Part shown: piece by piece, positions 1-64,000 of the stretch
Layout: every line of letters starts with the position of its first letter
Numbering within the stretch: the stretch's first letter is position 1
Assembly: GCF_950100655.1 (NCBI RefSeq)
Contig: NZ_CATNLY010000052.1
Coordinates: forward strand, 124,001-188,000
Origin: Pleomorphomonas sp. T1.2MG-36
GTDB taxonomy: Bacteria > Pseudomonadota > Alphaproteobacteria > Rhizobiales > Pleomorphomonadaceae
Direction of reading: 5' to 3'
Length of the DNA stretch: 64,000 nucleotides
Made by a program: the position numbers and the translations under genes
Notes under the pieces: model-generated
What the model was told of the DNA's origin: nothing
What the model saw: only the letters and a program-made list of their open reading frames with translations
Database searches by the model: none

Positions 1-1005
1 GGCCACGGCTTGCGCCTGCCGCGCCGTTTCCTCGGCGGTGGCCGACAGGTTGCGGGCGGCGTCGGCGACCTCGCCAGACGATTTGCCGAAGCCGGCCGCC
101 AGCGCTTCCATGCGGGCGACGAAGCTTTCCGCCAGCGAGGCCCGCTTGCGGATGGCTGCGTCGTCGGCCGCCTTGGCCGCTTCCTGCCGCTTGCGGAGGG
201 TTTCGGCGTCGATCAGGCTCAGGCGGAAGGATTCGAGGCCCTCGGCGATGGCGCCCACTTCGTCCTTGCGGCCGAGGCCGAGGATGGCCAGATCGTAATG
301 GCCCGATTGCATCGACTTCATGGCGTCGATGAGCTTTCCGACGGGGGCCGTCACGCCGTTGCGCAGCAGCCAGGCGGCGAGGCCGATCACCAGCGCGATG
401 ATGGAGCCGATGACGATCAGCGTCGTCCAGACCGACGACCAGGAATCGGCGGTGTTCTGGTTGTTGCGCGCGTCGACGTCGGCCAGGATGGCGTTGTTGA
501 GCTTGGTGGCGCTGTCCTGGATCTGGTCGAGCAGCGGCCGGCATTCGGCGTTGAGCTTGCCGAGCGCCTTGGCATTTTCGGCCGGGTCGGTGGAGTTCGA
601 CATCTTGGCGACCTCGCCGCACACGCCGCTCATCGCCGCCTGCACGGATGTGCGATACGTCTCGATGTCGCCCTTGAACTGATCGGGGGCGCTGGCGATC
701 GCCTTGTCGATGTAGCTGTTGAAGTTGTTCAGCGCGTCGTCGCGCGCCTTGCTCGCATCGGCATTTTCCTCGGCCGAGGTCGCCGCCGCGTTCCAGTACA
801 TGGTGGCCTTGATTTCCGACAGCCGGCGCGAGGCGCGCACCATGCTGACCGAGGCATCCATCGGCCCGGCGATGAGATGGCTATAGTCGTTGTCGATCTT
901 GACCATGTTGTAGCCGGCGTAGCCTGCCCCGAACAGCGCTCCCAAACCGAGCAGCATCAGAAGGCTGATCACTTTGGCCATGATGGAAAGATTGGCGTAT
1001 GACAC
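1..1005 (-). CDS. Methyl-accepting chemotaxis protein, N-terminal part (runs off the window)
   Basis: This is the sensory half of an inner-membrane chemoreceptor. Reading from a GTG at 1005 the protein has a first membrane helix (about residues 9-30), a helical periplasmic domain of roughly 160 residues that resembles a four-helix-bundle ligand domain, a second membrane helix (about 185-207), then a HAMP region and the start of the coiled-coil signalling region. The conserved hairpin tip that binds CheA/CheW would lie beyond base 1. GTG was chosen because an AGGGGG sits 6 bases upstream; ATG at 981 (MAKVIS) is the alternative. Family assignment is firm; the ligand is unknown. Confidence 0.88.
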   Translation of the reverse strand, partial: MSYANLSIMAKVISLLMLLGLGALFGAGYAGYNMVKIDNDYSHLIAGPMDASVSMVRASRRLSEIKATMYWNAAATSAEENADASKARDDALNNFNSYIDKAIASAPDQFKGDIETYRTSVQAAMSGVCGEVAKMSNSTDPAENAKALGKLNAECRPLLDQIQDSATKLNNAILADVDARNNQNTADSWSSVWTTLIVIGSIIALVIGLAAWLLRNGVTAPVGKLIDAMKSMQSGHYDLAILGLGRKDEVGAIAEGLESFRLSLIDAETLRKRQEAAKAADDAAIRKRASLAESFVARMEALAAGFGKSSGEVADAARNLSATAEETARQAQAVA

Positions 1006-1424
1006 TTGATCCCCCTGTTCGCACGGAGCGATGATGATCGGGGGGAATGATTGCCGATGTTTATTGATGGATAATGAAAATTTTTCACGATCCTTGCCGT
1101 CGGGAAGAATAAATACGTTAATGAGTCGTTGACGCCGGTGACTTGAGGCTGTGATCTCCACGATCTGGCAGTTATATCGATACAAAAAGCGGAAATACTC
1201 AGTCATGTCTTCGTATTGGTCGAGCGGCCTGACAAAGTCGTGGCTGAACAGGCGGATATGCGCGGTACGTGGCTTCCGGCGCGATCCCGGCTGTTGCCGG
1301 GGCGGTTGGCCCGTCACGACCTGATCGAACGCTGCATGGACAAACCCCGGCCAGCATGCAGACTCCAGGAAAGCGTCCGGGCTCTCGGAGGTCTGTGCCC
1401 GGGCCGAAGCGGGGAGGGCAGGCG
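1006..1424. other. Intergenic, no gene recognised
   Basis: About 420 bases between the divergent chemoreceptor and hydrolase genes. The receptor-proximal half (1006-1200) is AT-rich for this genome and presumably holds its promoter. Open frames on both strands here are continuations of the hydrolase frame or lack ribosome sites. I see no RNA gene or convincing palindrome. Confidence 0.5.
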
Positions 1425-1994
1425 ATGGCTTCGGTGGTTCTCTTCCATTCGGTTCTCGGCCTCAGGCCGGTGGAGCTTGCCGCCGCCGACAGGATGCGCG
1501 CCGCTGGCCACGGCGTCTCGGTGCCCGACCTGTTCGCGGGGGCGACCGCCGACACGGTCGACCGGGGCATGCGGCTCGTCGAGGAGATCGGCTGGGACAC
1601 CATATGCGAGCGGGCGCAAGCGGCCCTCGGCGACCTTCCCGCCACCACGGTTCTCGCCGGCTTCTCGATGGGCTGCGGCGTGGTGGCTTCGGTCTGGCCC
1701 GAGCGGGCGGAGACGGCCGGCATCCTGCTGCTGCACGCGCCGGCCGACATCCCGAAAGGCGTGAACCTCAAGGGGCTCCGGGCGCAGCTGCACGTCGGCG
1801 AACACGACGATTTCTGGCCGCCGGAGGACCTGAGGCGCTGGCAGATGGCGGCCGAACTCGCCGGCATGTCCGCCGAACTCCACATCTACCCCGGCGCCGG
1901 CCACTTCTACACCGACCCCAGCCTCCCCGACCACCACCGCCTCGCAACCGAGGAGACATGGACCCGGGCGCTACGGTTCCTGGGGGAGGTTTAG
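1425..1994 (+). CDS. Dienelactone hydrolase family protein
   Basis: An alpha/beta-hydrolase of 189 residues, short but normal for small members of the dienelactone hydrolase family; probably cytoplasmic. The nucleophile elbow reads GFSMGCG (around residue 82), so the nucleophile is Ser rather than the Cys of true dienelactone hydrolases. An Asp in HVGEHDD and a His in YPGAGHFYTD complete a plausible triad in the usual order. The start at 1425 has a GGAGGG about 8 bases upstream; the frame stays open further upstream but without a better start. The substrate cannot be told. Monocistronic in appearance. Confidence 0.8.
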   Translation: MASVVLFHSVLGLRPVELAAADRMRAAGHGVSVPDLFAGATADTVDRGMRLVEEIGWDTICERAQAALGDLPATTVLAGFSMGCGVVASVWPERAETAGILLLHAPADIPKGVNLKGLRAQLHVGEHDDFWPPEDLRRWQMAAELAGMSAELHIYPGAGHFYTDPSLPDHHRLATEETWTRALRFLGEV

Positions 1995-2215
1995 GCGGGC
2001 GATTGCGTCCTGTTGGGGATGCCGCCGATTGCGAAGCATTGAAGCCGCGTTGAAGGCCATTACGTTGACATTCGGCGGTGATACAACCATATTTGCAATG
2101 TCGTTGCAGATCGGCTTCGCCGGGCTTGCTCGGAAATGGTAACGATACCCTTGGTCTTCTGACCAAGCACTTGCCTAGGGCTGTGGGGCTTATGCCTTGG
2201 TTGCGCCGGGTCGTT

Positions 2216-2245
2216 AAAGCCGGAATGGTTCGCCGTTCCGGCTTT
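2216..2245. terminator. Bidirectional hairpin terminator
   Basis: A perfect 10-bp inverted repeat (AAAGCCGGAA / TTCCGGCTTT) with a 10-base loop. It ends in TTTT on the plus strand and TTT on the minus strand, and lies between the hydrolase gene and the end of the convergent orphan gene at 2250. It could serve both. A second small hairpin (CTTGGTC-TTCT-GACCAAG) lies at 2150-2167. Confidence 0.75.
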
Positions 2246-2249
2246 TGCG

Positions 2250-2774
2250 TTATCTTAAGCCGAGTATTTCCTCGACAGCCTTTCCAAATGGAGGCTTCCA
2301 GTCACCCGCGACGATATTGTCCTTCGGGTAGGCGCTCTCAACCGACAACTTGATCTGATGAAACCCTGGCGTTCCTTGCCTGTTGGTTTGTTCCAGTTTG
2401 AAGAAGGCGTAGTATTTTTCACCCGACTTGAGTTCATGCAGGCCGACCTGGAATATCTTGAAGTTGTGTCGCCCCGATACCTTCTGGATTTGCTTGGTGG
2501 GTTGGTGAACGAGGGTTTGAATGATCTGAGGAAGAAAGATCGAAAGGGTGTGACGCTGAATGTTGAAAACGCGCCATTCTTTCTTCTCGCGGATGCTCCA
2601 CATCTCCGCAGGTGGGATCATGGACGATCCCACGGTATAGCAATGGCATGAGTATCTGATCTCGACTTCCGCTTGGACGGGCTGTTTCTTCTCGCCGATC
2701 CAGGCCCCCATCTTGAGCACGCACCCGTTTAAATGGGAGAGATCGTATTGCTGATTGCAGTGGTCGATCTTCAC
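2250..2774 (-). CDS. Hypothetical protein, atypical composition
   Basis: A 174-residue protein I do not recognise. It has no signal peptide or membrane helix, contains several Cys (NGCVLK, YSCHCYT) and many Lys/Gln/Ile residues. Its codons are clearly less G/C-biased than those of its neighbours, which suggests acquisition. The start is an unusual GTG at 2774 with a weak GAGG 8 bases upstream. The frame remains open for about 14 more codons to a stop without any ATG, so the 5' end may be truncated or mis-set. It is flanked by the terminator at 2216-2245 and by the end of the EmrB-like gene. Confidence 0.55.
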   Translation of the reverse strand: MKIDHCNQQYDLSHLNGCVLKMGAWIGEKKQPVQAEVEIRYSCHCYTVGSSMIPPAEMWSIREKKEWRVFNIQRHTLSIFLPQIIQTLVHQPTKQIQKVSGRHNFKIFQVGLHELKSGEKYYAFFKLEQTNRQGTPGFHQIKLSVESAYPKDNIVAGDWKPPFGKAVEEILGLR

Positions 2775-2872
2775 CCAAGCGCCCTCGCTTTGCCCGACAT
2801 GCGGGCCGTTGGGGGCAATCTACGATGGGCGACAGATATCGTAAATCCCTACGACTCCTCGGTGAGGGTATC

Positions 2873-4438
2873 TCAATGCCCCCCGCCGCCGCCTCGCTGT
2901 GCTGCCGGCTTCTTGACCATGGGCAGGGCGACGACCAGCACGAGGAACAGGGCGGTCAGGATCAGGAAGATGTCGTTGAAGGCCATCACCGAGGATTGCT
3001 GTTGAGCGAGGCCGGTCAGGCGGGAGATGGCGGCGGTGTGTGCGTTGCTGCCGAGTTCCGACAGGGAATGCTCCATGCCGGCGATGGTCGCCATGGCGGT
3101 GGAGCTGGTGATGTTGACGGCCTCGCGCAGCCGGTCGAAGTGCAGGTCGGTGCGGCTCGTCATGATCTGGTTGATCAGGGCCAGACCGACGGCGCCGCCG
3201 AGGTTGCGGGTGAGGTTGAACAGGCCCGAGGCGTTCTTCATTTCGGCCGGCGGCAGCGTGCCGAGCGCGATGTTGTTGATGGGGATCATGCAGATCATCA
3301 TGAACACGCCACGGAACACCTGCGGCCAGAACAGCTCCCAGAAGTCCCAGTCGGCGGTGAAGCCGGTGGAGAGATACGTGGCGACGGCGATGCCGGCAAA
3401 GCCGATGCCCATCATGACGCGCGGGTCGAGCTTGGCGGACAGGCGGCCGGCGATCGGCGCGGTGAACAGCATGGCGACGCCGGAGACGAACATGGTCTCG
3501 CCGATCTGCAAGGCCGAGAAGCCGCGGATGCGGGCGAGGTAGACCGGGTAGAGATAGGTGAGGCCGTAGAGGCCGATGCCGAGGCAGAAGGAGAAGGCGC
3601 TGCCGAAGGCGAAGTTGCGGTTGGCGAAGGCCTTGAGATCGACGATCGGGTTGTCGCGGGTCAGCGCGCGGAAAAAGAAGACGATGCCGCCGATCACCAT
3701 GACGCCGGTGAGGACGGCGATGCGCTCGTCGGCCAGCCAGTCCTTGCTGGGGCCTTCCTCCAGCACGTATTCCATGGAGCCGAGGAAGGCGGCCATGGCG
3801 GCGAGGCCCCACCAGTCGAACACCTTGAACAGGCTGAAGTCCGGTTCGTCGAAGTCGATCAGGAAGTAGCTCGTCACCGTGACGAAGATGCCGGGGATGA
3901 TGTTGACCAGGAACAGCCAGTGCCAGGAGAACAGCTCGGTGAGATAGCCGCCGGCCGTCGGGCCGATGGTGGGTGCCAGCGTGGCGACGAGGCCGATGAT
4001 CGGCGTCACCAGTCCCATCTTCTCGCGCGGGAAGATGGTGTAGGCCGAGGCGAACACGGTGGGGATCATGCCGCCGCCGATGAAGCCCTGCACGGCGCGC
4101 CACAGGATCATCTCGTTGATCGAGGAGGCGAAGGCGCACATCATCGAGGCGAAGGTGAAGCCGCCGGCGGCGATGACGAACATCCAGCGCGTCGAGATCA
4201 TGCGCGACAGGTAGCCCGACAGCGGGATCATGATCACTTCGGCGATCAGATAGGAGGTCTGCACCCAGGAGATCTCGTCATTGGCGGCACCTAAGCCGGC
4301 CTGGATCTCGCTGAGCGACGCCGAGACGATCTGGATGTCCAGGATCGCCATGAACATGCCGAACACCATGCAGATGAAGGTGAACAGCCGGCGGGTGGTG
4401 AACGTGGGGCCGGCACCGGCCTGGGCAATGGCGGACAT
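2873..4438 (-). CDS. emrB: EmrB-type MFS drug exporter (DHA2 family)
   Basis: A 521-residue inner-membrane proton-driven exporter with about 14 membrane helices, the size and topology of the DHA2 (EmrB/QacA) branch. Diagnostic segments include FMAILDIQIVSASLSEI in helix 1 (DHA2 motif with the membrane-embedded Asp), the SWVQTSYLIAEVIMIPL stretch, and RAVQGFIGGGMIPTVF. The C-terminus ends in a Gly/His tail. It is the second gene of an operon, 110 bases downstream of the EmrA-like adaptor gene, with which it would form a tripartite pump across both membranes. The TetR gene beyond the shared upstream region is the probable repressor. Substrate unknown. Confidence 0.93.
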   Translation of the reverse strand: MSAIAQAGAGPTFTTRRLFTFICMVFGMFMAILDIQIVSASLSEIQAGLGAANDEISWVQTSYLIAEVIMIPLSGYLSRMISTRWMFVIAAGGFTFASMMCAFASSINEMILWRAVQGFIGGGMIPTVFASAYTIFPREKMGLVTPIIGLVATLAPTIGPTAGGYLTELFSWHWLFLVNIIPGIFVTVTSYFLIDFDEPDFSLFKVFDWWGLAAMAAFLGSMEYVLEEGPSKDWLADERIAVLTGVMVIGGIVFFFRALTRDNPIVDLKAFANRNFAFGSAFSFCLGIGLYGLTYLYPVYLARIRGFSALQIGETMFVSGVAMLFTAPIAGRLSAKLDPRVMMGIGFAGIAVATYLSTGFTADWDFWELFWPQVFRGVFMMICMIPINNIALGTLPPAEMKNASGLFNLTRNLGGAVGLALINQIMTSRTDLHFDRLREAVNITSSTAMATIAGMEHSLSELGSNAHTAAISRLTGLAQQQSSVMAFNDIFLILTALFLVLVVALPMVKKPAAQRGGGGGH

Positions 4439-4548
4439 GGGTGGACCGATGGCTATCGGCCGAGGGTGCGCGGGGCGTTCCCCCGCACAAGCCGGTCGGA
4501 TCAGGGAATGATCGAGGCCGGTCCTTGGGGAGCCGGCCGCAAGAGGTA

Positions 4549-5781
4549 TCAGTTGGCCGGAACGACGGCGGCCGTCTGGGTAGCGGTCGGCGCGGTGCGC
4601 GGATCGGCGGCAACCACCACGGAGAGGCCGGGGCGGAGTTTGCCGCTCAGGGCCACGTCGTCGGGCACCGCGATGCGCACGGGCAGGCGCTGCACCACCT
4701 TGGTGAAGTTGCCGGTGGCGTTGTTGGCCGGCAAGAGGCTGAACACCGAACCGGTGGCCGGCGACAGGCTCTCGACCTTGCCGAGGATGGTCTCCTCCTC
4801 GCCGAGGGCGTCGACGGTGATGCGCACGGTCTCGCCGGGAACGAGCTTGGCGAGCTGCGTTTCCTTGTAGTTGGCCTCGATGTGGGCGCTGCCGCTGGCG
4901 ACCAGCGAGGCGAGCTGCTGGCCGGGCGTCACGTAGGTGCCGACCTCGACGGCCTTGTTGCCGACGACGCCATCGATCGGGGCGCGGATCTCGGTGAAGG
5001 AGAGATCGCGGTTGGCCTTGTCGAGGGCGGTCTGCAAGGTCTTGCCGGTGGCTTCCGCCTCGGCCTTCTCAGCCTTCAGCACCTCGATGTTGGCCTCGGC
5101 CACGGCGACGGCCGCCTCGGCGGAGGCCACGGTGGCGCGGGCGGCGTCGCGGTCGGTGCGGGCATCGTCGAGCTGCGACTGGGCCGACACCTTGTTGGTG
5201 ACCAGCGTGGTCTGTCGGCTGAAGTTGATGTCCTTGGATTCCAGGCTCGCCTCGGCCGAGGCGACGCCGGCCTTGGCCTGGGCCACCTGCGCCTCGCCGG
5301 CAGCGATCTGCTTGTCGATGCGGGCGATGGTGGCGAGGTTGCCGGCGAGCGCGTTCTTCGCCTGGGCGACGGCCAGCGCGTAGTCGCCGCTGTCGACGCG
5401 GGCGATGACGTCGCCCTTCTTCACCGCCTGATTGTCGGCCACCATCACCTCGGTGACGTAGCCGGAGGCCTTGGCGGCCAGCGTGGTGATGTCGGCGGCC
5501 ACATAGGCGTCGTCGGTGGTGACCAGGAAGCGGCCGTCGAGCCACCAGGCATAGCCGGCCTTGCCGCCGAACCAGGCGGCCGCGCCGAGAAGGGCGACCA
5601 GAACCAGTCGGCCCGTGATGCCGCGCTTCTTCTTCGGTTGAGCCGCCGGTGCGGCCGCCGCCTCATGGTGCGGCGCCTCGCCGATGTGCTTGGGCGCAGC
5701 CTCGGTGGCCGGGCGGATCTGAGTGACAGTGGCTTCCGAGCCGTCGCTCTCGTGAGCGGCGTTCGCTTCGCGCTTGGCCAT
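4549..5781 (-). CDS. emrA: EmrA/HlyD-family membrane fusion protein
   Basis: The periplasmic adaptor of the EmrAB-like pump. A cytoplasmic Pro/Ala-rich N-terminus (about 50 residues) is followed by a single membrane helix (GRLVLVALLGAAAWFGGKAGYA), a biotinyl-lipoyl-like half (YVTEVMVADNQAVKKGDVIARVD), a long alpha-helical hairpin and a beta-barrel (IDGVVGNKAVEVGTYVTPGQQ). About 410 residues, normal for EmrA. ATG at 5781 is preferred because GGAG stands 6 bases upstream; an in-frame ATG at 5793 exists but lacks a ribosome site. It is first in the operon, with the exporter gene next. Confidence 0.92.
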   Translation of the reverse strand: MAKREANAAHESDGSEATVTQIRPATEAAPKHIGEAPHHEAAAAPAAQPKKKRGITGRLVLVALLGAAAWFGGKAGYAWWLDGRFLVTTDDAYVAADITTLAAKASGYVTEVMVADNQAVKKGDVIARVDSGDYALAVAQAKNALAGNLATIARIDKQIAAGEAQVAQAKAGVASAEASLESKDINFSRQTTLVTNKVSAQSQLDDARTDRDAARATVASAEAAVAVAEANIEVLKAEKAEAEATGKTLQTALDKANRDLSFTEIRAPIDGVVGNKAVEVGTYVTPGQQLASLVASGSAHIEANYKETQLAKLVPGETVRITVDALGEEETILGKVESLSPATGSVFSLLPANNATGNFTKVVQRLPVRIAVPDDVALSGKLRPGLSVVVAADPRTAPTATQTAAVVPAN

Positions 5782-5880
5782 TGAAATCTCCATCTGTCCG
5801 CTGGGCGGACGGCGCCGGGCGACTGGGTCCCGCGACTAAAGTCTTAAGTGTTGTTCCTATGCGTCAAAGGTGTTATCTCA

Positions 5881-5899
5881 TGACCGAACCGTTCGGTCA
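5881..5899. promoter_or_regulatory. TetR operator palindrome
   Basis: A perfect 19-bp palindrome, TGACCGAAC-C-GTTCGGTCA, in the region shared by the divergent emrAB-like and tetR genes. The half-site GACCGAAC with its one-base centre is typical of AcrR-like TetR operators. It lies about 100 bases upstream of the pump gene start and about 180 upstream of the regulator, so it probably controls at least the pump. Confidence 0.85.
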
Positions 5900-6076
5900 A
5901 TTGCAGTATTGGCTCTTGGTTGACGATTTGACCCCTTCGGGGGCAGTCTCCGCAAAACGTGATCGTCGCCCCGGATTTCCGTGAACGCCGATCGCCAAAA
6001 GGCAGGCTGGCCCTCGGGCCGCAAATGCCGACAATGATCAGCGCGGGTGGAATGAACGCCGCGAGGGCAGGGGTGG

Positions 6077-6724
6077 ATGAGCAAGGTAGCGGCGCAGGCC
6101 GGCGGATCGACGGCCGGTGGTGAAGGACAGGACAGCGAGAAACGGCGGCAGATCCTCGACGGCGCCCGCGAGGTGTTCCGCGCCAAGGGCTACGAGGGCG
6201 CCTCAATGGACGCCATCGCCAAGGCGGCCGGCGTTTCCAAGGGTACGCTCTATGTCTACTTCACCAACAAGGACGAGCTGTTCGAGCGGCTGATCACCGA
6301 CGAGAAGCAGGAACTGGCCGCCGCGCTCGACGCTTTCCAGCCGACGACCGAAAGCTTCCACGACAACCTCCGGGCCTTCGCCATCAGCTTCAACGACCTG
6401 CTCACCGGCGAGAACCACATGTCGTCCATCCGCATGGTGGTGGGCGCGGTGGACAAGTTCCCCGCCGTCGGCGCCATGTTCTTCCGGGCCGGCGCCGAAC
6501 GCGGCACGACGCGGCTGACCGAGGTGTTCGGTCAGGCCGTGGCCGACGGCCGTCTGAAACCGTGCGACCCCGCCGTCGCCGCCCACCACTTCATCGCGCT
6601 ATGCACCTCCGAGGTGATGAAGAAGGCGCTGTTCGGCGCCGAGCTGCGGCCGTCGCCGGAGGAAGCGCGGCGCATCGTCGACAATGGGCTGGACGTGTTC
6701 ATGAGCTACTACAGCCGGGACTGA
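6077..6724 (+). CDS. TetR/AcrR-family repressor of the EmrAB-like pump
   Basis: A 215-residue one-domain repressor. The N-terminal helix-turn-helix is canonical (RRQILDGAREVFRAKGYEG, then MDAIAKAAGVSKGTLYVYFTNKDELF, residues about 23-70); the C-terminal all-helical ligand domain resembles the AcrR C-terminal family. It is divergent from the pump operon with a perfect palindrome between them, so drug-responsive repression of the pump is the likely role (inference). A repeat element begins 4 bases after the stop codon. Confidence 0.92.
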   Translation: MSKVAAQAGGSTAGGEGQDSEKRRQILDGAREVFRAKGYEGASMDAIAKAAGVSKGTLYVYFTNKDELFERLITDEKQELAAALDAFQPTTESFHDNLRAFAISFNDLLTGENHMSSIRMVVGAVDKFPAVGAMFFRAGAERGTTRLTEVFGQAVADGRLKPCDPAVAAHHFIALCTSEVMKKALFGAELRPSPEEARRIVDNGLDVFMSYYSRD

Positions 6725-6728
6725 GCGG

Positions 6729-6898
6729 AAATTCTACTGGGGCGGGCATTTGGCTTAGTCTTCTGTGCTTCCGGTGCTCACGGACGTTAAGTCCGCTCCG
6801 CTCCGGTTCTCGAAGCCGTCGCCAAGGGCATCCGCCCGAAAAGTTGCAGACTTTTCGGGCCAAGCGGATGCCCAGGGATGCCGCACCCCAGCGAATTT
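6729..6898 (+). repeat. Palindromic repeat family 1, copy A (170 bp, with nested hairpin)
   Basis: The ends form imperfect inverted repeats of about 20 bases (AAATTCTACTGGGGCGGGCA at 6729-6748 against the complement of 6879-6898). The interior (6755-6815) is nearly identical to copy B at 58338. Copy A also carries an extra strong hairpin at 6826-6873 (arms GGGCATCCGC / GCGGATGCCC with an inner CCGAAAAGT / ACTTTTCGG stem), absent from copy B. It starts 4 bases after the tetR stop. No coding capacity; it resembles a MITE or an extended REP element. Confidence 0.8.
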
Positions 6899-6941
6899 CG
6901 GCTCAGTCCCTTGGAGCTTCACATACTCGGAGCCCTATATT

Positions 6942-7109
6942 GGCGTTGCGCCTGGTTCTGCCCGAGATCCTCTGCCTTCGCAGAGGAGGACAGCTTGATA
7001 ATTACGGGTGCGAGCCAGTGTACTGTTTCGCCTATATAAATCTGTCCTCCTCTGCGAAGGCAGAGGATCTCGGGCCGGAAGGGGCGGCGCGTGTGGGATC
7101 GGGCTCCCT
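6942..7109. repeat. Palindromic repeat family 2, copy 1 (168 bp)
   Basis: Two perfect 33-base inverted arms (6961-6993 and 7042-7074) are separated by a 48-base AT-richer spacer. Each arm contains its own 7-bp hairpin (CCTCTGC-4-GCAGAGG), so the element can fold as one long stem or as two small hairpins, like a bacterial interspersed mosaic element. About 19 bases before and 35 bases after the arms are also shared with copy 2 at 8405-8572. It lies in the intergenic region downstream of the NmrA-like gene. Confidence 0.88.
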
Positions 7110-7124
7110 GCCATTCCCCCGCGT

Positions 7125-7982
7125 TCAAGCTGCAAGGACGGACGAGACGAACTCCGAGAGGGTGACCTTGCCGCGGCGGGGCGCTTGCTGTCTGTCGAAG
7201 TCGCTGTCCACGATGGCGGCGGTCATCCTGGTGAAGGAGCGCGCCGCCACGTCGGAGAAGCCCAGGCTTCTGAAGGTTTCCTCCCAGCGGCCTCGCTCCG
7301 TCACCTCCAGCCCGATCTCCCTGCCGAGGGCGTCGGCGAAGGCGTCGGCCACGTCGCTTGGCGTGTACAACTCGGGGCCTTCGACGTAGACGACGCCGAC
7401 ATCCTCGAGCGGGCTGACCAGCCGGTCGGCGGCCGCCTCACCAAGGTCGCGCGGCGACACCATGGGGATGGGCATGTCGGCCGGGAACATGCTCTGGAGC
7501 TTGCCTGAGTGACGGACGCCTTCGGCAAGGCCGGTCCAGTTGGTCATGTAGTAGGCGCCACGGTTGATCGCGGCGGGAATGGACTGCCGGCGCAAGCCGT
7601 CTTCCAGCTCCCACAGGGTCGACAGGTCGCCGATGCCCTCGCCGGGTTGCGCGCCATAGGTCGACGCCGCGACGACCTTTTCCAGCCCCGAACCGTCGAG
7701 CGCGGCCAGAATGTTGGCGATGGTCCGGCGTTCCGTGCTGTCGGTGTCGCCGGTCGGGTCGGCGGGAGGATTGAGCAGGAAGGCCCGCTTTCCGCTGCGA
7801 AAGGCCGCCTTGAGCGAGGCGGTATCCTCGGCGTCGGCCTGAACGATCCGTGCCCCCTTGTCGCGCCAGATCGAAGCGCGTTCGGGCTGGCGGGTGAGCA
7901 CGGTCACCGCCTCTCCCTTGGCCAGCAGCGCGTCGGCGACCGCTCCGCCGACGTTTCCGGTTGCTCCCATGACGACATACAT
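7125..7982 (-). CDS. NmrA-like NAD(P)-binding protein
   Basis: A 285-residue atypical short-chain dehydrogenase. The N-terminal Rossmann motif MYVVMGATGNVGGAVADAL is followed by TRQPER, typical of NmrA and NAD(P)H:quinone-sensing proteins, and there is no classical YxxxK active site. Such proteins act as redox-cofactor sensors or as oxidoreductases; which applies cannot be told. The ATG at 7982 has AGGAG 8 bases upstream. The frame extends upstream to 8033 without a ribosome site. The gene stands alone between two copies of palindromic repeat family 2. Confidence 0.85.
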   Translation of the reverse strand: MYVVMGATGNVGGAVADALLAKGEAVTVLTRQPERASIWRDKGARIVQADAEDTASLKAAFRSGKRAFLLNPPADPTGDTDSTERRTIANILAALDGSGLEKVVAASTYGAQPGEGIGDLSTLWELEDGLRRQSIPAAINRGAYYMTNWTGLAEGVRHSGKLQSMFPADMPIPMVSPRDLGEAAADRLVSPLEDVGVVYVEGPELYTPSDVADAFADALGREIGLEVTERGRWEETFRSLGFSDVAARSFTRMTAAIVDSDFDRQQAPRRGKVTLSEFVSSVLAA

Positions 7983-8404
7983 TTGCGTGTCTCCTGAAAT
8001 GATGGAGATCATGCTACCGTCTATTGCTGCCAATTTATGGCATCATGATTGTGTGTCTTCCGATCAGTCCACCTTGTTGCGCGCTGAGAATGTGCCTTTT
8101 ATCTGGGGTTTCGGATGTCTGTGGAGCCTGTTGATGCTGTCATATCGAGGCAGTAGACCGAAAGGCGGCGATCATCGTCATACCAAGTGGCCAGCTTCGC
8201 CTCATCGAGGTCGAGCCTCAGCCTCAAGGCCGGAACGAACCTTCTACGGAAGTGGGCATCCCCCCGATCCCAAAGGTCTGCAACTCTTCGAGCGGATGGC
8301 TTGGATTTGGGGACGCTTGACGTTCTCGACCCGATTGCCACCTGCCGCAGCCCAGCGAGCCTCGCTTCAGCTCCGTGGAGCTCTTCATGCGGCAGCATGA
8401 TATC
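7983..8404. other. Intergenic region, possible decayed sequence
   Basis: About 420 bases with no convincing gene. A minus-strand frame (8099-8398, 99 codons) has a protein-like middle but no ribosome site, and its start region is repeat-like (CAGCCCAGCGAG around 8350, similar to the right end of repeat family 1). It may be a gene remnant. Confidence 0.35.
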
Positions 8405-8572
8405 GGCGTTGCGCTTGGTTCTGCCCGAGATCCTCTGCCTCCGCAGAGGAGGACAGCTTGAAAATTAGGAGTGCGAGCCAGTGTCCTGTTTCGCCTATAT
8501 AAATCTGTCCTCCTCTGCGAAGGCAGAGGATCTCGGGCAGGAGAGGGCGGCGCGTGTGGGGTCGGGCTCCCT
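8405..8572. repeat. Palindromic repeat family 2, copy 2 (168 bp)
   Basis: Same length and order as copy 1. The arms lie at 8424-8456 and 8505-8537 with a 48-base spacer; one arm base differs (in a hairpin loop) and about four spacer bases differ from copy 1. It lies 30 bases beyond the end of the GAPDH gene. Together the two copies bracket the NmrA-like gene in direct orientation. Confidence 0.88.
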
Positions 8573-8602
8573 CTTGATGAGGAAGCCCGCCCGCGATCAG
8601 TC

Positions 8603-9604
8603 CTATCGCATCATGTGCACGGCCAGATCGAGGCAGCGGCAGGAGTAGCCCCACTCGTTGTCGTACCAGGCGATCAGCTTGGTCAGGCCCTCGGAGGTCT
8701 GCATGCCGGCCTTGGCGTCGAAGATGGAGCTGTGGGGGTTGCCCCTGAGGTCGGTGGAGACGACGGCGTCGTCGCAATATTCGAGGACGCCGCGATAGGC
8801 GCCGGCCGAGGCTTCGCGGATGGCCTCGCAGATCTCGGCGTAGGAGACCTTGGTGCGCAGGCGGCAGGTGAGGTCGACCATCGACACGTCGGCCACCGGC
8901 ACGCGCACCGCCATGCCGTTGATGCGGCCGTTCAGCGTGGGAATGACCTTGCCGACCATGCGCGCCGCGCCGGTGGTGGCGGGGATGATGTTGTTGAGGA
9001 TGCCGCGCCCGAAGCGCCAGTCCTTGCGCGCCACGCCGTCGACCGGGTTCTGGCTGGCGGTGACCGCGTGGACGGTCAGCATCAGCGCCTCTTCGAGGCC
9101 GTAGAGGTCGTCCATCAGCTTGGCGAGCGGCGCCACGCAGTTGGTGGTGCAGGAGGCGTTGGAGACGATGGTCTCGCCGGCATAGGCGTCGGCGTTGACG
9201 CCCATGACGAACACCGGCGTCTTGTCGGTGGGCGGGCCCGATATCACCACCTTCTTGGCGCCGGCCTTGATGTGTCCCTCGGTGCTGTCGAGGGTGAGGA
9301 AGCGGCCGGTCGATTCGATCACCAGATCGACGCCGGCATCGGCCCAGGCGATCGCGGCGGGGTCCTTCTCCTCGAAGGCGGCAATCTTCCGGCCGTCGAC
9401 GATGAGGGCGCCGGCCGCCGTTTCAACCGTGCCGGGGAAGGCGCCGTGCACGCTGTCGTATTTCAGGAGATAGGCGAGGTGGTCGATGGGCAGGAGATCG
9501 TTCACCGCCACCACCTCGATGTCGTCGCGCGTCCGCGCGGCGCGGAACACCATGCGGCCGATGCGGCCGAAGCCATTGATGCCGATGCGAATTTTGTCAG
9601 CCAT
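8603..9604 (-). CDS. gap: Glyceraldehyde-3-phosphate dehydrogenase, type I
   Basis: Catalyses the NAD-dependent oxidative phosphorylation of glyceraldehyde 3-phosphate in glycolysis. The 333-residue protein has the Rossmann start RIGINGFGRIGR, the active-site SNASCTTNC with the catalytic Cys at about residue 152, the matching His at about 179 (TVHAVTASQ) and the C-terminal WYDNEWGYS. The ATG at 9604 has GGAG 6 bases upstream; an in-frame ATG at 9628 is less likely. It is monocistronic and divergent from a TetR gene across an 84-bp gap. It is unlinked to pgk or tkt genes here. Confidence 0.95.
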   Translation of the reverse strand: MADKIRIGINGFGRIGRMVFRAARTRDDIEVVAVNDLLPIDHLAYLLKYDSVHGAFPGTVETAAGALIVDGRKIAAFEEKDPAAIAWADAGVDLVIESTGRFLTLDSTEGHIKAGAKKVVISGPPTDKTPVFVMGVNADAYAGETIVSNASCTTNCVAPLAKLMDDLYGLEEALMLTVHAVTASQNPVDGVARKDWRFGRGILNNIIPATTGAARMVGKVIPTLNGRINGMAVRVPVADVSMVDLTCRLRTKVSYAEICEAIREASAGAYRGVLEYCDDAVVSTDLRGNPHSSIFDAKAGMQTSEGLTKLIAWYDNEWGYSCRCLDLAVHMMR

Positions 9605-9688
9605 GTCACTCTCCATTTTTCCTCTCACAATTTCATACTAGGTCGCATAAAATGGAGCGTCGATTAATTTTTTGCGAAGCGGTACAAA

Positions 9689-10336
9689 ATGACAGCTAAA
9701 CCCAGCCGTGGCCGGCCCCGCGCCTATGACCCCGAGGAGGCGCTGACCGCCGCCCTCGGCGAGTTCCACCGGCGCGGCTACACCGCCACATCGCTCGACC
9801 ACCTGTCGGACGCGACCGGGATGGCGCGGCCGAGCCTCTATGCCGCCTTCGGCAACAAGTTCGAGATCTACCGCAGCGCCGTCCGGCAATATTCCGAGCA
9901 GTCGGCCGCGCGGCGGCGGCATGCCCTGTTCGAGGAGCCGTCGCTCTCAAAGGGCCTCGACGACTATTTCCGGGCGATCATCGACGCCTATTTCTCGCGC
10001 GAGGGCGAACCGCTCGGCTGCCCGGTGCTCAGCGTCATCTCCGGCGAGGCGGCCGCCGATCCGGTGATCGGAGCGGAACTGGCGGCCTCCGTCGGCAAGA
10101 CGGATGCCTTGTTTCTCAAGCGGATGACCATGGCGGCGGAGGCCGGCGAGATCGCGGCCGGGGCCGACGTGCACGGCCTTGCGACGATGCTGGCGGCCCT
10201 TCAGCACAGCCTGGCTCTCAGGGCGCGGGCCGGAACGCCGCGCCCCAACCTCCAGTCGATCGCCGGGGCGCAGATCGCGCTGGTGCTCAAGGCGGCGGGC
10301 CACACGGGCGGGGAGGCGATGAGACGGGGTACGTGA
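9689..10336 (+). CDS. TetR-family transcriptional regulator
   Basis: A 215-residue regulator. The N-terminal helix-turn-helix (GRPRAYDPEEALTAALGEFHRRGY, then SLDHLSDATGMARPSLYAAFGNKFEIY) and the GCPVLSVISGEAAADP segment resemble the TetR subgroup that senses small electrophiles or aldehydes. It is divergent from gap; control of gap or self-control is possible, but I see no clear palindrome in the 84-bp gap. Effector unknown. Confidence 0.88.
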   Translation: MTAKPSRGRPRAYDPEEALTAALGEFHRRGYTATSLDHLSDATGMARPSLYAAFGNKFEIYRSAVRQYSEQSAARRRHALFEEPSLSKGLDDYFRAIIDAYFSREGEPLGCPVLSVISGEAAADPVIGAELAASVGKTDALFLKRMTMAAEAGEIAAGADVHGLATMLAALQHSLALRARAGTPRPNLQSIAGAQIALVLKAAGHTGGEAMRRGT

Positions 10337-10539
10337 AATAAATGACCTCTCGCCTCATGTTAAGATTTCGTTTACCATCTTTTGCGACCGTTAACCGTCT
10401 CGGGCCGATGCAAGGCGCGCCGTTATCGGTCCGAGGTCCTCGGCTGGCGAGGGAGCCCACTCAAATGGCTCCTCGTGCCCGGACCCTTTCCCTTCGGGGA
10501 CCTTCCCTCTCGTTCTGACACCGGAGCCAGGAGGCTCAT

Positions 10540-10923
10540 ATGGCCTACGCCGTTGCGCTCATTCATGAAGAAGACAACCGCAGTTTTGGCGTGTCTTTCC
10601 CTGATTTCCCCGATTGCCACTCGGCGGCCACCAACCTCAACGACGCGATCGCCCGGGCCGCCGTGGCGCTGGCCGCCCACGTCAAGAACCTCGACGAGCA
10701 GAAGATGCCGATCCTGCGCACGCTCGACGATATCCGCCGCACCCAGGAGCTGAACGAGGCGATCATCGCCGCCGTGCCGGTGGACATGCCGGGCAAGTCG
10801 GTGCCGGTGCAGCTCAGCCTCAACGAGCACCTTCTGGCCGCGCTGGATCGCGCCGCCAGGGCGAGCGGCGTCACCCGCTCGGAGAAGATCGCCGAGGCCA
10901 TCCGCGCCAGTCTTAAGGTTTGA
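10540..10923 (+). CDS. hicB: HicB-family antitoxin (orphan)
   Basis: A 127-residue HicB-like protein. The N-terminal partial RNase-H fold includes GVSFPDFPDCHSAATNLNDAIARA, and the C-terminus (residues about 88-125, SVPVQLSLNEHLLAALDRAARASGVTRSEKIAEAIR in two segments) is a ribbon-helix-helix DNA-binding domain. HicB normally neutralises the HicA mRNA interferase. No HicA-sized gene lies in the 203 bases upstream or the 119 bases downstream, so the antitoxin is solitary here. An AGGAGG stands 6 bases before the ATG. A short family-1 repeat begins 12 bases after the stop. Confidence 0.85.
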   Translation: MAYAVALIHEEDNRSFGVSFPDFPDCHSAATNLNDAIARAAVALAAHVKNLDEQKMPILRTLDDIRRTQELNEAIIAAVPVDMPGKSVPVQLSLNEHLLAALDRAARASGVTRSEKIAEAIRASLKV

Positions 10924-10935
10924 TCGCCCGACCCG

Positions 10936-10982
10936 ATACTCTACTGGGGGCGGGCGTTTTCTGCCGCACCCCAGCGAGTTTT
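10936..10982 (+). repeat. Palindromic repeat family 1, copy C (short form)
   Basis: Only the two inverted ends of the family remain (left end 10938-10957, right end 10961-10982) joined by TTTT, giving a roughly 47-base hairpin. It sits 12 bases after the hicB stop in the same orientation as copies A and B. Confidence 0.75.
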
Positions 10983-11042
10983 GAGCCAGGCGCTAAGCGC
11001 CCCTATATCCCGTCATCGACGCCCCCTCAGGAGGCCACGACC

Positions 11043-11336
11043 ATGCCACGCGATATGTCGCTGCACCCCGGCATCGTCCTCAGCGAAGAGTTCCTCAGGC
11101 CGATGGGGATCTCGGTCCAGGCTCTGGCCGAGGCGATCGGCGTCTCCAGCAGCCTGATGGGCGAGATCTGCAACGGCCGGCAGGCAATGTCGGCCAGCAT
11201 CGCCCTCCGGCTCGGCCGCTACCTTGCCTTCGATCCGCAGTGGTTCATGACCATGCAGTCGAAATACGATCTCTCGGCCGCCGCCGAGGACATGGCCGAG
11301 GCGCTCCAACTCATCCGGCCCTGCGAGGCCGCTTGA
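11043..11336 (+). CDS. HigA-family antitoxin, XRE helix-turn-helix (orphan)
   Basis: A 97-residue protein of the HigA addiction-module antidote family: LHPGIVLSEEFLRPMGIS, then the helix-turn-helix AEAIGVSSSLMGEICNGRQAMSASIALRLGRYLAFDPQWFMTMQ in consecutive segments. No HigB toxin gene is next to it; only 119 bases separate it from hicB. The ATG at 11043 follows AGGAGG by 9 bases. It may act as a plain regulator or be the remnant of a toxin-antitoxin pair. Confidence 0.82.
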   Translation: MPRDMSLHPGIVLSEEFLRPMGISVQALAEAIGVSSSLMGEICNGRQAMSASIALRLGRYLAFDPQWFMTMQSKYDLSAAAEDMAEALQLIRPCEAA

Positions 11337-11346
11337 TCTACATTTC

Positions 11347-11472
11347 TTCCGCTTGAGCCGGACAGGTCCGGCTCAAGCGGGTTTCGGCCTGACCGGCCGG
11401 CGCCCGGTCGGGCGCTTCCGCTTCTGCCGGATTTCGCGGGAGCGTCGAAACCCGACCGAAGCGGTATAAGGC
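11347..11472 (+). repeat. Palindromic repeat family 3, copy 1
   Basis: It begins with a perfect 15-bp hairpin with a 2-base loop (CCGCTTGAGCCGGAC at 11349-11363 and its complement at 11366-11380), followed by a conserved tail with a second palindrome (GACCGG / CCGGTC, 11391-11409). The whole roughly 125-base unit recurs inverted at 52664-52788 and partly at 44148-44214. It starts 10 bases after the higA stop and may also act as its terminator. Confidence 0.78.
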
Positions 11473-11582
11473 AACCGGCCTGCCCATGCCGTGGCGAAGC
11501 CGGTTGCCAAATCACAGCGGGATGCGCTAGCGCGTCCGTCACGGGCGCCGGCTGGCGCCCGGCCTGACGAAAGGCTTGTTCG

Positions 11583-12611
11583 GTGAATTTGCGTTCGGTC
11601 GCGTTTGTTCTTCTCACCACGGCGGCCCTCTCGGGCTGCGCCCTGTTCGGCGACGACCTCAAGCGGTCGGAACGGCCGATCCCCGGCAAGCTGCTGTCGG
11701 AGATGAACGCCAAGGGGCTCGGCGCCGCCGCGCCCATCCTGATCCGCGTGTTCAAGCAGGAGAGCGAGCTCGAGCTGTGGAAGATGGACCGCACCGGCCG
11801 CTATGCCTTGCTGAAGACCTATCCGATCTGCCGCTGGTCGGGAAAGCTGGGGCCGAAGACGACGGAAGGCGACCGCCAGACGCCGGAGGGCTTCTACGCC
11901 GTCGCCCGGTCGCAGATGAACCCGGACAGCCGCTACTACCTGTCCTTCAACCTCGGCTTCCCCAACCGGCTGGAGGCGGCGCTCGGCTATGAGGGCTCGG
12001 CGCTGATGATCCACGGCGCCTGCTCGTCGCGCGGCTGCTACGCGGTGACCGACAACGCCGCCTTCGAGATCTACGCCGTGGCGCGCGAAGCCTTCCGGGG
12101 CGGCCAGCCGGCCTTCCAGGTGGAGGCGCTGCCCTTCCGCATGACGCCGGCCAACCTGGCGCTCCACCGCAACAACCCCAACATGCCCTTCTGGCGCAAC
12201 CTCAAGGAAGGCAGCGACGCCTTCGAGCTGACGCGCAAGGCGCCCCAGGTCGGCTATTGCGGCGGCCGCTACGTGTTCAACGCCAGCAACATCGACGCCT
12301 CCGTCGATCCGCTTCAGCCCTGTCCGCCGCTTCAGACGGACGCGACGCTCACCGCCGCCGTCGCCGCCAAGGCGGCCAAGGACGACGCGGCGGCCGCCGC
12401 CATCGCCGCCGCCAACCCGGCCATGCCGGCCATGAGCTATGTCGACGGTGGCATGCACCCGGCCTTCCGCGCCATCCTGCAGGACAAGGGCGCTTCGCGG
12501 CTTTCCAAGATGACCTCGGAAAAGACCCCGGTCAGCCAGCCCGACGCGGCGCTGGCCGACCCCTACACCCCCGACCTGCCGGCGCGGCTCGTGGGCAGCG
12601 GCAACAGTTGA
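11583..12611 (+). CDS. YafK-like L,D-transpeptidase lipoprotein
   Basis: A 342-residue envelope protein that would form or cleave L,D links in peptidoglycan or lipoprotein attachments. It has a lipoprotein signal with lipobox LSGC (Cys about 19) and a YkuD-type catalytic domain at about residues 50-220. The active site reads HGACSSRGCYAVTD, with His, Ser and the catalytic Cys in family order. The Ala/Lys-rich C-terminal 100 residues look unstructured. The start is GTG at 11583 with a weak AAAGG about 10 bases upstream. Probably monocistronic. Members of this family include the muropeptide-releasing DpaA/YafK, so hydrolase activity is also possible. Confidence 0.87.
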   Translation: MNLRSVAFVLLTTAALSGCALFGDDLKRSERPIPGKLLSEMNAKGLGAAAPILIRVFKQESELELWKMDRTGRYALLKTYPICRWSGKLGPKTTEGDRQTPEGFYAVARSQMNPDSRYYLSFNLGFPNRLEAALGYEGSALMIHGACSSRGCYAVTDNAAFEIYAVAREAFRGGQPAFQVEALPFRMTPANLALHRNNPNMPFWRNLKEGSDAFELTRKAPQVGYCGGRYVFNASNIDASVDPLQPCPPLQTDATLTAAVAAKAAKDDAAAAAIAAANPAMPAMSYVDGGMHPAFRAILQDKGASRLSKMTSEKTPVSQPDAALADPYTPDLPARLVGSGNS

Positions 12612-12643
12612 GAGGCGCCCCGCCGCCCCCTCAAAAAAGGGTC

Positions 12644-12674
12644 TTGCTCCTCTAGTGGCTAGAGGTTGTAGCAC
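12644..12674 (+). promoter_or_regulatory. MerR-type (CadR/ZntR-like) promoter and operator
   Basis: The -35 TTGCTC (12644-12649) and -10 TAGCAC (12669-12674) are separated by 19 bases, the over-long spacer diagnostic of MerR-family activation. Within it is a perfect palindrome CCTCTAG-TGG-CTAGAGG (12649-12665), close to the operators of Zn/Cd/Pb-sensing family members. It drives the downstream metal ATPase. No MerR gene of this type is adjacent. Confidence 0.85.
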
Positions 12675-12701
12675 TCCGATAATCGGAATCGGAGTGATGT
12701 C

Positions 12702-15083
12702 ATGACTGAGGCAACGCAGCAGGACCGTTACCGCGTCGGCGGTATGGATTGCGCCTCCTGCGCGCAGAAGATCGATACGGCGGTGCGCCGCCTGCCGGGC
12801 GTCGAGGACGTTTCGGTGTCGGTGACGGCCGGCACGATGACCGTGCGCCACAACGGCGACGAAACTCTGGCGCCGGCCATCACCAAGCGCGTCACCAGCC
12901 TGGGCTATCAGATCAGCCCGCTGGCGCCCGCCGCTTCCAAGCCCGCCTCCGGGGGCGAAGCGGAAGAGAAGGCCTGCGGCTGCTGCCACCACGACCATGA
13001 TCATGAGGGGCACGACCACAGCGACCATGATCATGACCACGCGGGGCACGACCATGCGGGACACGACCACGCGGAGCACGACCACGCGGGACATGATCAC
13101 GACCATTCGGGGCATGACCACGCAGCCCACGACCACAAGGCTCAGGCCCACAAGGGCCACGCCCACGATGCCGCCGATGAGGTGCCGGGCCTGCATGGGC
13201 ACGACCATGGCCCGATGACCGGCCCATGGTGGAAATCGGCCAAGGGGCGGCTCACCATCATGGCCGGTCTCGCGGTGGCCGTGGCCTGGGGCCTCGGGCA
13301 TCTCTTCCCCGCCTATGAAACCTGGATCTTCGCGGTGGCGATGCTGGTCGGGCTGGTGCCGATCGCCCGCCGCGCCGTCATGGCCGCGCTGGTCGGCACG
13401 CCCTTCTCCATCGAGATGCTGATGACCATCGCCGCCGTCGGCGCGGTGATCATCGGCGCCAGCGAGGAGGCGGCGGCCGTCGTCTTCCTGTTCCTGATCG
13501 GCGAACTGTTGGAAGGCGTGGCGGCTGGCCGCGCCAGGGCGAGCATCCAGTCGCTCGCCAGTCTCGTGCCGAAGACGGCGCTCGTCGAAGAGGGCGGCAA
13601 GACGCGCGAGGTGCCGGCCGAGAGCCTTGCGGTTGGCGCCGTCATCCTGGTCCGCCCCGGCGACCGCATTCCCGCCGACGGCACTATTCTCTCCGGCGAA
13701 AGCTCGGTCGACGAGGCGCCGGTGACCGGCGAGAGCACGCCGGTGCGCAAGGGCGTCGATGCCACCGTCTACGCCGGCACGGTGAACGGCGAGGCGGCGC
13801 TGCGCGTCAAGGTGACGGCGGCGGCGGCCGACAACACCATCGCCCGGGTGGTCAAGCTGGTGGAGGAGGCGCAGGAATCCAAGGCGCCGACCGAGCGCTT
13901 CATCGATCGCTTCTCGCGCTACTACACGCCCGGCGTCGTCGCCGTCGGCGCGCTGGTCGCCATCGTGCCGCCGCTGCTCATGGGCGGCGCCTGGGGCGAA
14001 TGGATCTACAAGGGCCTCGCCATCCTGTTGATCGGCTGCCCCTGCGCGCTGGTCATCTCGACGCCGGCCGCCATCGCCGCGTCGCTGTCGTCGGGCGCCC
14101 GGCGCGGGTTGCTCTTGAAGGGCGGCGCCGTGCTGGAGACCATCGGCAAGGTGACGGCCGTGGCGCTCGACAAGACGGGCACGCTGACCGAGGGCAAGCC
14201 GGTGGTGACCGACGTCGTCGCCTACGGCCGGCCGGAGGCCGAGGTGGTGCGCCTCGCCGCCGCGCTGGAGACCGGCTCCAGCCATCCGCTGGCCAAGGCG
14301 ATCCTCGACCGCGCCGCCAAGGATGGTACCGACGTGCCGCCGGCCGACGACGCCAAGGCGCTGGGCGGCAAGGGCGTGACCGGCGTGGTCGAAGGCGCCG
14401 AGATCCTGCTGGCCTCGCCCAAGGCGGCGGCCGAGCGCGTTCCCCTTAGCGACGAGCAGTCGAGGCGCATCTCCGCCTTCAACGACGAGGGCAAGACCGT
14501 GTCGGTGCTGGTGACGGGCAACGCGGTGGCCGGCATCCTCGCCATGCGCGACGAGCCGCGCGCCGACGCGGCGGCCGGCCTGAAGGCGCTGACCGACGCC
14601 GGCATCCGCACGGTGATGCTGACCGGCGACAACCGGCGTACCGCCGAGGCGATCGGCCGGCAGTTGGGCATCGAGGTTCGCGCCGAGCTGCTGCCCGAGG
14701 ACAAGCAGCGCATCGTCGGCGAGCTGAAGGCACAGGGCCTCAAGGTTGCCAAGGTGGGCGACGGCATCAACGACGCCCCGGCGCTCGCCGCCGCCGACGT
14801 CGGCATCGCCATGGGCGGCGGCACCGACGTGGCGCTGGAAACGGCCGACGCCGCCAGCCTGCACGGCCGCGTCGGCGACATCGCCGAGATGATCGCCCTC
14901 TCCAAGCGCACCATGTCGAACATCGGCCAGAACATCACCATCGCCATCGGCCTCAAGGCGGTGTTCCTGGTCACCACCATCCTCGGCATCACCGGCCTCT
15001 GGCCGGCCATCCTGGCCGACACCGGCGCCACCGTGCTGGTAACCATGAACGCGCTGAGGCTGCTGGCGCCGACAAAGGGGTAA
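12702..15083 (+). CDS. zntA: Zn/Cd/Pb-exporting P1B-type ATPase
   Basis: A 793-residue inner-membrane pump that exports divalent soft metals at the cost of ATP. The order is: heavy-metal-associated domain with GMDCASC (residues 14-20); a His/Asp-rich stretch (about 96-169) made of HDH-type repeats, following a CGCC; membrane helices; phosphatase TGES; CPC in helix 6 (about 445); phosphorylation [10 protein letters not shown] (about 489); [10 protein letters not shown] (about 685). The long His-rich segment favours Zn over Cu. GGAG precedes the ATG by 7 bases. Control by a Zn/Cd MerR protein is indicated by the promoter at 12644-12674. It ends 4 bases from the convergent rhodanese gene. Confidence 0.93.
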   Translation: MTEATQQDRYRVGGMDCASCAQKIDTAVRRLPGVEDVSVSVTAGTMTVRHNGDETLAPAITKRVTSLGYQISPLAPAASKPASGGEAEEKACGCCHHDHDHEGHDHSDHDHDHAGHDHAGHDHAEHDHAGHDHDHSGHDHAAHDHKAQAHKGHAHDAADEVPGLHGHDHGPMTGPWWKSAKGRLTIMAGLAVAVAWGLGHLFPAYETWIFAVAMLVGLVPIARRAVMAALVGTPFSIEMLMTIAAVGAVIIGASEEAAAVVFLFLIGELLEGVAAGRARASIQSLASLVPKTALVEEGGKTREVPAESLAVGAVILVRPGDRIPADGTILSGESSVDEAPVTGESTPVRKGVDATVYAGTVNGEAALRVKVTAAAADNTIARVVKLVEEAQESKAPTERFIDRFSRYYTPGVVAVGALVAIVPPLLMGGAWGEWIYKGLAILLIGCPCALVISTPAAIAASLSSGARRGLLLKGGAVLETIGKVTAVALDKTGTLTEGKPVVTDVVAYGRPEAEVVRLAAALETGSSHPLAKAILDRAAKDGTDVPPADDAKALGGKGVTGVVEGAEILLASPKAAAERVPLSDEQSRRISAFNDEGKTVSVLVTGNAVAGILAMRDEPRADAAAGLKALTDAGIRTVMLTGDNRRTAEAIGRQLGIEVRAELLPEDKQRIVGELKAQGLKVAKVGDGINDAPALAAADVGIAMGGGTDVALETADAASLHGRVGDIAEMIALSKRTMSNIGQNITIAIGLKAVFLVTTILGITGLWPAILADTGATVLVTMNALRLLAPTKG

Positions 15084-15087
15084 ACCG

Positions 15088-15486
15088 TCAGGCGTCGCCG
15101 ACGGCCAGCTCGAAGCCTTCGTCGATCCAGCCGGTGAGGCCGCCGGCCATGATCTTGACGGGACGGCCGAGGTCGGCGAGGCGGAGGGCGCCGCGGGCGG
15201 CGCCGTTGCAATGCGGGCCGGCGCAATAGGTGACGAACAGCGTCTCCTCCGGCCACTCCGCCAGCTTGGAGCGGATGATCTTGCCGTGCGGCAGGTTGAT
15301 GGCGCCGGGCACGTGCCCCTTGGCGTAGAGGGCAGGGCCGCGCACGTCCAGGAGCACGAAGTCGGCGCCTTTGGCGAGGGCGTCGTGCACGTCGTAGCAG
15401 TCGGTCTCGAAGGTGAATTCGGCGGCGAAGTGCTCGCGGGCGACGTCGCTCGGCGCGGCGGGGATGGCGGTGACCGCTGATGTCAT
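15088..15486 (-). CDS. Single-domain rhodanese-like sulfurtransferase
   Basis: A 132-residue cytoplasmic rhodanese-fold protein that would carry sulfur on a Cys persulfide. The fold markers are FVLLDVRGPALYAKGHVPGAINLPHGKI in two segments and the active-site loop YCAGPHCNGA with its Cys. It is divergent from the FtrA-type regulator across about 65 bases, a gene pairing seen in many Proteobacteria, so regulation of this gene by FtrA is likely (inference). The ATG at 15486 has GGAG 7 bases upstream. The gene overlaps none and converges on zntA. Confidence 0.88.
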   Translation of the reverse strand: MTSAVTAIPAAPSDVAREHFAAEFTFETDCYDVHDALAKGADFVLLDVRGPALYAKGHVPGAINLPHGKIIRSKLAEWPEETLFVTYCAGPHCNGAARGALRLADLGRPVKIMAGGLTGWIDEGFELAVGDA

Positions 15487-15551
15487 CGGGCTCTCCATTG
15501 GGTTGGCAGGGAGATCGTGCCGGCGAAGCGCCGGGCTTGCAATTGGCGCGG

Positions 15552-16586
15552 ATGACAATGTACGTAAAGATCATGCCAAACGCTGCCACCCGCATTTCAC
15601 CCCAGGGACCGCTTGCCGTCGCGCTGCTCTACGACGGGCTCTGTACCTTCGAGTTCGGCATCGTCTCCGAGGTGTTCGGCCTCTATAGGCCGGAGATGGG
15701 GCCGGGCTGGTATCGCTTCCTGAGCGCGGCCATCGAGCCCGGTCCGCTCCGGGCGCATGGCGGCTTCACCATCATGCCCGACGAGGGGCCGGAGGCGATC
15801 GACGCGGCCGACATCATCGTCGTGCCCGGCTGGAAGGGTGCCGACGTGCCGGTGCCGGAGGCGCTGTGCGCGCGGCTCAGGGCGGCGCATGGGCGCGGCG
15901 CGCGGCTCGTCTCGATCTGTTCGGGCGCCTTCGTGCTGGCGGCGACCGGCCTTCTCGACGGCGGCACCGTTTCCACCCACTGGCGCTATGCGGAGGCGTT
16001 GCAGCGGCGCTTTCCGTCGGTGACGGTCGATGCCGCCTCGCTCTATCGCGAGCATGACGGCGTGTTCACCTCGGCCGGCAGCGCGGCGGGCATCGACCTG
16101 TTGATCGAGATCGTGCGGCGGGATTTCGGAGCGGAGGCCGCCAACTCGGTGGCGCGGCGGCTGGTGGTACCGGCCCATCGCTCCGGCGGGCAGGCGCAGT
16201 TTCTCGAGCGGCCGGTGCCGGCCCGCCCCACCGGCGAGGTGGCGCCGCTGCTCGACCGGATGCGCGAGACGCTCGGCCGCGACTGGACCACCGAGGCGAT
16301 GGCCGAGGCGTGCCGGATGAGCCTTCGCACCTTCCTGCGCCGCTTCCAGGAAGCCACCGGCGCCAGCCCCGGCGACTGGCTGATCTCCGAGCGCGTCGAG
16401 GCGGCCAAGGGGCTTCTATCCTCCGACGATCTCGCCATCGAGGGGGTGGCCGCCGCCGTCGGCTTCGGCAGCGCCCATGCGCTCCGCCACCATTTCCGCA
16501 AGAAGGTGGGCCTGACGCCGACGGAGTACCGTTCGCGCTTCATCAAGGTGGAGCAAAGGTTGGGCGCGGCACTCCAGCCGGCATGA
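15552..16586 (+). CDS. ftrA: FtrA-type AraC-family regulator (GlxA-like)
   Basis: A two-domain activator of about 344 residues. The N-terminal DJ-1/PfpI-like amidotransferase fold (LAVALLYDGLCTFEFGIVSEVFG to about residue 190) contains the elbow SICSGAFVLAATGLLDGG, and the C-terminal AraC domain (about 225-335) has two helix-turn-helices ending in GFGSAHALRHHFRKKVGLTPTEYR (two segments). It is divergent from the rhodanese gene. The start is uncertain between ATGs at 15552, 15558 and 15573, none with a strong ribosome site. Confidence 0.88.
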   Translation: MTMYVKIMPNAATRISPQGPLAVALLYDGLCTFEFGIVSEVFGLYRPEMGPGWYRFLSAAIEPGPLRAHGGFTIMPDEGPEAIDAADIIVVPGWKGADVPVPEALCARLRAAHGRGARLVSICSGAFVLAATGLLDGGTVSTHWRYAEALQRRFPSVTVDAASLYREHDGVFTSAGSAAGIDLLIEIVRRDFGAEAANSVARRLVVPAHRSGGQAQFLERPVPARPTGEVAPLLDRMRETLGRDWTTEAMAEACRMSLRTFLRRFQEATGASPGDWLISERVEAAKGLLSSDDLAIEGVAAAVGFGSAHALRHHFRKKVGLTPTEYRSRFIKVEQRLGAALQPA

Positions 16587-16607
16587 CGGCTGGAGCGTTG
16601 CTTCCGC

Positions 16608-17789
16608 CTATGGGCGAGACTTTCCGACAAGGTCAGCAAGCGAGCGGACCGCATCCTCCAACTCGCGCTCGGGAAAATCCGCTGCCGCGTCTTCGGGCGT
16701 GGAAACGTCAGGAGCGGCCTTGGCCGCGTCGAGCACCCTTTGCTTGCCGGCCTGCGCCTTGGCGACGAGGTCGCGCACCGGCTGCTCGTAGGCCGAGCCG
16801 AAGCGGCTGACGATATCGTCATAGACGGCAACTGCCTCGTCGCCGCGCCCCAGCGCTTCCAGTATCAGCCCCTTGTTGGCGAGCAGCGTGGCGTGTGCTT
16901 CGCGGCGGTCGCCGCCAAAGGCTCCAGCCAACGTGTCGGCCGTGGTGGCGAGCGTCTCCAGTGCCGCGTCGGCGTGGCCGAGGCGAAACTGGGCGATGGC
17001 GAGGACGTTGCTCGCCTTGGCCTCTTCGACGTCGCCCCGCGCCGCCTCCACCGCGTTGGTGGCACAAAAGAGGGCGGTGTCGCGATCGGCCGCATCGCCG
17101 TCGACATGGGCCCAGGCTTCGGCGATCCAGTAGTCGGCATTGGGGGCGCCGATCCTGAAGCTGCTGCTTGGCTTGGCCGGCAGCCCGGAAAAGCTGGGCC
17201 GGGGCAGGTCGATGGTCAGGGACCTGAGCCAGGTTTCAAGGGCCTCGCGCTCGGCTTTCGTGGGGCTCTTCAGGAAGGCCCATTCGCCGACGTGGTAGCT
17301 TCCCGCCGCCTCGATCCTGCGCCGGAAGTCGAGAACGGCTTTCAGCTGATCGTCCGGCGCGGCCAGCCTGTCGGCGGCGACCTTGCCGAACACTACGGCG
17401 ATGCCGGCCAGCTTGTTTGTCCGGTAGAGCTCCTCGGCAAGGGCCCATTGCTGCGACAGGGCGGACATGGGGCCGACCTCATCGGACGAACTCCAGCGGT
17501 CGTCGACCAGGAACACGGCGAAATCGCTTTGGCGAAGGTCCCGTTCGATCTCGGGCGCCAGGGGCCGTCCTTCTTCGACGCCCGTCTGCGCGTTGGTGGA
17601 CGACAGACCGCAGTCGTCGCGCCGGAAGCTTGAGGAAAAGCTCAAGAGCGCCAGGAACAGTTTGTCGCGCGCGACCTGAAGCCCGGTCCTGCTGCCGATG
17701 AAGACGGAGTATTCGGTGATTGATTGTGCCATCGCACGCCTCTCAATTCGGAGCGGGTCGTCGTTTGTCGCTGCGTCGGGATCGGTCAC
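16608..17789 (-). CDS. TIR/DUF4062-like N-terminal domain fused to a TPR-type module
   Basis: A 393-residue protein of unknown function. Residues about 28-195 look like a Rossmann-type signalling domain of the DUF4062/TIR kind: YSVFIGSRTGLQVARDKL at the first strand, an acidic/aromatic DFAVFLVDDRW strand, and ALAEELYRTNKLAGIAVVFG near the third. This is fold recognition by eye, not proof. Residues about 211-350 share a module with the upstream 999-residue protein, beginning FRIGAPNADYWIAEAWAHVD and ending in one clear TPR-like unit. Its GTG at 17789 overlaps the upstream stop by 4 bases (GTGA) with AGAGG ahead, implying coupled translation; an ATG at 17732 also has a ribosome site. Confidence 0.7.
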   Translation of the reverse strand: MTDPDAATNDDPLRIERRAMAQSITEYSVFIGSRTGLQVARDKLFLALLSFSSSFRRDDCGLSSTNAQTGVEEGRPLAPEIERDLRQSDFAVFLVDDRWSSSDEVGPMSALSQQWALAEELYRTNKLAGIAVVFGKVAADRLAAPDDQLKAVLDFRRRIEAAGSYHVGEWAFLKSPTKAEREALETWLRSLTIDLPRPSFSGLPAKPSSSFRIGAPNADYWIAEAWAHVDGDAADRDTALFCATNAVEAARGDVEEAKASNVLAIAQFRLGHADAALETLATTADTLAGAFGGDRREAHATLLANKGLILEALGRGDEAVAVYDDIVSRFGSAYEQPVRDLVAKAQAGKQRVLDAAKAAPDVSTPEDAAADFPERELEDAVRSLADLVGKSRP

Positions 17790-20785
17790 GTCCGGCCTCT
17801 GCGGAAAAACGCCTCCAGGCGCTTGCCCAATCTCATCATCTTCGTGACGAACCAGTAGATGGGAGATCCACGGGTCTCGCGAATGTTCCGCCCGAGGTGC
17901 GCCGCCGTGGCGCCCATTTCACGGAGCGAGGGCTCTTCTGCGTTGGCGCAGTGCTGATAGAGCTGTTCGAAGCAGGCGGCCGCATCGTCAGTGCGATCGA
18001 GATCGACGAGGATTTTTCCCTTGAGCGCGAGAGCCTTGGCCACCCGCTCACGAAAGGCAAAATCCGCTTCGCGGCCGAAGCGGTCCACGAGTTGGTCGAA
18101 AGCGTCGATGGCATCGTAGCGGTGGTCGGTATTCGCGAGCGTGACGCCCCTGCGCAGCAGCGCTTCGGCGACCTTTTCGCGCAGCGACGTCTCGTACATT
18201 CTTTCGAAGCGGGTGAGGACATCGTCATAGACGGCGACTGCCTCATGCTCGCGCTTGAGTTGTTCGAGATTGATCGCCTTGTGCAACAGCGCATCGGCGA
18301 CGTTGTCGCGCAGCGGCAGATCCGGCTCGGCGCCAAAGCGGTCGACGAGGCTGTCGTAGACGTCGTTGGCATCGTCGGGGCGGCCGATGGCCACGGTTGC
18401 GTCGCCGCGATACAGAATGGCATTGGCGATCTGGGTGCGCAGAGGCAGCTCGCCGGCCGAGCCGAACCGGGCCACGACGTCGCCGTAGACGGCGATCGCG
18501 TCGCGGTGCCGGCCGAGCGCGCCGAGCGTCAGCCCCTTGCACACGAGAGCCACGGCCACCTGTTCGCGCAGGCGCACATCGCTGTCCGTCCCGAAGCGGG
18601 CGATGGCGTCGTCGTAGATGGCGATCGCTTCGTCCTTGTGCGTGAGGCTGGCCTTGAGGACGAGCGCCTGGGCGATATGGATGCGCAGACGCGGATCGGC
18701 CAAAGCCTCGAACTGGTTGATCGCCTTGTCGAGAGCGGCGATCGCCTCTTCCGTCTTGCCTGACATACCCAGAAGCCGCCCATAGTTGACAAGCGCCTGG
18801 GCGGCTTTGACGACGTCGGGCTCGTCGGCGGGCTGGGCGGGTGACCTATCCGCCGGACCGTGTCGTTCAGGCCGGCTTGCGGCGTTCCTGCCGACGGCGG
18901 GGCTGGCAAGACCTTGCGGCATGGATGTCGCGGCTGAACTGGATTTTGCGCTTTCGATCAGCTTGCTCTCATCGAGGTGTTCCTGCCTCTCCGCAAGCAT
19001 CCGGTTTGCCATTTCGCGCATTTCCGGGTCGTCGTCATTGGCCAGTCGGACCAGCAACTCCTCATGGACAAGGTTTGCTTCGTCCGGACGACCGAGGCTT
19101 TCGAGCGCCTCGAACTTACCCAAGAACGCATCGACGACCTCATGGCGCAAGAAGCTGTCGGTTTCGGCGTGGAAGCGATCGATCACATGGTCGAACGCGG
19201 CGAGCGCATCGTCGTGGCGCCCGAGTTTATTGAGCGCACCTCCCTTGCGGACAAGCGTAAGGACGACTCTCTGACGTTGGTAAAGTTCTGTATCGGCGCC
19301 ATAGCGGCCGACGATCTCGTCATAGACGGCGATCTGGTCCTCGGCTTGGGTCAGCAGGTCCGACTTCTTTATCAAGGCCTCGGCGGCCTGTTCGCGCCGG
19401 AGCATGTCGTCTGACTTGGCGAACCGCGCAGCCAGATCGTCCAGGAAGGCAATCGCCTCTTCGGTCCGTCCTCCTGCCTGGAGCGTAAGCCCCCGGCTCT
19501 CCAGGCTGTCGACGACCCAACTCCGCAAGGTATTGTCGGTCTCCTCACCGAAGCGGGCGAGGACGTCGTCGTAGATGGCGATTTCCTCATCGGTGCGGCC
19601 GAGGGTGCCGAGCGCGATCGCCTTGTTGAAGAGGGCCCGGGCGAGTTGTTGGCGCACGCGCAAATCGTCGTCGGCCCCGAAGCGGGCGAGGATATCGTCG
19701 TAGACGACGATTGCCTCGGGGCTGCGATCGAGAGCGGCGAGGGCAACTCCCTTGTCGGTTAGCGACTGGACCAGAACTTGGCGCAGGGTCAGGTCGGTCT
19801 CCTCGCCGAAGCGGGCTAGAATGTCGTTGCAAACGGCGATCGATTCTTCGTCGCGTCCGACCGTGGCGAGCGTGATCTCCTTGTTGATAAGGGCGAAGGC
19901 AACGAGCTCGCGCAGTTTGGGTTCGGTGGCCGTGCCACAGCGGGCGATGATGTCGTCGTAGATGGCAATCTCTTCGTCGCTGCGTCCGAGTTCACCGAGC
20001 GTAGCCCCCTTTTTGATAAGGGCGCTGGCGACGCGTTCGCGAAGGTCGGGATCGGTCGAGGTGCCAAAGCGGGCTATGATGTCGTCGTAGATGGCGAGCT
20101 TCTGTTCGCCTTGCTCCTTGTCGTCGAGCAACCGCGCTGTGTTGGCGAGCGCTGAGGCAACGATCACGCGGAGGGGCGGCTCGGTTGCCTTGCCGAAGCG
20201 GCTGACGATCTCCTCGTAGACGGCAGTCGCGTCGCTGGTGCGCCCAAGCTGTCCCAGAACGTCGGCTTTTTTCCCGAGAGCCTTGCCGACGCATTCGCGC
20301 GTGACGTGCTCGGTGGCTGTCCCGAAGCGGGCGACGATTTCGTCGCAGACGGCGATCGCTTCGCCGTCGCGCTTGTAGGCGGCGAGCACCAGCGCCTTGT
20401 TGGTCAGCGCGGCGGCGTGGAGCCCGCGACGATCGGTGTCGGTGAAGGCCGAGAGTTTCTCGACGATGTCGTCGAAGGCGGCGATGGAGGCGGCGAAGTT
20501 GCCCCGGCGATAGGATGCGATGCCCCAGGCCATTTTCGCCTTGGCCCACTCGGCGTCGCTTCTCGATGTTGCGACCGCCTTGCTCGCCCAGTAGAGCGCG
20601 GCGGTATGGTCGCCCGCTTCGTCGTCGAGGGCGGCCGACGCCTCGGTCAGGCAATAGTCGAAGCTGGGGGCGCCGATCCGGAAGCCACGGTTCGGGTCGG
20701 GCCGCCCGGCAAAGGCGTCGCTTTCCGTTGGCAGGGATTGCGAGGCGCCAAGGGAGGCGTCGGTTGGGTGGATCGCTTTGGGCAC
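17786..20785 (-). CDS. Giant TPR-like repeat protein (about 19 units of 43 residues)
   Basis: A 999-residue soluble protein with no signal peptide. Residues about 35-175 form the same module as in the following gene (FRIGAPSFDYCLTEASAALD). Then come about eleven repeats, a disordered Ser/Pro/Ala linker near 605-650, and about seven further repeats. The period is a constant 43 residues, longer than the 34 of a standard TPR; the consensus is roughly A-L-x-x-K-G-x-x-L-x-x-L-G-R then EAIAVYDDIVARFG. The last 45 residues are basic and aromatic (FVTKMMRLGKRLEAFFRRGR). It is the first gene of a two-gene operon. A scaffold or sensor partner of the TIR/DUF4062-like protein is an inference. Confidence 0.8.
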   Translation of the reverse strand: MPKAIHPTDASLGASQSLPTESDAFAGRPDPNRGFRIGAPSFDYCLTEASAALDDEAGDHTAALYWASKAVATSRSDAEWAKAKMAWGIASYRRGNFAASIAAFDDIVEKLSAFTDTDRRGLHAAALTNKALVLAAYKRDGEAIAVCDEIVARFGTATEHVTRECVGKALGKKADVLGQLGRTSDATAVYEEIVSRFGKATEPPLRVIVASALANTARLLDDKEQGEQKLAIYDDIIARFGTSTDPDLRERVASALIKKGATLGELGRSDEEIAIYDDIIARCGTATEPKLRELVAFALINKEITLATVGRDEESIAVCNDILARFGEETDLTLRQVLVQSLTDKGVALAALDRSPEAIVVYDDILARFGADDDLRVRQQLARALFNKAIALGTLGRTDEEIAIYDDVLARFGEETDNTLRSWVVDSLESRGLTLQAGGRTEEAIAFLDDLAARFAKSDDMLRREQAAEALIKKSDLLTQAEDQIAVYDEIVGRYGADTELYQRQRVVLTLVRKGGALNKLGRHDDALAAFDHVIDRFHAETDSFLRHEVVDAFLGKFEALESLGRPDEANLVHEELLVRLANDDDPEMREMANRMLAERQEHLDESKLIESAKSSSAATSMPQGLASPAVGRNAASRPERHGPADRSPAQPADEPDVVKAAQALVNYGRLLGMSGKTEEAIAALDKAINQFEALADPRLRIHIAQALVLKASLTHKDEAIAIYDDAIARFGTDSDVRLREQVAVALVCKGLTLGALGRHRDAIAVYGDVVARFGSAGELPLRTQIANAILYRGDATVAIGRPDDANDVYDSLVDRFGAEPDLPLRDNVADALLHKAINLEQLKREHEAVAVYDDVLTRFERMYETSLREKVAEALLRRGVTLANTDHRYDAIDAFDQLVDRFGREADFAFRERVAKALALKGKILVDLDRTDDAAACFEQLYQHCANAEEPSLREMGATAAHLGRNIRETRGSPIYWFVTKMMRLGKRLEAFFRRGRT

Positions 20786-20982
20786 CGGTAGACCTCACGC
20801 TCTCGCAGGTGGTTCTCGACCCTCGGTGACCACGCGCGGTAGTGGAGGATACCCAAATTTCTACTGAAGCGACAAGTCGGCTTCCACAGGCGATTGGTAT
20901 GTAGTTACCGGGTCTTGGGGGGCGGTCTCGGCCTTGGCGGGGGCCCGTAGCGGTTCGATCCTCGCTTCGTGCCGGTCGGGTG

Positions 20983-21693
20983 TCAGTCGGGTGTCGGGCG
21001 CAGGTCCGGGGCCTCCGCGCCGAGACGGAGCGCCACCAGCTCCTGAAGGCGCCAGAGGTTGCGGTCGTGGATGCCGAGCTGTTCGAGATGGGCGACGGTG
21101 TTGCGCAGATACTCGGCGCCGGAGCCCACATGGCCGCAGGCGCGCGCAAGCGTTTCGGCCACCTGTTCCAGGGATTGCTTGGCGACGACATAGCGCCCGG
21201 TCGGCGCGACCCAGAAGCACAGCGTCCGGACCTTTCGCCCGTCGATCATGCAGGTGATCCAGCGGGCGAAGCGCAGGTTTTCCGGGGTGTCCACCTCGCG
21301 CCGCAGCAGTTCGGTCAACGCCGCCAGCCGGTCCTCCTGGCGGACGCGGAAGGCGACGCCCTTGCAATTGCCGCCGCGCTGCAAGGCCATCATCAGGCCC
21401 GGCCCGGACGGGGTTCCGCGCCATCGCCGCAGCGGGATGCAGAACGAGCGATGCCAGCCGTGGGCCACGGCGAGCCGGGTTTCCTCGGGCTCGAAAACCG
21501 GTTTCCAGATCAACGAGCCGTAGGCGAAGATCCACAGCTCGTCGCCGGCTTCGGCGTCGAGCCGCGCCGCCTCGGCGACAAACGCGTCGTCGCCGAGCAG
21601 CACCTCGTCGGCGTCCGGGCCAGGGTCGACCTCGGTTCTCAGGGTTTTGGCGACCAGCTCTTCCGTAAGCATCATCCGGCGGGCAGGCGGCAT
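20983..21693 (-). CDS. chaC: ChaC-type glutathione-specific gamma-glutamylcyclotransferase
   Basis: Degrades glutathione to 5-oxoproline and Cys-Gly in the cytoplasm. The 236-residue protein carries the family signature [10 protein letters not shown] (about residues 55-64), then [19 protein letters not shown] and a late [19 protein letters not shown] is 6 bases before the ATG. It lies 197 bases from the TPR operon and in the same orientation, with copZ upstream; I see no sign that these form one operon. Confidence 0.9.
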
Positions 21694-21872
21694 GCGGTCT
21701 CCTCGTTGCAGGGCGGCCCGGTGGCGCGCCCGACGCCCGGCCCTGGTGGCTCACGGATGTGGTCCGGATCGGCCCTTGGGCAATATCCGGCAATCAGACC
21801 CGTTTGCGCACCGGAGTGCAACGATGGAGTTGCCTTCGGGCGTTCCCTCCTCGTTGGGACTTGCCTGCCCGC

Positions 21873-22064
21873 TCAGCTGGCCGGATAGCCGGCGGCGGTG
21901 AGGGCGGCGCGCAGGGCGGCTTCGCTGGCCGGGCTTTCGACGCTGATCGTGTGGGCGGCAAGATCCGCCTCGACCTTGGCCTCGGCATCGACGCCCTGAA
22001 GCGCCTTGGTGACCGAGCGGGCGCAGCCGCCGCAGGCCATGTTGGGAATGGTGAACTGGTACAT
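21873..22064 (-). CDS. copZ: CopZ-like copper chaperone
   Basis: A 63-residue heavy-metal-associated domain protein that would hand Cu(I) to CopA. The metal site is MACGGC near residues 9-14, and the beta-alpha-beta-beta-alpha-beta pattern is complete through [18 protein letters not shown] precedes the ATG by 8 bases. It has its own CueR-type promoter (22095-22125) divergent from that of copA. Confidence 0.92.
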
Positions 22065-22094
22065 CGTGGGGCCTCCTTGGGGTTGAATGATCGT

Positions 22095-22125
22095 GAGATA
22101 GGGCTTCCAAGCGTTGGAAGGTCAA
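22095..22125 (-). promoter_or_regulatory. CueR-type promoter of copZ
   Basis: On the minus strand: -35 TTGACC (complement of 22120-22125), 19-base spacer with the dyad TTCCAACGCTTGGAA, -10 TATCTC (complement of 22095-22100). The spacer length and CTTCC/GGAAG dyad match copper-responsive MerR promoters. Confidence 0.88.
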
Positions 22126-22173
22126 GGGGCGTGACTTGCCGTTGGCTTTTATCGGCCCCATGTGAAAAGGGGC

Positions 22174-22204
22174 TTGACCTTCCCATGGTTGGAAGCCCCA
22201 TCTT
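22174..22204 (+). promoter_or_regulatory. CueR-type promoter of copA
   Basis: -35 TTGACC (22174-22179), 19-base spacer with TTCCCATGGTTGGAA, -10 CATCTT (22199-22204). The predicted transcription start near 22211 falls just before the first in-frame ATG (22212), which argues that copA translation begins at 22242 instead. Confidence 0.9.
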
Positions 22205-22241
22205 CCTGGGCATGACACATTCGGAACAGAAGGAAGCGGCC

Positions 22242-24740
22242 ATGAATGCCCCCGCTCGCACCGCCTCGCCATCGTCCACCCGGATATCGCTGCCCATCGA
22301 GGGCATGACCTGCGCCTCCTGCGTCGGCCGCGTCGAGCGCGTGCTCAAGGCGGTGCCGGGCGTCGAGACGGTGTCGGTCAACCTTGCGACGGAGCGGGCG
22401 AGCATCACCACCCATGCGCCGGTCGAGCGCGCCAGGCTGGTCGACGCGGTGGAGATGGCCGGCTACGGGGTGCCGGCGTCGCCGGTGGCGGAGGGGCGCG
22501 TCGAGCTGGCCGTCGAGGGCATGACGTGCGCCTCTTGCGTCGGTCGCGTCGAGCGGGCGCTCAAGGCGGTGCCGGGCGTCGACGAGGCCATCGTCAATTT
22601 GGCGACCGAGCGCGCCACCATCCGCGGTTCCGCCGAGGCGGCGGCGCTGATCGGCGCCGTGGAGACGGCCGGCTATGACGCGCGGCAGATCGGGGCGACC
22701 GATGTCGCCGACAGCCTCGCCCAGGACGCGGAGCGGGCCGACCGGAAGGACGCCGAGCGGCGGACGCTCACGCGCGACCTGATCGTCGCGGCGGTGCTGA
22801 CGGCGCCGGTGTTCGTCGTGGAAATGGGCTCGCACCTGTTCTCCGGCATGCACATGCTGATCGCCGACACCCTGGGCATGCAGGGCAGCTGGTACCTGCA
22901 GTTCGTGCTGACGACGCTGGTCATGTTCGGTCCCGGCTGGCGCTTCTACGCCAAGGGGCTGCCGGCGCTCTGGCGTCTGGCGCCGGACATGAACTCGCTG
23001 GTGGCGGTGGGCTCGCTCGCCGCCTACGGCTACTCGCTGGTGGCCACCTTCGCCCCGGGCCTGCTGCCGGCGGGCACGCTCAACGTCTATTACGAGGCGG
23101 CGGCGGTCATCGTCACGCTGATCCTGCTCGGCCGCCTGCTGGAGGCGCGCGCCAAGGGGCGCACCTCCGAGGCGATCCGCCGCCTCGTCGGCCTGCAGGT
23201 GAAGACGGCGCACGTGCGCCGCGATGGGCGGCTCGTCGACCTTCCCATCGCTTCGGTGATGGCCGGCGACGTCGTCGAGGTGCGGCCGGGCGAAAGGGTG
23301 CCGGTGGATGGCGAGGTGATCGAAGGCGACAGCTTCGTCGACGAGTCGATGATCACCGGCGAGCCGATCCCGGTGGCCAAGACCACCGGCGGCAAGGTGG
23401 TCGGCGGCACCGTCAACCAGACGGGCGCCTTCGCCTTCCGCGCCACGGCGGTGGGCGGCGACACCGTGCTGTCGCAGATCATCCGCATGGTCGAGGAGGC
23501 GCAGGGCTCCAAGCTGCCGATCCAGGCCATGGTCGACCGCATCACCATGTGGTTCGTGCCGGCGGTGTTCGGCGTGGCGGCGCTGACCTTCGCGGTCTGG
23601 CTGATGCTGGCACCGTCGTCGCCGCTGACCTTCGCGCTGATCAACGCGGTGGCGGTGCTGATCATCGCCTGCCCCTGCGCCATGGGGCTGGCGACGCCGA
23701 CCTCGATCATGGTCGGCACCGGCCGGGGCGCCGAGCTCGGCGTGCTGTTCCGCCGGGGCGAGGCGTTGCAGCTTCTGAGGGACGCCAAGGTGGTGGCCGT
23801 CGACAAGACCGGCACGCTGACCGAGGGCAAGCCGGCGCTGACCGACCTGGAGCTGGCCGAGGGCTTCGACCGCCCGGCGGTGCTGGCGCTGGTGGCGGCG
23901 GCCGAGAGCAAGTCCGAGCATCCGATCGCCCGCGCCATCGTCGCGGCGGCCGAGGCCGAGGGGCTGGAACTGCCGGCGGTGACCGATTTCGGCTCGGTGA
24001 CCGGGCTGGGCGTGAGGGCGGTGGCCGGCGGCCAGCGCGTCGAACTGGGCGCCGACCGCTACATGGTCCAGCTCGGCTTGGACGTATCGGGCTTCGCCGA
24101 TGTGGCCAGGCGGCTGGCCGGCGAGGGCAAGTCGCCGCTCTATGCGGCCATCGACGGCAAGCTGGCGGCGATCGTCGCCGTGGCCGATCCGATCAAGCCG
24201 GCGACACCGGCCGCCATCGCCGCGCTGCACGACCTCGGCCTGAAGGTGGCGATGATCACCGGCGACAACGCGCTGACGGCCAAGGCCATCGCCGCCCGCC
24301 TCGGCATCGACGAGGTGGTGGCCGAGGTGTTGCCGGACGGCAAGGTGGAGGCGGTGCGCCGGCTCAAGGCCGAGCACGGCACGCTGGCCTTCGTCGGCGA
24401 CGGCATCAACGACGCGCCGGCGCTGGCCGAGGCGGATGTCGGCCTCGCCATCGGCACGGGCACCGATGTCGCCATCGAGGCGGCCGACGTGGTGCTGATG
24501 TCGGGCAGCTTGCAGGGCGTGCCCAACGCCATCGCGCTCTCCAAGGCGACCATCGGCAACATTCGCCAGAACCTGTTCTGGGCCTTCGCCTACAACACGG
24601 CGCTGATCCCGCTGGCGGCCGGTGCGCTCTACCCGTCGCTCGGCATCCTGCTGTCGCCGGTGTTCGCGGCCGGCGCCATGGCGCTCTCCAGCGTGTTCGT
24701 GCTGGGCAATGCCTTGCGGCTGCGCCGCTTCGCCGTTTGA
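22242..24740 (+). CDS. copA: Cu(I)-exporting P1B-type ATPase
   Basis: An 832-residue inner-membrane copper exporter. Two heavy-metal-associated domains each carry GMTCASC (about residues 18-24 and 91-97), followed by eight membrane helices, TGEP, the transport motif CPC (about 476), phosphorylation [10 protein letters not shown] (about 519), the HP motif ([10 protein letters not shown]) and [14 protein letters not shown] (about 719). The ATG at 22242 has AAGGAAG 7-8 bases upstream and gives a leader of about 30 bases from the CueR promoter. cueR follows after 20 bases, so the pump and its sensor are co-transcribed. Confidence 0.95.
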
Positions 24741-24760
24741 GAGATGACAAGGAGTCGGAC

Positions 24761-25201
24761 ATGAATATCGGACAGGCGGCCAAGGCCTCCGGCGTGTCGG
24801 CCAAGATGATCCGCTACTACGAGCAGACCGGGCTGATCCCCAAGGCCGACCGGCGGGAGTCGGGCTATCGCGACTATTCGGACACCGACGTTCACATGCT
24901 GCGCTTCGTCCGCCGGTCGCGCGACCTGGGCTTTTCCGTCGCCGAGATCCAGGAGCTGCTCGACCTCTGGCGCGACGAGGGGCGGGCCAGCGCCGAGGTG
25001 AAGCGGCTGGCGCAGAACCACATCGACGATCTGCACAAGCGGATCGCCGCCTTGCAGGAGATGACCCGGACGCTGTCCAAGCTGGTCTGCGCCTGCCACG
25101 GCGACGACCGGCCCAACTGCCCGATCCTCGAAGGGCTGAGCAGCGACAGCGACGACGAGGACCTGTCGATCCAGCCGCGCCGTGGCGCGGTGGCAGGGTA
25201 G
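24761..25201 (+). CDS. cueR: CueR-like MerR-family copper regulator
   Basis: A 146-residue activator. The N-terminal winged helix is MNIGQAAKASGVSAKMIRYY followed by EQTGLIP, then the dimerisation helix, and the metal loop CHGDDRPNCPIL (two Cys spaced as in CueR) near residues 111-122. The acidic tail is extra. It would activate the copA and copZ promoters at 22095-22204 when bound to Cu(I). AAGGAG precedes the ATG by 7 bases. Confidence 0.93.
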   Translation: MNIGQAAKASGVSAKMIRYYEQTGLIPKADRRESGYRDYSDTDVHMLRFVRRSRDLGFSVAEIQELLDLWRDEGRASAEVKRLAQNHIDDLHKRIAALQEMTRTLSKLVCACHGDDRPNCPILEGLSSDSDDEDLSIQPRRGAVAG

Positions 25202-25308
25202 GGCGGGGCCGGCAGCCTCGAACGGCGGCTTTTCCAGCGCCGGCTTGCAATACCTGAACTTCTCGTGGAACTTGCGGGCTGAACGCGATCGACGTCAGGG
25301 AGGCTACG

Positions 25309-25683
25309 ATGGCGCGGCTCAAGGAAGTGGTGGTCGACTGCGACGTTCCCTCGGCCATGGCCCGGTTCTGGAGCCAGGTGCTCGACGGCTACGAGATCCT
25401 GCCCTACGACGACGCGGAAATCGCCCGGCTGGCGGCCCTGGGCCTGACGCCGGAGACCGACCCGAGCGTCATGGTCGTCGGTCCGGGCACGCGCCTCTGC
25501 TTCCATCTCAAGACGGGGCCGCGCCCCGACCGCAACCGCGTTCACTTCGACGTGGCGGCCTCCGACCCCGCCGCCGAGATCGCCCGGCTGAAGGCGCTGG
25601 GCGCCAGCTTCGTCCGCGAGGGCGACGGCTACACGGTGCTGAAGGACATCGAGGGCAACAACTTCTGCGTCGTCCGCGGTTAG
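25309..25683 (+). CDS. Glyoxalase-fold (VOC) protein
   Basis: A 124-residue protein with the beta-alpha-beta-beta-beta pattern of the glyoxalase-like family (VVVDCDVPSAMARFWSQVLD at the start; NRVHFDVAASDP in the second half; DIEGNNFCVV at the end). His and Glu/Asp positions could bind a metal. Substrate unknown. GGGAGG lies 7 bases upstream. It converges with the antiporter gene 3 bases away and may lie outside the copper operon. Confidence 0.83.
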   Translation: MARLKEVVVDCDVPSAMARFWSQVLDGYEILPYDDAEIARLAALGLTPETDPSVMVVGPGTRLCFHLKTGPRPDRNRVHFDVAASDPAAEIARLKALGASFVREGDGYTVLKDIEGNNFCVVRG

Positions 25684-25686
25684 AGT

Positions 25687-27330
25687 TTATGTAGACGCGC
25701 CGAAGCGCGCTTCCAGAAGGTCGATTTCCCGGACCAGCTTGCGCGCGGCGTCGTCCGACAGCCTGCGGCTGCGCGCCTTGCGATAGATCTCGTCGCGTTC
25801 GGCCTTGAGGCCGGCGAGGCGCAGCTTGCGTTCGATGTCGTCGATCCGGCGGGCGAGGTCGCGTTCGTCGCCGGTCTTGGCGCGGCCGTCGATGCGCTGC
25901 CGGTAGAGCTCCATGATGCGGGCGCCGGCATCGATGTAGAGGTCGGCGTCGGCGCGGCCTTCGCCCATCTTGTGCTGCGCCTGTTCGATGGCCCGGATCG
26001 CCGCTTCGGCCGCTGCCGTGCGGGCGCCGTCCTCCTCTTCCTGGTTGGAGGGTTCGGGCGGCAGGCTGAGGTTGTTGAGCAGGCGCGGCAGCGCCACGCT
26101 GGCGGCGACCAGCGACACGATGATCACCCCGGCGGCCAGGAGTATGGCGAGGTCGCGGGCCGGGAAGGGCGAGCCGTCGTCCATTGCCAGCGGCAGCGTC
26201 ATCACGCCGGCCAGCGTGATGGTGCCGCGCACGCCGGCCAGCGATGTCGCCGCCACCAGACGCCAGCTCGGCTTGTCCACGGTCTTGCCCCGGCGCGCCG
26301 CCTTGAACAGCACGAAGCGCAACGAGGCCCAGACCCACAGGAGCCGCAGGGCGGCCAGCGCCAGATTGATGGCGAGGATGTAGATCAGCAGCCACGCCGG
26401 ATCGTGATGGCCGGTTTCCTCGACGACCCGCGCCGCCCCGGCGACGATCTGCGGCAACTGCTCGCCGAGCAGCACGAAGATGATGCCGTTGGCCGCAAAA
26501 TGCACGGTGTCCCACACGGCGCTGCGGCGGACGCGGGTGGCGGCGAGCGCCTGACCGGTCTGCTCGGCGTAGCTCATGGTGATGCCGGCGGCGACGGCGG
26601 CAAGGATGCCCGAGCAATGGAAATGCTCGGCCAGCAGGTAGCTGGCGAAGGGAATGAGCAGGCTGACCAGGATCTGCGAGCCGCTGTCCTCGCCGTACAT
26701 CCTCGACAGCCAGCTCTTGACCTTCATCGTCCCCCAGGTGACGGCGGTGCCGATGACGATGCCGCCGATGGCCAGCCACAGGAAGGTGCCGAAGGCGCTG
26801 GCCAGCGAGAAGGTGCCGGTGAGCGCCGCCGCCACGGCAAAGCGCATGCAGACGAGGCCGGACGCGTCGTTGAGCAGGGATTCGCCTTCGAGGACGTGCA
26901 TCAGCCGCTTGGGGATCGGCGCCCGCTTGGCGATGGCCGACACGGCGATGGGGTCGGTGGGCGAGACGATGGCGGCGAGCGCGAAGGCGACGGCCAGCGG
27001 CATCGACGGGATCATCCAGTTGATGAACAGGCCGACGCCGAGAACCGTGAAGACCACGAGGCCGAGGGCAAGCTCCAGAATGGTGCCCTTGTCGCGGAAC
27101 AGCCCCTCCTTGGGGATGCGCCAGCCGTCGAGGAACAACAGCGGCGGCAGGAACAGCAGGAAGAAGATATCCGGCTGCAATTCGACGCCCAGATTGGCGA
27201 CGGAGGCGATGCAGGCGCCCAGGGCGATCTGGTAGAGCGGCAATGGCAGGGCGATGGGCGACATGCGTGCCAGCACCCCGCTTATGACGACGGCCAGCAA
27301 CAGGATGAGGACGATCGCCACCGTTTCCAT
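25687..27330 (-). CDS. Na+/H+ antiporter, CPA1 (NhaP/YjcE-like)
   Basis: A 547-residue inner-membrane antiporter that exchanges Na+ or K+ for protons. About 12 membrane helices occupy residues 1-420, with the CPA1 core IVSPTDPIAVSAI (the ion-binding Asp), the ESLLNDASGLV segment and GVRGTITLAGVMTLPL. A soluble C-terminal coiled region of about 110 residues follows (ARRIDDIERKLRLAGLKAER), as in YjcE homologues. AAGGGA precedes the ATG. The gene lies downstream of ade with a hairpin between. Confidence 0.9.
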   Translation of the reverse strand: METVAIVLILLLAVVISGVLARMSPIALPLPLYQIALGACIASVANLGVELQPDIFFLLFLPPLLFLDGWRIPKEGLFRDKGTILELALGLVVFTVLGVGLFINWMIPSMPLAVAFALAAIVSPTDPIAVSAIAKRAPIPKRLMHVLEGESLLNDASGLVCMRFAVAAALTGTFSLASAFGTFLWLAIGGIVIGTAVTWGTMKVKSWLSRMYGEDSGSQILVSLLIPFASYLLAEHFHCSGILAAVAAGITMSYAEQTGQALAATRVRRSAVWDTVHFAANGIIFVLLGEQLPQIVAGAARVVEETGHHDPAWLLIYILAINLALAALRLLWVWASLRFVLFKAARRGKTVDKPSWRLVAATSLAGVRGTITLAGVMTLPLAMDDGSPFPARDLAILLAAGVIIVSLVAASVALPRLLNNLSLPPEPSNQEEEDGARTAAAEAAIRAIEQAQHKMGEGRADADLYIDAGARIMELYRQRIDGRAKTGDERDLARRIDDIERKLRLAGLKAERDEIYRKARSRRLSDDAARKLVREIDLLEARFGAST

Positions 27331-27390
27331 GCATGTCCCTTGCGCTGATCGAGGCGCCGGGAAGCCGGTCGGCGCCCTTGGATAGCAAGT

Positions 27391-27408
27391 CCCCCGCCGT
27401 GGCGGGGG
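27391..27408. terminator. GC-rich hairpin after ade
   Basis: A perfect 8-bp stem CCCCCGCC-GT-GGCGGGGG lies 22 bases after the ade stop in the minus direction. No T-run follows, so termination is uncertain. Confidence 0.4.
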
Positions 27409-27429
27409 GCCGAAAGCTGCGAGGTCGGC

Positions 27430-29244
27430 TTATTCGGCCGCGTCGAACAGCGGCACCTGGGTCATTTCCGGCACCAGCACCATGCCCTTGTCGGTGATGC
27501 GGATTTCCGGGATGACCGACAGCGGGATCAGGTTGAAGCCCATGTAGGGCAGGGTGCAGCCGGCCTTCTCCCACTCCACCTTCAGCGCCTGTACTTCGCC
27601 GGCGACGAGATGGACGCGCTTGTCGGACATCAATCCGGCCACCGGCAGCGGCACCATGGCCGTCACCACGCCGTCGCGCACCACGCAGATGCCGCCGCGT
27701 TCGGCCTCGATGGCCTTGAGCGCCACCGCCATGTCGGCCTCGTTGGTGCCGGCGATGATGATGTTGTGGCTGTCGTGGCCGACCGAGGAGGCGACGGCGC
27801 CGTGCTTCAGGCCGAAGTTCTGCAGAAGGCCGCGCGCCACGTTGCCATCCGACTTGCCGTGCCGCTCGACGACGGTGACGAAGGCGAGGTCGTGGCGGTC
27901 GAACAGCGTCTGCCAGTCGTTGGCCGGCTCCAGCGCGATCTTGACGTGCTTCAGCACGATGCCCGGCAGCTCGGCGCGGATGACGTTGGCGGTGACCGGC
28001 TCCGTCGGCAGCTCCGGCGTCAGCTTCAGCTCTTTCGGCAGGTGGATGGTGGCGTAGGCGGCGTCCGGGTAGCGGTAGCGCGCTTCGAGGGTCGCTTCCA
28101 GCGTCGGGGTGATCGAGCGGCGGTCGACCATCAGCTCGCCGCCGTACCAGGTGGACTGCGGCACCAGATCGTCGTCGAGCAGCACCAGGTCGGCGCGCCG
28201 GCCGCCGCCGAGGCCGCCGATCTCGCCGTCCATGGCATAGCGCGTGGCGCCGGAAATCGAGCCCATCGCCCAGGCGGTGGTGCGCGGAACGCCGATGCGG
28301 TAGGCCTGCCGCACCACCCAGTCGAGGCCGAAGGCCAGGAGGTCCTCGGCGTCGCGGTCGTCGGTGCAGACGGCGATGCGGCGCGGCGAGGCGCCGAGCT
28401 CGGTCATGGTCTTGATCGCCTCGGGCAGCGAGTGCCAGGGCGTGGTCGGCGGGCCGCCGCGCAGGAAGATCCAGACGCCGGCTTCGAGGAGATCGTCGGC
28501 GATGTCGCGGTCGACCGCCTCATGGGTGTCGGTGACGCCGGAGGCGGCATAGGCGGCGACGAACTCGCGGCCGTAGACGTGGCCGGAGACGGGCCGGCCG
28601 CGACTGAGGGCGGCGGCGATGATGGCGTGGCTGCGCTCATCGCCCATGGTCACCGGCACGAAGTCCATCTTCTCGCCGAGCGCCACGGCCTCGGGCCACT
28701 TGTCGAACAGGGCGCCGATCTTCTCCGGCGTCAGGTCGCCGCCGGCCGTTTCCAGCTCGGGCGAGGTGGCGGGCACGGTGGAGGCCAGCGTGTGGAAGAT
28801 GGAGAGCGGCGCCTCGCGGGCATCCTCCATCATCGCCTCGATGCCGGCGACGTCCATCACGTTGCCGATCTCGTGGCTGTCGCAGAAGATAGTGGTGGTG
28901 CCGTTTAGCAGCGCGGCCTCGGCATAGGCGCAGGCCGTCACCATCGAACTCTCGATGTGAATGTGCGGGTCGACGAGGCCGGGGCCGATGATGCCCCCCT
29001 TGGCGTCGTAGATCGTGGCCGAGCCGCCGCGATAGCTGCCGGCTTCCTTGACGGCGGCGATGCGGCCGCCGGAAATCCAGATCTCGCGATCGTTCAGGAT
29101 GCGCTCGGAATAGGTGGACAGGGCGCGGGCGCCGGTGATCACCAGGTCGGGATCGGCGCGGCCGGACGCCACGTCGGCAAGGTGGCGGGTCAGAAGGTGC
29201 AAGGGCTTGACGGAAAAACGGGTCGGCTTGGCAATACGGGACAT
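27430..29244 (-). CDS. ade: Adenine deaminase
   Basis: Converts adenine to hypoxanthine in purine salvage. The 604-residue protein has an N-terminal extension of about 30 residues, then the amidohydrolase metal site PHIHIESS, the HEIGNVMD motif, [16 protein letters not shown] and the C-terminal [19 protein letters not shown] typical of Ade. The full length matches family members. The start [14 protein letters not shown] resembles the start of the TPR gene upstream (MSSSAKPVRFSAKP), and the two upstream regions are also similar. Confidence 0.93.
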
Positions 29245-29306
29245 CCGGACCTCGGGCTCGATTCAACAAAGCCCCGCCGGTCGGCCCGAGCGGGGCCAAG
29301 CCATGG
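29201..29306 (-). repeat. 5' region of ade resembling the 5' region of the TPR gene
   Basis: The first codons and about 60 bases upstream of ade align with 31199-31296 around the TPR start. Shared blocks include GGCTTGGC, GGACAT-CGG and AAAGCCC-CCGG-CGGTC. I estimate about two thirds identity by eye. It is a likely old duplication. Confidence 0.55.
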
Positions 29307-29400
29307 TAAACGCCGGATGAGGCGATTCAAAGCCGAAAGTCGAGGTGGCATCGCACAGTAGCCGTTCGCGGTGGCATGGCGAGGGCCAGGACGTGCAGGT

Positions 29401-31242
29401 CTAGTGTTTGTGCAGGCGTTCCTTGCCGGCTTCTGCAACGGCGACCCACAATCCTAGAATAGGTTCGGTCGTGCCACCAAATTGGACGATGGCGGCGTCA
29501 TAAGCGGCGATCGCATCGTTAGGACGCCCAAGTCCTTCTAGTTTTAACCCCTTGTTTATGAACGCTTTAATGGCTAGCTCCTGCAGGGCGGATTCGGTCG
29601 TGGTGCCATAGTGGACGATGAAGTCGTCTAGGGCGGCGAGAGTTTCGTCGTTACGCCCAAGCCTTTCGAACGCCCCTGCTCTGTTAAAGCGCGCCCTCGC
29701 CACTTGCTCGCGCAAGGACAGTTCAGTTGCACTGCTGTAGCGGGTAACTACGTCATCGTAGGTCGCGAGCGCCTCATCGCTGCGTCCAAGCCCATCGAGG
29801 ATCATTCCCTTGCTCACGAGCGCAAAAGCAACCTGCTCGCGTAGGGGCAGCTCAGGTGCCGTGCCGTAGCGGACGACGACTTCATTGAAGACTGCCTTCG
29901 CGTTCTCTTGACGCGCAAGTTTGCCGAGCGCACGCGCCTTCATCGCGAGCGCCCTGGCCACTGCTTGGCGCTGAACCAACTCGGTAGCCGCGCCGAAACG
30001 GACAACGAGGTCATCGCAAGCCGCAATCGCGTCTTCATAGCGCTTGATCTCGGTGAGAGTATCTCCCTTGCTTAGGAGCGCTCTGGCGACAATCTCACGT
30101 GAGGGGAGCTCGGCGGCTATTTCGATCAGGTGTGGATCGGTCTTTGCTCCGAAGCGGGCTACGATGATGTCGAAGATGGCGAACGCATCTTCGTGGCGCC
30201 CAAGCTTGTCGAGTATCCTCGCCTTGTTCAGATATGCCTTGCCGACATAGTCACGGATGGATGATTCTGGTGCCGTGTCGTAACGGGAGATGACTAGGTC
30301 ATAAGTGGTGATCGCGTCTTCGGTTCGCCCGAGTAGGTCAAAGGATACGCCTTTGTTGTAGAGCGTCATGGCTACAGCGTCACGTATGCCCGCCTCCTTC
30401 GCTGTGCTGTAGCGATTGACGAGGTCGTCACCGACGGCGAAGGCTTCGTCGTTACGCCCAAGTGCGCGGAGCGCTGTTGTCTTGTTCAGAAGGGCCATGG
30501 CGACTTGCACGGGCTGGGACAACTCGGTTGTCTCGCTGAAGTGTAGAGCGACATCGTCATAGACCATGATCGCCTCGTCGAAGCGATCGAGTGCCGCCAG
30601 CCGTTGTCCCTTGTTGACAAGCACCCTGGCAATCGCCCTGCGGGCGGGTATGCTGGCGTCCGCTCTCAAGCGAGCGATGATGTCGTCGTAGACAGCGATC
30701 GCAGCCTCGTTGTGGCCCAGTTCTCCAAGCGCGAACCCCTTGTTATCGAGTGCGTTGAAAACGCTTTCGCGCAAGGGCCGTTCGGTAGCTGCTCCTAAGC
30801 GGGTGATGACCTCATCAAAGACGGTAATCGCCTCGTCGGAGCGATGTTGACGGGAGAGCGCAGCCCCCTTGTTCACGTAAGCCCGTGCGACTTGCACGCG
30901 CAGGTTCAATTCAGTGGCGCTTCCAAAGCGAGCGATGACCTCATCGTAGATTGCAATCGCTTCATCAAGAGAGCCGCGGTCATAAAGATCATTTCCCTTG
31001 GACATGAGCGCGGTAGCTATCCGCCTGCGAGACAACGGGCCGGCCTCTTTTCCAAGGCGGCCGATTGTGTGGTCATGGTTCGCGATGTCGCGATCGGTGG
31101 ATTGGGAACGGGCGGGATTTCCCGCCAAGGCTGGCGCAACGACATTGTGGAAGCCTCCCAGCACCATGGCAAAGGCGATGGCACCACACAGGACACGCGC
31201 GGGCTTTGCAGAAAAGCGGACAGGCTTGGCGCTGCTGGACAT
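29401..31242 (-). CDS. Secreted TPR-like repeat protein
   Basis: A 613-residue protein with a probable signal peptide: a basic start, a hydrophobic stretch GAIAFAMVLGGF and an APALA-G cleavage site near residue 41, so it should act in the periplasm or outside. About 12 repeats of roughly 43 residues follow from residue 75 (for example KGFALGELGHNEAAIAVYDD), the same type as in the giant TPR protein at 17786-20785. No other domain is visible. Base composition is less G/C-rich than the neighbours. ATG at 31242 was chosen for the signal peptide; the frame is open to 31329. Its 5' region resembles that of ade. Confidence 0.75.
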   Translation of the reverse strand: MSSSAKPVRFSAKPARVLCGAIAFAMVLGGFHNVVAPALAGNPARSQSTDRDIANHDHTIGRLGKEAGPLSRRRIATALMSKGNDLYDRGSLDEAIAIYDEVIARFGSATELNLRVQVARAYVNKGAALSRQHRSDEAITVFDEVITRLGAATERPLRESVFNALDNKGFALGELGHNEAAIAVYDDIIARLRADASIPARRAIARVLVNKGQRLAALDRFDEAIMVYDDVALHFSETTELSQPVQVAMALLNKTTALRALGRNDEAFAVGDDLVNRYSTAKEAGIRDAVAMTLYNKGVSFDLLGRTEDAITTYDLVISRYDTAPESSIRDYVGKAYLNKARILDKLGRHEDAFAIFDIIVARFGAKTDPHLIEIAAELPSREIVARALLSKGDTLTEIKRYEDAIAACDDLVVRFGAATELVQRQAVARALAMKARALGKLARQENAKAVFNEVVVRYGTAPELPLREQVAFALVSKGMILDGLGRSDEALATYDDVVTRYSSATELSLREQVARARFNRAGAFERLGRNDETLAALDDFIVHYGTTTESALQELAIKAFINKGLKLEGLGRPNDAIAAYDAAIVQFGGTTEPILGLWVAVAEAGKERLHKH

Positions 31243-31296
31243 TCGGGCTGGTCTCGGTTGGGAAAGCCCACCGGCCGGTCCGATCAGGCCATGCCA
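31199..31296 (-). repeat. 5' region of the TPR gene resembling that of ade
   Basis: Partner of 29201-29306. It covers the first 14 codons and about 55 upstream bases. Similarity ends abruptly after the SAKP residues, at the signal-peptide core. Confidence 0.55.
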
Positions 31297-31373
31297 GATT
31301 AGCGGCCTCGGGTGGTTGTGCAAGCGCAATCGGGGGTGGTGCCTTTCCCTATGCCGGCCCGCATTGGCGTCGC

Positions 31374-32282
31374 CTAGGCATCAGGCATTCCGTGCCGGAT
31401 CTCCGCGTCCCCCCTCTCGCCGATCCAGTCGCCCAGGAAGCCGGCGACGGTGCGGAGGAGCGGGTCGTCCTTGCGGGATTCGTGGTAGCAGAGCCAGACG
31501 GGCGCGGCGAAGGTCGGCAGGGCGGCGCAGAGGACGAGGTCGGGTTCGCCGGAGGCGGCGAGGGCGGGCAGGGCACAGAGACCCATGCCGGCCTTGGTGG
31601 CCGCCAGGAGACCGGACATCGAGTTGGATCGGTAGGCGACCCTGGCGTTGCCGGCCGCCGCCAGCAGCCAGGCGTTGGGCGCCGTCGCGGCCATCGAGCC
31701 GTCGCCGGCAATGACCGGGAAGGCGGCGAGGTCGGCCGGCTGGAGCGGTTCGCCGTGCCTCCCGATCAGCGAGCGGCTGCCGTAGACGCCCCAGACGGAC
31801 TCCATGATCTTCCGCCGGATCACGCCGTCTTCCTCATTGGCGCCGCCGGCACGGATGGCGATGTCGGCCTCGCCACGCTGGAGATCGAGGCGTGCGTCGG
31901 TGACGACGATCTCCGTGGCGATCTCGGGATGGCGATCGCGCAACGCGGCGACGGCCGGCGCCAGCAGCTTGGCGACGGTCAGCTCCGTGGCGGTGATGCG
32001 CAGGGTGCCCGAGAGCTGGCGTCGCCGTTCGCGCGCCTTGTCGAGCAGCGCGTCGGCCTGCCGCTCCATCGCCTCGGCCTGCGGCAGGAGGGCCTCGCCG
32101 TCGGCGCTGAGGCGATAGCCCTGCCGGTGGCGGTGAAAGAGCGGCAACCCCAGCGTCCGCTCAAGATCGGCGATGCGGCGCATGACGGTGGTCTGGTTGA
32201 CGCCGAGCGCCCGCGCCGCCCTCAGCGTCGAGCCGTGACGGGCGGTCAGGATGAAGGCGCGGAGGCTGTTCCAGTCGAGCAT
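31374..32282 (-). CDS. LysR-family transcriptional regulator
   Basis: A 302-residue regulator with the winged helix MLDWNSLRAFILTARHGSTL followed by RAARALGVNQTTVMRRIADLE and a periplasmic-binding-protein-like effector domain (about 90-295). It is divergent from the SnoaL-like gene, the usual arrangement for a LysR target. An 18-bp palindrome lies just upstream of its start. Effector unknown. Confidence 0.92.
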   Translation of the reverse strand: MLDWNSLRAFILTARHGSTLRAARALGVNQTTVMRRIADLERTLGLPLFHRHRQGYRLSADGEALLPQAEAMERQADALLDKARERRRQLSGTLRITATELTVAKLLAPAVAALRDRHPEIATEIVVTDARLDLQRGEADIAIRAGGANEEDGVIRRKIMESVWGVYGSRSLIGRHGEPLQPADLAAFPVIAGDGSMAATAPNAWLLAAAGNARVAYRSNSMSGLLAATKAGMGLCALPALAASGEPDLVLCAALPTFAAPVWLCYHESRKDDPLLRTVAGFLGDWIGERGDAEIRHGMPDA

Positions 32283-32288
32283 GGCCTA

Positions 32289-32306
32289 TTCTGCATCAGC
32301 GCAGAA
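32289..32306. promoter_or_regulatory. Candidate LysR binding site
   Basis: Inverted repeat TTCTGC-ATCAGC-GCAGAA in the LysR/SnoaL divergent region, 6 bases upstream of the lysR ATG. Its form fits the T-N11-A dyads bound by LysR proteins and suggests autoregulation. Confidence 0.6.
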
Positions 32307-32400
32307 CCGGACTGCAAGGGCGCGGCTCCCCGGCATCGGACCGATCCGCTAGATGCACGGCCGTCGGCCCGCCCGATGCGGGCCCTAAAGGAGTGAGAAC

Positions 32401-32802
32401 ATGACGGATATCAGCGCCGGCAAGAGGGTTGTCCTGAGCTACGTCGAGGCCATGAACGCTGGCGATTTCGAGCGGCTCGCGACGCTGTTCTCGCCGGATG
32501 CCGCCATTCACGGCGTGGTCGGCAAGGGCTCCGTGGAGTTCGCAATGCCGGTCTGGAAGGACCTGCACGGCGCGCTGCGGATGCATCTCGACGTTCAGGA
32601 GATGGTCGAGGAGGGCGACAGCGTCGTCGTCCGCTTCAGGGAGACGGGCACGTCGGTGGCGCCCTTCCGGGGCTTTCCGGCCACCGGCAAGAGCTTCGAG
32701 CTGACGGCCATCGAGTGGTTCACGCTGGAGGAAGGCCGCATCGCCAGCCGCCACGGCGTGCGCGACGGTGCCTCGCAGGCGCGGCAGCTCGGCTGGGTGT
32801 GA
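32401..32802 (+). CDS. SnoaL-like NTF2-fold protein
   Basis: A 133-residue protein of the SnoaL/ester-cyclase-like family (VLSYVEAMNAGDFERLATLF, then HGVVGKG, VRFRETGTS and the strand AIEWFTLEEGRIASRHGVRD). Such folds include isomerases, cyclases and plain binding proteins. AAAGGAG lies 7 bases before the ATG. Probably regulated by the divergent LysR protein. Confidence 0.85.
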   Translation: MTDISAGKRVVLSYVEAMNAGDFERLATLFSPDAAIHGVVGKGSVEFAMPVWKDLHGALRMHLDVQEMVEEGDSVVVRFRETGTSVAPFRGFPATGKSFELTAIEWFTLEEGRIASRHGVRDGASQARQLGWV

Positions 32803-32885
32803 GCCTGACGGGCGGTCCGGGCAGCATATTCGGTCCGATCACGCCGATTTGAACATCGCGTGAGGAACCGTCTGCGAAGGCCTCC

Positions 32886-32932
32886 AAAAACGACATGCCC
32901 CGCTCCATCCGGTTGAGATGGAACGAGGCATG
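32886..32932 (-). terminator. Minus-strand intrinsic terminator
   Basis: Read on the minus strand, a 16-bp stem (32894-32909 with 32917-32932) closes with two G-U wobbles that are mismatches in plus-strand RNA, then TTTTT at 32886-32890. The direction preference points to a minus-strand transcript from the otherwise unannotated 33.0-33.2 kb region. Confidence 0.72.
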
Positions 32933-33041
32933 CGCATTTCCTCGACCCGACAGTCACGGTCCACTTCTTAGCAAATGGACGAGACGGCCAGTTTTCGTGC
33001 GACACACATGGGGTCGTCGCAACGAACCGTTAGGCAATTGT

Positions 33042-33119
33042 TCAGAACTGAAGGTCGCTCAAGGAAGCTATTGTCCAGCGAAGTCTTGCCTCGATCGAGG
33101 ATCGATTGCTTAGGTTCAC
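33042..33119 (-). CDS. Candidate micro-ORF, 25 residues
   Basis: GTG at 33119 follows AGGAGGTGA with ideal 6-base spacing, a better ribosome site than nearly any large gene here. The peptide is MNLSNRSSIEARLRWTIASL plus SDLQF. No homologue is known to me. About 150 bases downstream lies the terminator at 32886-32932, so a transcript of about 300 bases is plausible. An alternative 63-codon frame (32968-33159) overlaps it, starting upstream of the ribosome site. This could be a small protein, a leader peptide or an sRNA with a coding part. Confidence 0.45.
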   Translation of the reverse strand: MNLSNRSSIEARLRWTIASLSDLQF

Positions 33120-33164
33120 CGGTCACCTCCTTTCGTTTGTTGCGTACGGACAGGAGCATGAACC
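33113..33164 (-). promoter_or_regulatory. Hairpin that can hide the micro-ORF ribosome site
   Basis: On the minus strand GGTTCA (33164-33159) can pair with TGAACC (33118-33113), which overlaps the GTG start, and inside it CTCCT (33156-33152) can pair with AGGAG (33131-33127) of the Shine-Dalgarno sequence. The start site could therefore be switched by temperature, a ligand or an antisense RNA. This is structural inference from complementarity only. Confidence 0.45.
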
Positions 33165-33441
33165 CGATTTCCTAAGGCTGCAAGTCAAAAAACAAAGCTG
33201 ACTATCGATATCCGTATTCGATCTGAGGTAATCGCCGTCTCGGCGGTCGGTAACGCAACCCGGGAGGGCGTCGCGCCGCGCCTGTCGCGCCGTTGGCGGT
33301 GGAGGAGGAGTAAACCGACGTGACTGCAAGGCGTTAGCTAAAAAGTCGTACCAATTGGCCGTTGCAGTCGTTCGCCGGTAACCACTGGTGAACGATGTGA
33401 GGTGGCTTGCATTGACGCGGCGGGGCCACAATTCTATGGGA

Positions 33442-33457
33442 GCGAACGTTCGTTCGC
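33442..33457. promoter_or_regulatory. TetR operator of the RND pump operon
   Basis: A palindrome GCGAAC-GTTC-GTTCGC 30 bases upstream of the tetR start. It has the GAAC/GTTC half-sites usual for autoregulated TetR genes that precede RND pumps. Confidence 0.75.
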
Positions 33458-33486
33458 ATCCTCGGGGTGCGCAAGGGGATACTCCT

Positions 33487-34146
33487 ATGGACCATGGCGT
33501 GGCGGTGCCCGCGCGGCACGAAGCCCTGACGGCGCAGCAGGACGGGCGGCGGTCGCACATACTCGACGCGGCACGCACCTGCTTCTCGCGCGCCGGCTTC
33601 CATCGCACCTCGATGCAGGAGATCTGCGCCGAGGCCAAGATGAGCCCCGGCGGGCTCTACCGCTACTTCGCCTCCAAGGACGCCATCATCGAGGCGATCG
33701 CCCAGGAGGAACAGTGCGCCGGCCGGCGCATCCTGGAAGTGCTGCTGGAGCCCGGCTCGCTGCACGACCGGCTGCTGCGCAGCGGCCTGACCTATATCGA
33801 AACGATGCGGGACCGGCGGGCGGTGCAGATGATGCTCGAGGTCTACGTCGAGAGCATGCGCAACACGGCGGTGGGCGCCTTCTTCGCCGCCTGCGAGGTG
33901 GAGAACCGCAAGCTGGTGCACGAGGTGTTCGAGCGCGCCAAGGCGACGGGCGAGATCGCGCCCGATGCCGACGTCGACACCGTTCTGATGACGCTGATGG
34001 CCTTCGCCGACGGCGTGATCCTGCGCATGGGGCTCAACCCCAGCTACGACGTCGAGCGAGCCGAAACCATCCTGTCGCGGGTTGTCACGGCCGTCCTGCA
34101 AAATGAGGCACCGAAGGTCGCTCCCCCCTTGGCAAACGAGGGGTGA
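33487..34146 (+). CDS. TetR-family regulator of the RND pump
   Basis: A 219-residue repressor. Helix-turn-helix at about residues 22-65 (SHILDAARTCFSRAGFHRTS then MQEICAEAKMSPGGLYRYFA SKDAIIEAI) and a helical ligand domain. The ATG at 33487 has AAGGGGA about 9 bases upstream; the open frame reaches back to 33388 but crosses the operator. It is the first gene of a tetR-adaptor-permease operon, 75 bases from the adaptor, so it most likely represses the whole operon through the site at 33442. Confidence 0.9.
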   Translation: MDHGVAVPARHEALTAQQDGRRSHILDAARTCFSRAGFHRTSMQEICAEAKMSPGGLYRYFASKDAIIEAIAQEEQCAGRRILEVLLEPGSLHDRLLRSGLTYIETMRDRRAVQMMLEVYVESMRNTAVGAFFAACEVENRKLVHEVFERAKATGEIAPDADVDTVLMTLMAFADGVILRMGLNPSYDVERAETILSRVVTAVLQNEAPKVAPPLANEG

Positions 34147-34221
34147 CGCCACATGTGTTCGCAGATTAACTTTTTGTCATGTTTGAAGCCCGGCACAAGC
34201 CGGCGATGGGGACGTTCCGCA

Positions 34222-35433
34222 ATGAAGTTCTGGCTCATGCCACTGGCCGGCGCGCTGCTGGCCGGTACGATCGTAACGTTGCCGGCGCTGGCGCAGGAGC
34301 AAGCCGCGGCGCCCGCCGCGACGCAGGAGGTCGTGCCGACGGTCAGCGTCGTCAAGGCGGCCCGGCAGGCGCTCAGCCAGAAGGTGATCGTGACAGGCAC
34401 GCTGGTGGCGCGCGAGCAGGTGCTGGTGACGCCGGGCGTCGAGGGGCTGAAGATCGAGAGCGTTCATTTCGATGCCGGCGACCGGGTCGAGGAAGGCGCC
34501 GTGCTGGCCCGCCTCGCCGTCGACACCGTCGACGTGCTGCTCGCCCAGAACACCTCGCAACTCGCCTCCACCGACGCGCAGATCGCCCAGGCTCGCGCCC
34601 AGATCACCTCCGCCGAGGCGCTGGTGACCCAGACCGGACAGGCGTTCCGGCGCGCGCAGGCCCTGGTGGGGACCAACGCCATGGCCAAGGACGCCTTCGA
34701 CCAGCGGCAGCTGGCGGCCGATCAGGCCGCGGCCCAGCTTCAGGTCGCCAGAGAGGCGCTCAGCGCCGCCGAGGCGGGCCGCAAGCTGGTCGAGGCGCAG
34801 CGGGCCGAGCTGGAGCTTCGCCGTTCCAAGACCGAGATCCGCGCCCCGCGCGCCGGCCTCATCCTCAGCCGCAACGCGGTGGTGGGGCAGGTGGCCTCGG
34901 CCGGCGGCAACCCGCTGTTCGTCATCGCCGAGAACGGCGACATCGAGCTTGATGCCGACGTCACCGAGACGCTGCTGCCGGAGCTGAAGGTCGGCCAGAA
35001 GGTGGCCGTGCGGCCGTCGGGGGTCGGCGAGGCGGTGGCCGGCGTGGTGCGCCTGGTGCTGCCTGAGATCAACGCCGCCACCCGTCTCGGCAAGGCGCGC
35101 ATCGCGCTGCCGGAGGGCAAGGACCTGCGTGTCGGCGCCTTTGCGCGCGGCACGGTCGAGGTGGCCCACAGCGAGGGGCTGGTGCTGCCGGTGACGGCGG
35201 TCGCCGACGGCGGCGACGGCTCCATCGTGCAGGTGGTGAAGGATGGCGCGGTCGACACGCGAACGGTCAAGACCGGCCTCACCGACGCCGGCTTCGTCGA
35301 AGTGACGGAGGGCCTTGCGGAAGGCGAACTCGTCGTCTCGAAGGCCGGGACGTTTCTGAGGGATGGCGACAAGGTCAAGCCGCAGGTCGCCACGGATACT
35401 GAAACCAAGACTGGCGCGGGAGTGAAGGGATGA
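34222..35433 (+). CDS. RND efflux periplasmic adaptor
   Basis: A 403-residue membrane fusion protein. A signal peptide (MKFWLMPLAGALLAGTIVTL with cleavage after PALA) is followed by a lipoyl-like half (VHFDAGDRVEEGAVLARLAV), a helical hairpin with Ala/Gln-rich heptads (about 115-210), the returning lipoyl half (TEIRAPRAGLILSRNAVVGQ) and barrel and membrane-proximal domains. It links the RND permease to an outer-membrane channel, which is not encoded here. The ATG at 34222 fits the signal peptide; a longer frame from 34153 does not. The stop overlaps the permease start by 4 bases (ATGA). Confidence 0.92.
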   Translation: MKFWLMPLAGALLAGTIVTLPALAQEQAAAPAATQEVVPTVSVVKAARQALSQKVIVTGTLVAREQVLVTPGVEGLKIESVHFDAGDRVEEGAVLARLAVDTVDVLLAQNTSQLASTDAQIAQARAQITSAEALVTQTGQAFRRAQALVGTNAMAKDAFDQRQLAADQAAAQLQVAREALSAAEAGRKLVEAQRAELELRRSKTEIRAPRAGLILSRNAVVGQVASAGGNPLFVIAENGDIELDADVTETLLPELKVGQKVAVRPSGVGEAVAGVVRLVLPEINAATRLGKARIALPEGKDLRVGAFARGTVEVAHSEGLVLPVTAVADGGDGSIVQVVKDGAVDTRTVKTGLTDAGFVEVTEGLAEGELVVSKAGTFLRDGDKVKPQVATDTETKTGAGVKG

Positions 35434-38400
35434 ACTGGAACTTTTCCGCCTGGGCGATCCGCAATCCGGTCCCGCCCATCCTGCTGTTCGTCTGCCTGAT
35501 CGCGCTGGGGCTCTACTCGTTCTCCCGGCTGCCGATCACCATGATGCCGAACATCGACCTGCCGCTGATCTCGGTGACCATCACCGACGGCGGGTCGGCG
35601 CCCTCGGAACTGGAAACGCAGGTGACCAAGCCGGTGGAGGACGCGGTGGCCGGCATTTCCGGCGTGCGTCACATCTACTCCACGGTGACCGACGGCGTTT
35701 CCTCCACCGTGGTCGAGTTCAACCTCGACGTCGCCACCGATCGCGCGCTCAACGACGTCAAGGACGCGGTGGCCGAGATCCGCGGCGACCTGCCGGGCAC
35801 CATCGACGAGCCGGTCGCCCGGCGCATCGACATCGAGGGGCAGGCGATCATCACCTACGCGGCGGCCTCGCCGGCCATGACGCCGGAAGAGCTTTCCTGG
35901 TTCGTCGACGACAAGGTGATCCGCGACCTGCAGACCGTGAGCGGCGTCGGCCGCGTCGAGCGCATGGGCGGCGTCAAGCGCGAGATCCAGGTGCAGATCG
36001 ACCCCGACCGCCTGATGGCGCTCGGCATCACCGCCTCGCAGGTCAACACGGCGCTGAGGTCGGTCAACGCCGATCTCTCCGGCGGCAAGGGCGAGGTGGG
36101 CGGCCAGACGCAGGCCGTGCGCACGCTGGCCAGCGCCCATACGCTTGCCGACCTCGCGGCGACGCGGCTGCCGCTTTCCGACGGCCGCAACATCCGCCTC
36201 TCGGACGTCGGCCAGGTGGTCGACCACTGGGCGGAGCCGAAGTCCTTCGCCCGGCTCGACGGCCGTCCGGCCGTGGCCTTCGCCATCTATCGCGCCAAGG
36301 GGGCGAGCGACGCCTCGGTGTCGGAGGGCGTCGGCAAGGTGGTGGATCGCCTCGCCAAGGACTATCCGGGCGTGTCGATGAAGCGCATCGACGATTCCAC
36401 GGTGCAGACCTACAACAGCTTCGAAAACTCGATGAAGACGCTGATCGAGGGCGCGCTGCTCGCCGTCATCGTCGTCCTCCTGTTCCTGCGCGATTTCCGG
36501 GCGACGATCATCTCGGCCATCGCGCTGCCGCTGTCGGCCATTCCCACCTTCTTCGCGCTGGACATGCTGGGCTTCTCGCTCAACATGGTCAGCCTTCTCG
36601 GCATCACGCTGGTCACCGGCATCTTGGTCGACGACGCCATCGTCGAGATCGAGAACATCGTCCGCCACATCCGCACCGGCAAGAAGCCCTATCGGGCGGC
36701 GGTGGAGGCGGCCGACGAGATCGGCCTCGCGGTGATCGCCATCTCGACGACCATCATCGCCATCTTCTCGCCGGTCAGCTTCATGAGCGGCATTTCCGGC
36801 CAGTATTTCCGGCAATTCGGCCTGACGGTGGCGCTGGCGGTGTTCTTCTCGCTGCTGACCGCCCGCCTGATCACGCCGATGCTGGCCGCCTACTTCATGA
36901 AGACGCCCTATACCGGCGACGGCGAGGACGGCCGGCCCGTCTATCGCGGCTTCGTGCGCACGGCGCTGCGCCGCATCGTCTGGTTCGTGCCGCTGGGCGT
37001 GCTGGCCTACTTCGGCGTCTACTGGCTGAAGGACATCGGGCCGCTGGGCGAGCGCTCCGGCATCTTCGACGGCGTCGACGCCACGGTGAACTTCCTGACC
37101 GGCTCGGGCGGCGAGATGACGGCGCTGTGGATGGCGGTGGGCGTGGTGTTCTTCGCCCTCTTCACGGCCTGGCTGACCCGGCCGCACCCGGAAGAGCACG
37201 AGGGCGGCCCCTTCGTGCGCGCCTATGCCGCCTTCCTGAAGGTGACGCTGTGGTCGCCGAAGGTCCGGGTGCGCGGCCACGTCCTGAGCGTGCCGGTGAT
37301 GCCGGTGGTAACCATCGTCGCCTGCCTTTCCACCTTCCTGTTCGCCATGGAGCAGGCGGGCAAGCTGCCGACCGAGCTGTTCGCTCCGGGCGATCAGGCG
37401 CGCATCGTCACCTCCATCGAACTGCCGCCGGGCTCGACGCTCGACGACACGCGCGGCGTGACCGACACCATCTCCGACCGTCTCCATGCCTTCAAGGAGG
37501 TGAAGAGCGTGTTCGTGATGGGCGGCACTTCGCCGACCGGCACGCTGGAGACGCGCCGCGCCGCCCTGATCGTCAATCTGGTGCCGCGCACCGAGCGTAC
37601 GCAGACCCAGAAGCAGATGGAGTACAAGGTGCAGGCGGTGCTGCGCTCCATCCCCGACATCCGCTTCTTCTTCGTCAACGAGCGCGGCGACCGCGAGGCG
37701 ACCGTCGGCGTCCTGGGCAAGGACGGCGAGGCCGTGGCCAAGGCGGCGGCGTCGCTGGAGAACGACATGCGGGGCAACCCGATGTTCTCCAACCCGTCGG
37801 CGCTGTCGTCCTTCGCCCGGCCGGAGATCCGGGTGACGCCGCGCCGCGACGTCGCCTCCGATCTCGGCGTGTCGACGGATGCGCTGTCGCAGACGCTGCG
37901 CGTCGCCACCGTCGGCGACGTCGACGCCAACCTTGCCAAGTTCAACGACGGCGACCGGCAGATCCCGGTGCGCGTGCAGCTCGACACCGACGCCCGCGGC
38001 AACATCGAGACGCTCGCCGCGCTGCGGATCCCCACTGCCTCGGGCGTGGCGGTGCCGCTGTCGGCCGTTGCCGACATCGGCTTCGGGCAGGGACCGTCGA
38101 CCATCGACCGCTACGACCGGGCGCGCCTGGTCAAGGTGGGCACCGACATGATGCCGGGCTTCACCTCGGGCCAGGGGCTCGAGGCGATCAACGCCCTGCC
38201 GGCGGTGAAGGCCTTCCCGGCCGGCGTCACCATCCAGAACACCGGCGACGCCGAGATCCAGGCCGAGATCTTCGAGGCCTTCGCGGTGGCGATGATCGCG
38301 GGCCTGACCATCGTGTTCATCGTGCTGATCCTGCTGTTCAACAGCGTGTTCCAGCCGATCACCATCCTGGGCTCCATTCCGCTGTCCATCGGCGGCGTGG

Positions 38401-38951
38401 TGGTGGCGCTGCTCATCACCGGCTACGCGGTGTCGATGCCGGTCATCATCGGCATCCTCATGCTGATGGGCATCGTGACCAAGAACGCCATCATGCTGGT
38501 GGACTTCGCGGTGGAGCGGCAGAAGCACGGCCTCAGCGAGACCGAGGCGATCATCGACGCCGGCCGCAAGCGCGCCCGCCCGATCGTCATGACGACCATC
38601 GCCATGGTGGCCGGCATGTACCCGGCGGCCCACGGCGGCGGCCAGGGCGCCGAGTTCATGGCGCCGATGGCCATCGCGGTGATCGGCGGCCTCCTGGTCT
38701 CCACGGTGCTGTCGCTGGTGTTCATCCCCTCGTTCTACCTGATGATCAACCGGCTCAACCGGGCCATCGGCTGGGTGTTCGGCAAGCTTGCCGATCCCAA
38801 CGAGTCCGACGAGGCGGAAATCGAGGCGGACGCCCACCCGCCGGCAACCCACCCACAGGCTCCGGCCCGCCCGCATCTGGTCTCGACCGCGCCGGTCGGG
38901 CCGAGGCCAACGCTCCTGGGGCCGGACGGCATTCCGCTCGCCGCCGAGTGA
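35430..38951 (+). CDS. RND multidrug efflux permease (HAE1 type)
   Basis: A 1173-residue proton-driven inner-membrane transporter. Helix 1 (PPILLFVCLIALGLYSFSRL), the first porter region with PNIDLPLISVTI, helix 4 LVTGILVDDAIVEIENIV with the paired Asp of the proton relay, and the second half with LMGIVTKNAIMLVDFAVE are all present. It is about 130 residues longer than AcrB-like proteins; the excess lies between helices 6 and 7 (about residues 495-620) and contains two extra hydrophobic stretches. The C-terminus is Pro-rich. It is translated by 4-base overlap with the adaptor gene. Confidence 0.93.
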   Translation: MNWNFSAWAIRNPVPPILLFVCLIALGLYSFSRLPITMMPNIDLPLISVTITDGGSAPSELETQVTKPVEDAVAGISGVRHIYSTVTDGVSSTVVEFNLDVATDRALNDVKDAVAEIRGDLPGTIDEPVARRIDIEGQAIITYAAASPAMTPEELSWFVDDKVIRDLQTVSGVGRVERMGGVKREIQVQIDPDRLMALGITASQVNTALRSVNADLSGGKGEVGGQTQAVRTLASAHTLADLAATRLPLSDGRNIRLSDVGQVVDHWAEPKSFARLDGRPAVAFAIYRAKGASDASVSEGVGKVVDRLAKDYPGVSMKRIDDSTVQTYNSFENSMKTLIEGALLAVIVVLLFLRDFRATIISAIALPLSAIPTFFALDMLGFSLNMVSLLGITLVTGILVDDAIVEIENIVRHIRTGKKPYRAAVEAADEIGLAVIAISTTIIAIFSPVSFMSGISGQYFRQFGLTVALAVFFSLLTARLITPMLAAYFMKTPYTGDGEDGRPVYRGFVRTALRRIVWFVPLGVLAYFGVYWLKDIGPLGERSGIFDGVDATVNFLTGSGGEMTALWMAVGVVFFALFTAWLTRPHPEEHEGGPFVRAYAAFLKVTLWSPKVRVRGHVLSVPVMPVVTIVACLSTFLFAMEQAGKLPTELFAPGDQARIVTSIELPPGSTLDDTRGVTDTISDRLHAFKEVKSVFVMGGTSPTGTLETRRAALIVNLVPRTERTQTQKQMEYKVQAVLRSIPDIRFFFVNERGDREATVGVLGKDGEAVAKAAASLENDMRGNPMFSNPSALSSFARPEIRVTPRRDVASDLGVSTDALSQTLRVATVGDVDANLAKFNDGDRQIPVRVQLDTDARGNIETLAALRIPTASGVAVPLSAVADIGFGQGPSTIDRYDRARLVKVGTDMMPGFTSGQGLEAINALPAVKAFPAGVTIQNTGDAEIQAEIFEAFAVAMIAGLTIVFIVLILLFNSVFQPITILGSIPLSIGGVVVALLITGYAVSMPVIIGILMLMGIVTKNAIMLVDFAVERQKHGLSETEAIIDAGRKRARPIVMTTIAMVAGMYPAAHGGGQGAEFMAPMAIAVIGGLLVSTVLSLVFIPSFYLMINRLNRAIGWVFGKLADPNESDEAEIEADAHPPATHPQAPARPHLVSTAPVGPRPTLLGPDGIPLAAE

Positions 38952-38969
38952 GGGTGGACAAGAGATGAC

Positions 38970-39007
38970 AAAGCCGCGCTCTTCACGACGGTGAGGGGCG
39001 CGGCTTT
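38970..39007 (+). terminator. Terminator of the RND operon
   Basis: A 10-bp stem AAAGCCGCGC / GCGCGGCTTT with an 18-base loop, ending in TTTCGTTTT, 18 bases after the permease stop. Confidence 0.85.
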
Positions 39008-39100
39008 CGTTTTGGGGGCTTCGATCCGAAGGGCCAATGCGGTTGCCGGCGCGGTTCGCGATAGGCTCTCTCATGCGAGAGTCCGAGGGAGTGACGCGCC

Positions 39101-39547
39101 ATGACTACGCCCGAGATCGGCGCCCGGCTTGTCGACAAGGCGGCGGTTCCGGATGCGGCGATGCTTCGCGCCTTCGTGGGCGAGGCCGCGTTCGGTTACT
39201 GGACGGCGCTCAGGGACTGGATCGCCGCCTCCTATCCCGGCGTGTTCGCGCCCGACTGGACCCATGGCGGACGCAAGCATGGCTGGTCGCTGCGCTACAA
39301 GAAATCCAAGGCGTTCTGTACGCTGCTGCCCGAGTACCGCGCCTTCTCCGTGGTGATCGTGCTGGGCGCGGCGGAGCGCGACAAGGTGGAGGCGCGGCGC
39401 GACGGGCTCGGCCCGCGCCTGATGGCGCTCTACGACGCGGCGGAAACCTTCCACGACGGCAAGTGGCTCAGGATCGGCATCGCCTCGGACATGGACCTTG
39501 GCGACGCAAAGGCGCTTCTCGTCCTGAAGCGCCCGCCGAGGGCGTGA
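39101..39547 (+). CDS. DUF3788 family protein
   Basis: A 148-residue cytoplasmic protein. The middle WTHGGRKHGWSLRYKKSKAF and the following FSVVIVLGAAERDKVE are typical of DUF3788 proteins, whose function is unknown. GGGAG lies about 10 bases before the ATG. It converges with the dihydroorotate-dehydrogenase-like gene 6 bases away and appears monocistronic. Confidence 0.82.
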   Translation: MTTPEIGARLVDKAAVPDAAMLRAFVGEAAFGYWTALRDWIAASYPGVFAPDWTHGGRKHGWSLRYKKSKAFCTLLPEYRAFSVVIVLGAAERDKVEARRDGLGPRLMALYDAAETFHDGKWLRIGIASDMDLGDAKALLVLKRPPRA

Positions 39548-39553
39548 GGCGCC

Positions 39554-40618
39554 CTATCCCTGGCGGGTCTTCCAACGTGAGGCGAGCAGCGGGTCCCACA
39601 TGGCGGCGGTGGCCGACATGACGAGGTCGGCGCCCATGGCGAGGCGGTGGTCGACGTCGTCCTCCGTCATCACGCCGCCGACGCTGACGACGGCGAAGGT
39701 CGCCTTCAGGCGATCGCGGATGGCGAGCAGGCGGCCGGTCATCTCGCTGGCGACGCCGGCGATGGCGGCGCCGCAGACGCCGCTCTTCAGGCGGCCGTTG
39801 CCGGGGAGGGCCTGATTGCCGGCGGCATCGACGATGGACAGCGGCACGGTGTTGATCGCCGCGACGCCGTCGATGAAGGGCAGGCAGGCCTCGATCACGG
39901 CGGCGAGGTGGTCTTCCGGCAGCGCGCCGATCTTGATGATCAGCGGCGTGTCGCCGATCCGCTCCTTGATGTTCCGGACGATGGCGGCTGAGGTTTGCGC
40001 GTCGCGGAACAGCTCGCCCTCGGCGCTGGCGACGTTGGGGCAGGAGAAGTTGGCCTCGATGACGCGGGCGCCCGCCGCCTTGGCCAGCGCGGCGGTGTGT
40101 GCGAAGTCGTCCTTGAGGTCGCGCCCGTCGGCGCCGGGCGTGCCGACGACGCTGACCACCATGAGCTGGCCGGGCCGCATCGCCCCGGAGGCGCGGCGGA
40201 CGTCGGCCTGCCAGTCGTCCGGCGCCATGCTGGGCATGCCGAAGGAGTTGGTGATGGTGAGGCCGCCGACCGACTGGGGCGCGGGAGCGACGGTGCGGGT
40301 GGTGTGGGCGTCGGCTTCCGCCAGCATGTCGGTGGCGATGAACAGGCAGTTCGGCGCGGGGTGGGAGGCGCGGGCGACGCTGCGCACCGTCTTGTAGACG
40401 GGCACGTCCCAGCCGAGGCGGGCGTAGAGTTCGACATAGGCGGCGTTGAGCAGCGGGCCGGCCGGCACGCCGATCGGGCTCGACAGCTCGAAGCCCAGAA
40501 AGGACCAGGTCTTCCGCGCGGCCCGCATGGGCGGGATGGCGCTCGCGTAGACCGGGCCGGCGCTGAAGTTCTCCTCGTAGGATTTGCCGATGTCGTAGGT
40601 CGGAGGAAGAAGCGTCAT
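39554..40618 (-). CDS. Dihydroorotate dehydrogenase-like flavoprotein (class 1 type)
   Basis: A 354-residue TIM-barrel flavoprotein. SPIGVPAGPLLNAAYVELYA near the N-terminus and EANFSCPNVASAEGELF fit the class 1 family; the Cys in NFSCPN is the class 1 catalytic base (class 2 enzymes have Ser). INTVPLSIVDA and the VSVGGVMTEDDV phosphate loop bind FMN. There is no membrane-binding N-terminus. It could be PyrD or a dihydropyrimidine-dehydrogenase relative; the N-terminal 30 residues are unusual. It stands alone, so its pathway is undecided. Confidence 0.8.
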   Translation of the reverse strand: MTLLPPTYDIGKSYEENFSAGPVYASAIPPMRAARKTWSFLGFELSSPIGVPAGPLLNAAYVELYARLGWDVPVYKTVRSVARASHPAPNCLFIATDMLAEADAHTTRTVAPAPQSVGGLTITNSFGMPSMAPDDWQADVRRASGAMRPGQLMVVSVVGTPGADGRDLKDDFAHTAALAKAAGARVIEANFSCPNVASAEGELFRDAQTSAAIVRNIKERIGDTPLIIKIGALPEDHLAAVIEACLPFIDGVAAINTVPLSIVDAAGNQALPGNGRLKSGVCGAAIAGVASEMTGRLLAIRDRLKATFAVVSVGGVMTEDDVDHRLAMGADLVMSATAAMWDPLLASRWKTRQG

Positions 40619-40844
40619 CGCGAGGAGTCCCTGGGCTGCCGGTTGCCCGTGGCCGATACCACAATGGGCGGGCCGATGAAACGATCGCGACGCCGGTGAG
40701 CCATGCGTGCCTTCCCTAGGGTGTGGCGGTTTGCTGGGCTTTTCAGGGCGATGGAGCCTGCTAGGCCGGGCACGAGAGCGGCGGGCGTGAGAGTGCCGAG
40801 CGGGGCACGGCCGGCCGTCTCCAGCTTGGCGATGTTTTCTTTTT

Positions 40845-40860
40845 GTTCACATATGTAAAC
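40845..40860. promoter_or_regulatory. AT-rich palindrome, possible operator
   Basis: GTTCACATATGTAAAC, a 16-bp dyad with one mismatched pair, in the 301-base gap between the divergent DHOD-like gene and the secreted-protein gene. The form resembles MarR/GntR-type operators. The rest of 40619-40919 shows no gene. Confidence 0.45.
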
Positions 40861-40919
40861 CTACGCTTGCATGCCGGTTGGCACGACTTCAATCTCGGCG
40901 TGCTTCAACCGTTGCCATA

Positions 40920-41477
40920 ATGGTCCTGACGATGTCCATGCGTAACCTGATACTGCTCCCGATCTTGCTCGTCGCCCTGTCTTGCTCTCCATCCCTGGCG
41001 CGGAGTGCCAAGGATGCGATGGCGGACAGGGTCTATGATGCCGATGGCAAGCATTGGACCATCCTGATGCAGCCGGAGCGTCAGTCATGCAGTCTGGCAA
41101 CGTCATTCGACGGGGGCGCGCTGGCCTATATCGGGCTGGATGAAGACGAAGCCGACAAGCTGTCCTTCTACTTTATCTTCCTGAAGAAAGGTATGGAGTT
41201 CAGCAAAAGCAAGAAGCATGACGTCAAGATCGAGTTCTGGAAGGATATCGTCTGGAGGAGCGAGGCAAATGGGGCCGCGTCTCAGGGGTATGGTGGCGTT
41301 CATCTTCGCAAGTTGGACCGGCAGTTTGGGGTGAACTTCTCCCAGGGCGGCGCCATGTTCGTGACCATCGACGGACGGGACTATGGGGGCTATGAACTCG
41401 AGGGCATGCGGGAAGGTATGCTGCGGATGCTCCAATGCGAAGCGGATCTCGACCGGGGCAAGATTCCAGCTCGCTGA
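40920..41477 (+). CDS. Secreted hypothetical protein 1
   Basis: A 185-residue exported protein of unknown function. It has a signal sequence (MRNLILLPILLVALSCSPSL then ARS); cleavage after SLA, or lipidation at the Cys, are both possible, although the lipobox is poor. The mature part has one other Cys pair candidate (ERQSCSLAT and MLQCEADL) and the pattern GKHWTILMQPERQSC. The next gene has the same layout (DSWAIMRDARYRTC), so the two are probably distant paralogues. Start uncertain (40920, 40932 or 40938) because no good ribosome site is visible. Confidence 0.65.
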   Translation: MVLTMSMRNLILLPILLVALSCSPSLARSAKDAMADRVYDADGKHWTILMQPERQSCSLATSFDGGALAYIGLDEDEADKLSFYFIFLKKGMEFSKSKKHDVKIEFWKDIVWRSEANGAASQGYGGVHLRKLDRQFGVNFSQGGAMFVTIDGRDYGGYELEGMREGMLRMLQCEADLDRGKIPAR

Positions 41478-41664
41478 CGGCGCGGCGCCGCTGCGGCTCT
41501 CTCGTTGGAGCCCCTTCGGAAAGATCATCGCTCCGTGGCCGGGGCCGTATGAGCGGGCTGCGTTCTCAACGAAGCATGTCTATTATCGCCCGGATAGGTA
41601 GGGCTGCCGTTGCGCCTTCCGGTTGCTTCGCCTTCAATCGACGTGCGTTTGGGAATGGGGCTCC

Positions 41665-42234
41665 ATGGTCAGGTCTTTCCGACTTTTCGCTGTGATCGCC
41701 GTCTCGCTGGCGGCTGTTCTGGTGGCTCACTCTCCTGCCACAAGCGCCGAATCCCGGTCTACCGCTGCGCTTTTCGACAAAGGCGACAGTTGGGCCATCA
41801 TGCGCGATGCCCGTTACCGCACCTGCGTTGGCGTGTTCTGGTTTGAGAACAAAGCGCTGACTCTGACGTCGTCCCCCTACGAGGGGCGGATGACCCACTC
41901 GATCAGTTTCAGCGAGGTGAATAAGTCGCCAGAGAGCAAGATCTATAATGTTGAACTGAGGAATGAAGGCTCGCTGAACCTGCGGCTTATGGGGAAAGGG
42001 TTTCTGAACACCGGTGTCCTCGACTATGTCATGACCGAGCCATTCGGCATCAAGCAACTGAATGCCATTACGGGCAGCCGGACCCTCGATGTCGAAACCG
42101 ATGGTGTCGGCGCGGGGCAGTATGACCTCAGTTTCCAGCGCAGGGCGTTTGGTCGATACTATGACTGCCTCAAGTCGAACGAGAAGAAGAAATCGCCGCC
42201 GGCAACGCCGCCCACGGTGCGCCGGATGAACTGA
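41665..42234 (+). CDS. Secreted hypothetical protein 2
   Basis: A 189-residue exported protein. Signal peptide MVRSFRLFAVIAVSLAAVLV with cleavage near TSA-ES, then a beta-rich domain with Cys at CVGVF and DCLKS, and a basic Pro-rich tail. It shares the GDxW-I-x-C layout of the preceding gene 187 bases upstream and may share its role. GGGG stands 5 bases before the ATG. Function unknown. Confidence 0.65.
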   Translation: MVRSFRLFAVIAVSLAAVLVAHSPATSAESRSTAALFDKGDSWAIMRDARYRTCVGVFWFENKALTLTSSPYEGRMTHSISFSEVNKSPESKIYNVELRNEGSLNLRLMGKGFLNTGVLDYVMTEPFGIKQLNAITGSRTLDVETDGVGAGQYDLSFQRRAFGRYYDCLKSNEKKKSPPATPPTVRRMN

Positions 42235-42341
42235 CCGGACGGCACGCATCCTGTTAGGCCGTATACCCCTATAAGGTCACACCTTTTACCCTGAAAATCG
42301 GGCGCTAAAGTCTCCGCATCACAACAGCGGAGACAACTCCT

Positions 42342-43235
42342 ATGCGCGTATTTCTGACGGGGGCTACCGGCTTCATCGGCTCGCATGTGGTGCCGGAGCT
42401 TCTGGCGGCCGGGCACGCGGTTCTGGGCATGACGCGGTCCGAGCAGGGCGCCGAGGCGCTCAAGGCGGCGGGCGCCACGGCCCACCATGGCGAACTCGAG
42501 GACCTTGCCAGCATTCGGGCCGGCGCGGCCGGGGCCGACGCGGTGATCCACACCGCCTTCGACCACGACTTCAGCCGGTTCGTGGAGAACTGCGAGAAGG
42601 ACCGGCGGGTGATCGGTGCCCTGGCCGACGAGATCAAGGGCTCTGGCCGGCCGCTGATCATCACCTCCGGCGTCGGTATGGGCGAGCAGGGGCACGGCAA
42701 GCCGGCCATCGAGACGGTGTTCAGCGCCGCCCACGCCAACCCGCGCATCGCTTCCGAGGAGGCCGGCAATGCGGCGCTTCAGGCCGGCGTCGACGTGCGC
42801 GTGGTGCGGCTGCCGCAGGTGCACGACACGGTGAAGCAGGGGCTCGTCACGCCCTATGTCGCCATGTGCCGTGCGAAGGGCGTCGTCGGCTATGTCGGCG
42901 AGGGGCTCAATCGCTGGTCGGCGTGCCATGTCGGCGACGTCGCCCGTCTCTACGTGCTGGTGCTCGACAGGGGACGGAGCGGCGAACGCTACAACGCGGT
43001 GGCGGAAGAGGGCGTCAGCGCCCGCGAGATCGCCGAGACGGTGGCTGTCGGCCTCGGCCTGCCGGCTCGCTCGATCGCGCCGGAGGAGGCGCGAGATCAC
43101 TTCGGCTGGTTCGCCACCTTCGCCGCCATCGACCTCGCGGCGTCGAGCGACCTGACGCGCCAGCGCCTCAACTGGACGCCGACCGGTCCCGGCCTGATCG
43201 AGGATCTGAAGCGGATGGACTATTCGGCCGTCTGA
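42342..43235 (+). CDS. NAD(P)-dependent epimerase-like SDR
   Basis: A 297-residue extended short-chain dehydrogenase. MRVFLTGATGFIGSHVVPEL is the cofactor motif. The usual YxxxK is not evident; GVGMGEQGHGKPAIETVF takes its place, as in many NAD-binding family members of unknown substrate. The C-terminal part (APEEARDHFGWFATFAAIDL) is typical of this group. GGAG is 9 bases upstream. A short dyad AAGGT-CAC-ACCTT at 42273-42285 in the promoter region could be a regulator site. Confidence 0.85.
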   Translation: MRVFLTGATGFIGSHVVPELLAAGHAVLGMTRSEQGAEALKAAGATAHHGELEDLASIRAGAAGADAVIHTAFDHDFSRFVENCEKDRRVIGALADEIKGSGRPLIITSGVGMGEQGHGKPAIETVFSAAHANPRIASEEAGNAALQAGVDVRVVRLPQVHDTVKQGLVTPYVAMCRAKGVVGYVGEGLNRWSACHVGDVARLYVLVLDRGRSGERYNAVAEEGVSAREIAETVAVGLGLPARSIAPEEARDHFGWFATFAAIDLAASSDLTRQRLNWTPTGPGLIEDLKRMDYSAV

Positions 43236-43556
43236 CGATCGGTTGCGGCACCGGGCCGTGGCGGTCTGGAAGGATCGCCCGGCTTGGTCGCCCTCCAACG
43301 ACGATCCGCCAGCAAACGACGGAGTTGGTGGGCTGCCACCGTATTCGGATTATTTACGACCTTGTCAAAATCGCCTAATACTTTTGTTCTTGGTGGTTTT
43401 AGGCTCCGTATAACTGTCGATCCGGCGCATATTCGCTTAAATATAGGAGATTAAAACGCGTCGTAACTCGACGTTACGTCGTTTTCCACTTTGGATTTAT
43501 GTTTTGGGAAACCCTTCGCGTGGCATTCGTTGCCCGTAATTCTCTTGGAGGGTTCC
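43236..43556. other. AT-rich intergenic with a hairpin
   Basis: About 320 bases without a gene. A hairpin at 43453-43485 (AAAACG...CGTAAC-TCGAC-GTTACG...CGTTTT) could be a terminator of the upstream SDR gene or an operator for the sensor-domain gene 70 bases on. The AT-rich run 43340-43450 probably holds the promoter of that gene. Confidence 0.5.
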
Positions 43557-44141
43557 ATGACGATAGCCCGATATGTGACGCTTGGTCTGCTGCTCTGTTC
43601 CACGGTGGGGGTGAACCAAGCCCTGGCCGAGGATGATTACGCCGTCGCCGCCCGCGCCTATGTGGAGCAACACGTCCTGCCGTTCCTGTCGGAAGCGGTG
43701 GTCGTCGATGCGGTCAATGCGCAGAACGCCAAGTTCGCCGGCTTGAAGCAGGCCGATATCGACGCGCTCGACCAGAAATGGCGGGCCGAGGTCGAAGCGG
43801 CCGACAAGCCGATGATCGACGAAACGCTTGCCACGCCGCTGTCCAAGTTCCTGGTCGAGCAGCGGGAGAAGTCGGAGGGCGTGATCACCGAGCTGTTCGT
43901 CACCGACGGCAAGGGGCTCAACGTCGGCCAGAGCGACCCGACGTCGGACTACTGGCAGGGCGACGAGGCCAAGTGGCAGAAGTCGTTCCAGGGCGGGCCG
44001 GGCGCCATCTTCGTGGACGATGTGGAAAAGGACGAGTCGACGCAGCAGCTGCAGACGCAGGTGAGCGCCACCATCGTCGATCCGAAGACCGGCGCGGCGA
44101 TCGGCGCCGTCACGGTCGGCATCAACGTCGACGGCCTCTGA
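43557..44141 (+). CDS. Lone periplasmic PDC/Cache-like sensor domain protein
   Basis: A 194-residue secreted protein. Signal peptide (MTIARYVTLGLLLCSTVGVN ending QALA-E), a helical segment, then a beta-sheet unit that reads like the membrane-distal part of a PDC/Cache ligand domain: ITELFVTDGKGLNVGQSDPT, SDYWQGDEAKWQKSF and GAAIGAVTVGINVD. In receptors such a domain is fused to membrane helices; here it is free in the periplasm. GGAGGG lies 5 bases before the ATG. It precedes a chemoreceptor gene by 185 bases in the same direction, so a soluble ligand-binding partner is an attractive inference. Confidence 0.72.
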   Translation: MTIARYVTLGLLLCSTVGVNQALAEDDYAVAARAYVEQHVLPFLSEAVVVDAVNAQNAKFAGLKQADIDALDQKWRAEVEAADKPMIDETLATPLSKFLVEQREKSEGVITELFVTDGKGLNVGQSDPTSDYWQGDEAKWQKSFQGGPGAIFVDDVEKDESTQQLQTQVSATIVDPKTGAAIGAVTVGINVDGL

Positions 44142-44147
44142 TACTCG

Positions 44148-44214
44148 TTCCGCTTGATCCGGTTGCATCCGGGCCAAGCGGGCTTCGGCCTGACCGACCG
44201 GCGCCCGGTCGGTT
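44148..44214 (+). repeat. Palindromic repeat family 3, copy 2 (partial)
   Basis: Begins 6 bases after the sensor-domain stop. The first hairpin is imperfect (44150-44181), and the tail GGCTTCGGCCTGACCGACCG and the second palindrome (CGGCGCCCGGTC) match copy 1. It diverges after about 66 bases. Confidence 0.7.
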
Positions 44215-44325
44215 ACGCCAGATCACCGGCACGACGCGGCCTCACGCGAGGCCGCGCCATCCGGCGCGCCTCGACGGCGTCGTCGGGCCTTGGACGCACT
44301 CTCTGACGCGGAGACGAAACGGACC

Positions 44326-46005
44326 ATGCCCCAAGCGCTTCTCAACCTTTCGCTGAAGGCCAAGATTGCCGCGATCCTGACCGCCGTGATCCTGCTGGTC
44401 ATCGCCGCCACGGCCCTCGTTTCGTTGCGCAGCACCTCGGCCATCGTTGGCGAGGAGTTCGCCGAAGCCCGCCTGCAGATGACGCGGCTGATCGCCGCCG
44501 CCACCGAAGGCGGCGTCAAGTGGAAGAAGAAGGACGTCGTCGCAGAGGCCTATGCCGAGTTCGTCAAGGGGCCGACGCCGCCGATCCTGAGCGTGCGCGT
44601 CCTGGCCGCCGACGGCACGTTGATTTCGGACTTCGCGGCCGCCGATGCCGACGCCGCCTATCTCGATGCCCAGGCGGCGGACCTCCTGGCGGCAAGCCCT
44701 GGCGATGGCGACCATCGCGAGACCGATGTCGACCACCGCGAAGCCGGCGGCACGCACCGCTCCGTCAATGGCGCCGAGCTGATCGTCATGCCGGTCGGCA
44801 AGGACAAGGCGGGCAATCCGATGGGGCATATCGCCATTGCCTGGCGGACCGACACCCTGGCGCAGTCCATCACCGCGCTGACGGGGCGGATTGCCGGGGC
44901 GCTTCTGATCGGCGCGTTGGCGATGATCGTCATCGTGCAGGTGTTCATCGGCCGCGTCGTCACCCGGCCGCTCTGCACGCTCAAGCAATCCATCGCCTCG
45001 CTGGCGAGCGGCCACTCCGATATCGACGTGCCCTATCGAGGCCGCGCCGACGAGATCGGCCAGATCGCTTCGGCGGTGGAGGTGCTGCGTCTCGGCGTCG
45101 AGGAACGGCTTCGCCTGGAAGACGAACAGCGCCAGAGCTATGAGCAGCAACGCAATCGCGAGCAGCGCCTCAGGGCTCTGTCCGGCGCGTTCCGCGACGC
45201 CGCCAGCCGCATGCAGGGGACTGTCGACGAACAGATGACCGCCCTGAAGGCGACGGCCGAGGGGCTGTCGACGACCTCCACCGACACGCGTCGCCGGGCC
45301 GAGGCCATGCGCGACAAGTCGAACTCCGCCTCCTCGAACGTGCGGTCGGTGGCCGCGGCGGCCGAGGAGCTGTCGAGCTCGATCCAGGAGATCGGCGAGC
45401 AGATCCGCCGGTCGACCGAGGCGGTCGCCGAGGTGGATGCCGAGGCTGTTTCCTCCTCCGGGCAGATCGGCGCGCTCAGCGACGCTGCCGACCGCATCGG
45501 CGCCGTCGTCGACCTGATCCGGGGCATCGCCGCCCAGACCAACCTGCTTGCCCTCAACGCCACCATCGAGGCGGCGCGGGCGGGCGAGGCGGGCAAGGGT
45601 TTCGCGGTCGTGGCCTCCGAGGTGAAGGATCTCGCCGGGCAGACCGCCAAGGCGACCGACGACATCGCCTCGCAGGTCGCGCAGATCCAGGCCAGCACGC
45701 GGGCGGCCGTCGATGCCATCCAGGGCATCACCCTCAAGATCGCCTCGGTGAGGGCGCTGTCGGACGCCATCGACGCGGCGGTGGCGCAGCAGTCGCAAGC
45801 CACCGACGAAATCAGCCGTTCCATCGCGACGGCCGCCGAGGGAACGGCGATGGTGGCCGATGAGGTCGAAACGGTGGAGGCGGCCTCGGCCGAGACGGTC
45901 AGCGTCGCCGGTGAGGTCAACGCCACCGCCCAGACGGTGGAACGGGGCATCCGGGATTTCGGCGGCATCGTCGAGGAGTATCTCGCCAACTCGGCCGCCG
46001 CTTGA
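44326..46005 (+). CDS. Methyl-accepting chemotaxis protein with periplasmic domain
   Basis: A 559-residue inner-membrane receptor. First helix ([20 protein letters not shown]), periplasmic domain of about 150 residues containing a His/Asp-rich loop ([19 protein letters not shown]), second helix ([19 protein letters not shown]), HAMP, then the signalling domain with the tip [20 protein letters not shown] and [22 protein letters not shown] at 44326 is preferred; TTG at 44290 is an alternative, and neither has a strong ribosome site. It may work with the secreted sensor protein upstream. Confidence 0.9.
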
Positions 46006-46073
46006 TCCCGGGCGGCAGGCGTCAGGGGGACGTCCTGGAGTATTGTCCGACCGAAGTGAGCGCTAAGATGGCT

Positions 46074-46592
46074 TCAAAGGCCGGCGGCCTGGGGCGCCTT
46101 GAGGACGACGGCCTTGGCCCAGGCGAGGATCTGGGTCTCGTTCGGCGGCAGGTCGACGCCGAGGCCGCCGTGGAAGGTTGCCCAGGCGGGGGCGTATTCG
46201 AAACGGACGGCGGTGAGCAGCGGCGTGCCGGCCAGCATCGCCCGGCCGAACAGCGAGCGGAAGCCGCCGCCTTCAACCTCCCGGATGCCGAAGCGGCTGA
46301 GGATGACGAGGTCGAGGCCGGCGTCGATCTGGCGTTCGAGATCGCCGGCGATCTCGGCCATGGCCGAGGTGTCGAGCTTGCAGGAGGTGGAGAGCGGCCC
46401 GAGGTTCTGCGAGATCGGACGGATGGCGCCGCTGCCGAGGTCGGTCAGCGCCAGACCCTTGCCGTCGGCGCCCCGCCCCTGAACCACACCGCCGACGCGG
46501 CCGCCGGCCTCGGCGACCTTGCGTGCGATCTCGACGAGCAGGCCGTCGATCTCCGTTCCCTGCGGGTAGAGGATGGCGGCGAGAATGGCCAT
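46074..46592 (-). CDS. DUF2478 family protein
   Basis: A 172-residue cytoplasmic protein. The start AILAAILYPQGTEIDGLLVE, the central GPLSTSCKLDTSAMAEIAGD and the Asp-rich strand LDLVILSRFG resemble DUF2478 proteins, predicted nucleotide-binding-like proteins often found near molybdate or nitrogenase genes. None of those is in this window. AAGGA precedes the ATG by 7 bases. Role unknown. Confidence 0.78.
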   Translation of the reverse strand: MAILAAILYPQGTEIDGLLVEIARKVAEAGGRVGGVVQGRGADGKGLALTDLGSGAIRPISQNLGPLSTSCKLDTSAMAEIAGDLERQIDAGLDLVILSRFGIREVEGGGFRSLFGRAMLAGTPLLTAVRFEYAPAWATFHGGLGVDLPPNETQILAWAKAVVLKAPQAAGL

Positions 46593-46812
46593 GTCGGTGT
46601 CCTTCTTGGTGCGGGGCGGATCCTTGGCGCAAGCCTAAGCCGTCCTCTTCGCCCCTGTCAAAAGTGCCGGACCGATAGGTGCTTCCGTTGGACCTATCCC
46701 AAAAGTTTACCTTTTGGAGGCGCTGAATTCATGGATTGTAAACTGCTCGCATAAATAGTGTTCGAAGTTAGAGATTCTTGGGTGAATCCGTTTCTGTCCT
46801 TCGGAGGGCGGC

Positions 46813-48147
46813 ATGGCGGCTTGGGACGATTTTAGCGGGCATACGAAGGCCTATGGCATCGACGCGGCGGCCAGCGAGGACATTCGCGCCGCCTGGCTGA
46901 TCCTCGATCCGCACATGGAAACGATCTTCGCCGGCTTCTACAGCCGATGGGGGCAGGAGCCGAGGCTGGCCGCCATGGTGCGGGGGCATATCGACCACCT
47001 CAAGAAGGCGCAATACGACCACTGGAAGCGGCTGTTCTCGGCGCGTTTCGACAAGGACTACTTCGAAAGCGTGCGCCGCGTCGGCCTTGCCCACGTGCGC
47101 ATCGGCCTGGAACCGCACTGGTACATCGCCGGCTACAACAACGTGTTGCAGCAGGCGGCGACGATCATGGGGCGGCAGGCGCGCTTTTCGGGCGCCAGAT
47201 CGGCGCGGATGATCGCCGCCGTGACCAAGGCGGCGATGCTCGACATGGACATCGCCGTGTCCGTCTACGGCGAGACGCTGATCCAGCAGATCACCGACCG
47301 GGAGGAGCGGGTTCACGCGGCGATCGGCGAGTTCGACGCATCGATCGGCTGCATGCTGGGCAAGTTCGCCAAGATGACCTCCGACCTTGGGGCCAGTTCC
47401 GGCGAGCTGGAGGCGCAGGCATCGTCGGTGACCGCCCGTTGCGACCGCATTCGCGGCTCCCAGGAAAAGGCCGGCGCGGGGGTGGCCACCACCGCCGCCG
47501 CCACCGAGGAACTGCACGCCTCGATCGGCGAGATCGGCCGGCAGGCCGAGGCATCGCTCACCGTTTCGTCCAAGGCGGTGGAAGGCGCTCGCCGGACCGC
47601 CGGATCGGTGAAGGGGCTGGCCGACGCCGTCGACAAGATCGGCTCGGTGGTGGAACTGATTTCCTCCATCGCCGCCCAGACCAATCTTCTCGCCCTCAAT
47701 GCCACCATCGAGGCGGCGCGGGCGGGCGAGGCCGGCAGGGGCTTCGCCGTCGTGGCGCAGGAAGTGAAGTCGCTGGCCGCGCAGACGGCGCGGGCCACCG
47801 AAGAAATCACCGAACAGATTTCCGCCATCCAGCAGGCGACGCAACAGTCGGTGTCCGACATCTCCGGCATCACCGAAACCATCGAGGAAGTGGCGCGCAT
47901 CGGCACGGCCATCGCCGCCGCCGTCGAGGAACAGTCGGCCGCCACCGCCGACATCGCCTCGTCGGCCATGGGCGTGTCGCACTCGTCCGAGGAGATCGGC
48001 GCGGCCATCGGCGAGGTGGTCGAAGAGGGCCGCAAAACCATCGGCTCGGCCGGCCGCCTGTCGTCGATCTCCGGTGAACTGGTGGAACAGGCCGGCGTCC
48101 TCAAGCAGTCCGTCGCCACGTTCACGGCCAAGGTGGCGCAGAAGTAA
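46813..48147 (+). CDS. Globin-coupled chemotaxis receptor
   Basis: A 444-residue soluble receptor with no membrane helix. Residues about 15-165 are a protoglobin/sensor-globin domain; the likely haem-ligand His is at about 94 in [20 protein letters not shown]. The rest is an MA signalling domain with tip [20 protein letters not shown]. Such proteins (HemAT type) direct aerotaxis or gas sensing from the cytoplasm. GGAGGG lies 5 bases before the ATG. Monocistronic, convergent with the LacI gene. Confidence 0.92.
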
Positions 48148-48154
48148 GGCTGCT

Positions 48155-49174
48155 CTAGCGCCTGGGAACCGCCGTCGACTGGCGCAGGACGAGGCGCAGT
48201 TCCACGATCGCCGGCCCGGAGCGGGCCGGCTTGCCGTCGAGCTTGTCCAGAAGGCGCCGCGTCGCCTCGCGCCCCAGCGTCCCGGCCGGGATGTGAACCG
48301 TGGTCAGCTCCGGGTGGAGCGCACGGGCGAACTCGATATCGTTGAAGCCCACCACCGACAGGTCGTCCGGAATGGCAAGGCCGAGCCGGCGCGCCGCGCG
48401 ATAGGCCGCGCCGGCCAACAGGTCGTCGTCGCAGGCAATGGCGGTGACGCCGGTTTCGATCAGGCTCTTGGCCGCCTCGGTGGCGGCCTCGATCTCGAAG
48501 GTGGAGGCGGCGTGCCCCAGGGGATTGCCCGCGAGACCCCGGCGCTCGAGTTCCGCCAGGAAGGCGGCGCGGCGGTTGCGGAAGGTCAGCTTGGGATAGC
48601 GCGCGGCGAAATGGCCGATGCGGCGGTGCCCGAGGTCGGCGAGATGGCCGACCACCGACCTCATCGCCGCGTCGACGGTGAGGTCGACGCCGGAGAGGCC
48701 GGGCGTTTCGCTCTCGACCATGACGACGCGGTCGCCGACGTCGGCAAAGCGCGCCTCCGCCTCGGCGTCCGGCGTGTAGGTGATGCAGCCGGCGATCATG
48801 CGGCTGCGGATCATGCCGACCAGCCGCTCGCTCCACCGGGGATCGGTGGTGGTGTCGACCAGCAGCACCGAATAGCCCCGCTCGCGGGCGGCAACCTCGG
48901 CGGCGACCAGCACCTCGCCGAAGAACGGCTGCTGGATGTCGGGAACGGCAAAGGCCAGCGTCCTGCCGATGCCGGTCCTCAGCATCTGCGCCGACGCGTT
49001 GGGCCGGTAGCCGAGGCGGGCGGCCGTCTCCTCGATGAGCTCACGCGTCGCCGGGGAAACGCGCCCCTCGGCCTTGCCGTTCAGGACCAGCGACACCGTC
49101 GACTGCGACACGCCCGCCTCGCGCGCCACGTCGCGGCTCGTCACCAGCGGGGTCGTCCTGTCGTTCCTGGCCAC
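48155..49174 (-). CDS. LacI-family transcriptional repressor
   Basis: A 339-residue repressor. The N-terminal helix-turn-helix and hinge (TSRDVAREAGVSQSTVSLVL then ATRELIEETAARLGYRPN) are followed by a sugar- or nucleoside-binding-like core (VPDIQQPFFGEVLVAAEVAA to DDLSVVGFNDIEFARALHP). GTG at 49174 was chosen because AGAGGAG stands 5 bases upstream. It is divergent from the AdoHcy-hydrolase-like gene, with two matching operators between them. Confidence 0.92.
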   Translation of the reverse strand: MARNDRTTPLVTSRDVAREAGVSQSTVSLVLNGKAEGRVSPATRELIEETAARLGYRPNASAQMLRTGIGRTLAFAVPDIQQPFFGEVLVAAEVAARERGYSVLLVDTTTDPRWSERLVGMIRSRMIAGCITYTPDAEAEARFADVGDRVVMVESETPGLSGVDLTVDAAMRSVVGHLADLGHRRIGHFAARYPKLTFRNRRAAFLAELERRGLAGNPLGHAASTFEIEAATEAAKSLIETGVTAIACDDDLLAGAAYRAARRLGLAIPDDLSVVGFNDIEFARALHPELTTVHIPAGTLGREATRRLLDKLDGKPARSGPAIVELRLVLRQSTAVPRR

Positions 49175-49237
49175 GCTCGCTCCTCTTGCCCTCTCCGCCG
49201 AGACATATCCCAGGGCGGGGTCGTTGTGAACCGGCAC

Positions 49238-49251
49238 GTCATACGTTTGAC
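49238..49251. promoter_or_regulatory. LacI operator O1
   Basis: GTCATACGTTTGAC, a dyad of the form GTCA-ACGT-TGAC. Its centre is 35 bp from that of O2. Confidence 0.78.
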
Positions 49252-49269
49252 TCAAGCGGTGGAGTCGGT

Positions 49270-49289
49270 CTAGTCATACGTGTGACTAG
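49270..49289. promoter_or_regulatory. LacI operator O2
   Basis: CTAGTCATACGTGTGACTAG, a 20-bp dyad with one asymmetric pair and the same core as O1 (GTCATACGTGTGAC at 49273-49286). It lies 35 bases before the start of the AdoHcy-hydrolase-like gene, so binding should block that promoter. Confidence 0.85.
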
Positions 49290-49323
49290 TGGTGGAGCGC
49301 ATCGCGCGGACGGAGGGAGAACC

Positions 49324-50481
49324 ATGGCAAACAGGATCGAATGGGTGGGGGCCAACACCCGCCTTCTCAGGGAGATCGCTGCCGAGTTTCGTCAGAGCCA
49401 GCCGTTCGCCGGCATGACCATCGGCACCGGCATCCACCTGGAGCCGAAGACCGTCGCCCTGTTGCTGACGTTGCGGGACGGTGGCGCCAGGGTGGTGGCG
49501 ACCGGCAACCTCAACACCACGCAGGCCGACGCCGTCGCCCACCTGAAGGAGCGCGGCGTCACCGTCATCGGCGAGGCGACGCGGGACGCCGTGAAGCACC
49601 AGGGCTTCCTGAAGGAGGTGCTGGCGAGCCGGCCGGACATCCTGCTCGACAACGGCGGCGACCTGTTCGACCTCTGGCGGCAGGCGCCCACCGGCAACCT
49701 GATCGGCGGCACGGAGGAGACGACGTCCGGGCGGGCGCGCCTCGAACCGCTGCGGTCGTCGCTCAACCGACCGATCCTCGTCATCAACGACAGCCCGATC
49801 AAGCAGTTCGCCGAGAACGAGCACGCCGTGGGGCAGAGCGTTCTCGAATCCTACATGCGCTTCACCAACCGGGTGACCAACGGTCAGCGCGTCACCGTGT
49901 TCGGCTATGGCGCCTGCGGGCGCGGCGTGGCGCTGAATTTCAAGGGCGCCTATGCCAAGGTCAGCGTCGTCGACAGCGATCCGCTCAAGCGGCTGCAGGC
50001 CCATCTCGACGGCTTCGACACGCCGGCCCGCGCCGCGGCCATCGCCAGCGCCGATTTCATCGTCACCGTCACCGGCGGCGGGCGCATCCTCGGCGCCGAC
50101 GACCTGCCGCTCCTCAAGGACAACGTCATCCTCGCCAACGCCGGCCACTTCCCGGCCGAGATCGACAACGCGGCGATCGCCGGCAGCCCGGAGGTGGCGT
50201 CGACCGAGGCCTACTCCGACGGCATCGCCAGCCTGACGCTGAGGGACGGCCGGGTGATCCACATCCTCGCCGAGGGGCACATGGTCAACCTCGCCGGTCC
50301 CCGGGCGCTCGGCAACTCCATCGAATCCATGGATCTCGGCTTCGCCCTGCAAGCCCGCTGCCTGGAAGCGGTGGCGCTCCGCCGCGTCGATGCGTCGAGC
50401 TGCGTGGTGCCGGTGCCGCGCGACATCGACGAGCGCGTCGCCAACGCCTATCTCGACCTCTGCTACGGGGCGGCGGGGTAG
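49324..50481 (+). CDS. S-adenosylhomocysteine hydrolase-like protein
   Basis: A 385-residue NAD-binding protein of the AdoHcy hydrolase superfamily. Visible features: FAGMTIGTGIHLEPKTVALL (cf. the substrate-domain start of SAHH), ATGNLNTTQADAVAHL, the Rossmann motif VFGYGACGRGVALNFKGAYA and ILANAGHFPAEIDNAAI. It is 45-85 residues shorter than housekeeping SAHH, and the C-terminal NAD-binding Lys/Tyr tail is not evident. Control by a LacI repressor is unusual for housekeeping AdoHcy turnover, so a catabolic or nucleoside-related role is likely (inference). GGAGGG lies about 9 bases upstream. Confidence 0.75.
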   Translation: MANRIEWVGANTRLLREIAAEFRQSQPFAGMTIGTGIHLEPKTVALLLTLRDGGARVVATGNLNTTQADAVAHLKERGVTVIGEATRDAVKHQGFLKEVLASRPDILLDNGGDLFDLWRQAPTGNLIGGTEETTSGRARLEPLRSSLNRPILVINDSPIKQFAENEHAVGQSVLESYMRFTNRVTNGQRVTVFGYGACGRGVALNFKGAYAKVSVVDSDPLKRLQAHLDGFDTPARAAAIASADFIVTVTGGGRILGADDLPLLKDNVILANAGHFPAEIDNAAIAGSPEVASTEAYSDGIASLTLRDGRVIHILAEGHMVNLAGPRALGNSIESMDLGFALQARCLEAVALRRVDASSCVVPVPRDIDERVANAYLDLCYGAAG

Positions 50482-51014
50482 GGCAGTTCCAGCGAAGATG
50501 GGATCCGGTTCAAGGTCGTCGCGCCGGCAGGGGCTTTGCTTCTCCGGCGCGGCATCGTGCCGGCCTCACGATATCGAAGTCCGTGGCTTCGGTCTTGCGC
50601 GAGTCTCGGCACCGTCGAGTGCGAACATGTCCCGGCCGCCCCCTCGGACAGCGGCGGAGAGGGCGCTCAACCATCATTTCATCGCAAACTACATGCGATC
50701 CGTCTCAACGCGGGGTGCCGCCGTTGACTTCGTCTGGCGCCTCCCGCAAACCTCGCCGGCATAGGAAGCATCGCTTCAATATTGACTTTCAGATGTCCTT
50801 AAATAGGTGCTCGAATAGTTTAGGTTTATTCTCTTTGGCCGTTTTGGCCTTTTAAAAACAGTGCCGCGTCTCCGGTTGTCGGCATCGCCTGACGATTCCG
50901 GCGGCTGGAGACGCGACGACACGTTGCCCCATTTTCCCCGGCGAGATCGTGCCCGGCTCCTCGCGAGCCGGCCGCGTAGCCGACTGCGATAGCCAAATGC
51001 ATCTTTCAGCCGAC
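50482..51014. other. Intergenic, no gene recognised
   Basis: About 530 bases. Open frames lack ribosome sites and typical codon use. The segment 50770-50860 is AT-rich and contains GGCC-GTTTT-GGCC followed by TTTT, a weak terminator-like hairpin near 50837-50855. Confidence 0.45.
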
Positions 51015-51965
51015 ATGTCCCGCGACCGCGCCGCCATCCGGACGGCGGACGCCTCGCCGCCGATGCGCGGCCTCACCGGCAACCGGGGCGAAGCGCCTCG
51101 GTCGCCAGCGGGGGCGATGCCCGACGTGTCCCACCTCTGCGAGGCGGAGGGGCCGGCGATCGCCGCCTGGCCGTTCTGGCTCTACAGCCCGGTCGGCGTC
51201 GTGGTGCTGCTGGTCCGCTCCCTCCTTCTGGCAAGCTTCGGCGGCATCGGCAGGCTGCTGCCCCGGCACTGGCGCCCCGTGCCCTATCCGCTGCTGCGCC
51301 GGCTGCTGGGCATCGTCGTCGAGCGCAACCTCTCGACGGCGGAGATCGTCCGCCTGACGGACAAGCGGATCGTCGCCGTCAACCATGTGTCGGTGCTCGA
51401 TACGCTGGCCATGACCGGCGTCGGCCGGCCGAACTTCCTGAGCGGCACGGCGCTCCGGGGCGAGAGCACTTTCAACGCCGTTCTCTTCAGGCTCGTCGAG
51501 CTGATTTCCGGCGCGCGCCTCATCCCGGCGCAGGACAGGCGGGCGCTGGCCGATCTGTTCCGCTCCTGGAGAAGCGTGCCGGAGGAGAGCAGCTTCTATG
51601 TGCCGGCGGAGATGACCATCAACAATGGCAGGGGCCTGTTCCGCTTCCATCCGACCCTGATCGATCGCGGCGTTCCGGTCGTGCCGCTGGCCATCAGGCT
51701 GACGACGAGCCTCGGCCTCGTCGCCCATCCTTTCATGTCGGGAGGGCTCGCCACCCTGTCCCGCCTGCTGATGGCGCCGCGCCTTCGCTTCGAGCTGACC
51801 TACCTGCCGGCCCTTTCGCCGGTCGAGGGCGAAGATGGGCAGGCCTTCGCCGATCGTGTACAAAGGGCCGTCGCCGATCACCTCGGCATTCCGACGACGA
51901 CGCACACGGTGGAGGCCAAGCGCGCCTACCGCGAGCGTCTGCGCCAGACAAGGCGTGCCGCATGA
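51015..51965 (+). CDS. 1-acyl-glycerol-3-phosphate acyltransferase-like (PlsC domain)
   Basis: A 316-residue membrane-associated acyltransferase. A hydrophobic anchor (YSPVGVVVLLVRSLLLASFG) is followed by the PlsC block I NHVSVLD (HX4D). The glycerol-phosphate motif, usually FPEGTR, reads VPAEMTINNG here, so the acceptor may not be lysophosphatidate. The start is uncertain: third-position GC supports 51015, while ATG 51117 and an upstream frame to 50949 remain possible. The stop overlaps the next start by 4 bases (ATGA), which couples it to the HAD gene. Confidence 0.78.
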   Translation: MSRDRAAIRTADASPPMRGLTGNRGEAPRSPAGAMPDVSHLCEAEGPAIAAWPFWLYSPVGVVVLLVRSLLLASFGGIGRLLPRHWRPVPYPLLRRLLGIVVERNLSTAEIVRLTDKRIVAVNHVSVLDTLAMTGVGRPNFLSGTALRGESTFNAVLFRLVELISGARLIPAQDRRALADLFRSWRSVPEESSFYVPAEMTINNGRGLFRFHPTLIDRGVPVVPLAIRLTTSLGLVAHPFMSGGLATLSRLLMAPRLRFELTYLPALSPVEGEDGQAFADRVQRAVADHLGIPTTTHTVEAKRAYRERLRQTRRAA

Positions 51966-52669
51966 CAGCCGCGACCATCATCTTCGACTACGACAGGACG
52001 CTGTCGCCGGGTGAAAGCGTGGTCGACGTGCTCGCCCTGGCGATCGACGATCACCCCCGGCGGGTCGAGCTGCGCCGGGATTTCCTGGCCTTGCAGGCGC
52101 GGTGGCGGCGGGGCGACAAGGGGCTCGGCGACATTCCCGTCGTTCTTCGTCTGGTGAGGGCGATCGGCAGGCGCCACATCGACGCCTACGTGGCGAGCCG
52201 GCGCGAGCCGCCGGAGGACCTCCGGCAACTGTTCGCCGAGCTGCGCGGGCGCGGCGTTCGCCTGCACATCGTGTCGTCGGCCTATCGTGACTGGCTGGTG
52301 CCGATCGGCCGGGCCTGGGGCTTTGCCGATGTCGAGATCCACGCGCGCCACGGCCTCAGCTGGATCGGCGGGCGGGCGCACACGATCAACGCCACCCACA
52401 TCCTGCGGCCGCCGTCGAAAGCCCGGATCATCGAGGCGCTGGTGCGCGCCGGACGGGCGGGATCGCCGATGGTGGTGGTCGGCGATGGGGCGGAGGATCT
52501 GCAGGCGTTTCGATCCTCCGGCGCCGACTGCCTCGTGGTCGCCGAGTACGACGTGCCGGAGCACGAGGAACCGCTGCCGCTGCGCCCCGGGGAGGCGGCG
52601 GTGCGCGTCGCCTACCGCGACGGGTTGGTTGACGCCATCCGTTCTGCGCTGTCGATGCCGAACGCCTGA
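51962..52669 (+). CDS. HAD-family phosphatase (SerB-like, HAD-IB)
   Basis: A 235-residue cytoplasmic phosphohydrolase. Motif I FDYDRTLS gives the nucleophile Asp 9 and the acid Asp 11; motif II is HIVSSAYRDW; the Lys is in PPSKARIIEAL; motif III is VVVGDGAEDLQAFRSSGADC. Coupling to a PlsC-type gene recalls the PlsC-HAD combinations of glycerolipid metabolism, so a lipid-phosphate substrate is possible. Part of a repeat overlaps the stop codon. Confidence 0.85.
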   Translation: MTAATIIFDYDRTLSPGESVVDVLALAIDDHPRRVELRRDFLALQARWRRGDKGLGDIPVVLRLVRAIGRRHIDAYVASRREPPEDLRQLFAELRGRGVRLHIVSSAYRDWLVPIGRAWGFADVEIHARHGLSWIGGRAHTINATHILRPPSKARIIEALVRAGRAGSPMVVVGDGAEDLQAFRSSGADCLVVAEYDVPEHEEPLPLRPGEAAVRVAYRDGLVDAIRSALSMPNA

Positions 52670-52788
52670 TGCCGTTTCCGTCGGGTTTCGACCTTCGGGC
52701 GGGACCTGACGGAAGCGAAGCGCTCGACCGCGCGCCGGCCCCTAAGGCCGAAATCCGCTTGAGCTGGATGAGTCCAGATCAAGCGGAG
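52664..52788 (-). repeat. Palindromic repeat family 3, copy 3 (inverted)
   Basis: Read on the minus strand it matches copy 1 along about 125 bases: leading hairpin (52754-52787, one mismatch), TTTCGGCCT, GGCCGGCGC-CGGTCG, GCGCTTC-GCTTC and GGTCGAAACCCGACGGAA. Its far end overlaps the last codons of the HAD gene. It is downstream of the DUF6481 gene on the minus strand. Confidence 0.75.
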
Positions 52789-52856
52789 CGCGTATGATCG
52801 AGTTCGCCGAGCATGGGGTGTCGGGTCGTCCGCCCCTCAGCGGGGCGTCGCGCCCG

Positions 52857-53267
52857 TCATCCGGCCTTGCGGGCCTTGCGGTTGGCGTAGCGGCGGTCGC
52901 GCTCGGCCTTGCGGGCGGCTTCATCCTCGAAGACGCGGGCGATGCGCGCCTTGTTGGCGGATTCGCGCTCTTCGGCTTCGGCTCGGGCGGCCGCCTCGAT
53001 GGCGGCTTCACGCTCGGCCGCCTCGGTGGCGATGCGGGTCTGTTCTTCGAGTTTCACACGATCGCGCTCGGCGCGGCGCGCATCCCGCGCCTCGGCGATG
53101 GCAACGCGTTCAGCCTGCTTGGCTTCGCGGGTCGGCGCGGCAGCCTCGATGGCGGCACGATAGGCCTGAAGCTGGGCCGCCTTGGCCTCGCCGGCAGCGC
53201 CGCGACGGTCGTTGAGGTCTTTGTTCTTGATGGTCTTCAAATCTCTGATCCTGTTGAGAAAAATCAT
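52857..53267 (-). CDS. DUF6481 family protein
   Basis: A 136-residue, highly charged, Ala/Glu/Arg-rich helical protein, predicted as one long coiled coil, ending in RRYANRKARKAG. It fits DUF6481, small alphaproteobacterial proteins of unknown function. Its ATG overlaps the stop of the preceding small gene by 4 bases (ATGA). It is the third gene of a csp-small protein-DUF6481 operon, suggesting an RNA- or cold-related role (inference). Confidence 0.78.
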   Translation of the reverse strand: MIFLNRIRDLKTIKNKDLNDRRGAAGEAKAAQLQAYRAAIEAAAPTREAKQAERVAIAEARDARRAERDRVKLEEQTRIATEAAEREAAIEAAARAEAEERESANKARIARVFEDEAARKAERDRRYANRKARKAG

Positions 53268-53485
53268 CTGCCGGCACGTCTGGGAATGAGCTTGGCCGGC
53301 GGGGCGAGAGTGTCCTCGGCCTCTTTGGCGAGGCGGGCCTCACGCAGGCGCGCCGTCTTTTCGTTACGGGCGGTGGTGATCGCGTCCAGTTCCTCGAAGG
53401 CCTGCCCGCGCGCAAAGAACTGCGATTGGGTTTTGCCGAAGGCGATCTCGGCCTGCTGCCGCGACTTGCTGTATTGCTCGGACAT
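53264..53485 (-). CDS. Small charged protein in the cold-shock operon
   Basis: A 73-residue protein starting MSEQYSKSRQQAEIAFGKTQ, with a helical charged middle (TTARNEKTARLREARLAKEA) and a basic tail. AGGA lies 6 bases before the ATG at 53485; the frame runs further to 53548 but through the terminator-like hairpin. I do not recognise a family. It is coupled to DUF6481 by a 4-base overlap. Confidence 0.72.
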   Translation of the reverse strand: MSEQYSKSRQQAEIAFGKTQSQFFARGQAFEELDAITTARNEKTARLREARLAKEAEDTLAPPAKLIPRRAGR

Positions 53486-53500
53486 GGGATTCCTCGTGCC

Positions 53501-53532
53501 AATAAAAAAGGCCAGGCAAAACTGCCTGACCT
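53501..53532 (-). terminator. Terminator or attenuator between csp and the small gene
   Basis: On the minus strand a 9-bp stem (AGGTCAGGC / GCCTGGCCT, one G-U) is followed by TTTTTTATT. It ends only a few bases before the ribosome site of the small gene at 53485, so it would set the ratio of csp to downstream expression. Confidence 0.8.
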
Positions 53533-53626
53533 CGTTTGGTCTCGCCATACCCTCGCCCTGCGCAGTTGCCGATGCAAAACCGCGATGCGGCTTGCCGGAA
53601 GCGGACCAAGGGAAAGCGGATCCCGG

Positions 53627-53836
53627 TCAGGCGGCCTGGAGGTTGCCGGCCGACTGCTTGCCCGAGCGCTTGTCGGTCTCGAGCTCGTAGCTGATCTTCT
53701 GCCCTTCGGCGAGGTCACGCATGCCGGCGCGCTCGACGGCCGAGATGTGGACGAAGGCGTCCGGACCGCCGTTGTCAGGCTGAATGAAACCGAAACCCTT
53801 GGTGGAGTTGAACCATTTTACAGTGCCAGTGGTCAT
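53627..53836 (-). CDS. cspA: Cold-shock protein (CspA family)
   Basis: A 69-residue single-stranded nucleic-acid-binding OB-fold protein: [20 protein letters not shown] is RNP1 and [13 protein letters not shown] is RNP2. The C-terminus is a little longer than in E. coli CspA, as is usual in this class. AAGGG is 6-7 bases before the ATG. It has a long structured 5' leader and is followed by a leaky-looking terminator. Confidence 0.95.
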
Positions 53837-53866
53837 GATGAACCCTTTCCCAGCATGATTGAAGAA

Positions 53867-53886
53867 CGCGACGCAGATGCGTCGCG
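53867..53886 (-). promoter_or_regulatory. Hairpin in the csp 5' leader
   Basis: A perfect 9-bp stem with a 2-base loop (CGCGACGCA-TC-TGCGTCGCG on the minus strand), 31 bases before the csp start. It could be a cold-responsive mRNA element. The remaining gap up to 54226 shows AT-rich promoter-like sequence and no gene. Confidence 0.55.
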
Positions 53887-54226
53887 GGTGGTGATAACGA
53901 TGCTTTAAAGGGAGGGTTCGTTCAAAACGCACTGCACAGCGCGTCGTAACCAAAGCTCGGCAAGAAAAGATCGATGGCTCATCGGATAAGGATTTTCGCT
54001 GAGATAGTCAACGTTTATTTTTGAAATTCGATGATTTTCTCGTGAGACCGGCTTTTCTACGACAGTTAATTCTTGCTTCTTTTCGGGCAGATCATCCGGT
54101 TTCGCCGCGAATTCACAGCGCGCCCGCGCCGCCGCCGCCGTCCGCATTTTTGCTTTCCCTTCGGCGGGCGGATGCTCTAGAACACCGGCCAAACGCAAAC
54201 CCGCTCACCGAAAAGGTCGACACGCC

Positions 54227-55882
<1,656 letters not shown>

Positions 55883-55891
55883 TGCGATCAC

Positions 55892-55925
55892 GGGCCGCCG
55901 GCGCTGTCGGCGGCCCGTTTTTCTA
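55892..55925 (+). terminator. Terminator of ettA
   Basis: An 11-bp GC-rich stem (ACGGGCCGCCG / CGGCGGCCCGT) with a 7-base loop followed by TTTTTC, 10 bases after the stop. Confidence 0.92.
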
Positions 55926-55938
55926 AGGGGGCCAAGTC

Positions 55939-56235
55939 ATGGCCGATAGTCTGCCCCCGGTGCATCCCGGTGAGATCCTTCGCGAAGAGTTCCTTGTGCC
56001 GCTCAAGATGAGTGCGGGAGCCCTTGCCAAGAGACTTGGTGTTCCCCGTACCCGCATCGAACGATTGGCCAGCGAACAGACCGGCGTTACCCCCGACACG
56101 GCGCTTCGTCTCGGGAAGTTCTTCAATACGACGCCGGAGTTCTGGATGACCTTGCAGGCGAGCCATGACCTCAAGGTTCATGCCGCCTCGCTTGAGGCCG
56201 ATCTCGCCGCCATCCGCCAGTATGAGGCGGCTTGA
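55939..56235 (+). CDS. HigA-family antitoxin (orphan)
   Basis: A 98-residue XRE protein: VHPGEILREEFLVPLKMSAG, then GVPRTRIERLASEQTGVTPD and ALRLGKFFNTTPEFWMTLQA, the standard HigA pattern. No HigB lies upstream (a terminator does) or downstream (the RES gene is convergent). GGGGG lies 9 bases before the ATG. Confidence 0.83.
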   Translation: MADSLPPVHPGEILREEFLVPLKMSAGALAKRLGVPRTRIERLASEQTGVTPDTALRLGKFFNTTPEFWMTLQASHDLKVHAASLEADLAAIRQYEAA

Positions 56236-56250
56236 CCTGCGGAGGCGGAT

Positions 56251-56691
56251 TTAGCCGTCGAGCCACAGGCGGCTGTCGAAGCCGAATGGGCGCTTTTCAG
56301 TGATCGCGAAGGCCTTGGCCTCCGAGTGCGCCGGATTGATCAGAAGGTTGCGGCTTTCCGGCACGATGGCCGAGGGAACGTCGAGCACGGCCGTCCGCCC
56401 CGAAGCGAGCCAATCGTCGCCGAACGCCCTGGGATCGGCTGGCGCTACGTCGACGCGCTCGATGGACAGGGGCGCTGTCGCTTCGATGCGCATCAGCACG
56501 TAATCGTCGGGTATCAGGTCGGGCGGCAGGTCGAGGTGGACGCGCACCTCCAGCACGGCAAGGCTGGCGTCCGAGGCGGCATAGACGACAGGCCGCCCCG
56601 GCGCATTCCAACGCCCACCGACGAGGAAAGCGCCATACCCGCTCAAATCGGCATAGGCATTCCGCGCGATGCGCCAGCAGACGAGGCTCAC
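56251..56691 (-). CDS. RES-domain toxin
   Basis: A 146-residue toxin of the RES family, enzymes that degrade NAD+ in the cytoplasm. The name-giving Arg and Ser and the Glu are in VCWRIAR, ASDASLAVLEVRVHL and GGRWNAPGRPVVYAA. The length is typical. Its GTG start overlaps the antitoxin stop by 4 bases (GTGA). Converges with the orphan higA gene. Confidence 0.9.
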   Translation of the reverse strand: MSLVCWRIARNAYADLSGYGAFLVGGRWNAPGRPVVYAASDASLAVLEVRVHLDLPPDLIPDDYVLMRIEATAPLSIERVDVAPADPRAFGDDWLASGRTAVLDVPSAIVPESRNLLINPAHSEAKAFAITEKRPFGFDSRLWLDG

Positions 56692-57122
56692 GCCGCGACG
56701 CCGTAGGCGATGCGGGTCAAAAGCTGCTCCACCTGGGCTGTGCCCTCGGTGGTGTCGAGCAGCGACATCGGCGAAACGCCGCCAAGCGGGTCGGTCTCAC
56801 GACGGAGCCATGCTCCAGCCTTGTCCGGCGAGCCGAAGGTTTCCTCGGCAAAGGCGATGACCTTGGCCACGCGGATGAGGCGATCCGATTGATCGGCCGT
56901 CAGCATGCCGGCCTTGATGCGCCGGGCCAGGGTCTTTCTCGGCAGGATAGCGGCGTCGATCTCGGTCCGCGACATCTTGCCGGCATCGACGACATATTCC
57001 ACCGTTGCCGCCGGAAGTCCGGCACGGACGGCTGCAATCAGATCGCCAGCATTTCGGACGGCCCGACCGACCGTCCGCTCGCCGCCGACGACTTCCGCCA
57101 CCTTGGCTGCTTCGATGGACAT
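56688..57122 (-). CDS. Xre/MbcA-type antitoxin of the RES toxin
   Basis: A 144-residue antitoxin. The N-terminal Xre-like region (LIAAVRAGLPAATVEYVVDA, SRTEIDAAILPRKTLARRIK) and the C-terminal DUF2384 toxin-binding part (AEETFGSPDKAGAWLRRETD, GGVSPMSLLDTTEGTAQVEQ) are both complete. It should bind the RES toxin and repress the operon. ATG at 57122 has GGGAG 6-7 bases upstream. Confidence 0.9.
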   Translation of the reverse strand: MSIEAAKVAEVVGGERTVGRAVRNAGDLIAAVRAGLPAATVEYVVDAGKMSRTEIDAAILPRKTLARRIKAGMLTADQSDRLIRVAKVIAFAEETFGSPDKAGAWLRRETDPLGGVSPMSLLDTTEGTAQVEQLLTRIAYGVAA

Positions 57123-57272
57123 TGCGTGCTCCCTGGACATTCGCCGATAGTATAGGGGCATTTGTCCGCGCCCGCAACTTTGCGGTCACCGGCCAGTATG
57201 TGCGCCGGTGGCTTGGTCCGTGGCGGCTTTTGGTCTAGTGCTTGTCCCGACCCGAGCGAGGAGGCTGCTTCC

Positions 57273-58037
57273 ATGGCCGATTGGTCGCCCGACACCTACC
57301 TGAAGTTCGAGGACGAGAGGACGCGGCCGGCGCGCGATCTCGTCAATGCCGTGCCGCTCGCCGACCCGTCCTTCGTGGTCGACATTGGCTGCGGGCCGGG
57401 CAACTCCACCGAACTCCTGCTGGAGCGCTTTCCGGGCGCGCGGCACCTTGGCATCGATACCTCGTCGGCCATGCTCGACAGGGCGCGGGCGCGTCTGCCG
57501 GACGTGGAGTTCAGGCTGGCTGATGCCGCCGGCTTCAAGCCGGACGTGCCGCCCGACCTGATGTTCGCCAACGCCGTGTTCCAGTGGCTGCCGGGCCATC
57601 TCGGCCTCTTCGTCCACCTGATGGGTGAGCTTGCCCCAGGCGGGGTGCTCGCCGTGCAGATGCCGGACAACATCGCCGAACCCTCGCACGCGCTGATGCG
57701 CGAGGTGGCCGCCAGCGGCCGCTGGGCCGACAAGCTCAAGGGCGCCGCACGCGCGCCGCTGCCGCCGGTCCGGACCTATTACGAGACGTTGAGGCCGCAC
57801 TGCCGCCGGCTCGACATCTGGCACAGCATCTACAACCACCCGCTCGCCGACGCGGCGGCCGTGGTGGAGTGGATGCGCTCGACCGGCCTCAAGCCGTTCC
57901 TCGATCCGCTGGACGAGGGCGAACGGGCCGACTTCCTCGCCGCCTATACCGAGACGGTGGCGGGCGCCTATCCGCCGCTGAAGGGCGGCGGCGTGCTCCT
58001 GAGATTTCCAAGACTGTTCATCGTTGCCACGAGGTAG
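57273..58037 (+). CDS. tam: Trans-aconitate 2-methyltransferase
   Basis: A 254-residue SAM-dependent enzyme that methylates trans-aconitate, a by-product of the citrate cycle. DWSPDTYLKFEDERTRPARD at the N-terminus is the Tam signature, and VVDIGCGPGNSTELLLERFP is the SAM-binding motif I; NAVFQWLPGH and VQMPDN follow as in Tam. GAGGAGG lies 9 bases upstream of ATG 57273. The next gene follows after 3 bases. Confidence 0.93.
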   Translation: MADWSPDTYLKFEDERTRPARDLVNAVPLADPSFVVDIGCGPGNSTELLLERFPGARHLGIDTSSAMLDRARARLPDVEFRLADAAGFKPDVPPDLMFANAVFQWLPGHLGLFVHLMGELAPGGVLAVQMPDNIAEPSHALMREVAASGRWADKLKGAARAPLPPVRTYYETLRPHCRRLDIWHSIYNHPLADAAAVVEWMRSTGLKPFLDPLDEGERADFLAAYTETVAGAYPPLKGGGVLLRFPRLFIVATR

Positions 58038-58040
58038 ACC

Positions 58041-58325
58041 ATGGCCGACACCGTTACCCTCACCATCAGCCGCGACGAGGCCATCGTTCTGCACGAGTGG
58101 CTGGCCCGCGTCGTCGACGACGAGAATGCCGAGGGCATCGAGGAGACGCTGGAGGACGATGCCGAGGTCTGGGCGCTCGACGCCGTGCTGATCCTGCTCG
58201 AACAGGCGCTCGACGAACCGCTCAGCGAAAACTTCGACAAGATCCTGAAAGGCGCCCGCAAGCGCCTGAAAGACGCCAACGGCCCGTGGCCGTGGGATGC
58301 GGGTGGCGAAGAACAGGCCCCCTAG
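58041..58325 (+). CDS. Conserved small acidic protein
   Basis: A 94-residue acidic helical protein (TLTISRDEAIVLHEWLARVV, EGIEETLEDDAEVWALDAVL). I do not recognise a named family. It follows tam by 3 bases and so is probably co-transcribed. A repeat begins 12 bases after its stop. Confidence 0.72.
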   Translation: MADTVTLTISRDEAIVLHEWLARVVDDENAEGIEETLEDDAEVWALDAVLILLEQALDEPLSENFDKILKGARKRLKDANGPWPWDAGGEEQAP

Positions 58326-58337
58326 GATCCGGCCCGA

Positions 58338-58455
58338 AAATTCTACTGGGGCGGGCATATGGCTTAGAACGCTGCGCTTCCGGTGCTCACGGACCTTAAG
58401 TCCGCTCCGCTCCGGTTCTCGTGTTCGTCGCCATCTGCCGCGCCCCAGCGAATTT
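58338..58455 (+). repeat. Palindromic repeat family 1, copy B (118 bp)
   Basis: Inverted ends of about 20 bases (58338-58357 and 58436-58455) extend outward by CCC/GGG. The interior 58362-58425 is nearly the same as in copy A, including the CGGACCTTAAGTCCG palindrome. It lacks the nested hairpin of copy A. Confidence 0.8.
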
Positions 58456-58630
58456 TGGGGCCGGCTCCAGGAGCGCTCTGGATGTAGCGATCGCTTTCGG
58501 CTTCGAGAGCTTCACCGGCGCGCGTTCTTGGTCGCTTTCCTAAACCATAGGTGGCCGAGGAGCGTTGCGGGGAATCCTCAGCCTCCGTTTTCTCCACTAT
58601 CGTAATGCCCCGATAAGTCTTTCCACTCAT
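58364..58630 (-). CDS. Possible 88-residue ORF with a repeat-derived C-terminus
   Basis: A frame starting MSGKTYRGITIVEKTEAEDS has a protein-like first half, then (from PKIRWGAADG) reads through repeat copy B, whose right end supplies the last third. No good ribosome site is visible. It may be a gene whose end was replaced by repeat insertion, or a chance frame. The rest of the gap to 58895 shows no other candidate. Confidence 0.3.
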   Translation of the reverse strand: MSGKTYRGITIVEKTEAEDSPQRSSATYGLGKRPRTRAGEALEAESDRYIQSAPGAGPKIRWGAADGDEHENRSGADLRSVSTGSAAF

Positions 58631-58895
58631 GTGCGCGCGGCGGTGCGTGGCCATAGTGCCGGCCGCCTCGATCCGGCAGGTTCGGCCGTGGCGTGCCGGG
58701 GCGAGGGAGCTGGCCGGCAGTGTCGCGGCGATGGTCCGGGGCGCGGGGAGCGCGGCTGGAACAATCGCCGGCTGGTCAGGTTGGGCAGTTTCGGCAAAAG
58801 CGGGAACCGGTTCCGCGCCCGAAATTACGGTGAAACAAAGAGTTACAGAGGTTCGGGCGAGTTCGCCGGAAAGCCTCTGGTTGCGTGGAGGCGCC

Positions 58896-59585
58896 ATGAC
58901 ACCGACGGTTCTGATCACGGGCGCAAGCCGAGGCGTCGGCCTGGAGCTCGCCCGGCAGTATCTCCTGCGCGGCGCGCGCGTCCTCGCCATCCACCGTCCC
59001 GGCGCGGTTTCGGAGGCCCTGACCGCCCTCCATGCCGAACATGTCGACCGCATGCGGCTGATCGCCCTCGACGTCCGCGCGGCCAGCGCCGTCGTCAATC
59101 TGGCGGCGCGGCTGTCCGAGCGGATCGACATTCTGGTCAACAACACCGGCATGCTGATGGGAACCGGTCTTGCGCCCACCGGCAACCTGATCGGCGGCAC
59201 CACGCGCACCACCTTGCAGGTCAACGCCACCGGGCCGCTGTTCGTGGCGCAGGCGGCGCTGTCCAACATGACGCGTGGCGGCAAGATCGCCACCATCCTG
59301 CCGGTCGGCGACGTGCGCAGCCTCGACCTGCTCGATCACGATGCGCGGCAGGCGGCCAAGGCGGCGGTGGTGAGGGTGATGCAGTCGCTCGCCCACGACC
59401 TCAAGCCGTCCGGCGTGGCGGTGGCGCTGATCCATCCCGGCGCGGTCGGTCCGGGGCCGGATGGCGAAGAGGCCAAGCTCAGCCTTGCCGACAGCGCGCG
59501 CGGCATCATCGGCGTGATCGACGCGCTGTCGCTGGAGACCACCGGCCAGTTCTTCGGTTTCGACGGCGGTTCGGCCGAGGGATGA
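58896..59585 (+). CDS. SDR-family protein with altered active site
   Basis: A 229-residue classical-type short-chain dehydrogenase fold. The cofactor motif TGASRGVGLELARQYLLRGA and LVNNTGM are standard. The catalytic YxxxK is RxxxK here (ARQAAKAAV), and the Ser strand ILPVGDVRS is weak, so normal oxidoreductase chemistry is doubtful. GGAGG precedes the ATG by 5 bases. Function unknown. Confidence 0.8.
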   Translation: MTPTVLITGASRGVGLELARQYLLRGARVLAIHRPGAVSEALTALHAEHVDRMRLIALDVRAASAVVNLAARLSERIDILVNNTGMLMGTGLAPTGNLIGGTTRTTLQVNATGPLFVAQAALSNMTRGGKIATILPVGDVRSLDLLDHDARQAAKAAVVRVMQSLAHDLKPSGVAVALIHPGAVGPGPDGEEAKLSLADSARGIIGVIDALSLETTGQFFGFDGGSAEG

Positions 59586-59695
59586 GTGGCTTCCGGGGCC
59601 TCTCGCAATTCCGTAAAATTCTAGGCATTTCGTGAAAGCGATATCCATTTGTAGGCGCTAGCTTGGCTGACATGCTTTCTGTGGGTGGTGCCGGA

Positions 59696-60778
59696 ATGCT
59701 CGAAACGAATTTGGTCGATTTCAAGAGTCTCGCTCTCGATCCGTCCCCGGATCGCAAGAACGAACTTCTCAAGGGCGTCTCGTCGCTGTTCGCCTTCACG
59801 TCCGAGCGGTGCACGCTCGAACAGATCGAGATCTATGACGACGTCATCACCCGCCTGTCGGAGATGGTGGAAATCGAGGCGCGCATCTTCGCCGCCGAGA
59901 AGATCGCGCCGTTGCGCCGAGCGCCGGAGCGGGCCGTCCGCACCTTCGCACGGGATGACGAGGCGGCCGTCGCCTCGCCGGTGCTGAAGCAGTCGCCGGT
60001 GCTCAACGATCACGATCTCGTCGCCATCGCCGAGGAGAAGGGCCCCGCTCATCTCAGGGCCATCGCCCAGCGGTCGGTGCTGAGCGAGCGGGTGGCCGAT
60101 ATCGTCGTCAGCCGTGGCGACGTCGAAGTGCGCCGCCTCGTGGCCGGCAACTACGGCGCCCGCCTCAGCGAAATCGCTCTGGCCTGCATCGTGCAGCAGG
60201 CGCTCTCCGATCCGCGCACCGCCGAAATCCTGGGCCGCCGCCCCGACACGCCGGATGCCATCATCTCGCAGGTGATCGGCAAGGCGGTCGATCAGGTGCG
60301 CTCGACGGTGATGGGCGAGAAGAACGACGACCTCGAAGCCAACCTGGCCGAGGCGGCGCGCCTTGCCGAGGCGCGGCTGTCCAACTCCTACTGGCTCGGT
60401 CTCTACGACTTCGAGTCCGCCTGGGAGCGCATCCGCCAGCAGGGCGGCGAACGCATCGTCTCCGAGGAACTGCTCTGCCAGTATGCCGTCGAGGATCGCT
60501 TCGCCGACGTGGTCGCCACCTTCGCGCTGCTCACCGACCTCGACATCGAGGAGGCCAAGCACTGGCTGGTGCGCGTCGACACCGAACCCTTCGTGGTGAT
60601 GGCGCGGGCGCTCGGCCTGCGTTTCGCCACCGTGCAGGAAATGCTGAAGTGCGGCCCGTGGAAGCACCGGCTCGACAACTGGCAGCGCAACGACGCGCTC
60701 ACCCAGTTCCAGCAGATCGACCCGCGCGTCGCCCGCGCCCGCATCACCGCCTCGCGCGGCATCCGCAGCGTGGGCTGA
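59696..60778 (+). CDS. DUF2336 family protein
   Basis: A 360-residue all-helical, HEAT-like alphaproteobacterial protein (for example RSVLSERVADIVVSRGDVEV and RRLVAGNYGARLSEIALACI) that fits DUF2336, a family often linked to signalling but without a defined role. ATG at 59696 was chosen for the GGTGG upstream; ATG 59672 and TTG 59663 are alternatives. Confidence 0.83.
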   Translation: MLETNLVDFKSLALDPSPDRKNELLKGVSSLFAFTSERCTLEQIEIYDDVITRLSEMVEIEARIFAAEKIAPLRRAPERAVRTFARDDEAAVASPVLKQSPVLNDHDLVAIAEEKGPAHLRAIAQRSVLSERVADIVVSRGDVEVRRLVAGNYGARLSEIALACIVQQALSDPRTAEILGRRPDTPDAIISQVIGKAVDQVRSTVMGEKNDDLEANLAEAARLAEARLSNSYWLGLYDFESAWERIRQQGGERIVSEELLCQYAVEDRFADVVATFALLTDLDIEEAKHWLVRVDTEPFVVMARALGLRFATVQEMLKCGPWKHRLDNWQRNDALTQFQQIDPRVARARITASRGIRSVG

Positions 60779-61086
60779 GCCCGACACCGACACCCTGAAA
60801 GCAGTCATCGCGGCGGTCCACCGGAGAACCGGTTGGGCCGCCGATCTATTTGGGGTCCTGCGCGAGGCCTGCGGGGTGCATCCTTTATGGTTTCTTTCCG
60901 GGACTGTCGGAAATGCTGCCTGCACTAGATTGAAGTAACTTCAAGTATATTTACGTCAACGTGGTCAGTTGAGGAAGCAGCCATTAACCTTTGCTGTGTA
61001 GTGTTTCTGCTAACAGAGGTTGAAAAACAGCGAAATTTACGTGTGATCTACACATCGCTGCTGTAAGCATGGAGAGGTGTTCGCGC
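60779..61086. other. Intergenic, promoter region of the PAS receptor
   Basis: About 310 bases, AT-rich from 60930 to 61060. No gene, RNA or clear palindrome seen. Confidence 0.45.
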
Positions 61087-62562
61087 ATGTGGCCGTTTTC
61101 CGATCACTCTTCCGCGGTACTTGACTCGCTTGGTCGCTCCCAGGCTGTGATCGAATTCGAGCCCAGCGGCAAGATCATCACTGCCAATGCCAACTTCCTG
61201 GCCGTCATGGGTTATGGGCTCGACGAGATCGTCGGTCGGCATCATTCGGTCTTCATCGATCCGTCCGAGGCGAAGACGGAGGCCTACGAGGCTTTCTGGC
61301 GCGAACTCAGGGGCGGGCGCCATCAGTCGGCCGAGTTCAAGCGCCTGGCGAAGGGCGGCCGGGAAGTCTGGATCCAGGCGACCTACAATCCCGTGCTCGA
61401 CCTGTCGGGCAAGGTTACGCGCGTCGTCAAGTTCGCCACCGACGTGACCGAGCGCAAGCTCGTCGACGCCGACGTGCACGGCCAGATCGCCGCCATCAAC
61501 CGCGCCCAGGCGGTCATCTCCTTCAAGCTGGACGGGACAGTGATCGACGCCAACGAAAATTTCCTCAGCGCTCTCGGCTATCGGCGGGAAGAAATCGTAG
61601 GTCGCCATCACGCCATGTTCGTGCCTGCCGAGGAACGCGATTCGCCCGCCTACCGAGCCTTCTGGGACGATCTCCGGGCGGGCAGGTTCAAGTCCGACGA
61701 GTTCCGCCGCGTCGGCAAGAGTGGCGCGGACATCTACATCCAGGCGACCTACAATCCGATCTTCGATCAGGCGGGGCGCCTCATCAGGGTGACCAAGTTC
61801 GCCACCGACATCACCGAGGCGGTCAAGCGCCGCAAGGCTCGCCAGGCGGCGCAGGCCGATATCACACGCGATCTCGACGAAGTCGCCGGCATGGTTGCGC
61901 GCTCCAACGTCGCGGCGGAAACCGCCAACGGCATCGCCGACACCACCGCCTCCAACGTTCAGGCGGTCGCCGCCGGCGCCGAGGAACTGGCGGCGTCCGT
62001 CTCCGAAATCAGCCGGCAGCTGGGCGTCGCCCTGTCGGTGTCGGAAGAGGCGGTGAAGCAGGCGGAAACCGCCACCAAGGTGGTGTCCGGCCTGGAGGCG
62101 GCCGCCCAGAAGATCGATCAGGTGGTGGAGCTCATCAACACCATTGCCGGCCAGACCAACCTCTTGGCGCTCAACGCCACCATCGAGGCGGCGCGGGCCG
62201 GCGAGATGGGCAAGGGTTTTGCCGTCGTCGCCTCGGAGGTGAAGCAGCTCGCCGCCCAGACCTCGAAGGCCACCGACGAGATCGCTGCGGAGATCGCCGG
62301 CGTTCAGTCGATCACCTCGGAAGCGGTGTCGACCATCGCCGGGATATCCGCGACCATCACCCGCATCAACGGCGTGTCCTCGTCGATCGCCTCGGCCGTC
62401 GAGCAGCAGGCCGCCGTCACGCAGGACATGTCGGGCAACATGCAGACGGCGGCGCGTGGCGTCGAAAGCATCGCGTCTTCGCTCAGCGAGATCAGCGGCT
62501 CGGTGCGCAGCATCCACACCGCCACCGAGACCCTCCAGCGGGCGGCCCTGGCGATCGCCTGA
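61087..62562 (+). CDS. Double-PAS chemotaxis receptor (soluble)
   Basis: A 491-residue cytoplasmic receptor. Two PAS domains with PAC tails (about residues 10-125, with [20 protein letters not shown]; and about 130-245, with [20 protein letters not shown]) are followed by an MA domain with tip [20 protein letters not shown]. The PAS type (Aer-like, ending [13 protein letters not shown]) often binds flavin or haem, so redox or energy taxis is plausible. ATG 61087 follows GAGAGG by 9 bases; ATG 61069 is an alternative. Confidence 0.92.
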
Positions 62563-62584
62563 CGGCGTGGCCGCCCCCCGAGGC

Positions 62585-63223
62585 CTATCCGTCCTGGGAG
62601 ATCAGGACGTCGGCCGGAACGCTGCCGGCCAGAACCGTGTCGGCGTTGGGCAGGTCGTTGGCCTCCGCCTTGGCAACGGCGTCTTCCGGCAGGAAGCCGT
62701 GATCGAGCCACCGCGCCACCAGACGCTCGCGCAGCGTTTGCCGGTCCGCGACGAGCATCACCGTCAGGTCGAAGAAGGGACGGAGTCGCGACCACGGCGG
62801 CGCGTCGAGCAGGAGGTAGTTGCCCTCGACGATCAGCACCCGCGTCGTCGAGGAGATCACCCGCGCCGAGGCGCGGGAGAGTTCGAGTGCGCGGTCGAAC
62901 ACCGGGATCGCCACGGCATCCTCGGCGTTCGATCTCAGCCGCTCCATGAGGTTGATCAGGCCCCCCACGTCGAAGGTGGCCGGCGCGCCCTTGCGCGGCA
63001 GCAGGCCGCGGGCCGCCAGCACCTCGTTGTCGAAGTGAAAGCCGTCCATCGGCACCACCGCCGCGCCGCCTTGCCCGTCGAGGGCATCGGCGAGACGGGC
63101 GGCCATGGTCGACTTGCCCACGCCGGGAGGACCGGCGAGGGCGATGATGATGCGCTCGCCTGAAAGCGCCTTGGCACGGGCCGCGATGTCGGCGACCCAT
63201 GATTGAGCGGAGGTCATGGACAT
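62585..63223 (-). CDS. P-loop nucleoside/sugar kinase-like protein (FrcK/YggC type)
   Basis: A 212-residue kinase of the uridine-kinase-like superfamily. Walker A AGPPGVGKSTMAARLADAL (about 30-48), MDGFHFDNEVL, and VLIVEGNYLLLDAPPWSRLR are diagnostic of the kinases tied to sugar ABC transporters. It follows the ABC ATPase gene by 7 bases on the minus strand, so a role in phosphorylating the imported substrate is likely. Start at 63223 or 63217. Confidence 0.85.
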   Translation of the reverse strand: MSMTSAQSWVADIAARAKALSGERIIIALAGPPGVGKSTMAARLADALDGQGGAAVVPMDGFHFDNEVLAARGLLPRKGAPATFDVGGLINLMERLRSNAEDAVAIPVFDRALELSRASARVISSTTRVLIVEGNYLLLDAPPWSRLRPFFDLTVMLVADRQTLRERLVARWLDHGFLPEDAVAKAEANDLPNADTVLAGSVPADVLISQDG

Positions 63224-63230
63224 CTCGCGA

Positions 63231-64000
<770 letters not shown>

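What the first reader, a model, noticed from the sequence alone, without database searches (positions are those of the whole stretch)
16608..20785. Two-gene operon: TIR/DUF4062-like protein plus giant TPR array, sharing a module
The genes overlap by 4 bases. Both contain an approximately 140-residue paralogous module that starts FRIGAP and ends in a TPR unit. One has a Rossmann-type candidate effector domain; the other is a long helical scaffold. Effector-plus-repeat-sensor pairs are common in bacterial immunity and signalling, but I know of no described system with this layout. No defence function is shown by the sequence itself.
Basis: partly seen in the sequence, partly recalled or inferred. 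Interest (0 to 1): 0.72.

Follow-up and report, generated by a model that had tools for sequence, protein, structure and literature searches.

The report
Dead TIR-like enzyme with TPR partner
A two-gene cassette pairs a long protein-binding repeat protein with a relative of a newly described phage-defence enzyme that seems to have lost its catalytic residue, so it probably works as a sensor-and-adaptor pair or is a decayed remnant rather than as an enzyme.

Summary
The observation largely holds. Gene A (17786-20785, -) is a 999-aa protein with 18 TPR units of about 43 residues. Gene B (16608-17732, -) has a TIR-like domain followed by a cap-plus-TPR module 43% identical to the N-terminus of A. 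The 4-base overlap needs a GTG start; relatives favour the ATG at 17732, leaving 53 nt between the genes. B's N-terminal domain is a remote homologue of DUF4062, reported in a 2026 preprint as a TIR-like NADase ("Swarozyc" phage defence). The column of the catalytic Glu (KpSwz E97, TEP1 E1008) is Gln95 in B, but Glu in its three nearest relatives (DUF4062-cap-TPR in one gene). Of residues invariant in those relatives, B keeps 43 of 85 in the TIR-like domain and 18 of 24 in the cap/TPR module, so the loss is concentrated in the enzyme domain. None of four relatives has an A-like neighbour. The pair is missing from the same site in the three congeners examined. I read it as a gained cassette made by duplicating a single-chain NADase: copy A became a TPR receptor, copy B a non-catalytic TIR-like adaptor; decay is the main rival. 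Defence is not shown. New variant of a known kind.

The parts
17786..20785 (-). Gene A: 999-aa TPR array protein (cap + 11 TPR units + linker + 7 TPR units + C-terminal tail)
20396..20689 (-). Cap module of A (residues 33-130, begins with FRIGAP), paralogous to B
   Evidence: 43% identity to B in the BLASTP alignment, E 2e-29; tree split {A,B} versus three relatives, support 0.89
18920..20371 (-). First run of 11 TPR units of about 43 aa
18809..18919 (-). Ser/Ala/Pro-rich linker between the two TPR runs
   Evidence: Sequence itself, printed
17867..18808 (-). Second run of 7 TPR units
16608..17732 (-). Gene B from its likelier ATG start: 374 aa (393 aa from GTG 17789)
   Evidence: Relatives start at the same place
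17217..17732 (-). TIR-like / DUF4062-homologous domain of B (residues 1-172)
   Evidence: hhalign 98.2%, E 3.8e-14; AF2 pTM 0.68; TIR matches
17448..17450 (-). Gln95 (CAA) in the column of the catalytic Glu
17490..17492 (-). Ser81, in a column that is Gly in all 18 DUF4062 domains of alignment A8
16743..17165 (-). Cap plus one TPR unit of B (residues 190-330)
16567..21003 (.). Extent of the cassette: absent between conserved flanks in three congeners (edges +/- about 25 bp)

Best explanation
The cassette descends from a single-chain DUF4062 (TIR-like NADase)-cap-TPR protein of the kind still found in relatives. A duplication gave two genes: A has the cap and a long TPR array and no TIR-like domain; B kept the TIR-like fold, the cap and one TPR unit, but lost the catalytic Glu and other active-site residues. 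Most likely mechanism (inferred): A and B pair through their related caps; the TPR array of A binds a trigger protein or peptide; B acts as a non-catalytic TIR-like adaptor or regulator, possibly by joining assemblies of an active TIR-like NADase such as the canonical DUF4062 protein of the same genome. Shown by computation: homology, likely fold, loss of the catalytic residue, module sharing, presence as a unit at a site empty in congeners. Inferred: the order of duplication and loss, pairing, trigger binding, adaptor role, any link to defence.
Against: 0 of 4 relatives has an A-like neighbour, so conservation gives no support for an A-B interaction. The ten neighbouring proteins scanned are mostly regulators, housekeeping, metal or stress genes; the only conflict-related one is a HicB-like antitoxin about 5.7 kb away. 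PADLOC gives nothing for B and two marginal hits (E 0.03-0.04) for A. The cap of A keeps 13 of 24 positions invariant in the relatives, no better than the relatives' 54-65%. An adaptor role and simple decay both predict loss of catalytic residues; without close orthologues dN/dS could not be measured.
Confidence: 0.5

Rival explanations
1. Decaying remnant: a once active DUF4062-cap-TPR defence gene that duplicated, lost its enzyme activity and is on the way out.
For: 42 of 85 conserved positions lost in the TIR-like domain, including the catalytic Glu and the Trp-Glu of the GWE motif; no conserved partner; found in 1 of 20 family genomes.
Against: Both frames are intact with strong codon-position bias. 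The shared module of B is as conserved as in relatives, and Arg22, invariant in the family alignment, is kept. In a GC-rich genome an open frame alone is weak evidence.
Confidence: 0.27
2. Active two-gene defence effector: B still degrades NAD (or another nucleotide) with rearranged catalytic residues, triggered by A.
For: TIR-like fold likely kept; Glu100, five residues after the Gln, is conserved in B and the three relatives; DUF4062 NADases are phage-activated (PMC13174449, parts 1-2 of 6 read).
Against: Activity needs this Glu in KpSwz and TEP1 (same preprint); the invariant Gly and the GWE Glu are lost as well.
Confidence: 0.12
3. Not immunity: an ordinary TPR scaffold pair, for example in envelope or stress physiology, that uses a TIR-like domain as a protein-binding domain.
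For: Metal and stress genes around it. The genus also carries TPR arrays of the same unit type with an apparent signal peptide (window 29401-31329 and three congeners).
Against: Patchy presence and an empty site in congeners are usual for defence and other accessory genes. The nearest relatives are DUF4062 proteins with the catalytic Glu intact.
Confidence: 0.11

Closest known systems
Swarozyc (KpSwz), DUF4062 TIR-like NADase (PMC13174449; PDB 10wc, 11cq, 11cv)
   Same: Homologous TIR-like domain at the N-terminus followed by an auxiliary part
   Different: Gene B lacks the catalytic Glu; its auxiliary part is cap+TPR, not the winged/HTH portal-binding domain; a second TPR gene is present
DUF4062-cap-TPR single-gene proteins found here (G180, G741 frame-split, G1151)
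   Same: Same domain order and same cap; 426 and 344 aa in the two unbroken copies
   Different: Catalytic Glu intact; no A-like gene beside them
Rhodococcus erythropolis R138 plasmid DUF4062 protein WP_030002991.1
   Same: DUF4062 plus TPR repeats in one chain
   Different: Glu intact; other TPR type (tblastn of A finds nothing there); the cap does not align well; no TPR in the 8 neighbours scanned
Plant RPS4/RRS1 TIR pair (the pairing logic is recalled)
   Same: Paired immune proteins in which one TIR is thought not to be the enzyme; a chain of the heterodimer (4c6t_D) is the top Foldseek match and RRS1 TIR (4c6s) the fourth
   Different: No relation shown beyond the fold; no NLR architecture here
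SPARTA TIR-APAZ/Ago (PMC10474274, passages read)
   Same: TIRs act as assemblies in which a neighbour contributes to the active site, so a non-catalytic TIR could matter
   Different: Argonaute-based, nucleic-acid triggered

Membership tests
DUF4062 (Pfam PF13271) | Score over the curated cut-off (24.7 bits) | tested here: not met
   No DUF4062 match for gene B at E <= 1; relatives L013, L044, L065 pass
DUF4062 (Pfam PF13271) | Homology to the family by profile comparison | tested here: met
   hhalign of A8 against B residues 1-181: probability 98.2, E 3.8e-14
Swarozyc / DUF4062 NADase | Catalytic Glu (KpSwz E97, TEP1 E1008) | tested here: not met
   Gln95 in B; column fixed with 10wc and 11gz; 26 of 27 matches reaching the column have Glu
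Swarozyc / DUF4062 NADase | Auxiliary winged/HTH domain that binds the phage portal | tested here: not met
   The C-terminal part of B is a TPR-like helical module
Swarozyc / DUF4062 NADase | NAD hydrolysis and phage protection | not testable with these tools
   Needs experiment
TIR-like fold | Five-stranded parallel sheet with flanking helices, matched by TIR structures | tested here: met
TPR repeat protein (gene A) | TPR models over cut-off and a regular period | tested here: met
   TPR_6 89 bits against 26.3; period 43
TPR-S (PF20308) sensor of conflict systems | Full-length match to the TPR-S model | tested here: inconclusive
   A passes the cut-off (34.7 against 27.6 bits), but its best stretch covers profile 4-49 of 102 and ordinary TPR models score higher
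Conserved two-gene system | Homologues occur as neighbours in other genomes | tested here: not met
   0 of 4 relatives examined

The most novel reading that the evidence does not exclude
A bacterial two-component receptor built from a catalytically dead TIR-like NADase and a duplicated TPR partner: the dead DUF4062 acts as adaptor or dominant regulator of active DUF4062/TIR assemblies, while the 18-repeat protein senses the invader. This would be a bacterial counterpart of paired immune receptors with one non-enzymatic TIR.
Probability: 0.2. Interest if true: 0.75.

Novelty: new variant of a known kind. Interest (0 to 1): 0.5.

Why it matters
The one paper found that gives DUF4062 a function is a preprint of May 2026, which reports an NADase that stops phage by killing the infected cell. 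A lineage in which the enzyme domain lost its catalytic residue while its interaction module stayed conserved, next to a duplicated, longer TPR partner, makes it possible to ask whether TIR-like domains in bacterial immunity can work without catalysis, as adaptor TIRs do in animals (recalled). It also suggests how a single-chain sensor-effector may be split into two genes. If it is instead a decaying system, it documents how such systems are lost.

Tried and rejected
Rejected: a conserved effector+sensor operon (0 of 4 relatives examined has the pair); a plain NADase effector (catalytic Glu gone); the FRIGAP module as a separate domain type (helical, TPR-like). Considered: TPR-S membership of A (partial match only).

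Led nowhere: tblastn of B in plasmids found nothing. A scan of genome contigs with B found three TPR loci only. PDB searches with single sequences found nothing; only the 18-row profile found KpSwz and TEP1. The full-length model of B gave mainly TPR matches. No sigma-70-type promoter, and 6 terminator-like sites against 3.8 expected (sd 2.1), in 16500-21100. A DUF4062-subfamily search of 209 class genomes found only the own genome. In a cap search of 398 phylum genomes only the two genes of the own genome matched from column 1; the other matches in the list began at column 37 or later. Pattern scans of viral contigs with A found nothing; the intact relative found nothing in phage records. Literature searches for inactive bacterial TIRs and for TPR sensors gave listings from which I read only passages of PMC10474274.

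Weak points: the leave-one-out counts rest on four sequences, and B lies outside the clade of the other three; the module is the internal control. The genome searches sample 1,990 genomes, overlaps included. In one search, 45 comparators were aligned and 41 have Glu; the four others are L058 (Gln) and L138, L140, L141 (His, Asp, Asp), whose profile matches stop before the column. Nine short matches are left out of the 27; three matches had no locus and were not examined. One earlier run mis-handled loci on the minus strand and was replaced. Of 13 other congeners searched, four had a ChaC match; I examined the three at 88-97% identity, not G019 (38%). In G012 the AraC/DJ-1 region lies beside another gene, so it says nothing on the empty site.

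Full report
WHAT IS THERE. On the minus strand, gene A (17786-20785) encodes 999 residues and gene B (16608-17789 from GTG, or 16608-17732 from ATG) encodes 393 or 374. A has a strong 43-residue period, 18 TPR units in runs of 11 and 7 with a mean identity of about 35%, and passes the cut-offs of several TPR models. Neighbouring units average 54% identity in DNA (maximum 74%), so a recent expansion is unlikely. B has a Rossmann-like N-terminal part and a C-terminal part that matches residues 18-177 of A at 43% identity, E 2e-29. The three nearest relatives start at the position of the ATG at 17732, which I take as the likelier start; the gap is then 53 nt.

WHAT DUF4062 DOES. A preprint of May 2026 (PMC13174449; I read parts 1 and 2 of 6 and further passages) reports that DUF4062 proteins are TIR-like NADases, that KpSwz gives abortive infection after binding the phage portal, and that Glu97 (Glu1008 in human TEP1) is needed. 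Of four human DUF4062 proteins tested only TEP1 was active. The words TPR and tetratricopeptide do not occur in its main text.

B HAS LOST THE CATALYTIC RESIDUE. The 18-row profile finds the solved KpSwz and TEP1 chains. The KpSwz chain carries Ala exactly in the column that is Glu in all 18 rows; my count along the chain fits the E97A protein. TEP1 has Glu there. In B that column is Gln95. Of 27 DUF4062 matches that reach the column and have a locus, 26 have Glu and one (L058, a protein that by eye also has a TIR-like part) has Gln; 9 of 9 further relatives have Glu; the raw count over all 45 comparators is 41. Of the three invariant columns in A8, Arg is kept in B (Arg22), while Gly is Ser81 and Glu is Gln95. 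The three members of the same subfamily (G180, G741, G1151) have EEE followed by W or F; B has SQQW.

THE LOSS IS CONCENTRATED IN THE ENZYME DOMAIN. Of 85 positions invariant in the three relatives, B keeps 43 (51%) in the TIR-like domain; when each relative is left out in turn, that relative keeps 84-98%. In the cap/TPR module B keeps 18 of 24 (75%) against 58-69% for the relatives; A keeps 13 of 24 (54%) there, against 54-65%. The same phylogeny underlies both parts, so the contrast in B is not due to its place in the tree alone. Codon-position G+C is still coding-like in the domain (0.64/0.47/0.83).

ORIGIN. The relatives are single genes of the order DUF4062-cap-TPR: G180 (426 aa), G1151 (344 aa) and G741 (frame-split in the linker). 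tblastn of A in the loci around them (14-19 kb) hits only the relative's own gene; around the Rhodococcus plasmid gene with DUF4062 and other TPRs it finds nothing, and 8 neighbours there have no TPR match. The caps of A and B are closer to each other (43%) than to the others (30-37%), with tree support 0.89. In G014, G017 and G015 the AraC/DJ-1 gene and the ChaC gene lie about 60-100 bp apart, with window positions of about 16566 (16541 in G015) and 21004 (21014) next to each other. B's TIR-like domain was not found in the 19 other family genomes searched. The simplest account is gain of a cassette whose two genes arose by duplication of a fused gene: A without the TIR-like domain and with a long repeat array, B with a non-catalytic TIR-like domain and a single TPR unit.

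HOW IT MAY WORK. Inference: related caps hold A and B together; the TPR array of A is the binding surface for a trigger; B contributes a TIR-like surface without catalysis. TIR NADases act as assemblies in which a neighbour contributes to the active site (PMC10474274, passages), so a dead TIR-like domain could nucleate or block assemblies. The same genome carries a canonical DUF4062 gene with its Glu about 31 kb away (C52:108443-109423, GC3 0.48), a conceivable partner, but nothing links them. Decay is the main rival.

WHAT IS NOT SHOWN. No defence function, no interaction, no expression. Of the ten neighbouring proteins scanned, one is conflict-related (a HicB-like antitoxin); the rest are regulators, metal, stress and housekeeping genes.

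Noticed in passing
Own genome contig C52:108443-109423 (L060:13444-14424, -), outside the window: A canonical DUF4062 protein (327 aa, SYTQMEYEY motif with the Glu) with GC3 of 0.48, while the window has 66.6% G+C: probably a recently gained Swarozyc-like gene.
   Followed up: partly
window 29401-31329 (-): A second TPR-array gene with the same 43-aa unit and an apparent signal peptide (by eye); in three congeners TPR arrays lie next to the same adenine deaminase gene (L094, L095, L096); no blastn match at the site in G014 and G015.
   Followed up: partly
L072:4476-6878 (+): IMG/VR contig: a protein with an N-terminal hydrophobic segment, a coiled-coil-like part and about 11 of the same TPR units, beside tail-like phage genes (by eye).
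   Followed up: no
L163:4091-6250 (+): G1151 also encodes a protein with an NTPase-like (GAGGTGKS) part followed by the same TPR units, so these arrays occur in receptor-like proteins (by eye).
   Followed up: no
L058, minus strand: A protein of the same order with a TIR-like part (by eye) and a DUF4062-like domain that has Gln in the catalytic column: a second possible dead DUF4062.
   Followed up: no
L066:5001-9221: Rhodococcus qingshengii plasmid: an IS21-family element lies between a DUF4062-like stretch and a TPR gene.
   Followed up: no
L044:8314-8317: The G741 relative is split into two reading frames in the linker between the DUF4062 and cap parts.
   Followed up: no
window 10540-10923 and 11040-11336 (+): HicB-like antitoxin followed by a small HTH protein; I did not look for their partners.
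   Followed up: no
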